A model generated the notes under the pieces. It saw only the letters and a program-made list of their open reading frames with translations, was not told the DNA's origin and searched no databases. From Acidobacteriaceae bacterium (GTDB taxonomy: Bacteria > Acidobacteriota > Terriglobia > Terriglobales > Acidobacteriaceae): a stretch of 34,222 nucleotides of DNA. Each line of letters opens with the position of its first letter. Positions within the stretch are counted from its first letter, which is position 1. Below are positions 1 through 34,222 of this stretch, in pieces. The stretch lies in assembly GCA_003162935.1 (NCBI GenBank), contig PLUW01000070.1, forward strand, positions 18,565 to 52,786, written 5' to 3'. The translations under genes and the position numbers were made by a program.

Positions 1-830
1 TTGGCATTGGCATTGGCATCGGTTTGGGCGGGCTGGGCCTGATCTTCAGCGGTGTCTTCTGCGGTATCCGGCTCGTCGTCCTTGCTATCTTCATCGGCGG
101 CGACCGGTTGTACATTTGCCGGCTGGCCCGGCTGCGGAACACCATTTTGCGCATTGAAGGCCGTCGGCTGGAAGCGATTCGGAGGCATTCCCGGACCGTT
201 ACCTGGCATGGGGCTATTCGGCAACGGATTGTTCGGCACGTTCGCCGCGGTTTGTGCATCGCCTGATGATGGCTTTGCCGTAAGAATCACGCTCGCAACC
301 GCAGTGTGATCCGAACTTGTACCGATCATCACGTAATTGAATGAGGAGCCATTCAACAATCCGGCCAGAACGTCGCGGGGCGCTCCCGGGCCGAGATGCG
401 CGATCACTCGCTCGCTTGCGCCGGATCCTTGAGGAATCTCAATCGAAGCGCCTGTAAGCTTGCGCACATCGCGCAGGATTTCGCCTAGAGTTGAATTCTG
501 AGCCGAAATCGTCAGCAATCCGTTCTCGAAGCTGACTTTGGCGGGCGTCGCTGGAATTTGGTCCATTGGCATCTGACTGAGCGGACCACTCGGCAGCGGC
601 GGCAGCACGAGTTCCTTTTGAACTTTCTGAACCTTCTGAACTTTGTGGGATTTGTGGTTTGGAGTCGCAGCGGGGGCGGCAGGCGGGGTCAAAGGCGGCG
701 CGGCAGCCGGGGTTACCGCCGGAGCGGTCTGATTCTGCGCAGGAACGCCCTGAGCAAGCAGCTTCTGAGCAGGCACGACCGGCGCTGCCAGCAACAGCCC
801 CAAAGCAATCCATCTGCGTGCACGCTGCAT
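1..830 (-). CDS. Secreted/periplasmic protein with STN (secretin/TonB short N-terminal)-like segment, partial (C-terminus beyond left window edge)
   Basis: Read by eye on the minus strand from ATG at 830: MQRARRWIALGLLLAAPVVPAQ... then SFENGLLTISAQNSTLGEILRDVRKLTGASIEIPQGSGASERVIAHLGPGAPRDVLAGLLNGSSFNYVMIG, STN-like; Pro/Ala/Asn-rich tail stays open to the window edge, so it is absent from the ORF track. Confidence 0.75.
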   Translation of the reverse strand, partial: MQRARRWIALGLLLAAPVVPAQKLLAQGVPAQNQTAPAVTPAAAPPLTPPAAPAATPNHKSHKVQKVQKVQKELVLPPLPSGPLSQMPMDQIPATPAKVSFENGLLTISAQNSTLGEILRDVRKLTGASIEIPQGSGASERVIAHLGPGAPRDVLAGLLNGSSFNYVMIGTSSDHTAVASVILTAKPSSGDAQTAANVPNNPLPNSPMPGNGPGMPPNRFQPTAFNAQNGVPQPGQPANVQPVAADEDSKDDEPDTAEDTAEDQAQPAQTDANANA

Positions 831-1027
831 TAGAAATCCCCACGTTTCTCGCGCACGGCTCGAACCAACTGCGCCGTCGCTATTTTACCATTGCTTGTAG
901 AACGTCGCGGGACCTCACTTCTTGCGCGTCCATGACGAAAGATCAATCTCTGACGCAACCATTCCATGGGTTTCGAGTACAGCCGACTGGCGCAGCGCGT
1001 AAAATACCTGCGGAGGCTCCTCCCGTG

Positions 1028-2059
1028 ATGAGTGCTTCGCAACCGGCGGCCCGGAATCTTGAGCGTCACCGGCGATGGTTATGGCTACCGCTGCTGGCAG
1101 CATCGTCCCTGGCGTCGATCTGCGATGCCCAAGTCTGCCAGAGCGCTGCGGACATGAGTGCCCCGGTGCGAACCGCGCTCGAAACCGCAGCCAAGCGCTA
1201 TTTCGAAATGTCGTCGCGCGGCGACACAGATGCCCTGAAGCAAAACTCGATTGCCAGCGTGGCTGCCAGTTTTTCCGGCATCGAAGCCGTAGTCAAGGAG
1301 AAACAAGCTGGCTTCACCGGCGCACAAGCCTCGGTCCGACCTCCGTTTTTACTGACCGCCGAGGGCGCGCAACCGTTCGCGCGCGCTGAATTTCTGTGCG
1401 GAGTCTTCGGGCCTTCGGGACAAACTAAAGACAGTGCGGTGTTTGTCCTGAATAATCTAGCGCCCGGCAAATACGGCGTAGCCATTCTCGATGTGAACGG
1501 TGCGCACACCGCGATGACGCTGACCTTGGTTCTGCAGGAGATTGGCTCCGACTGGAAGCTGGCCGGCTTTTACGTCCGCTCCTCGCAAGCGGCCGGACAC
1601 GATACCGCATGGTTCGCGCAGCATGCCCGCGATTTCAAAGCCAAATCGCAGAACCACGACGCGTGGCTGTACTACCGCGAGGCCATCGCCCTCGCCGCCC
1701 CCGTGGACTTCATGAGCACGCTCGCGACCGATCGACTCTATGACGAGACGCAGACGGCGCAACCGGCCGATGTGCCGGCGGACGGAAAAACTGCGGACTT
1801 GAGCGCCGGCGGCAAGGTCTATCATTTGACCGAACTTTTTCCGCTCGCTGTGGGCGACGATCTCAACGTGGTCGTAAAGTATCAGGCCGCCGACATCTCG
1901 GATACGGCGCGCGTCTTTCAAGAGAATTCAACCGTGATCAAGGCGCTGGTGGCAAAGTTTCCTGAACTTCGCGAGGCTTTTGCGGGAGCGGTAGCGCGCG
2001 CCGTCGATCCTTCCGGTCACGATTACGGCACGCTCCTGGCGATGAAAGACGTTAAATAG
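1028..2059 (+). CDS. Hypothetical secreted protein
   Basis: In-frame ATG at 1028 inside ORF 659..2059; hydrophobic N-terminal segment (WLWLPLLAASSLASICDAQ) followed by a long soluble domain; upstream part of the track ORF overlaps the divergent gene and is unlikely coding. Confidence 0.7.
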   Translation: MSASQPAARNLERHRRWLWLPLLAASSLASICDAQVCQSAADMSAPVRTALETAAKRYFEMSSRGDTDALKQNSIASVAASFSGIEAVVKEKQAGFTGAQASVRPPFLLTAEGAQPFARAEFLCGVFGPSGQTKDSAVFVLNNLAPGKYGVAILDVNGAHTAMTLTLVLQEIGSDWKLAGFYVRSSQAAGHDTAWFAQHARDFKAKSQNHDAWLYYREAIALAAPVDFMSTLATDRLYDETQTAQPADVPADGKTADLSAGGKVYHLTELFPLAVGDDLNVVVKYQAADISDTARVFQENSTVIKALVAKFPELREAFAGAVARAVDPSGHDYGTLLAMKDVK

Positions 2060-2153
2060 ATCGCGCATTTGCCATCTCCAGGCCGCAAGACTAGTATTTT
2101 TCAGGGTCACTCCACTTCAACGTCTCACTCGATCTCGTTCCTAAGGAGGACGT

Positions 2154-3659
2154 ATGGGTATCGCACCTTCCCCAATCCAGATTGATTCACGCGTCACCGA
2201 CTTCATCGCGAAGCCGCGCAAAATGCTGATCGACGGCAAGTGGGTGAATGCCGTGTCGGGCAAGACTTTTCCAACCTACAACCCAGCCACCGGCGAAGTG
2301 CTGGCGCAAGTAGCCGAAGGCGATCGTGCGGACATTGACCTGGCCGTGAAAGCCGCGCGCAAGGCCTTCGACAGCGGGCCGTGGTCGCGGATGACGGCCT
2401 CCGAGCGCGGCAAGCTGGTATGGAAGCTCGCCGACCTGCTCGAAGAGCACATGGAAGAATTCGCGACGTTAGAAACACTCGATAACGGCAAGCCGCTGAC
2501 GGTGGCGCGCGCCGCCGACGTGCCGCTCGCCGTCGACTTGTTCCGCTACATGGCGGGATGGGCGACCAAGCTCGAAGGCACAACCATTCCGCTTTCCGTG
2601 CCTTACACGCCCGGCGCAATCTACCACGCCTATACGCTCCGCGAACCGGTCGGCGTCGTGGGCCAGATTATTCCCTGGAATTTTCCGCTGCTGATGGCGG
2701 CGTGGAAATTGGGCCCCGCGCTGGCCTCGGGCTGCACCGTCGTGCTGAAGCCGGCCGAGCAAACACCACTCTCGGCGCTGCGTCTGGGCGAGTTGTTCGC
2801 CGAAGCCGGATTCCCGGACGGCGTGGTCAACATCGTCCCGGGATACGGCGAGACAGCGGGCGCGGCTCTAGCCGCCCACGACCTGGTCGACAAAATTGCG
2901 TTCACCGGATCCACCGAAGTGGGCAAACTGATTGTTCACGCGGCCACCGGAAATTTGAAAAAAGTCTCGCTTGAACTGGGGGGCAAATCTCCGAACGTAG
3001 TCTTCAAAGATGCCGACATGGACGCCGCCATTGCCGGCGCGGCCAGCGCCATCTTCTTCAATCACGGGCAGTGTTGCTGCGCCGGGTCGCGTCTGTACGT
3101 CGAGCGGCCGGCGTTCGATCGCGTAGTTGAGGGCGTGGCTTCAAAGGCGAAAAAAATCAAGGTAGGATCGGGACTCGATCCGGCGACACACATGGGCCCG
3201 CTGGTCTCCGAAGAGCAGTTGCAGCGCGTATGCAATTACCTCGAAATCGGAATGGCCGAAGGCGCCAAGGCCGCGTCAGGCGGCCGCAGGATCGATGGCA
3301 AGGGATACTTCGTCGAGCCCACCGTGTTGGTCGAGACCAAAGACTACATGAAGGTCGTGCAGGAAGAGATCTTCGGGCCGGTGGTGGCGGCGATCCCATT
3401 CGACAATCCAGAAGAGCTGCTGACTCGGGCGAACGATTCGGTCTATGGCTTGGCCGCGGGAATCTGGACCCACGACGTGTCGAAGGCGCACCGGACCGCG
3501 GCATTGCTGCGCGCCGGGACTGTCTGGATCAACTGCTACAACATCTTCGACGCGGCACTGCCGTTTGGCGGGTACAAGCAGTCGGGTTGGGGACGCGAGA
3601 TGGGCAAGGACGTTCTCAATCTCTACACGCAGACCAAGGCGGTCTGCACGCGATTGTAG
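2154..3659 (+). CDS. NAD(P)+-dependent aldehyde dehydrogenase
   Basis: ALDH family motifs: GQIIPWNFPLLMAAWKLGPALASGCTVVLKPAEQTP, FTGSTEVGK, LELGGKSPN, FNHGQCCCAGSR, EEIFGPV, PFGGYKQSG; strong SD aaggagga at 2143-2150. Confidence 0.95.
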   Translation: MGIAPSPIQIDSRVTDFIAKPRKMLIDGKWVNAVSGKTFPTYNPATGEVLAQVAEGDRADIDLAVKAARKAFDSGPWSRMTASERGKLVWKLADLLEEHMEEFATLETLDNGKPLTVARAADVPLAVDLFRYMAGWATKLEGTTIPLSVPYTPGAIYHAYTLREPVGVVGQIIPWNFPLLMAAWKLGPALASGCTVVLKPAEQTPLSALRLGELFAEAGFPDGVVNIVPGYGETAGAALAAHDLVDKIAFTGSTEVGKLIVHAATGNLKKVSLELGGKSPNVVFKDADMDAAIAGAASAIFFNHGQCCCAGSRLYVERPAFDRVVEGVASKAKKIKVGSGLDPATHMGPLVSEEQLQRVCNYLEIGMAEGAKAASGGRRIDGKGYFVEPTVLVETKDYMKVVQEEIFGPVVAAIPFDNPEELLTRANDSVYGLAAGIWTHDVSKAHRTAALLRAGTVWINCYNIFDAALPFGGYKQSGWGREMGKDVLNLYTQTKAVCTRL

Positions 3660-3752
3660 GCTGGCGTTAGGTACAATCCCATCCGGTCGACGAAGTATCG
3701 TGGCCGGGTAGGTTTTTTGTGTACTGATGGCTGAGAGCTGACGGCTGGGTTT

Positions 3753-3827
3753 TGGAGGCGCGGGTGAGAATCGAACTCACGTATAAAGGTTTTGCAGACC
3801 TCTCCCTTACCACTTGGGTACCGCGCC
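3753..3827 (-). tRNA. tRNA-Cys (GCA)
   Basis: Reverse complement ggcgcggtacccaagtggtaagggagaggtctgcaaaacctttatacgtgagttcgattctcacccgcgcctcca folds as a cloverleaf: 7-bp acceptor, anticodon GCA, T-arm gtgag-ttcgatt-ctcac, U73 and encoded CCA. Confidence 0.95.
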
Positions 3828-3956
3828 CGATGCTTTCACAGTAGAACCTAGGCGGGGCTTTGTCGAGGAACCCAATTGCGATCGCACCACGGTTCACACT
3901 GGTGTTTTGCGAACCTCATGTTTTCTCGCGGCTCGATCTGTGCTACAACACCGGAG

Positions 3957-4175
3957 ATGAGTTCAACCGCGAATTCGACTGGGATTTTGTCCCGCGCTTC
4001 GACTACGACGGTTGCCGTTACGACGACAACTGGCTTGCCTCCGAATCCGCCTGCAAATCCAAAGGCAGATGCGGCCTCGATCTGTCCCAACTGCTCGACC
4101 GAGTTGCGCGGATGGCGCTGCAAGGTTGTCTGCAAGAAATGCGGATTCTATCTGAGCTGCTCCGATTTTTATTAA
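3957..4175 (+). CDS. Small zinc-ribbon-like protein (four-cysteine C-terminal knuckle)
   Basis: In-frame ATG 3957 with ggag upstream; C-terminus ICPNCSTELRGWRCKVVCKKCGFYLSCSDFY has CxxC...CxxxCxxC pattern. Confidence 0.6.
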   Translation: MSSTANSTGILSRASTTTVAVTTTTGLPPNPPANPKADAASICPNCSTELRGWRCKVVCKKCGFYLSCSDFY

Positions 4176-4273
4176 GCGAGCGGCGGCCCCGAGCGCTTTC
4201 CGCTTCGAACTCTTACAATAGAGCGAGACTTGAGAACAAGACTAGGTTCTAATTCCCACACTAGGAGATTGGC

Positions 4274-4696
4274 ATGCAACGCAAAGCAAGCGCAGTATGG
4301 AAGGGCGGCCTGAAAGACGGGCAGGGGACGGTATCGTCCGCCAGCGGCATTCTTTCGAACACGAAGTATTCGTTCACCACGCGGTTTGAAGACGCTCCGG
4401 GGACGAACCCAGAAGAATTGATTGCGGCGGCGCACGCGGCGTGTTTTTCAATGGCGCTGTCGGCGCAATTGGGAGGCGCGAACCTGAAGCCGGAGAGCAT
4501 CAGCACGTCCGCCACGCTCACCATGGATAAGCTCGAGGCGGGCTGGGCGATCACGGCCGTTCATCTCGACGTGGTTGCCAAGGTGCCGGGCGCGAGCGCG
4601 GAAGCCTTCAACACCGCGGCTCAAAATGCCAAGGCGGGCTGCCCGGTATCGAAGGTGCTGAACGCGAAGATTACGATGGACGCGAAGCTGGGTTAG
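4274..4696 (+). CDS. osmC: OsmC/Ohr family peroxiredoxin
   Basis: Full-length OsmC-like: KASAVWKGGLKDGQGTVSS...GTNPEELIAAAHAACFSMALS...AKAGCPVSKVL; both conserved cysteines present. Confidence 0.92.
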   Translation: MQRKASAVWKGGLKDGQGTVSSASGILSNTKYSFTTRFEDAPGTNPEELIAAAHAACFSMALSAQLGGANLKPESISTSATLTMDKLEAGWAITAVHLDVVAKVPGASAEAFNTAAQNAKAGCPVSKVLNAKITMDAKLG

Positions 4697-4713
4697 CCAC
4701 CAAAAGTGTACGT

Positions 4714-4739
4714 ACAAATGTTTCACGTGAAACATTTGT
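4714..4739. promoter_or_regulatory. parS: parS centromere-like site (TGTTTCACGTGAAACA at 4719-4734) within a 26-bp perfect palindrome
   Basis: acaaatgtttcac|gtgaaacatttgt is a perfect palindrome whose central 16 bp match the canonical ParB-binding parS sequence. Confidence 0.85.
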
Positions 4740-4936
4740 TAATGTACTTTCGTACGTACAGTATTATACGTAAATTCGCCGCACCGGAAACATAAGAAAC
4801 GGGTTATGCCCCAGCGGAGGGCAGCGCGGCGGGCGGGCATCCGGCGCCGTTCGTTTGACAGGCGGATGCTGGCCGTTAGATATTAGAGTAGTCCCCGTGA
4901 AAAAGGGCCTGCCGAGCTTTTTTGCTTTTCTCTGAT

Positions 4937-5023
4937 GCGGATATGGCGGAACTGGCAGACGCGCTAGGTTCAGGACCTAGTGATCGCAAGGTCGTGGAGG
5001 TTCAAGTCCTCTTATCCGCACCA
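4937..5023 (+). tRNA. tRNA-Leu (CAG)
   Basis: gcggatatggcggaactggcagacgcgctaggttcaggacctagtgatcgcaaggtcgtggaggttcaagtcctcttatccgcacca: 7-bp acceptor GCGGATA/TATCCGC, anticodon stem ctagg/cctag with CAG, long variable arm, encoded CCA. Confidence 0.96.
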
Positions 5024-5026
5024 AAA

Positions 5027-5061
5027 CCAGCTGTCAGCTCTCAGTTATCAGCTCTCAGTTA
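5027..5061. repeat. Oligo-word intergenic repeat (agctgtcagctctcagttatcagctctcagtt)
   Basis: Tandem reiteration of CAGCTCTCAGTT-like words between tRNA-Leu and the response regulator stop codon; same words recur at 3724-3750 and 20188-20301. Confidence 0.75.
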
Positions 5062-5063
5062 AA

Positions 5064-6482
5064 TCACGCACCGGCCGATAGCCGGTGCGTGCTGCGGCTT
5101 TGGGCGATGCCGTACTGGCGAATCTTATAGAGAAGCGCTTTGTAGCTGATCTTAAGCAGCACGGCGGCTTGTTTGCGATTCCAGTTTGTCTCTTCCAGGG
5201 CGCGGGCGATGGCTTCCGCTTCGGCTCCGTCTTTCGCGTTACGCGACAGCGACTTCAGGCCGCCGCCAGACTCCGCGCCAGCGACTGCGCTTCTGCCTTC
5301 GACGTGCGCTCCTCCACCGCCATCGGGCCGGGGCTGCAATTCGGACGCGGCCAGAGTTTCGTCTCCCAGAACGAGGTAGCGTTTGATGAAGTTGCTGAGC
5401 TCGCGCAAGTTGCCGGGCCAGTTGTGGCGGAGACATGCCTCCATCAACGGAGGCGAAAGCGGCAACGGGGAACGGGCGTAGGACTCCGACATGCGCGACA
5501 TGAAATGTTTCAGGAGGATCGGGATTTCTTCCTTGCGCTCGCGCAGCGGAGGCAGCGACATAGTGAACGCGTTCAAGCGGTAGTAAAGATCTTCCCGCAG
5601 GCTCTTGTTGGCGAGCGCTTCGGGGATATCGATGTTGGTGGCGGCCAGGATGCGCACGTCGACCTTGACCATGGTGCGGCTGCCGAGGCGCGAGAAAGTC
5701 TGGTCCTGAAGGACGTGTAAAAGCTTGGCCTGCAACCCCGCCGGCATTTCTCCGATTTCGTCGAGCAGGATGGTGCCTTTGTTGCAGATCTCGAACTTGC
5801 CGGGCTTGGCGTGGGTGGCGCCGGTAAACGCTCCCGCCTCGTAGCCGAAGAGCTCGCTTTCGAGCAGGTCGGCGGGCACGGCCGCGCAGTTCACTTTGAG
5901 GAAGGTGCGGTGGGCGCGCGGAGATAGTTTGTGGATCAGGCGGGCGAGCACTTCCTTGCCGGTGCCGCTTTCGCCGAGAAGCAACACTGGGATGTCGACG
6001 TTGGCGACGAGCGCGGCTTGCGATCGAATCTTCTTCATCGCCGGGCTGGCGGCAATGAAAAACACGTCGTCGCAAAGCTCTTCGACTTCGCCAGCGTAGC
6101 TTTCAGCTTTGGCCGTGCCGATGCACTGTCCAATGACCGCGTCGAGTTCGGCCTTCTGAAACGGCTTGGTCAGATAGTCGATGGCGCCCAGGCGCATGGC
6201 CTGCACGACTTTGCGCGTGTCATTCACGCACGAGAGCATGACAACCTTCAATCCGGGCTTCAGGTGGCGGAGTTGTTCGAGAGTCTGCAAGCCATCGATG
6301 CCGGGCATGAGCAGATCGAGCAGCACCAGATCCGGTTGCAGCCCTTTGCGAACGTGCTCGACGGCTTCTTCGCCGGTGCTGGCGGTTTGAACTTTGTGCT
6401 CATCCACTTCCAACAGGGTGCGGATGTAGCGCAGCATTCCCGGTTCGTCATCCACCAGCAGGATGTTGGCGGCTTCGCTCAT
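5064..6482 (-). CDS. Sigma54-dependent response regulator (NtrC/AtoC type: REC-AAA+-Fis HTH)
   Basis: MSEAANILLVDDEPGML...DLVLLDLLMPGIDG...YLTKPF receiver; GESGTGKEV Walker A, GAFTGA loop, WNRKQAAVLLKISYKALLYKIRQYGI HTH. Start chosen at 6482, overlapping the upstream kinase stop. Confidence 0.95.
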   Translation of the reverse strand: MSEAANILLVDDEPGMLRYIRTLLEVDEHKVQTASTGEEAVEHVRKGLQPDLVLLDLLMPGIDGLQTLEQLRHLKPGLKVVMLSCVNDTRKVVQAMRLGAIDYLTKPFQKAELDAVIGQCIGTAKAESYAGEVEELCDDVFFIAASPAMKKIRSQAALVANVDIPVLLLGESGTGKEVLARLIHKLSPRAHRTFLKVNCAAVPADLLESELFGYEAGAFTGATHAKPGKFEICNKGTILLDEIGEMPAGLQAKLLHVLQDQTFSRLGSRTMVKVDVRILAATNIDIPEALANKSLREDLYYRLNAFTMSLPPLRERKEEIPILLKHFMSRMSESYARSPLPLSPPLMEACLRHNWPGNLRELSNFIKRYLVLGDETLAASELQPRPDGGGGAHVEGRSAVAGAESGGGLKSLSRNAKDGAEAEAIARALEETNWNRKQAAVLLKISYKALLYKIRQYGIAQSRSTHRLSAGA

Positions 6483-7453
6483 TTCGTTCCTCGTTGCGGC
6501 GTGGTCAAAATTGGTTTCAGGGGAATAATGAAAGAAAACTTGCAACCCGCTCCCGGTTCGCTTTCGACCCAGATCTTGCCGCCCATGCCTTGCAGGAGGC
6601 GGCGGGAGATGGCGAGTCCGAGGCCCATGCCTTCGGCCGACTCGCTGCCGGGCAAGCGGAAGAAATCGTCGAAGATTTCCAGGTGAAATTCCGGCCGGAT
6701 GCCGGGGCCGGTATCGGAAACGCTGACTTTGACGGCGTTAGGGATGTTGGTCGCTTGACGGCGGCGGTCTCCGTTGGCGCCGGGCTTGCTTACGCCGCGA
6801 CGCTCCCACATGTGCGGTTCTGCGTGCAGCCAGACGGTACCGCCCTGGGGCGTGTACTTGGAAGCGTTTTCCAGCAGATTGGAAACGATGCGCTGGATTT
6901 TAGGGCCATCGAAGGCGAACGGCGACAGTTTGTCATTGGCGAGAAAATACAAGGCGAGGCCGCGCTCCTGAAAGCGGCCGGACCAGAGGCGGCAAACTTC
7001 CGAGAGGCAGGCGTTCAGGTCACCGTCAATGTACTGCATGCGCAGTTCGCCGATTTCGAGCACGCTAAAGGTCAGGAAATCTTGAATGAACTGCTGTAGG
7101 CGTTGTCCGCTCGAAAACATGTCGGCCATGACTTCGCGCTGCCGGTCGTTGAGCGGGCCGAGTTTCTGGCTGCGCAGCAGATCGATGTACCCGTTGAGGA
7201 TGGCCAAGGGAGTCTTGAGATCATGCGCGGCCGAGGCGAGAGCGTTCGTAGTCTTACGGTAGCGATCGCGCAACTGTTCGAGTTCGCGGGCGACATCGTC
7301 GGCCGAGCCAGCTTGGGCAGGACGAACCTGGGCGGTTGATGGCAAGCCATCTTTCGCACTCCCGCCAGTGGACGCAGCCACGGGACTTTTCTCGAATGGC
7401 GAAGGCATGGAGAAATCCAAAAGAGCGTAAGTAGACGAAGGGGAGGAAAACAC
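6479..7453 (-). CDS. Sensor histidine kinase (cytosolic, HisKA-HATPase_c)
   Basis: AAHDLKTPLAILNGYIDLL H-box, NLLENASKYTP N-box, SDTGPGI G1, GLGLAISRRLLQGMGG G2; 4-nt overlap with the downstream response regulator start. A start at 7408 is also possible. Confidence 0.93.
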   Translation of the reverse strand: MFSSPSSTYALLDFSMPSPFEKSPVAASTGGSAKDGLPSTAQVRPAQAGSADDVARELEQLRDRYRKTTNALASAAHDLKTPLAILNGYIDLLRSQKLGPLNDRQREVMADMFSSGQRLQQFIQDFLTFSVLEIGELRMQYIDGDLNACLSEVCRLWSGRFQERGLALYFLANDKLSPFAFDGPKIQRIVSNLLENASKYTPQGGTVWLHAEPHMWERRGVSKPGANGDRRRQATNIPNAVKVSVSDTGPGIRPEFHLEIFDDFFRLPGSESAEGMGLGLAISRRLLQGMGGKIWVESEPGAGCKFSFIIPLKPILTTPQRGTK

Positions 7454-7728
7454 CTACACAAAAGCCAGAAACGAGGGGATAGCTCATACTAAGTCAGGGG
7501 CAGGAGGCTGTCAATTGGAAACGTCGGCGCCAAAGAGCAAACATTTGCACTTATTTATGATGCCCAAAGGTCACACATTGGGCCCGAAAACCAAGCGAAA
7601 GATCTAGCAGTTACCGTGTTGGGGGCGCGATTTGGGATAAACCCGGGTTTGGCCGAGCTCTCTCCTGACTTTGGCCCCTCAGATGCGGCTCTTCCGATGC
7701 TTATACCTGCCAGGGGTGGATCGGACAC

Positions 7729-8109
7729 GTGCCTAGTAGCTTATCTAAGAAGGAAGAACGAAGATGGGCCCGGTTGCACCTGGCCATTCCGGTTTTTGTC
7801 CGCTCACGGGATGCAAGCGACCAGGATTCGCTGGAGTTCGCCACGGCGCTGAACATCTCTGCTGGGGGTGCGTTGGTCGCAGTTCGTCGTTCTTTGCCGC
7901 ATTCGGCCGTGGTTTCCCTGGAGATTCCGAGCGCTCCTGTCGAGCCCACCCCCGGTTTGAAGGAGTCTTCCCGCGTCATTCGCGCCAAGGCTGTGTGGGT
8001 CCGACATTTTGATGCCTACCATCTACTGGGCCTGAAGTTCGCCCACCCCTTGCGCACTGACAGTGCTGATTCGGGGAGAAGTATGAGAAAAGCTAGTACT
8101 CCAGTGTGA
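7729..8109 (+). CDS. PilZ-domain protein (putative c-di-GMP receptor)
   Basis: RRWARLHLAIPVFVRSRD...EFATALNISAGGALVAVRRSL...LLGLKF: RxxxR-like and (D/N)xSxxG PilZ motifs; GTG start at 7729. Confidence 0.75.
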   Translation: MPSSLSKKEERRWARLHLAIPVFVRSRDASDQDSLEFATALNISAGGALVAVRRSLPHSAVVSLEIPSAPVEPTPGLKESSRVIRAKAVWVRHFDAYHLLGLKFAHPLRTDSADSGRSMRKASTPV

Positions 8110-8256
8110 ACTATTTTTCTCTTTTTGGACCGGCCTCACCGTGGTCCATCGGTGCCATGCCGAAGTTTGGCCCTTTCGAGATAAGATGACCCTAAGCCAT
8201 TCATAAATTGAGCGTTACCTGAAAACTCCCCTGCCGCTCGGGTCGACCCCCTAGTT

Positions 8257-8272
8257 TGGCGCTTCAGGTGCA
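8257..8272 (+). promoter_or_regulatory. Candidate sigma54 (-24/-12) promoter TGGCgcttcaggTGCA
   Basis: GG and GC dinucleotides separated by exactly 10 nt as in TGGC-N8-TGCA type -24/-12 elements; lies ~52 bp upstream of ATG 8324. Confidence 0.5.
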
Positions 8273-8323
8273 CTTTTAGTGCATGCGGATGAACACAATC
8301 GCCGCAATGGGGCACTCACTCTT

Positions 8324-9412
8324 ATGACGACGCTTTCGGTAAATGCGCTGGCGCAATCGCTCGGCGAGCTTCCCCCCGACCAAATCATCTTCGGCAACTC
8401 CGACATCATGCAAGCGGTGCGTTCGCGGTTGGGCAAAGTGGCCGCCGCCAATGTTCCCGTCCTGATCACCGGCGAGAGCGGCACCGGAAAAGACATCATT
8501 GCCCGGCTCATCCATGGACTGTCTCCGTGGAAGGTGGGACCGTATGTGAAAGTGAACTGTCCGGCGATTCCTGGAACCTTGCTGGAAAGCGAACTGTTCG
8601 GCTACGAAAAGGGAGCGTTTACCGGCGCCTTTGGGTCGAAGCCGGGGCGGGTCGAACTGGCCCATCGGGGAACGCTGTTTCTCGACGAAATTTCAGAGCT
8701 CGACATGTCGCTGCAATCCAAGCTCTTGCAGTTATTGCAGGATGGCCAGTTCTGCCGGATCGGCGCCCAGGAAGACAAAAAGGTCGAGGTGCGGGTGGTG
8801 TGCGCGACCAACCGGAACCTGGAAGCGGAGATTGAAGCCGGGACGTTCCGCCAGGATCTTTACTATCGCATCAACGTCGTGAACATACGCATGCCGGCGC
8901 TGCGGGAACGACGCGGCGACATTGAAAACTTGGCCGCTTATTTTCTCGAATACTACAACCGCAAGTTCAACTGCAAGGCGCGTCCGTTGTCGAGTGAAAC
9001 GCTGGCGGTGCTGCGGAAGTATCACTGGCCGGGAAACATCCGCGAACTGGAGAATCTCATCAAGCGCTACGTGATTCTGGGCCATGAAGACGTGATCACG
9101 AGCGATCTGGTGGCGCGCGAACCGGATTATTTCAATTCCGAGATCTCGTTGGACGGCCCGATCTCACTGAAGAAGATGACCCGGCAGTGCGTGCGCGAAC
9201 TGGAGCGCAAAGTCATCCTGAAGGTGCTGCAACATCATCACTGGAACCGCAAACAAGCGGCGCGCACGCTGGGCATCAGCTATCGCGCGCTGCTGTATAA
9301 GATCCGCGATGCCGGCCTGCCCTCGAACCGCGCACTTCGGTTGCGGCAGGAGGAGAAGAACAAACTGTCGGACGACGACAAGTCCAGCAGCAGCGGGGCC
9401 GCCGCCGACTGA
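8324..9412 (+). CDS. Sigma54-interacting transcriptional activator lacking a receiver domain (AAA+-Fis HTH)
   Basis: ITGESGTGKDIIARLIH, GAFTGA, LFLDEISELD, PGNIRELENLIKR, WNRKQAARTLGISYRALLYKIRDAGL. ORF track starts at GTG 8279; ATG 8324 preferred because the candidate promoter would place transcription start near 8282. Confidence 0.93.
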   Translation: MTTLSVNALAQSLGELPPDQIIFGNSDIMQAVRSRLGKVAAANVPVLITGESGTGKDIIARLIHGLSPWKVGPYVKVNCPAIPGTLLESELFGYEKGAFTGAFGSKPGRVELAHRGTLFLDEISELDMSLQSKLLQLLQDGQFCRIGAQEDKKVEVRVVCATNRNLEAEIEAGTFRQDLYYRINVVNIRMPALRERRGDIENLAAYFLEYYNRKFNCKARPLSSETLAVLRKYHWPGNIRELENLIKRYVILGHEDVITSDLVAREPDYFNSEISLDGPISLKKMTRQCVRELERKVILKVLQHHHWNRKQAARTLGISYRALLYKIRDAGLPSNRALRLRQEEKNKLSDDDKSSSSGAAAD

Positions 9413-9542
9413 GCGAGACATCGGATCATCGGGCCATCGCTTGCCGTAAACGGACTTCTGTCCAACGACCGCCGCACCTAGTCCCACCTGCGCCGACTTC
9501 CCGTGCCGGACGCGCGCCAATTTCCTCTTGATCGGCAGTATT

Positions 9543-9556
9543 GTGTATTGCTACAC
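9543..9556. promoter_or_regulatory. Candidate HigA operator GTGTA-ttgc-TACAC
   Basis: Perfect 5-bp inverted repeat with 4-nt spacer, 8 bp upstream of the toxin ATG. Confidence 0.45.
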
Positions 9557-9563
9557 TTTACAC

Positions 9564-9842
9564 ATGCTCAAGGGCTATCGGCACAAGGGCATCAAGCAGT
9601 TTGCCGAGACCGGCTCGAAGGCTGGCATTCAACCGGAACACGCAACCCGTCTCCGAAGGCTGTTATCCGCCTTGGATGCGGCGACCTGCCCAGCCAATAT
9701 GAATGCGCCCGGGTACGTACTGCATCCGCTCAAAGGCGAACTGGCGGGGCACTGGGCGGTGCGGGTGAGCGGGAACTGGCGGCTCACGTTTGCGTTCGAG
9801 GGCGAGGACGCGATTCTCGTCGATTACAAGGATTACCACTAG
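9564..9842 (+). CDS. higB: HigB-like toxin (RelE/ParE superfamily)
   Basis: MLKGYRHKGIKQFAETGSKAGIQPEHATRLRRLLSALDAAT...LHPLKGELAGHWAVRVSGNWRLTFAFEGEDAILVDYKDYH, typical HigB pattern, immediately upstream of a HigA-like gene. Confidence 0.92.
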   Translation: MLKGYRHKGIKQFAETGSKAGIQPEHATRLRRLLSALDAATCPANMNAPGYVLHPLKGELAGHWAVRVSGNWRLTFAFEGEDAILVDYKDYH

Positions 9843-9852
9843 GAGACCGACT

Positions 9853-10152
9853 ATGCTTTTCCATCCATCCCACCCCGGCGAAGTTTTGAAGGACTATCTG
9901 GGCGACATGACGGTGAAGGAGGCGGCCAAGCGCTTGGGAGTGACGCGGCCAAATCTCTCCCGGATACTGAACGGCCGCGCCGGTATTTCAGCGGTGATGA
10001 GCGTGCGCCTGGCAAAGGCAATGCCGTACACGTCCCCTGAGTTTTGGCTAAAGATGCAGCTTAGTTACGATCTTTGGAAGGCCCAAAAGAATAGGCTGCC
10101 GAAGATCAGGCCGTTTCCGGTCCGGCTGCAAAAGAGCCTTGCCTCGGCCTGA
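9853..10152 (+). CDS. higA: HigA-like antitoxin (XRE family HTH)
   Basis: HPGEVLKDYLGDMTVKEAAKRLGVTRPNLSRILNGRAGISAVMSVRLAKAMPYTSPEFWLKMQLSYDLWKAQ; SD aggag upstream. Confidence 0.92.
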   Translation: MLFHPSHPGEVLKDYLGDMTVKEAAKRLGVTRPNLSRILNGRAGISAVMSVRLAKAMPYTSPEFWLKMQLSYDLWKAQKNRLPKIRPFPVRLQKSLASA

Positions 10153-10193
10153 TTTAGGAGCTGCGCCATCGGCGCTGTCCCTCTTACGGAACG

Positions 10194-11759
10194 TCACACC
10201 CAATACGTCCGGTCCAGCGTTCGATACTGAATCGCCTCGGCGATGTGTTTCGGCTCCAGCTGCGGTATGCCGTCCAGGTCGGCGACCGTGCGCGCTACTT
10301 TCAGGATGCGGTCGTGGGCGCGGGCGCTGAGTCCTTGTTGCGCCATGGCGCGTTCGAGCAGGCGCTCGCAATCGGCTGAGAGTTCGCAGAACTTCCGAAT
10401 CAACTGCGTGGGCATTTGGGCGTTGCAGTAAACCTTTTCGCGTCCAGCGGAAAAGCGTTTCAACTGAACGTCACGGGCGCGGACCACGCGCTCGAGGATG
10501 CTGGCTGAACTCTCTGCCTCCTTCGTACTGCGCAGTTCTTTGTAGTTCACCGCGGGAACGTCGATGTGGATGTCGATGCGGTCGAGCAGCGGGCCCGAAA
10601 TTTTCGAGATGTAGCGCTGGATCATGGGCGGCGTGCAATGGCATTCCCGTGTGCGGTCGTTGTGAAATCCGCAGGGGCAAGGATTCATGGCGGCGGCCAG
10701 CATAAAGCGCGCCGGAAAAGTCAAAGACATGGCGGCGCGGGCGATACAGACGGTGCCGTCTTCGAGGGGCTGGCGCATGACATCGAGAACGTTGCGCGGG
10801 AATTCCGGGAATTCGTCGAGAAACAGCACGCCATTGTGAGCGAGAGAAACTTCGCCGGGCCGGGGGATGGCGCCGCCCCCGATCAAGCCCGCGTCGGAGA
10901 TGGTGTGATGAGGGGCGCGAAACGGACGCAGGCCGACGAGTCCGGCGCGCGCATCGAGCACGCCCGCCACGCTGTGAATCTTGGTGGTCTCCAGCGCTTC
11001 TTCGAACGTAAACGGCGGCAGGATGGTGGGCATGCGTTTCGCCAGCATGGTTTTTCCGGACCCCGGAGGGCCGATCATCAGGATGTTGTGACCACCGGCG
11101 CAGGCGACTTCGAGCGCTCGTTTGGCGGTTTGCTGGCCGCGAACGTCTTTGAAATCGACGTGGAACTGTTGTGCCTCATTGAGCAGTTGACCGGTATCGA
11201 CCTGCAAGCGGGAGACGCCGTTGCCCGAGTTGATCAAATGAATGACTTCCAGCAGTGACTTGACGGGGTAGACTTCCACGTCGCCGACCATGGCCGCTTC
11301 GCGGGCGTTGACTTCGGGCACGACCAGGCGTTTGACCTTCGTCCGGCGCGCCTCGATCGCGATGGGCAAAGCGCCGCGCACTCCGCGCACTCGTCCGTCG
11401 AGGGAGAGCTCGCCGACAAACAGCGCATCGGGGACCTCCTTCTTATTCAGACCGCCGTAGGCGCCGAGAATGCCGAGGGCCATGGGCAGGTCGAAACCCG
11501 AACCTTCCTTGCGGATGTCGGCGGGCGCCAGATTGATGGTGATCTGGGTGGGAGGAATATCGTAGCCGCAGTTCTTCAGCGCCGAGCGCACACGGTCGCG
11601 GCTTTCGCGGACGGCGGCATCGGGCAGGCCGACGGTATGGAAGTGATCCTCCTGCATCTTCATGCCGGAGACATCCACTTCCACTTCGATAATATTGGCG
11701 TCAATGCCGTAGACGGCGGCACTCAGAGTTTTATAGAGCAAAAGGGCACCCGTAGGCAC
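10194..11759 (-). CDS. comM: YifB/ComM family Mg chelatase-like AAA ATPase
   Basis: [23 protein letters not shown]...[24 protein letters not shown]...[20 protein letters not shown]...[17 protein letters not shown]...[19 protein letters not shown]. Confidence 0.95.
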
Positions 11760-11970
11760 ACGAAGGGGCGAGCGCAGGATGGGAGATCCTAGCCGACATA
11801 CTAGACCAGGCCGAACTGGACGGATGTGATGGTCATCACCCGGTTACCGTGATGGAACATGACGGAAGCTTCTGGCGGAGCGGGGCGCTTTCGGTGCTAC
11901 GCTAAGGGTAATCTGACGAAAACGGTCGGTGGTTCTTGAGAATCGTTTTGTTGCGTCAGAGGGTTCCCCC

Positions 11971-14106
11971 ATGGTCGACAACGATCCCACCTCGAACCGC
12001 TCCGAGCGGGCCTCCAACCGGCTGAACCGCGAAGAAAGCCAGTTGTGGCGATGGGCGCTCGGCCTGCTGGTTTTGTTTGCGGCGGCGTTGGCCGCGTTGT
12101 CGTGGCAAGAACTGAAAGACCTGCCCTACCGGCTGTGGGCCATTCCCGCAGGACTTTTCGCGCTCGCCATCTTGTTTGCTGCGTACGCTTTCGGACGCAA
12201 ACGCGAGGTAGCGGAGTTAAGGCAGATTTTGCAGGGCTTCCAGGCCCAGGCGGGAATCACACCCTCCGACGAGCAACTGGATCAGCTAGGCCAACTGATC
12301 ATGCGCTCGCAGCGCAACTTCAAGGAACTGATCGATTCGCTGGACGACGTGGCGCTCGCGATCTCGCTCGATGGGACGCTGAAAACCGTAAACCGGCGGA
12401 CCACGGAAACTCTCGGCGTTCCGTATACGCAAGTGGTGGGTCACAGACTCGAAGAGTTCCTGGGCGCGCCGCTGCGTACGGAAGAATCTGCGAGCCTGGC
12501 GCGATTTATCGAGAAACGAACCTGGTCGGGAGTGGTCGAAGTCCGCCTTAAAGACGGCTCCCGCCGGCTTTTCTACGATTGCGTGGTCAACGCCCTGGTG
12601 AAGGGCGACGAGGTTACGGGGGCGAGCGTGCTGGCGCGCGACATCACCGGGCAGCGCGAGAAGGAACAACGCTTCACGCAGTTATTCGAATCTTTGCAGG
12701 AAGGCGTGTACATCAGCAACCCCGAAGGCAAGCTGGTCGAGGTGAATCCGGCGCTGGTCTCGATTTTGGGATACGCCAGCAAAGAAGAGCTGCTCAACCT
12801 GCCGCCCGAGCGACTGAATGTGGACACCGGCGGCGATCCGGTGCTGGGACGCGAAGCCAGCCAGAGCGGAAGCACGCGTACGCGCGAGGTTCGCCTGCGG
12901 CGAAAAGATGGCGGCGTCGCCGTCTGCGTCGACACTTCCTCCGGCGTGATGGAAGAGGGAAGATTGGTGCGCTATCAGGGCACGCTGGTCGACGTCACCG
13001 AGAAGCGCGCGCTCGAAAAGCAGTTGCGCCGGCAGGAAGAGTTCCAGCGGCATTTGCTCGAAAGTTTTCCGGATCTGATTCTGGTGCTCGATCTGAAGGG
13101 GCAATACACGTTTGTAAGCCCGCGCATTGCCGAACTGCTCGGCTACGGGCCCGAGCATCTCATGGGCAAGAACGTGGAAAGCGAGGAGCACACTTCTCCC
13201 GAGCTCGCCGCGCTCTACCGAAAGGTCGCCACTGGCGAGAGTGCGCTGGCCTCGTGCGAATACGGCTCGGCGCACCGCGATGGCAGCTGGCGCACGATGT
13301 TGGGAGTGGCCAGTCCGCTGTTGGATGCCGAAGGCAAACCTGCGGGCGTTATTGTCTCCGTCCGCGATGTGACGAAAGAGAAAAAGCTGGAGCAGCAGAT
13401 TATTCAGAGCGAACGCCTGGCGGCCATGGGGCAGATGATCGGCGGCTTCGCCCACGAGCTCAATAATCCGCTGACCGTCATTTTGGGCAATTCCGAACTG
13501 CTGCAAGAATTGGAGACCAGCGAAGCCGCGCGCAAGCCGATTGCAGCTCTGCGTCAGGAGGCGCGCCGCGCAGCCGACATTGTGCAGAACCTGCAATACT
13601 TCGCCCGGCCTCCGGCTCCGGGGCGCAGCCCGGTCGATCTGAACGAGTTGGTGCAACGCACGGTACAGATGCAGGCCTATCCGCTACGCAAGAGCAACAT
13701 CGCCGTGGATTTTCTGCCCGATCCGGCGATCCCGGCGGTTGTGGCCGACCCGAATCAACTGATGCAGGTGTTCTTGAATTTACTGCTGAATGCGGAGCAG
13801 GCGATCCGCGAAGGGCGCGAGAAAGGCACGATTCGTATTCGTATCGGACGCAAACCCGACTCGGTATGGATTGTGTTTCAGGACGATGGTCCGGGAATCG
13901 CGCCCGAGAATCTCGAACATATTTTCGATCCCTTTTTCACCACCAAGCGTCCGGGGCGCGGGACTGGGTTGGGGCTCAGTATCTGCAAGACCGTGCTGCG
14001 CGAGCATGGCGGGAATATCGAAGCGGCGACGGCTCCGGATGGAGGGGCGGTGTTCACGATTACGCTGCCGGTCGCGGCGGCGGGGGCGGGCGCGGCGGCG
14101 AAGTAG
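11971..14106 (+). CDS. Membrane-anchored multi-PAS sensor histidine kinase
   Basis: Two N-terminal hydrophobic segments (ALGLLVLFAAALAALSW; LWAIPAGLFALAILFAAYAF), PAS repeats, GGFAHELNNPLTVILGNSELL H-box, DDGPGIAPENLEHIFDPFFTTK, GTGLGLSICKTVLREHGG. GTG start at 11929 is an alternative. Confidence 0.93.
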   Translation: MVDNDPTSNRSERASNRLNREESQLWRWALGLLVLFAAALAALSWQELKDLPYRLWAIPAGLFALAILFAAYAFGRKREVAELRQILQGFQAQAGITPSDEQLDQLGQLIMRSQRNFKELIDSLDDVALAISLDGTLKTVNRRTTETLGVPYTQVVGHRLEEFLGAPLRTEESASLARFIEKRTWSGVVEVRLKDGSRRLFYDCVVNALVKGDEVTGASVLARDITGQREKEQRFTQLFESLQEGVYISNPEGKLVEVNPALVSILGYASKEELLNLPPERLNVDTGGDPVLGREASQSGSTRTREVRLRRKDGGVAVCVDTSSGVMEEGRLVRYQGTLVDVTEKRALEKQLRRQEEFQRHLLESFPDLILVLDLKGQYTFVSPRIAELLGYGPEHLMGKNVESEEHTSPELAALYRKVATGESALASCEYGSAHRDGSWRTMLGVASPLLDAEGKPAGVIVSVRDVTKEKKLEQQIIQSERLAAMGQMIGGFAHELNNPLTVILGNSELLQELETSEAARKPIAALRQEARRAADIVQNLQYFARPPAPGRSPVDLNELVQRTVQMQAYPLRKSNIAVDFLPDPAIPAVVADPNQLMQVFLNLLLNAEQAIREGREKGTIRIRIGRKPDSVWIVFQDDGPGIAPENLEHIFDPFFTTKRPGRGTGLGLSICKTVLREHGGNIEAATAPDGGAVFTITLPVAAAGAGAAAK

Positions 14107-14122
14107 GCGGTTCGCTCATGTG

Positions 14123-14163
14123 GGACGGGCGCCCTCGCCCGTCCAAGCGGGGCGCAGCCCCGC
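14123..14163. repeat. REP-like double hairpin GGACGGGCG-ccct-CGCCCGTCC / GCGGGGC-gca-GCCCCGC
   Basis: Two adjacent perfect inverted repeats (9-bp and 7-bp stems) in the short gap after the kinase; core shared with the coding palindrome at 32213-32231. Confidence 0.8.
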
Positions 14164-14192
14164 CACAATCCTCGAAGGGCTACAATCCTGTT

Positions 14193-14729
14193 GTGCTTAG
14201 TCCCAAAGAGCGTCGTGCATCACGAGCCATCGAAGATGCGATGGCGAGAGAGAAGTGGCCGCTAGCTCGCCGCTTGATTCGTGGACGTTTGAAACAAGAG
14301 CCTACCAACCATTGGCTTCTCTCCCGCTTGGCACTGACATATTACGAGCAACGACAATATCGCAAAGCTCTGCAATACGATCTGAAGGCACTACAACATG
14401 GGCCGTATTGCCCGCTTGCGATTTGGGGCTATGCGGGCACCCTGGACATGTTGGAGCAGCCAACGAAAGCCCTCAAGCTCTATCGCTGGCTCATAAGTTG
14501 GGGTGAGGATGAACTGGCTTACGGGCCCTGTGGCGAAGGTATTCGAAGCGCGCGCTCCCTGATTGCCGATTGTTATTGCCGCATCGCTTCGATACAGGAC
14601 AAGATTGGCCAGCGAAAGAGGGCTATCGCGTCCTACCAAGAACATCTCAGCAGACGAAAAAATGGAACGGCCAGCATTTACGCTCTAAAGGATGTGCGAC
14701 GTAAGCTCAGTGCGCTCACAGTCGGCTAA
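14193..14729 (+). CDS. TPR-like repeat protein
   Basis: Helical repeat pattern NHWLLSRLALTYYEQRQYRKALQYDLKAL ... RSLIADCYCRIASIQDKIGQRKRAIASYQEHLSRR; start GTG 14193 or ATG 14241; track extension upstream runs through the REP-like repeat. Confidence 0.6.
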   Translation: MLSPKERRASRAIEDAMAREKWPLARRLIRGRLKQEPTNHWLLSRLALTYYEQRQYRKALQYDLKALQHGPYCPLAIWGYAGTLDMLEQPTKALKLYRWLISWGEDELAYGPCGEGIRSARSLIADCYCRIASIQDKIGQRKRAIASYQEHLSRRKNGTASIYALKDVRRKLSALTVG

Positions 14730-14731
14730 AA

Positions 14732-15925
14732 TCACCGTTCCACCGCCATCGCCACCGCGTTCCCGCCGCCCAGGCATAGCGCTGCAATCCCGCGATGCAC
14801 GTCGCGGCGAATCATTTCGTAGATCAAAGTGACGAGCACGCGGGCTCCGCTGGCCCCGATGGGATGGCCGAGGGCAACTGCGCCTCCATTGACGTTTACG
14901 CGATTCATATCGAGCCCCAGTTCGCTGCAGACTCCGAGCGCTTGCACCGAGAAGGCCTCGTTCAGTTCGTAGAGATCGACATCGTCTTTCTTCCAGCCCG
15001 TCTTCTCCCAGATTTTGTGGACGGCGCCCACGGGAGCCATCATCACCCACTTCGGCTCGACTCCGCTGGTCGCCTGCGCCACGATGCGGACCATCGCCGC
15101 TGCCCCCAACTCTTTCGCGCGTGCAGCGCTGGTGACGACCAGAGCGGCCGCTCCGTCGTTGACTCCGGGAGCGTTGCCGGCGGTGACGGTGCCATCCTTC
15201 TTGAAGGCCGGTTTGAGCGCACGTAAAACTTCTATGGTCGTGTCCTCGCGCGGGCCTTCGTCTATGTCAAAGATTACAGGCGGCTGGCCTTTCTTCTTCG
15301 CCGGGAGTTCCACGGGAACGATCTGCGATTTGAAACGGCCTTCCTTCTGCGCGGCGATGGCTTTGCGATGCGAGTTGACGGCGAACTCATCCTGCTCTTC
15401 GCGCGTGATGCCGTACTTTTCGGCGACGTTCTCGCCCGTCACTCCCATGTGATAGTCGTTGTAAATTTCCCAGAGCCCGTCGTGCACCATGGAGTCGACC
15501 AGTAGTCCGTTGCCGAGGCGATAGCCCTTGCGGGCGTTGGGCAGCAGATAGGGCGCGTTGGTCATCGACTCCATGCCACCGGCGACGACGATGGAACTGT
15601 TGCCGGTTTGAATTGCCTGCGCGGCGAGTGCGACCGACTTCAGTCCCGAGCCGCACACCTTGTTAATTGTCATGGCACCTACTTCGGGAGCGAGTCCGCC
15701 GAACAGTGCCGCCTGCCGCGCCGGATTTTGACCGAGTCCGGCAGAGACGACGTTGCCCATGATGCACTCGTCGACTTGCTGCGGTTGCAGGTTCGCGCGC
15801 TTGACGGCTTCGCGGACTGCGACCGCACCGATCTGCGTCGCGGTCATGTCGCTCAGACTTCCCTGAAATTTTCCGATCGGCGTGCGGCATCCCGCGATGA
15901 TCACAACCTCGCTCAAACCAGCCAT
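14732..15925 (-). CDS. Thiolase / acetyl-CoA C-acetyltransferase
   Basis: Thiolase signatures [51 protein letters not shown]. Confidence 0.95.
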
Positions 15926-15993
15926 AAATGCGCTCCTTCGCTGCGTTACGTTTTCTAGGACGCTCTCCCAAGCGATGCGCCGCTCAGGAATCG

Positions 15994-16098
15994 TCTCTCA
16001 TTATAGATCGTGGAAAAGCTTCGCGAAGCTCGCTGCGCGCAATCGCGAAGGCGAGCATCTGCTCGCAGCGCCTGCGATTGCACAACGGTGATGAGAGA
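15994..16098. other. Nested inverted-repeat cluster (candidate structured RNA / 5' leader)
   Basis: TCTCTCAT(15994-16001)/ATGAGAGA(16091-16098) encloses AGCTTCGCGAAGCT (16017-16030) and GCAATCGC(16039-46)/GCGATTGC(16074-81), the latter enclosing GCGAGCA/TGCTCGC (16051-16066). Confidence 0.45.
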
Positions 16099-16205
16099 GG
16101 AACCAGCGAATGCTTTTTGAGGTCGCGCGAACTTTTTCTTGCGCGCGCGAGTCGCGCAGGTGACTTTGGTCTGTGTCGCATGCGACGGTTTCGATCATTT
16201 TTCTC

Positions 16206-16235
16206 TTGACTTCGTTCTGCGTTGGCTCATACATT
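16206..16235 (+). promoter_or_regulatory. Candidate sigma70-type promoter TTGACT-N18-TACATT
   Basis: -35 matches 5/6 and -10 matches 4/6 of consensus, ahead of the mini-ORF at 16300. Confidence 0.4.
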
Positions 16236-16299
16236 CAACTAGTTGCAACAATTGATCGTTGCAAAAATTCCATGAAGAATGGAAAGGGAGAATAGATCC

Positions 16300-16347
16300 A
16301 TGGCAACCAAAAAGAAAGCAAAGAAGAAAAGCAGCAAAAAGCACTAA
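16300..16347 (+). CDS. 15-aa lysine-rich micro-ORF MATKKKAKKKSSKKH
   Basis: ATG at 16300 with purine-rich SD ggaaagggag (16281-16290), TAA at 16345-16347, followed 24 bp later by a perfect terminator; too short for the ORF track. Confidence 0.55.
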   Translation: MATKKKAKKKSSKKH

Positions 16348-16371
16348 GCAACTGCAACAGGCAACGACAAA

Positions 16372-16402
16372 GGGGACGCGATGAGCGTCCCCAAAGTTTT
16401 TT
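16372..16402 (+). terminator. Rho-independent terminator GGGGACGC-gatga-GCGTCCCC + T6
   Basis: Perfect 8-bp stem, 5-nt loop, followed by aaagtttttt. Confidence 0.85.
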
Positions 16403-16416
16403 GCGGCATTGTGCGG

Positions 16417-19392
16417 TTAATGAACGCGCTTCTTTTGCGAGGCTGCGACCGACTTCTCCGTCGCCGGACACAAATTGCGATAGGGACAGAACGAGCAGTG
16501 ATACTTGGGGTTCGCGTGGAACTTGCCCTGTGCGATTCCGTCCGCCACTTTTTGCACGCGCAACTTGGCTTCTTCGAGTTCGGCGTCGGTGCGAGTCGTG
16601 GAGACAGACGTGTTGTTTTCGAGGTTATAGAGCACGAGGCGATCGGCGTGTTTTCCCAGCGTTTCCTTGGCCGCGAGCGCATATAAGGAGAGCTGCAGGC
16701 TCTCATCGGCGTCCTCCTGCGACTGTGGCTTGCCGGTTTTGTAGTCCACGATGGCGACGGTGCCGGGGCCGGTCCGATCCATGCGATCGACGCGCCCGGT
16801 TAGTTTGGACGAGCCCACCAGCAATTCAAACTTGTGTTCGGTCTCAATCACCTCGGGTGGCGGAGCGGCGCGCGCGATCTCGAAGAACTGCCGCAACTGC
16901 TCCCTTCCCTGCCGCAAATACAGATCGTACTGATAGCGGTCGGCAATACCCGCAGCCGCGAGATCGGACCGAAACAGTTCCAGCAAATCTTCGTCGACGA
17001 CTTCCCTCTGATATCGCTGCGCATCGTAGAAGGTGTGCAACACGCGGTGCATGGCGGCTCCGTAGTGCAGCGCCGCGGGGACCTCGCGCGGCAGGTTCCA
17101 CTCGCGTTCGAGCTTGAAGCGCAGCGGACACGTTTCGTACGTGCCAATCGAGGACGCGCTGAGGCCGGTGAAGAAATTCTCCGACGGCCGCATCATCAAC
17201 CAGGTCGCCACATTCGAACGCTCCAGGGCGATGCGCTGTTCCTCTTCCGCAAACAGAGCGTCTTGCACGGCCGCTGCCGGGCGAGTCGACCAGAAGCCTC
17301 TGTAAGGCGAGCTGCCCATAAACTCGCGCAAGAACTTGGTGGGGCGGGGATCCTTCTGGCCCGTGCCCTGTTTCGCGTAGATCGCCAGTGTATCTTTGGC
17401 ACGCGTCATCGCGACATAGAAAAGGCGGCGTTCCTCTTGTTCGTGCAATGTCTTATCGTCGGTCGAGCCCGCGTCCGACGTGCGCAGCTCGGGCGGAAAA
17501 GCAATCAGCGGCTCGCGGTAGGGTGTCGGGAACGAAGTCGATGAGCCGCGAACAATGGCCACGTGCCGATACTCCAGTCCCTTGGCGGTATGCACGGTCA
17601 AGAGCTGCACGGCGTCATCCTGGCTACGCGGGAGCGAAACTCCGCCTTTGGCTTGCACAAAGTAGTCGAGGTAGTCGAGGAATTCGGCAAGGCTTCCGGT
17701 TTCCGTGGTGGCTTTCGTGTGCCAGCCTTCCACAAACTTCAGGAACGCGGCGACCATGGCCGGCGACTCCAGGTCGAAATTCCGGATTACAAGTTTCGCC
17801 GCGTGATCCGCGCGCGCTCCTTCCTGCTCCACTTCGCGGTGCATGCGGGCCACGGTTTCGAGCACGGCTGCCCCTCCGGCGAGCTTTTGCAGCACGGCGC
17901 GCAGATCGAGTTCCCGCCGACCCGCCCTCATGGCGGCGCGCAGTTCGACGGGGCTGATGCCAAACTGCGGCAGAGCCGCCACGCGAAACAGACTGGCGGC
18001 ATCGTTGGGCGAGACCGCGGCGCTCAGGCAGGCGACGACGTCGCGAACCTCGGGGCTATCTAGAACGTCCAAACCTTCAATGGAGAATGGAATTCCGCGT
18101 TCGGTGAATTCACGGACCAACTGGTTGCGGTGGCTGTGCTGACGATAGAGCACGGCAAAATCGCTCCACTTGCAGCGCTCGGCCTTACGCGTCTTCTGGA
18201 TGCGACCGGCGAGGTCGGCGGCCTCGACCTCGGTGTCGCCCCAGGGCACGATTTCTACGAGGGGCGCGGGATCCCTGTTTCCGGCTTGCGCCGACTCCTC
18301 ATGGCGCAGCGATACCAAGGGCGCTCGCTCATACGCGATGGAACCGGCGATCGAAGCGGTCGAATCCTTCCTTTTCTTGTGGGGCGCGAATACTTGAGGA
18401 TTTTCGGCCACAATCCCAAACGCGCAGCGCAGGATCGGCGAAAGAGAGCGGCGATTCTTCCCGAGCACTACGATTCGGGTTGCGGGAAAATTCTTCGCGA
18501 ACAGGGTAAATGCTTCGCTTGAAGCTCCGCGAAACTTGTAAATGGCCTGGTCAGGATCGCCCACGGCAAAAACATTTGCCTCGCGTCCGGCGAGCATCGA
18601 CATAATTTCGCTCTGCGCGAAGTTCGCATCCTGGAACTCATCCACCAGCAGAAAGCGCGTGCGGCTCCGCTCTTCCTCGAGCAGCGCCGGATCGTCCTTC
18701 AACAATTGATAGGCCCGGGTAATCATGTGGCCAAAGGTGCCCAGATTGTTCTCACGGAGCATGTCTTCGACGGCGGTGAAAACGCGGGCAATCTCCTGGC
18801 AGCGTTCGAGAATCTCCGCCGGCTCAAGATCCGCCTGTTTCTTTGCCTTCGCAACCCTAGGCAATGGGACCTCGCCGCGTTCAATGCGCTCTACATAACG
18901 ACTGTATTCCGCGGGGCCGACCAGTTCGTCCTGGCAACGACGCATGAAGTCGAGCAGGCTGTCGAGAAACTCTCCGACGTTGGCTGCGCGCACGAAGTGC
19001 TTCAGTCGAAGATCGCGAATGCGGCGGCGCAGGAATATCCACAGATCTTTTTCGTCGAGCACGCCAAAACCGGCGCCGCGGCGCTGCAGCAATCCGTTGC
19101 CCCAGGCATGGAAGGTGCAAGCCCGGAGTCCGTCAATGGCGGTGTCTTTGAGTTCGGCGCGGACGCGGGCCAGCATTTCCGCCGCGGAATTGTCGGTGTA
19201 GGTGAGTGCGAGAATTTCGTCGGCGCGCGCGTGGCCCTCGCGGATGAGATTGGCGATGCGCTGCGTGAGGACGGTGGTCTTGCCCGTGCCAGCGCCGGCG
19301 ATGACCAGCATGGGACCATCGACGTGCGCGATGGCTTGTTGCTGGCGCTCATCGGGAACGATTTTCGCTGCAGGTAGAACGGTTGTAGCCAC
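16417..19392 (-). CDS. UvrD/PcrA-like superfamily 1 helicase with C-terminal RecB-type PD-(D/E)XK nuclease domain
   Basis: PDERQQQAIAHVDGPMLVIAGAGTGKTTVL, LTYTDNSAAEML, FLLVDEFQDANFAQ, VFAVGDPDQAIYKFRGA, LTVHTAKGLEYRHVAI, FYVAMTRAKDTL; C-terminal GRVDRMDR...VAIVDYKTGK and cysteines C-PLRF ... CSFCPYRNLC. Confidence 0.93.
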   Translation of the reverse strand: MATTVLPAAKIVPDERQQQAIAHVDGPMLVIAGAGTGKTTVLTQRIANLIREGHARADEILALTYTDNSAAEMLARVRAELKDTAIDGLRACTFHAWGNGLLQRRGAGFGVLDEKDLWIFLRRRIRDLRLKHFVRAANVGEFLDSLLDFMRRCQDELVGPAEYSRYVERIERGEVPLPRVAKAKKQADLEPAEILERCQEIARVFTAVEDMLRENNLGTFGHMITRAYQLLKDDPALLEEERSRTRFLLVDEFQDANFAQSEIMSMLAGREANVFAVGDPDQAIYKFRGASSEAFTLFAKNFPATRIVVLGKNRRSLSPILRCAFGIVAENPQVFAPHKKRKDSTASIAGSIAYERAPLVSLRHEESAQAGNRDPAPLVEIVPWGDTEVEAADLAGRIQKTRKAERCKWSDFAVLYRQHSHRNQLVREFTERGIPFSIEGLDVLDSPEVRDVVACLSAAVSPNDAASLFRVAALPQFGISPVELRAAMRAGRRELDLRAVLQKLAGGAAVLETVARMHREVEQEGARADHAAKLVIRNFDLESPAMVAAFLKFVEGWHTKATTETGSLAEFLDYLDYFVQAKGGVSLPRSQDDAVQLLTVHTAKGLEYRHVAIVRGSSTSFPTPYREPLIAFPPELRTSDAGSTDDKTLHEQEERRLFYVAMTRAKDTLAIYAKQGTGQKDPRPTKFLREFMGSSPYRGFWSTRPAAAVQDALFAEEEQRIALERSNVATWLMMRPSENFFTGLSASSIGTYETCPLRFKLEREWNLPREVPAALHYGAAMHRVLHTFYDAQRYQREVVDEDLLELFRSDLAAAGIADRYQYDLYLRQGREQLRQFFEIARAAPPPEVIETEHKFELLVGSSKLTGRVDRMDRTGPGTVAIVDYKTGKPQSQEDADESLQLSLYALAAKETLGKHADRLVLYNLENNTSVSTTRTDAELEEAKLRVQKVADGIAQGKFHANPKYHCSFCPYRNLCPATEKSVAASQKKRVH

Positions 19393-19445
19393 GTTGAGTC
19401 TCTAGCCGGAGAATATCAGAGGTGCTTGTGGAAGGCTGTGCGGAA

Positions 19446-20183
19446 TCAAAGAACGGCTTCGAGGGCCAGCGCCGTCGCGACAATGGCGGCGGTTTCCGCT
19501 CGCAGAATTGTGTCGCCGAGCGAAGCCGCGACCCATCCCTCGTCGTAGAACCAGGAGAGTTCTCCGTCGGCCCATCCGCCTTCGGGGCCCACGGCGAGCG
19601 CGATTTCGCTGGGCGAGGATTGCAACGCATCCGCGAGACGCGTGTCTTCTTCCGACTCGGCTAGAACAACGCGGGTCGCCGATTCCGCCGAAACCACGCT
19701 ACCAAGCTCCTTCAGTTTGACGGGAGCCGCGATCTCAGGAGGCGCCGCGCGGCGCGATTGCTCCGCCGCCTGACGCACGATGCGCAGCCAGCGTTCGTGG
19801 CGCTTCACAGCGGCCGCAGCCAGATGAGCATCGCTCCGCCGGGCAATGACGGGAATGATGCGGGCTACGCCGATCTCGGTGCACTTCTCGATCGCCCACT
19901 CCATACGATCGAACTTGAAGATGGCGAGGGCCAGCGTGATCTTCGGAGGGCCGCTCAGCGATGTGAGCTTTCGCTTACGGTGTGCCTTTACGCCAAGCGC
20001 GAACTCCACGCGATCGTAGGAGATCGTGGTTATAGTTCCGCGGCGAATGTCGTCGCCGGTTGCAATGTCGAACTCCTGCCCGACTTCGGCGCGGAGCACG
20101 CGAGCAAGATGAGCGGCATGCTCGCCGACCAGCGCGGCGGTATCTCCAGATACTTCGTCGGCGATCCAACGGCGGCGTGTCAT
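19446..20183 (-). CDS. rsmE: 16S rRNA (uracil1498-N3)-methyltransferase
   Basis: RRRWIADEV...HLARVLRAEVGQEFDIATGD...LALAIFKFDRMEWAIEKCTEIGVARIIPVIARRS...ALAVGPEGGWADGELSWF...LGDTILRAETAAIVATALAL. Confidence 0.94.
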   Translation of the reverse strand: MTRRRWIADEVSGDTAALVGEHAAHLARVLRAEVGQEFDIATGDDIRRGTITTISYDRVEFALGVKAHRKRKLTSLSGPPKITLALAIFKFDRMEWAIEKCTEIGVARIIPVIARRSDAHLAAAAVKRHERWLRIVRQAAEQSRRAAPPEIAAPVKLKELGSVVSAESATRVVLAESEEDTRLADALQSSPSEIALAVGPEGGWADGELSWFYDEGWVAASLGDTILRAETAAIVATALALEAVL

Positions 20184-20187
20184 AAAC

Positions 20188-20301
20188 CAGCTCTCAGCTC
20201 TCAGTTTTCAGCTCTCAGTAACGGCTCATTCATCTGAATGCAGGGAAATTGATAGAGTCGGCGTCTCTTGCTGAAAACTGAGAACTGACAGCTGAGAGCT
20301 G
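20188..20301. repeat. Inverted pair of CAGCTCTCAGTT-type oligo-word repeats
   Basis: Left cagctctcagctctcagttttcagctctcagt and right gctgaaaactgagaactgacagctgagagctg are imperfect reverse complements flanking ~50 bp, filling the rsmE-dnaJ gap. Confidence 0.8.
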
Positions 20302-20303
20302 CC

Positions 20304-21443
20304 TTACACAAACATATCTTTCACGCGTCCCAACAGCGACCGGCTCTGCGGCTTGTTTTCCACTGGAGCCAGTTCTCCCAGTTCGGCCAGCAGCTCGCGC
20401 TGACGCTTATTCAGCTTCCCCGGCGTTTGAATTCGCACCTCGACGTACAAATCGCCTGCGCCATGCCCATTCAGAACGGGCACACCTTTGTTTTTTATGC
20501 GAAACGAAGTGCCCGACTGCGTACCTTCGGGAACTTTCAGCTTGTGCTCTCCCTCCAGCGTCGGAACCAGAATTTCAGTTCCCAGCGCCGCTTGCGGAAA
20601 AGAGATCGGGACCACGCAGTGCAGGTCGTTGCCCTCTCGTTCAAAGAAAACATGCTCTTTGACGTGCAGGACAATATACAAATCTCCGGCCGGCCCGCTG
20701 AACGCGCCCGCTTCGCCGAGTCCGGTGAAACGAATGCGCGTGCCGTCCTCTACTCCCGCAGGGACTTTGGCTTCGACCACGCGCTCGCGCAGCAAGCGGC
20801 CCTCGCCTCTGCACTTCGCGCAGGGATCGGTGACAACGCTGCCCGCGCCCTGGCAGGTGGGGCAGGTTCGAGCGATGCTGAAAAAGCCTTGCTGATAGCG
20901 CACCTGGCCTCGTCCGTTGCACGACTTGCACGCCACCGGAGCTTTGCCCGACGCCGCGCCGCTGCCGCGGCAGGAATCGCAGGTCTCATGGCGGCGGACG
21001 TTCACTTTTTTGTCGACGCCAAAGACAGCTTCCTCAAATTCGAGGTTCAGATCTTCGCGGAGATCGGCCCCGCGCTGGGCGCGGCTGCGGCGGCGGCCGC
21101 CCTGCCCGAACATGTCGAAGCCGAAAATGTCGCCAAAGATATCGCCGAAATCCTGGAAGATGGCAGGATCGAATCCTGCCGGACCGCCAGCGCCGCCGCC
21201 CAGTCCGGCGTGCCCGAAGCGGTCATATAAAGACCGCTTCTCGCTGTCGGCGAGGATCGCGTAGGCTTCGGTGATCTCCTTGAACTTCTCTTCCGCTTCG
21301 GGATTGTCCGGGTTGCGGTCGGGATGGTGCGTCATCGCCAGCTTGCGGTACGCGCTCTTGATTTCAACGTCGGTCGACGCTCGGGTGACGCCCAACACCT
21401 CGTAATAGTCGCGTTTTGTGTTTGCGGCCAAAAACTCCCCCAC
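20304..21443 (-). CDS. dnaJ: Chaperone protein DnaJ
   Basis: J domain KRDYYEVLGVTRASTDVEIKSAYRKLAMTHHPDRNPDNPEAEEKFKEITEAYAILAD, G/F region, four CxxCxGxG zinc-finger repeats. GTG start at 21443 preferred over ATG 21509, which lies in repetitive intergenic DNA. Confidence 0.95.
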   Translation of the reverse strand: MGEFLAANTKRDYYEVLGVTRASTDVEIKSAYRKLAMTHHPDRNPDNPEAEEKFKEITEAYAILADSEKRSLYDRFGHAGLGGGAGGPAGFDPAIFQDFGDIFGDIFGFDMFGQGGRRRSRAQRGADLREDLNLEFEEAVFGVDKKVNVRRHETCDSCRGSGAASGKAPVACKSCNGRGQVRYQQGFFSIARTCPTCQGAGSVVTDPCAKCRGEGRLLRERVVEAKVPAGVEDGTRIRFTGLGEAGAFSGPAGDLYIVLHVKEHVFFEREGNDLHCVVPISFPQAALGTEILVPTLEGEHKLKVPEGTQSGTSFRIKNKGVPVLNGHGAGDLYVEVRIQTPGKLNKRQRELLAELGELAPVENKPQSRSLLGRVKDMFV

Positions 21444-21454
21444 TGTTTGTATTC

Positions 21455-21545
21455 GGTCGTCGGTCGTTAGTCGCTGCTCGTTAGCCCTCGGCCGTTGGCA
21501 GAACGGCAAACTCCCGAACGACTAGCGGCCAACGACTGACGACGT
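21455..21545. repeat. GTCGTTAGTCGCTG-type oligo-word inverted repeat
   Basis: gtcgtcggtcgttagtcgctgctcgttag ... cgaacgactagcggccaacgactgacgac, imperfect inverted arms between grpE and dnaJ. Confidence 0.65.
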
Positions 21546-21572
21546 TTTTGCAGGTAAGCAAATGAATCGAAG

Positions 21573-22148
21573 CTATCCCTGGCTGTTGCGAGCCACCCGC
21601 ACCATGGCCGGACGCAGCAGGCGCTCCTTGAACTTGTAGCCACGCTGCAATTCCTCGAGCACATGATGGTCCGGCGTTTCGGTCGTATCCACCATTTCGA
21701 TCGCTTCGTGAACTCTGGGATCAAACGGCTGCCCCACCGCCGCAATCGCCTGCACTCCAATTTTCTGCAGCGCATCCTGAAACTGGCGGTAGATCAACTC
21801 GATGCCACTGCGAAAGTCGGAGGCGTCACCGCCGGCTTTCAAAGCGCGCTCAAAACTGTCGAGGATGGGCAGAACATTCTTGATGACGTCCGCCGCGGCG
21901 AACTCGCGAAACTCCTGCTGCTCGCGCACCGCGCGCTTGCGCGCATTGTCGAATTCCGCCTGCAGGCGGGCCAAGCGATCGAGCAGTGCGTCGCGTTCCG
22001 CCTTCAGTTGCTCGGTTTCCGACGCCGCTGCGTTCTCCGCCGCTATGCCCACAGGCGCGGGAGCCGCAGATTCTTCCGCGTCTTCCGCTGCCGGAAGCTC
22101 GTGCTCAAGATCAACGTTCCCTTTGGTTTTTCCGTTTCCCTTACCCAT
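21573..22148 (-). CDS. grpE: Nucleotide exchange factor GrpE
   Basis: LDRLARLQAEFDNARKRAVREQQEFREFAAADVIKNVLPILDSFERALKAG...GIELIYRQFQDALQKIGVQAIAAVGQPFDPRVHEAI; ATG 22148 or 22157. Confidence 0.94.
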   Translation of the reverse strand: MGKGNGKTKGNVDLEHELPAAEDAEESAAPAPVGIAAENAAASETEQLKAERDALLDRLARLQAEFDNARKRAVREQQEFREFAAADVIKNVLPILDSFERALKAGGDASDFRSGIELIYRQFQDALQKIGVQAIAAVGQPFDPRVHEAIEMVDTTETPDHHVLEELQRGYKFKERLLRPAMVRVARNSQG

Positions 22149-22157
22149 GCTGCTCAC

Positions 22158-23225
22158 TTACTCCGATTCATTCAAAAGTTTGTCGAACAGCCGCGCGATA
22201 TACGACACCGCCGACATGGTGTGCTGATAATCCAGCCGCGTCGGCCCAATCACGGCCAGCGACCCCATCACTTCGCCGCCGACGCGCGCCGGAGCGCCAA
22301 TCAGGACGAAATTCTGCAAATTCGAAGCCGGCATCGCCTCGTCGAGCCCAATCACTACGCGGACCGCCTCCTGCCGCGTATCAAGATAGGCGCCTAGCAA
22401 CTTCACAACCTTTTCTTTTTCCTCAAGCGTCCGTAGCATTTCCTGTAGGCGCTGACGATCTTCCTCTCCCGTCGCCTGATTCGTCCCGAGGTTCGTAACT
22501 AAGTTCGCCGCGCCTTCGACGAATACCGCCTGGGTGTCGTCCGTCGCCGCCAGCGCTCCCTGCTTGTAGAGCTGATCGAGGGACTTCATCAGCCGGTCGT
22601 ACTCGCTGCGTTCCTGTTCGAGGCGCCGAGCCAGTTCGGCGCGCATGTCGCTCATCGTCCAGCCGCGAAAATTTTCGTTGATGTAGCGCGCGGCCAAATC
22701 CAGATCCGACTGCGGAATGTCCAGCCGCAGGACCCGATCGCGCACCACTCCGGACCGCGCGACCACCACCGCCAGCACCTTGGCATCGCCGAGACGCGAA
22801 AAATAAACATGCTCCAGCGCATTGCGGGGCCCGCTCGTGGCCACCGTGACGCCAACGCCGTGCGAGATCAGCGAGAGCACATGCGAAGTCCGCTCCATGA
22901 ACTCCTGCACATCGCTTACGCCGGTCAAAGTGTCTTGAATAATGCTCTGATTCTCGTGCGAAAGATGGGCCTCGCCGCTCAGCTGCTCGACGTAATATCG
23001 ATACGCTTCCGCCGTAGGCACGCGCCCCGCGGAAGTATGCGGCTGCTCCAGGAATCCAGCGTCGGCCAGATCGGCCATCACATTGCGAATCGTAGCCGCA
23101 CTCAATCCTTCGCGGCTGGCACGCGCGAGGGTGCGCGAACCCACCGGCTCTCCGCTGGCAATGAATGTCTCGACGATGGCGGTCAGGATTTCCCGTTCCC
23201 GTCCGCCCGCTGGCCCTGGTGGCAT
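22158..23225 (-). CDS. hrcA: Heat-inducible transcription repressor HrcA
   Basis: REILTAIVETFIASGEPVGSRTLAR...LSAATIRNVMADLADAGFLEQPHTSAGRVPTAEAYRYYV; C-terminal SLAVIGPTRLDYQHTMSAVSYIARLFDKLLNE. Confidence 0.95.
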   Translation of the reverse strand: MPPGPAGGREREILTAIVETFIASGEPVGSRTLARASREGLSAATIRNVMADLADAGFLEQPHTSAGRVPTAEAYRYYVEQLSGEAHLSHENQSIIQDTLTGVSDVQEFMERTSHVLSLISHGVGVTVATSGPRNALEHVYFSRLGDAKVLAVVVARSGVVRDRVLRLDIPQSDLDLAARYINENFRGWTMSDMRAELARRLEQERSEYDRLMKSLDQLYKQGALAATDDTQAVFVEGAANLVTNLGTNQATGEEDRQRLQEMLRTLEEKEKVVKLLGAYLDTRQEAVRVVIGLDEAMPASNLQNFVLIGAPARVGGEVMGSLAVIGPTRLDYQHTMSAVSYIARLFDKLLNESE

Positions 23226-23436
23226 TTCGATATCTACCGAGTCTCGGAGCCGAAGCGCTCCTCTAAATTCTTTAGATGCAGTGGCTTAGATTAGGATTCC
23301 ACCGCGCCTAATGGAATTCTAGGGAGTGGTGGAGAGGGTGTCAAGGATGGGGAAGGCTAGAGACAGAAGCTGCAAAAGCTGTCAGACCACTTTGCCACCC
23401 TAAATGCCGGATTTTGGGTGGGACCGGGCGCGATCG

Positions 23437-23589
23437 CTAGTGGGGGCGAGCGGAGGGTTTGAGTTCAGCCGCGATTGGGACCATTGCCACCAGACCGTGC
23501 CCATCGACATAATCGTCAACGCGCACCCAGCCATTGAGCACCAGTGCAAGGTAGAAGGCGTTGCCCAGCATTACCCATACGGTTGCCAT
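23437..23589 (-). CDS. Small hydrophobic protein (50 aa)
   Basis: Manual minus-strand reading MATVWVMLGNAFYLALVLNGWVRVDDYVDGHGLVAMVPIAAELKPSARPH; starts 10 nt after the preceding small ORF stop. Confidence 0.35.
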   Translation of the reverse strand: MATVWVMLGNAFYLALVLNGWVRVDDYVDGHGLVAMVPIAAELKPSARPH

Positions 23590-23598
23590 AGTCACCTG

Positions 23599-23805
23599 TC
23601 AGACCCGCGACTCCAGGGTCATGGACATTGGCCTGCCGACCGGCTCTCTGCCGTGCTCGCTGCGCGTGTGAGCCAGCATTGCTTGCGCCGCCTGCGTGCG
23701 ACGGCTACCCAGCCGGTCATCGAACTCGTTCACGCGCTCGACGTGAGAGCACGCTTTGCATTGCAATACTACGCCGCCACTTTTGCCGCGTCCGATGTTG
23801 TACAT
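23599..23805 (-). CDS. Small CxxC-containing protein (68 aa)
   Basis: MYNIGRGKSGGVVLQCKACSHVERVNEFDDRLGSRRTQAAQAMLAHTRSEHGREPVGRPMSMTLESRV with strong SD gaggagg upstream of ATG 23805. Confidence 0.5.
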   Translation of the reverse strand: MYNIGRGKSGGVVLQCKACSHVERVNEFDDRLGSRRTQAAQAMLAHTRSEHGREPVGRPMSMTLESRV

Positions 23806-23882
23806 GATTCGAGCCTCCTCTTTCCGATTGTTATCCGATTCGCCTAACTTCCGAAAACCCCGGTGCCTACGCACGCTTTCAG

Positions 23883-24128
23883 TCAATGCTGGGTTGGAAC
23901 CCCTAGCATCTTCCTGCGATGTGCCGCGATTGCGAGCATGCCTTCATTGCATTCCGTCCGTATAGCCCGGAGATCGCTAAGCAGCTTTAAATATGCCGGA
24001 TGGGATGAGCTGTGATGCGGCCTTAGCAATTTACCGGCGGCGGTGTGCTCCTTGGCACTGGAAGCTTCATAGACGCCAAACAGCCGAAATTCTTCGTTGT
24101 CTCGCGGGAGTGTTGTATGGAGTGTCAC
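23883..24128 (-). CDS. Hypothetical protein
   Basis: ORF only; no recognisable domain or clear SD. Confidence 0.3.
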   Translation of the reverse strand: MTLHTTLPRDNEEFRLFGVYEASSAKEHTAAGKLLRPHHSSSHPAYLKLLSDLRAIRTECNEGMLAIAAHRRKMLGVPTQH

Positions 24129-24240
24129 ACTTACTTAGATGCTCGCGGCTTTGCCCGGCATCGCACTATAGTCACGACTCGAATCGTCCCACACCGGTCG
24201 GCGGTTGCAACCCCAGGTCTCCGCGATATACTGCCCGAGC

Positions 24241-25410
24241 ATGGCCACCAAACCTCACATCGCAGTCATCGGCGCGGGCGCATTCGGCGGATGGACCGCT
24301 CTTTATCTTCTTCGCGCCGGAGCGCGGGTTACGCTGCTCGACGCCTGGGGTCCGGGAAATTCGCGGTCGTCTTCGGGCGGGGAGACGCGGGTGATCCGCG
24401 GCGCTTACGGGCCCGATCAGCCTTATACGAAACTGGCGGCGCGCGCGCTCGATCTCTGGAAGCAGCACGAAGCCCAGTGGAAGCGGAAATTCTTTTTCCC
24501 CATCGGAGTGCTGTGGATTGCCGAGGACGATGACGCATTCGGGCGCGGCTCGCTTCCCTTGCTGAAGGACGCCGGAATCCCTTTCGAGCAACTCGCCGTG
24601 AACGAACTCAAGCACCGCTGGCCGCAGATCAATTTCGAAACCGTCGCGTGGGGCATCTACGAACCACACAGCGGATACTTACTCGCCCGCGCGTCGGCGC
24701 AAGCGGTGGTCGAGCAGTTCGTGGCCGAGGGAGGCGAGTATCGACAGGCAGCGGTCGCAGCGCACGATCTCGACAGCGGCCAGTGGAAAGCCCTGCCGTT
24801 GACCGATGTTTCATCCGGCGACTCAGCTGGCGGTACATCCCGCGGTACATCCCTCGTCGCTGACCGCTATGTGTTCGCTTGTGGGCCGTGGCTGGGAAAG
24901 CTGTTTCCTGGCACGGTCGGGCCACATTTTGTTTCGACCAAGCAGGACGTGTTTTTCTTCGGCACGCCCGCCGGCGATCCGCGCTATAACGAGGGCAACG
25001 TGCCGGTGTGGGGCGATCACAGCGAACATTTCATGTATGGAATCCCCGACAACCAAGGGCGCGGCTTCAAAATGGCCAACGACACGCGCGGGCCGGAGTT
25101 CGATCCGACTTCGGGCCAGCGCCTGGTAAGCGAAGATCGGCTCGCCGAGGCGCGGCGCTACCTTGCTTACCGTTTTCCGGGAATGAAAGACGCGCCGCTG
25201 GTCGAAACGCGCGTCTGCCAATACGAAAACACCATCGACCATAACTTCATCGTCGACCGGCATCCGGCGAACGCGAATGTGTGGATCCTCGGCGGCGGCT
25301 CAGGGCACGGATTCAAGCATGGCCCCGCGCTCGGCGAGATGGTGGCAAGCCTCGTGCTGAAAGATGAGACAGCGGACTCGCTGTACAGGCTAGCGCGATT
25401 TCGCAGTTAG
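24241..25410 (+). CDS. FAD-dependent oxidoreductase, sarcosine oxidase / N-methyltryptophan oxidase-like
   Basis: HIAVIGAGAFGGWTALYLLRAGARVTLLDAWGPGNSRSSSGGETRVIRGAYG Rossmann and MTOX-like motif; C-terminal WILGGGSGHGFKHGPALGEMVASLVL. Confidence 0.9.
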   Translation: MATKPHIAVIGAGAFGGWTALYLLRAGARVTLLDAWGPGNSRSSSGGETRVIRGAYGPDQPYTKLAARALDLWKQHEAQWKRKFFFPIGVLWIAEDDDAFGRGSLPLLKDAGIPFEQLAVNELKHRWPQINFETVAWGIYEPHSGYLLARASAQAVVEQFVAEGGEYRQAAVAAHDLDSGQWKALPLTDVSSGDSAGGTSRGTSLVADRYVFACGPWLGKLFPGTVGPHFVSTKQDVFFFGTPAGDPRYNEGNVPVWGDHSEHFMYGIPDNQGRGFKMANDTRGPEFDPTSGQRLVSEDRLAEARRYLAYRFPGMKDAPLVETRVCQYENTIDHNFIVDRHPANANVWILGGGSGHGFKHGPALGEMVASLVLKDETADSLYRLARFRS

Positions 25411-25759
25411 TAGATCGAGCGCTAGGCCTGGATCAAGAGTTAGACTCCAAATTACTCACTAGTGCATTCATCACGAATTGTATGTACGGCAATCACCGAC
25501 AGCGATCCGTACCTTCTGCGAAAGTAACTCCATCGCCACGCGTCATCCGGCGCCCAGCGGCAGCGATGCAGGTCCGCCGGAATTTGATGACGGCACTCCA
25601 GCTCGGCGGTTCACCCGAACCGCTGTTCCGTAGTGCCAACCTGACAACTTAAATAACTCGAACCTCGGCGGTGCTCTCTTGCTGTGGCGGCTCGCAGGAT
25701 TCGTGTCTGCGGATCGCCCGGCGCGCGACCCGCCATGAAACCGATGCGAGCGTGAAACG

Positions 25760-26101
25760 ATGAAAAAGCTATTCCCGACCTGTATGATGCTCGGCTGCCT
25801 GAGCTTCAGCTTCGCGCAGGGGATTCAAGGCAGTGTAACACTCAGCGGCAATGCCTCGGTGCAAGTTACTGGGCATTCCGTAACTCTAAACTGGAACGCC
25901 AGTCAGAATGCGGCAAATTATAACGTTTACCGCAGCACCACGCTTGGTGGCCCATATACAAAGATAGGCTCTGGAATCGTCACGACAACTTATACCGACG
26001 TCCAAGTAACTCCGAATCAAACGCTCTATTACGTCACCACCGCGGTGCACGGCAACAACGAAAGCGGCTATAGCAACGAAGCCGCCGCGGCTATTCCTTA
26101 A
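25760..26101 (+). CDS. Secreted fibronectin type III-like protein
   Basis: Signal peptide MKKLFPTCMMLGCLSFSFAQG; HSVTLNWNASQNAANYNVYRSTTLGGPYTKIGSGIVTTTYTDVQVTPNQTLYYVTTAVHGNNESGYSNEAAAAIP, Fn3 pattern. Confidence 0.85.
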   Translation: MKKLFPTCMMLGCLSFSFAQGIQGSVTLSGNASVQVTGHSVTLNWNASQNAANYNVYRSTTLGGPYTKIGSGIVTTTYTDVQVTPNQTLYYVTTAVHGNNESGYSNEAAAAIP

Positions 26102-26110
26102 GGAGACGAA

Positions 26111-26857
26111 ATGAAACACTATTTATTGATCTGCATGTTAAGCCTGCTGTCTGGAGTGTCGTGGGCGCAGTGCACCAGCGGCAATCCAGGCACGAATTGC
26201 AGCGGTCCGTTGAATGTACAGCCTCAGTCCGGAAACTCTGCACAGTCTGCCATCACGTTCGTCGACCTTGGACTGCCCCTCCCGACGCCGGCAGTAGGGC
26301 AGTACACGCTGTCGATCGCCAGCGGCATGATTCTTGAGTCCGACAATGGAAACAGCTATCACTCTCTGGTGGGTCCGCCCGGACCGCAAGGAGCACAGGG
26401 GCAGAAAGGATACACCGGCTCGACCGGATCTCCAGGCCCGATCGGACCCGAGGGACCACAAGGACCGCCTGGAACCTCACCCGCTCCCCCCGACTACAGC
26501 TTCTTTTGTGGGGACGGGTTCAAGGCGAGTGAAGGCACAAGCGAAGTCGGGAACGCGCTGGATCGCGAACAAATTGATATGTCGAACGCGTCGGCGGTCC
26601 GCTTCGCAATCTCGGTTGCGGGCAGAGTTCTGCCGAGCGGAAGCTATGCTCAGGCGGAGTACACCTCCGACGGAACAGACTGGTATGCACTATCGGGAGA
26701 AGTGCCTTTGACAACGCCCAATGGCGTTTATTCAAGTGGCTGGCAGGGCCTGCCGACCGGAGCGAACGGCGATTACTTGGTGCGGATTGTCGTCTACAAC
26801 GCCGGGACCGACGCAGCTCCGCTCGGGCTCCACCAGTTGCACTTGCAATTCAAATAG
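26111..26857 (+). CDS. Secreted collagen-like (Gly-X-Y) protein
   Basis: Signal peptide [20 protein letters not shown]; 12 consecutive G-X-Y triplets then a C-terminal globular domain; SD overlaps the upstream Fn3 stop codon. Confidence 0.85.
26372..26479 (+). repeat. Collagen-like Gly-X-Y tract (12 triplets)
   Basis: [36 protein letters not shown]. Confidence 0.9.
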
Positions 26858-26872
26858 GGATTGAGCCAACGA

Positions 26873-26901
26873 CGCGGAACCGTCAAATTGACGGTTCCGC
26901 G
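26873..26901. terminator. Perfect 14-bp hairpin between convergent genes
   Basis: CGCGGAACCGTCAA-a-TTGACGGTTCCGCG between the collagen-like stop (+) and the mrp stop (-); no U-tract on either side. Confidence 0.6.
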
Positions 26902-26903
26902 CA

Positions 26904-27752
26904 CTACTGGATCTGAATCACGCTCTCCGAGCTGCTGGCTTTGATCTCTTCGACTCGCGCCACCACATTGCGGGCGAAGGTGAACAGCGATTTTGCGTGC
27001 GGTGAGTTTTCGCCTTGAAGTACGGCCGGAGTGCCGCCATCGCCGGATTTGCGAATCTCGGGATCGAGCTCGACGTTTCCCAGATAAGCGATGTCGAATT
27101 GCTTCGCCGTTTTCTCGGCTCCGCCGCGCGAGAAGATGTCGATTTCGTGCTGACAATGCGGGCACACGAAGTAACTCATGTTTTCGACCATGCCCACGAT
27201 ATCGACCTTCATCTGGCGAAACATCTCGATCGCTTTGCGCGCATCCTGCAGCGCAACGTCGGACGGAGTAGAGACGATGATGGCGCCCGTGAGCGGCACG
27301 GTCTGAATCAGCGAGAGCGCCACATCGCCAGTTCCGGGAGGCAGATCGATGATCAGGTAGTCGAGCAGTCCCCATTGCACCGATCCCAGAAACTGCTTCA
27401 TGATCGAATGCAGCATGGGACCACGCCAGATGAGCGGCTTGTCTCCGGGATTGAGGAATCCTACCGAGATCACCTTGAGCCCATGCGAATTGATGGGTGC
27501 GATCTGGCCTTCGCCCTGCACTTTGGGCTGCTCGTTGGTTCCGAGCATGAGCGGAACGTTCGGGCCGTAGACGTCGCCGTCGAGCAGTCCTACTTTGTGG
27601 CCCATCTTGCTGAGAGCGATGGCCAAATTGACCGAGAGCGTGGTCTTGCCGACTCCGCCCTTGCCGGAACCGACGGCGATGATGGCGTTGACGCCGGGCA
27701 AAGGTTGTGGAGTGGGCTGCTGCTGGCCTGGAGGATGGGAATGAGCGCTCAT
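26904..27752 (-). CDS. mrp: Mrp/NBP35 family Fe-S carrier P-loop ATPase
   Basis: IIAVGSGKGGVGKTTLSVNLAIALSKMGHKVGLLDGDVYGPNVPLMLG, DYLIIDLPPGTGDVALSLIQ, GMVENMSYFVCPHC. Confidence 0.94.
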   Translation of the reverse strand: MSAHSHPPGQQQPTPQPLPGVNAIIAVGSGKGGVGKTTLSVNLAIALSKMGHKVGLLDGDVYGPNVPLMLGTNEQPKVQGEGQIAPINSHGLKVISVGFLNPGDKPLIWRGPMLHSIMKQFLGSVQWGLLDYLIIDLPPGTGDVALSLIQTVPLTGAIIVSTPSDVALQDARKAIEMFRQMKVDIVGMVENMSYFVCPHCQHEIDIFSRGGAEKTAKQFDIAYLGNVELDPEIRKSGDGGTPAVLQGENSPHAKSLFTFARNVVARVEEIKASSSESVIQIQ

Positions 27753-27780
27753 TTGGAGATTATACGGGAGGGGAACGCTG

Positions 27781-27932
27781 AGGTCAGAGGTTAGAGGTCA
27801 GATTGTAGGTGAAATCTCTAGGTTCACACGGCTGCGTGCGCTTGGAGTTTTTCACCTCTGCAATCTGACCTCTGACTTCTGACCTCAGAGGACACTTCTG
27901 CAATCTGACCTCTAACTTCTGCAATCGCTAGT
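27781..27932. repeat. GACCTCTGACCT-type hairpin repeat, copy 1
   Basis: AGAGGTCAGATTG(27793-27805)/CAATCTGACCTCT(27860-27872) perfect inverted arms; loop ggttcacacggctgcgtgcgcttggagttttt; tandem extension to the right. Confidence 0.85.
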
Positions 27933-28971
27933 AGTGCCCTTCTCCCGCTTGCACCTTGCCGCGAAACTTGCGGTAGACGAAAGCAAAATAAGAAACTGCC
28001 AGTACGGCGGCAAACGTCCACCAGACCAGGCCGACGCTGAGTCCGTGACTTCCGGCGGCGGTGTTGTAAATGGTGAGGTCGTATTGGTGATCGCGGGCGG
28101 GCAGAACGACGGGATAGAGAGCGAACGCCGCGCCCACCAGCATGAAGGTGACATACAGGCTGGAGGCGACGAAAGCCAGTTTCTCTTTGCCGTTGGGATT
28201 GGCCCAGAGCATGACGGCCAGGCTGACGACAACCACGATCGGAACGAGGATTCCAATCGGGTGCTTCGCGTAGTTCGTCATAATGTCGGGGCGGATGAAA
28301 TACGTGGCAACCAGGGAGATGACGGTCAGAAAAAACTGCAGGGGCCAGCACAACAAGGCGAAACCGCGGGCGCGGCGTCCAAGATCCGCGTCGGTTTTGA
28401 GCGCGACGTAGTACGAGCCATGCGCGGTCAAGGTCACCAGCGCCAGCACGGCGATGAGTACGGTATACCAATCGAGGATGCCGATCCGCGAACTGAGTTT
28501 GAAATTCGTCCAGAGCGGTTCAAAGAAATAGCCGGTGGAATCCAGTGGCACTCCCCGCACCACGTTGCCCAGTGCCGCTCCGAAAAACACCGCCAGCAGA
28601 AGGCTCGATCCGCTGAAAACGACATCGAAGAAATCCTGCCACATCCGGTTTTCGATGTGGGCGCGGAATTCAATGCCGATGCCGCGGAGAATGAGCAGCC
28701 ACAACACAATCGTCAGCGGCAGATAAAATCCGCTAAAACTCGAGGCATAGAGCCGCGGGAAAGCAAAGTAGAGTGTGCCGCCGGCAGCGAGCAGCCAAAC
28801 TTCGTTGCCATCCCAGACGGGGCCGATGGCGCGCAGCACCTGGCGTCGCTCGTCGTTGGTCTTGGCTGCAAACAGATAAATCACACCCGCGCCCAGATCG
28901 AAACCGTCGAGCACGACATAGGCCGCGACCATCACTGCGACAATCCAGAACCAAAGCCCCGCCATATTCAC
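27928..28971 (-). CDS. cydB: Cytochrome bd oxidase subunit II
   Basis: LWFWIVAVMVAAYVVLDGFDLGAGVIYLF...AIGPVWDGNEVWLLAAGGTLYFAFPRLYA...LRGIGIEFR; multiple TM segments. Confidence 0.95.
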   Translation of the reverse strand: MNMAGLWFWIVAVMVAAYVVLDGFDLGAGVIYLFAAKTNDERRQVLRAIGPVWDGNEVWLLAAGGTLYFAFPRLYASSFSGFYLPLTIVLWLLILRGIGIEFRAHIENRMWQDFFDVVFSGSSLLLAVFFGAALGNVVRGVPLDSTGYFFEPLWTNFKLSSRIGILDWYTVLIAVLALVTLTAHGSYYVALKTDADLGRRARGFALLCWPLQFFLTVISLVATYFIRPDIMTNYAKHPIGILVPIVVVVSLAVMLWANPNGKEKLAFVASSLYVTFMLVGAAFALYPVVLPARDHQYDLTIYNTAAGSHGLSVGLVWWTFAAVLAVSYFAFVYRKFRGKVQAGEGHY

Positions 28972-30332
28972 CTTGCCTCCGCCGCCGGATGGAGTCCGGA
29001 TCGGGATTCACTTTCGGCCAATGGCCCGCGCTCAATTTCCCGCCGGATCAGAAACAGGCCCAGAATGCCAAGCACAGTGTACATACCCATAAACCCCAAT
29101 AGAGTAAACATGCCGTTCCCCGCCGAGACCAACCTGGAATAGCCGTCTTCGGTGCGCATCAGTCCATACACGAGCCAGGGCTGGCGGCCCAGCTCAGCGG
29201 TCATCCATCCTGCGGTGTTCGCGATATACGGAAAGGGCGCGGAAAGCATCAGAACCCAGAGCATCCAGCGGGCGTGAAACAGCCTTCCGGTCCATAGCAG
29301 AAACAACGCGACCACCATGACCGCGACGAAGAACGTCCCGAGACCCACCATGATGTGGTAGCTGTAATAGAGCAAGGGGATGTTCCCCGGCCAGTCTTGC
29401 TTGGGGAAAGCATCGAGTCCGCGGACGCCGGCATTCCAGCGTTTATAAGTCAGCATGCTCAACATTCCCGGAACTTCGAGTGGGTTGTCGATTTTGCCTT
29501 CCTGCTCGTTGGGTTGGCCCAGGATCAACAGCGGCGCGTCCGTCCTGCCTTGGAAAAGTCCTTCCATCGCCGCCAGAGTTACGGGCTGCTGAGCGGCAAC
29601 CATTTTGCCCTGACCGTCGCCAGTCGGAAAAATCTGCAATACGCTGAACAGGCAACCGGCAATCACTCCCGTCTTGACGAAGATGCGGCCGTATTCGGTC
29701 CATTTGCCCGAGAGCAGATAAAACGCGCCGACTGCCGTCATGATAAAGGCGCCGGTGATCGCCGCTCCGCACATGTTGTGGGCGTATTGCCATCCCGCCC
29801 AGGGATTGAGGACGAAATCCCAGAAGCTCGACAGTTGCAGGCTGCCGTCGGCGGCAGTGAAATAGCCGACGGGATGCTGCATGAAAGCGTCGGTGGCGAT
29901 GATGAAATAACCCGACAACCACGAACCGACAAAAACCGCGACTGCCGAGAGCCAGTGCGCTTTCGGGCTCAGCCGCTTCTCTCCGTAGAGAAATAACCCG
30001 AGGAACGCCGATTCGAGGAAAAAGGCGAACATACCCTCCATGCCCAGCGTCTGGCCGATCACGCCGCCCGCGAAGCGCGAAAATACCGACCAGTTGGTGC
30101 CGAACTGGAATTCCATGGGAATACCGGTCACTACACCTAGAACGAAATTGATGCCAAAAATCCTTCCCCAAAAGCGCGCGGCTTCGTGATATTTGGGGTC
30201 GTTGCGCCGCAGAGCGATCGTCTTGAGGACCACGATGAGCAGAGCGAGCCCCATGGTGAGCTGCGGGAAGAGATAGTGAAAGGTCGCGGTGAAAGCAAAG
30301 TGCAGGCGGTGAACAAAAAGTGCGCTGTCCAT
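28968..30332 (-). CDS. cydA: Cytochrome bd oxidase subunit I
   Basis: HRLHFAFTATFHYLFPQLTMGLALLIV...GMEGMFAFFLESAFLGLFLYGEKRLSPKAHWLSA...GYFIIATDAFMQHPVGY; 4-nt overlap with cydB. Confidence 0.95.
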   Translation of the reverse strand: MDSALFVHRLHFAFTATFHYLFPQLTMGLALLIVVLKTIALRRNDPKYHEAARFWGRIFGINFVLGVVTGIPMEFQFGTNWSVFSRFAGGVIGQTLGMEGMFAFFLESAFLGLFLYGEKRLSPKAHWLSAVAVFVGSWLSGYFIIATDAFMQHPVGYFTAADGSLQLSSFWDFVLNPWAGWQYAHNMCGAAITGAFIMTAVGAFYLLSGKWTEYGRIFVKTGVIAGCLFSVLQIFPTGDGQGKMVAAQQPVTLAAMEGLFQGRTDAPLLILGQPNEQEGKIDNPLEVPGMLSMLTYKRWNAGVRGLDAFPKQDWPGNIPLLYYSYHIMVGLGTFFVAVMVVALFLLWTGRLFHARWMLWVLMLSAPFPYIANTAGWMTAELGRQPWLVYGLMRTEDGYSRLVSAGNGMFTLLGFMGMYTVLGILGLFLIRREIERGPLAESESRSGLHPAAEAR

Positions 30333-30387
30333 AAGTAAGTCTCAGTGGTCAGGTCTCAGCCCCGTTAGCGGACGGCTGAAAACTTGT

Positions 30388-30906
30388 CTAACTCCGAACC
30401 TCTTGCCGGCGCGCCCGTTCGGCGCGGCGAATTTCGCGGCGGCGTGCGGCGCCATCGTAGCGGCGTTTTTCGTCCTCGGTCTCTGGGATGACGGGCGGAA
30501 CCGGCACTTTGTTTCCGTCCGCGTCAATCGCCACAAACGTCAGATACGCGGAGCTGACGTGATGATGCTCTTCCGAGCGATAGTTCTCCACCCAAACCTT
30601 GACGCCGACTTCCATCGAGGTGTGAAAGACGCGATTGACCGACGAGCGCAGGATGACGAAGTCTCCGACACGAACGGGCACGAGAAAATCCAAATGATCG
30701 ATGGACGCGGTCACCACGTAGGCGCGCGAGTGACGATGGGCGGCCATGGCGCCGGCGAGGTCAATCCAGTGCATGAGGCGTCCGCCGAGCAATGCGTTGA
30801 GCGGGTTGGCGTCGTTGGGGAGAACGATCTCAGCCATCTCAGAGATCGAATCGCGCACTGGCCGCGGGCGGATGGACTTCGCTTTGTCGTTGTCATTCAT
30901 AAGCAT
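30388..30906 (-). CDS. Acyl-CoA thioesterase (hotdog fold, YciA/BACH-like)
   Basis: VLPNDANPLNALLGGRLMHWIDLAGAMAAHRHSRAYVVTASIDHLDFLVPVRVGDFVILRSSVNRVFHTSMEVGVKVW. Confidence 0.9.
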   Translation of the reverse strand: MLMNDNDKAKSIRPRPVRDSISEMAEIVLPNDANPLNALLGGRLMHWIDLAGAMAAHRHSRAYVVTASIDHLDFLVPVRVGDFVILRSSVNRVFHTSMEVGVKVWVENYRSEEHHHVSSAYLTFVAIDADGNKVPVPPVIPETEDEKRRYDGAARRREIRRAERARRQEVRS

Positions 30907-30919
30907 CGGTTCATAGCTA

Positions 30920-31363
30920 TCAGACGGCAACCGCGCTCTGGCGGGAGCGGCACGTTTGGCGGTAGGCGTCGGCGAGCGCGAGCACGCGCGGGTCCGGATG
31001 CAGGTTGAGCCAGTTCTCGCTCTCCAGATCAAAAGTCAATTGACCGTACTCGATGGGGGCGTGACTGCGCTCGCAGACGAAGCGCAGGGTGAGTTGCTGC
31101 GCGTTAGCGTTGGCAACGGAAAAACGAACCGCATCCCAGTCGCGGTGCTCCGGAAGATGCGGACAGGCGGTCGCATAGCCGAGATTGCAGAAATCGCGCA
31201 CGTCGGGGTCGGATGCGGCGACTTCTTGTCCCGAAGCTCGGCAGTTCCCTGCCCAGCCCGCGCCCAGCGGCAGACGCGAAGGATGCGGCCAGGAGCCGTC
31301 GTTCACGATTGCAATCGGCACAAAGAAAGGGCAGGCCAAGTTGGTCTCTCGGAGAACATCCAT
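30920..31363 (-). CDS. Hypothetical cysteine-containing protein
   Basis: MDVLRETNLACPFFVPIAIVNDGSWPHPSRLPLGAGWAGNCRA...VRDFCNLGYATACPHLPEHRDWDAVRFSV, spaced cysteines; same orientation as the thioesterase. Confidence 0.7.
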   Translation of the reverse strand: MDVLRETNLACPFFVPIAIVNDGSWPHPSRLPLGAGWAGNCRASGQEVAASDPDVRDFCNLGYATACPHLPEHRDWDAVRFSVANANAQQLTLRFVCERSHAPIEYGQLTFDLESENWLNLHPDPRVLALADAYRQTCRSRQSAVAV

Positions 31364-31392
31364 TGTAACGCTTGACGTGATATGAATGGGAG

Positions 31393-31476
31393 ATCAGGTC
31401 TCAGGTGTTAGCTCTCAGGTCTCAGCTTCTGGCCTTTGGCTTTTACCGAGAACTGACGACTGAGAACTGAGAACTT
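31393..31476. repeat. CAGGTCTCAG / GAACTGAGAACT oligo-word repeat
   Basis: caggtctcaggtgttagctctcaggtctcagcttctggcc ... gagaactgacgactgagaactgagaac, imperfect inverted arms between divergent genes. Confidence 0.7.
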
Positions 31477-31479
31477 CCA

Positions 31480-31788
31480 ATGGATCGTACTGCCATACTG
31501 AGCGAAATTCTTACCGCGAATCCCGAGGATTCGTTTGCGCGCTATGGGCTCGCGATGGAGTATTCGAAAGCGGGACAGATCGAGCAGGCGCTGACGGAAT
31601 TCAAAACGCTGATCGAGAAAAATCCCGACTACACGCCGGCCTACTTCATGGCCGCGCAGACGCTGGCCACCGCCAGCCGCGTCGACGAGGCCAAGCGATG
31701 GCTGGTGGATGGTGTCTCGTCGGCCGTCCGAACCGGCAACAAGCACGCGCAGTCGGAGATGACAGCGATGTTAGAGGAATTGGAGTAA
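31480..31788 (+). CDS. Small TPR protein
   Basis: SEILTANPEDSFARYGLAMEYSKAGQIEQALTEFKTLIEKNPDYTPAYFMAAQTLATASRVDEAKRWL: TPR pattern. Confidence 0.8.
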   Translation: MDRTAILSEILTANPEDSFARYGLAMEYSKAGQIEQALTEFKTLIEKNPDYTPAYFMAAQTLATASRVDEAKRWLVDGVSSAVRTGNKHAQSEMTAMLEELE

Positions 31789-31795
31789 GGAAGGT

Positions 31796-31952
31796 CAGAG
31801 ATGAGAGGTCAGAGGTTCGAGGTCAGATTGCAGAGGTTAGAACCTCGGGGCTCACAGTGCCGTTCGCGCTCGGACTTTTTTACCTCTGCAATCTGACCTC
31901 TGACCTCTTCAATGGCTTCACTTACAATCTGACCTCTAACCTCTGACCTCTC
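31796..31952. repeat. GACCTCTGACCT-type hairpin repeat, copy 2
   Basis: GAGGTCAGATTGCAGAGGT(31819-31837)/ACCTCTGCAATCTGACCTC(31882-31900), 19-bp perfect arms; loop contains ctcacagtgccgttcgcgctcggactttttt, resembling copy 1. Confidence 0.88.
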
Positions 31953-31982
31953 TGCTACACTCTTTTGTTTCGGGGAGACACT

Positions 31983-34222
31983 ATGCGACGTCTGGTTTTT
32001 CTTTTCGTTTTGCTTTTTTCTCTTCCTGCATTCTCGCAGGCCAAACATCCCTTCACTTTTGAAGACATGATGAAGTTGAAGCGGGTCGGCGAGCCTGTGC
32101 CTTCTCCGGATGGGAAATGGGTGCTGTTTAGCGCGGTCGACGTGGATCTGGCCGCGAATACGAAGACGCCGCACATCTGGATCGTGCCGCTGAATACGAA
32201 TAATAACGGAGCGACGGGCGTCTCGCCCGTCCAGCAAGGCTCTGGAGGACAGGAGCGCGTGCTCATCGCCGATCAGGATGGCGATCGTCCGCGCTGGGCT
32301 CCGGATGGGAAGCGGTTTGCGTTTCTCTCGAACAAAGACGGCGGCTCGCAGGTTTGGATTGCCGATTTCGATGGCGCTGCCGGTGCCGTTACTGGAATCC
32401 ACGAGTTGACTACGATCGCCACCGAAGCGGGCGGCGAACTCTGGTCGCCGGATGGCAAGTACATTCTGTTCACCTCGGATGTTTATCCGGAATGCGACGG
32501 CGCAACCAAGGAAGAGGCCGCCTGCAACGCGAACAAGGTGGAAGCGGCGGGGAAGTCCAAAGTTAAGGCGCTGATCTTCGACCGGCTTTTGTATCGCCAT
32601 TGGAACGCCTTCAAAGTGGGCAAGCGCAGCCACATTTTCGTCGTCGCGGCTCCGCCGGCCCGACACGAACTGCCGGATAGTGCTGCCGAGACGCAAAGCA
32701 CCACCACGGTCGCCCTTCCCCGCGATCTCACGCCGGGTGATTACGATGCTCCTGTGTTCTCGCTGGGCGGGCAGGACGACTACGCTTTCTCTCCCGACGG
32801 GCAGGAGATTTGCTACACCTCGAATCACGACAAGGTCGAAGCTGCTTCCACCAATAACGATCTGTGGATCGTTTCGGTGAATGGAGGTGCGGCCGGATCT
32901 GTCCAAGCCAAGAACATCACCGCCGACAATCCCGCCAGCGACTCGACTCCGCTCTATTCGCCCGATGGCAAGTACATCGCCTACCGCGCCCAGCAGCGTC
33001 CGGGATACGAAAGCGACCGCTTTCGGCTGATGCTGTTTGACCGGAAGACGGGGGAGAAGAAGAGTTTGGCAGCGAACTTTGATGGCTGGGTGGGCACGAT
33101 CGCCTGGGATCCGGGTTCGAAAGTCATTTATTTTGGATCCGAAAAAGCCGGCGAATCGCCGATCTACAAGATCGGGGTGGACGACGGAAAGATCGGCAAA
33201 ATCGCTTCCGGGTACGACGATGACTTTTCGGTTATCGACGGCGGACGGACAATTTTGTTTACGCGGATGGCGGTCGGCAGCCCTAGCCAGATCTATGTCT
33301 CGGGCACTTCGCTCTTGACTAGTAAGAATTGCGTCGAAGACAGGTTTAGTCCTCCGGGGCTCCCGGCATCGTCGGAGACCCCGGATTGCGCATTGCCTAA
33401 GGCGACTGCTCTTACTCATCTGAACGACGGCGTGCTCTCGGAAGTCGCCATGTCGCCGCTTGAATCTTTCTGGTTCCCTGGCGCGAAGGGCGACAAGGTC
33501 GAGGGTTTCCTCGTCAAGCCACCGAACTTTGATGCTTCCAAGAAATATCCGGTGAAGTTCCTCATCCACGGCGGCCCGCAGGGGGCTTGGGGAGACGACT
33601 GGTCTTATCGCTGGAATCCGGAACTTTTCGCCGCCAACGGATACGTGGTTGTCATGATCAACTTCCACGGCTCGACTGGATACGGGCAGAAGTTCATTGA
33701 CGCGATCAACGGGAATTGGGGCGGCGCTCCATTTGAAGATTTGATGAAGGGGCTGGACTACGCGGAGAAGACTTATCCGTTCATCGACAAAGACCGCGAG
33801 TGCGCTCTGGGCGCTAGCTACGGCGGATACATGGCGAACTGGGTGCTTGGGCATACCGACCGTTTCAAGTGCATCGTGTCGCACGACGGCATGTTCAATA
33901 CCGAATCGGCCTGGGGAACGACCGAAGAACTCTGGTTCAATAACTGGGAGTTCAAAGGGACTCCTTACAGCAACCCGGCGATGTATGAGAAGTGGTCTCC
34001 GCGCAATTCGGCCAGCAATTTCAAGACGCCGACGCTGGTCGTCCACGGGCAACTGGACTACCGGCTCGACGTCAGCGAAGGCTTCCAGCTTTTCGACACG
34101 CTGCAAGTGATGGGCGTGCCGTCGAAGATGCTTTACTTTCCCGACGAGGGACATTGGGTGTTGAAGCCGCAGAATGCTCAGCTTTGGTATAAGACGGTCA
34201 ACGACTGGGTGGATCGGTGGAC
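31983..34222 (+). CDS. S9 family peptidase (prolyl oligopeptidase / acylaminoacyl-peptidase type), partial at right window edge
   Basis: Manual reading: MRRLVFLFVLLFSLPAFSQAKHPFTFEDMMKLKRVGEPVPSPDGKWVLFS..., beta-propeller repeats, catalytic part FLIHGGPQGAWGDDWSYRWNPELFAANGYVVVMINFHGSTGYGQKFIDAI...ALGASYGGYMANW...VVHGQLDYRLDVSEG; SD ggggaga. No stop in window, hence not in the ORF track. Confidence 0.95.
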   Translation, partial: MRRLVFLFVLLFSLPAFSQAKHPFTFEDMMKLKRVGEPVPSPDGKWVLFSAVDVDLAANTKTPHIWIVPLNTNNNGATGVSPVQQGSGGQERVLIADQDGDRPRWAPDGKRFAFLSNKDGGSQVWIADFDGAAGAVTGIHELTTIATEAGGELWSPDGKYILFTSDVYPECDGATKEEAACNANKVEAAGKSKVKALIFDRLLYRHWNAFKVGKRSHIFVVAAPPARHELPDSAAETQSTTTVALPRDLTPGDYDAPVFSLGGQDDYAFSPDGQEICYTSNHDKVEAASTNNDLWIVSVNGGAAGSVQAKNITADNPASDSTPLYSPDGKYIAYRAQQRPGYESDRFRLMLFDRKTGEKKSLAANFDGWVGTIAWDPGSKVIYFGSEKAGESPIYKIGVDDGKIGKIASGYDDDFSVIDGGRTILFTRMAVGSPSQIYVSGTSLLTSKNCVEDRFSPPGLPASSETPDCALPKATALTHLNDGVLSEVAMSPLESFWFPGAKGDKVEGFLVKPPNFDASKKYPVKFLIHGGPQGAWGDDWSYRWNPELFAANGYVVVMINFHGSTGYGQKFIDAINGNWGGAPFEDLMKGLDYAEKTYPFIDKDRECALGASYGGYMANWVLGHTDRFKCIVSHDGMFNTESAWGTTEELWFNNWEFKGTPYSNPAMYEKWSPRNSASNFKTPTLVVHGQLDYRLDVSEGFQLFDTLQVMGVPSKMLYFPDEGHWVLKPQNAQLWYKTVNDWVDRW

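Follow-up and report, generated by a model that had tools for sequence, protein, structure and literature searches.

The ParB/parS systems are among the most conserved segregation systems of bacteria. The parS of plasmid P1 contains an internal IHF site together with two kinds of ParB box. The closest described relatives of the locus reported here are the chromosomal parS sites of the ParB/Spo0J class, such as those of Bacillus subtilis and Caulobacter crescentus, which share its consensus core and in which parAB is located by rsmG with several parS sites, with further copies present. Known chromosomal parS copies reside mostly in the ori domain, that is, within about 20% of the chromosome around oriC (PMC7022226, Table 1), and the reason for this clustering has yet to be settled (PMC7333895). 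Two other classes of short sites are relevant for comparison, namely the Noc-binding sites (NBS) with the consensus TATTTCCCGGGAAATA (PMC7383237) and the operators of the B. subtilis GntR family regulator AraR, with the consensus At(T/A)tGTaCGTAcaa(A/T)T (PMC4218819).

Here we describe a parS site from an Acidobacteriaceae bacterium that is flanked by short repeated boxes. The preferred reading, to which we assign a probability of roughly two in three, is that the approximately 65 bp between positions 4707 and 4773 form a composite element in which a parS core of the host ParABS system is accompanied on both sides by in-register TGTACRTACA boxes that would be read by a second factor.

A parS site beside osmC and its cognate ParABS system

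The window, i.e., the entire stretch of 34,222 nucleotides analyzed, comes from a draft genome (G000; 3.64 Mb in 123 contigs, 83% complete) and contains the 16-mer TGTTTCACGTGAAACA between osmC and a tRNA-Leu gene (Table 1). An earlier note on this sequence had described the 16-mer as extended by 5 bp of palindrome on each side, and this description is accurate: together they make up a perfect 26-bp palindrome, at a distance of 22 bp to the end of osmC and of 202 bp to the tRNA gene. The outermost bases of the palindrome are shared with the left satellite box, at the inner edge of the latter, and with TTTGT in the right flank. The note also called the site isolated, which holds within the window, where it is the single match even when up to three mismatches are allowed (mean of 0.08 in shuffled sequences), and fails genome-wide, where there are about a dozen copies. 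Specifically, the search of the G000 genome yielded 10 exact copies, two with one mismatch and one with two mismatches, compared with none at up to one mismatch for a reversed control pattern. Three exact copies are located at parAB, and the other seven exact and both one-mismatch copies lie elsewhere; eight contigs besides the one with parAB carry an exact or one-mismatch parS. The palindromic extension at the window site is the longest among all these copies.

Table 1 Features of the parS locus and its neighbors in the window
Feature	Position	Strand	Basis or remark
parS core TGTTTCACGTGAAACA	4719-4734	.	exact match; both arms switched at the orthologous site of G011
perfect 26-bp palindrome ACAAATGTTTCAC/GTGAAACATTTGT	4714-4739	.	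read from sequence
left satellite box TGTACGTACA	4707-4716	.	+4 slot from parS edge
partial satellite box TGTAC	4743-4747	.	sequence; motif class
right satellite box CGTACGTACA	4751-4760	.	+18 slot; orthologous site of G011 has GTACATAC
outer satellite box TTATACGTAA	4764-4773	.	orthologous site of G011 keeps TTATACGTA
osmC (OsmC family peroxiredoxin), upstream neighbor	4274-4696	+	TIGR03562, 196 bits
tRNA-Leu (cag), downstream neighbor	4937-5023	+	

A palindrome of 26 bp can fold as an RNA hairpin and could in principle terminate the transcription of osmC or act as an RNA element of this gene. However, the region 4600-5100 contains no terminator-like site, that is, no GC-rich hairpin followed by a run of T, in agreement with the earlier note, which had considered a terminator less likely on account of the missing U-tract; there is no Rfam match either, and what is retained in many other copies, between unrelated genes, is the parS core and not the length of the hairpin. 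We therefore regard this explanation as scarcely credible. Elsewhere in the window, CAGCTCTCAGTTAT-type words are repeated right after the tRNA-Leu gene (5030-5062), and two overlapping short open reading frames (9528-10152, plus strand) resemble, by sequence, a HigB/HigA-type toxin-antitoxin pair.

The 16-mer is an exact match to TGTTNCACGTGAAACA, the 16-bp palindrome that defines the parS class. On contig C116 of the same genome, the order of genes and sites is rsmG, three exact parS, parA and parB, which identifies the system as a chromosomal ParABS of the usual kind. The ParB protein (400 aa) consists of the Pfam domains ParB_N, HTH_ParB and ParB_C, scores 154 bits with TIGR00180, and produces its best PDB matches to Noc, Spo0J and ParB. 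Its gene (L114:7859-9058, minus strand) encodes an insertion of about 40 residues (residues about 147-188) before the GERR motif that is absent from the aligned ParBs of congeners. A TIGR00180 search of the draft genome detected a single ParB-family locus. The possibility that the palindrome is a Noc-binding site was discarded, given that its core is parS and not the NBS consensus and that the draft yielded no further gene of the ParB family. The earlier note had taken the 16-mer for the canonical parS of a chromosomal ParB and had made this dependent on, among other things, a parB gene; one is present in G000, with parB and parA by rsmG next to three parS sites, and the identification is further upheld by the co-variation described below. 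That positions 4719-4734 are a parS of the host's chromosomal ParABS system is thus well supported by the genomic comparison, and the site is probably functional and occupied by ParB.

Co-variation of parS and ParB

Members of the genus use mainly TGTTTCACGTGAAACA (hereinafter, TTTC-type) or TGTTCCACGTGGAACA (TTCC-type) as parS, and the TTCC variant occurs also in Pseudomonas aeruginosa and Myxococcus xanthus. Site type and ParB recognition helix vary together, and residues of this helix set the specificity of ParB and Noc (Jalal et al., PMC7383237). The helix is SREQVSN in the TTTC-type ParBs (G000, G004, G006, G007, G008) and SRETVSN, SRSAVSN, SRETVTN or DRASVAN in the TTCC-type ParBs (G001, G002, G010, G011, G256, G155; the type of G010 was assigned from its parS copy counts). 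Accordingly, one residue is Q in the former versus T, A or S in the latter, in a comparison of five clear TTTC-type and six TTCC-type ParBs that are phylogenetically non-independent. One genome, G009, encodes two ParBs (L153, L165), one of each kind, with the helices SREQVSN and SRETVSN.

The switch can be followed at the window site itself. At the orthologous position between osmC and tRNA-Leu in the congener G011, both arms of the palindrome have changed to TGTTCCACGTGGAACA while the two boxes on the right have been kept (Table 1). Other distal sites, i.e., those away from parAB, also occupy orthologous positions in different species, such sites not being independent counts. The symmetric change of the arms in step with ParB supports the view that the distal sites are likely to be used in vivo. 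In the TTTC-type genome G000, contig C72 (L117:7594-7640) harbors a degenerate TTCC-type parS, TGTTCCACATGGAACG, with a TTGTACGTACA box on either side; it is possibly an unconverted relic.

Phased boxes beside the distal parS sites

The earlier note, correct on the identity of parS, overlooked the satellite boxes that flank the palindrome on both sides. In G000, the distal parS sites carry TGTACRTACA or TATACGTA boxes nearby whereas the three parAB-proximal sites do not. The inner motif GTACRTAC was counted 10 times in the 1403 bp around the distal sites versus 4 times in 175,752 bp of sampled sequence further off, which makes it approximately 300-fold denser at the former, and it is absent (0 occurrences) beside the parS copies at parAB in G000, G006 and G012. 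The same pattern is found at many sites in G005, G006, G007, G011, G012 and other genomes, regardless of whether ParB is of the TTTC or the TTCC type. In an unbiased count over 180 flanks, the top 6-mers were TACATA, ATGTAC, ACGTAC and CGTACA, with enrichments of 84-fold for TACATA and 44-fold for ATGTAC, and of 55-fold for TACGTA.

The boxes are also in register with the core. Of 134 boxes, 79 have the start of GTAC at +3-5, +17-19 or +31-33 from the edge of parS, as opposed to a maximum of 39 in 20,000 random placements, in a test that overstates significance because it was run on the very data from which the slots had been picked. Distances between boxes peak at 4, 14, 18 and 28 bp and reveal the same 14-bp period with parS left out of account. 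The window site conforms to this register, its left box being at +4 and its right box at +18.

The boxes consist of alternating pyrimidines and purines, and the frequency of TA steps is raised, features that could indicate a flexible or easily unwound TA-rich patch which would aid closure of the ParB clamp or loading of SMC with no second protein involved. Against such a purely mechanical role, specific GTAC-containing 6-mers are enriched approximately 30-50 fold and occupy a preferred register, and the motif that takes the place of the boxes in G008 (see below) is a different, non-alternating one at a fixed spacing; we consider this possibility quite unlikely. Even less probable, in our estimate, is that the window contains a plain origin-proximal parS and that the boxes are what is left of a dispersed repeat by which parS was copied to other places in the genome. 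Flanking words are indeed common to many copies, but the likeness is limited to short motifs that vary in side and number, several sites are orthologous between species, and the boxes were kept when the parS allele changed. A mobile repeat was rejected on the same grounds of short shared motifs and orthologous loci.

Specificity of the boxes and a replaced motif

A search of six genomes for TTGTACRTACA showed that the boxes are nearly exclusive to distal parS. Of the ten boxes away from known parS that we read, nine are single copies within open frames of 202-987 codons, and the tenth, on contig C54 of G006, belongs to a half-parS with several boxes. Conversely, recognizable boxes are lacking at two distal sites with intact cores (L066 in G007 and L097 in G002) and in G003, and G008 mostly has another motif in their place: three distal sites without boxes (L062-L064, with parS at 3001) share CTAAGTCCTTTGTTT exactly 11 bp from parS, and L063, one of the three, has as its ortholog in G006 a site with boxes. 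Such an exchange of one motif for another, at a fixed spacing, suggests a change in a trans-acting factor.

The scarcity of boxes without a parS core is also what one would expect if parS is ordinary and ParB itself reads the boxes, as weak secondary sites that extend its nucleation platform. In favor of this possibility, the centers of the box (TACGTA) and of parS (CACGTG) share ACGT, the center of the first box is 14-16 bp from that of parS, close to the 14-bp period of the boxes, and the P. aeruginosa ParB is known to bind half-parS motifs (PMC7022226). Nevertheless, the boxes are identical across genomes with TTTC-type and TTCC-type ParBs and absent at the parAB-proximal sites, and a direct comparison of the box with the parS half-site shows agreement at only 4 of 8 positions. 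Direct reading by ParB hence appears unlikely, if worth keeping in mind.

We favor the composite element, with a second factor, because the boxes are sequence-specific, in register and nearly exclusive to parS, and are replaced in G008. Under this model, ParB would load at the parS core, which is the simplest reading of that part of the element, and a second sequence-specific factor, most likely a DNA-binding protein that is cooperative on arrays, would occupy the boxes and, at these additional sites, hold, limit or anchor the ParB clamp or its partners, with a conceivable effect on segregation. More tentatively, and at somewhat less than even odds, the genus might possess two classes of centromere sites: plain parS by parAB, and composite parS with a phased TGTACRTACA array and a putative partner protein that would work with ParB as a distributed, co-evolving loading system over much of the chromosome.

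Distribution outside the genus

The pattern parS-N1-4-GTAC was detected in 18 of 299 genomes that sample, rather than exhaust, the class: G000, its congener G256 and 16 others. All 16 matches outside the genus were read, and the majority can be put down to chance, their core being degenerate. The core is intact in four of them (G267, G212, G279 and G181), and G279 alone has a box-like word (TGTACGTA) beside it. In this genome, which belongs to another family, the intact parS (L131) lies beside AAAAGTACTGTACGTA; no other site found outside the genus resembles the box arrangement. In G155, a single-contig genome from another genus, five parS sites lie within 0.74 kb and there is one further one-mismatch match.

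Chromosomal position of the distal sites

The earlier note considered the window to be probably near the origin. In the near-complete genome of the congener G256, dnaA is located at 73.6 kb and parAB at 102 kb of contig C12, and the distal parS sites are at 364 and 641 kb of the same contig, at 38.8 kb of C1 and at 1.65 Mb of C10. The proteins encoded beside the parS sites of G000 map to seven large G256 contigs (C1, C8, C10, C12, C18, C25 and C27), which argues for dispersal of the distal parS sites across the chromosome, to the extent that positions can be transferred between the two genomes. Gene order is only partly kept, osmC and its aldehyde dehydrogenase neighbor being on different G256 contigs; in the best case, the parS sites of G011 and G002 span 19-21% of the genome; and the GC skew of the G256 stretches is too noisy to map the origin. 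With a draft genome, parS on eight contigs besides that of parAB, and the seven-contig spread, origin proximity of the window thus finds no support; nor is an origin bias disproved, gene order being only partly kept.

Comparison with known systems

The flanking box motif beside distal parS appears to be new, and a partial search of the literature brought up no description of a phased array of this kind beside parS. A genus in which parS has been multiplied and perhaps widely spread, and in which a second phased motif is under apparent selection, amounts to a natural experiment on the limits of ParB loading sites. It offers matched species pairs with independent changes in the parS/ParB allele and in the satellite motif, and the composite-element reading predicts a specific partner factor that should be findable.

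The locus resembles the P1 parS in that both would be composite centromeres for ParB and a second DNA-binding protein, the latter being a prediction in the present case. The P1 site, however, belongs to a plasmid and has an IHF bend between ParB boxes, whereas the parS described here is a full chromosomal one, surrounded by an external array of 14-bp period. The known parS sites of the ParB/Spo0J class differ in being mostly confined to the ori domain (PMC7022226) and, in the literature searched, in having no phased box array, as opposed to the box-bearing and perhaps widely scattered distal copies of the present genus.

The satellite box TTTGTACGTACAAA matches the core of the AraR operator, the palindrome tGTaCGTAca being present in the left box at 4707-4716, and AraR also binds paired boxes cooperatively. 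Since the box matches this core (PMC4218819), a GntR-type protein can be considered as a candidate reader of the boxes, although strictly as a lead: AraR sites are found in arabinose promoters, whereas the boxes here lie beside parS in mixed gene contexts and not in sugar-utilization promoters. Finally, unlike at NBS, the core of the present sites is parS itself and a single ParB-family locus was found in G000, but the two kinds of sites are alike in being dispersed short motifs for a dedicated protein, putative in the present case, that is tied to chromosome segregation or division.
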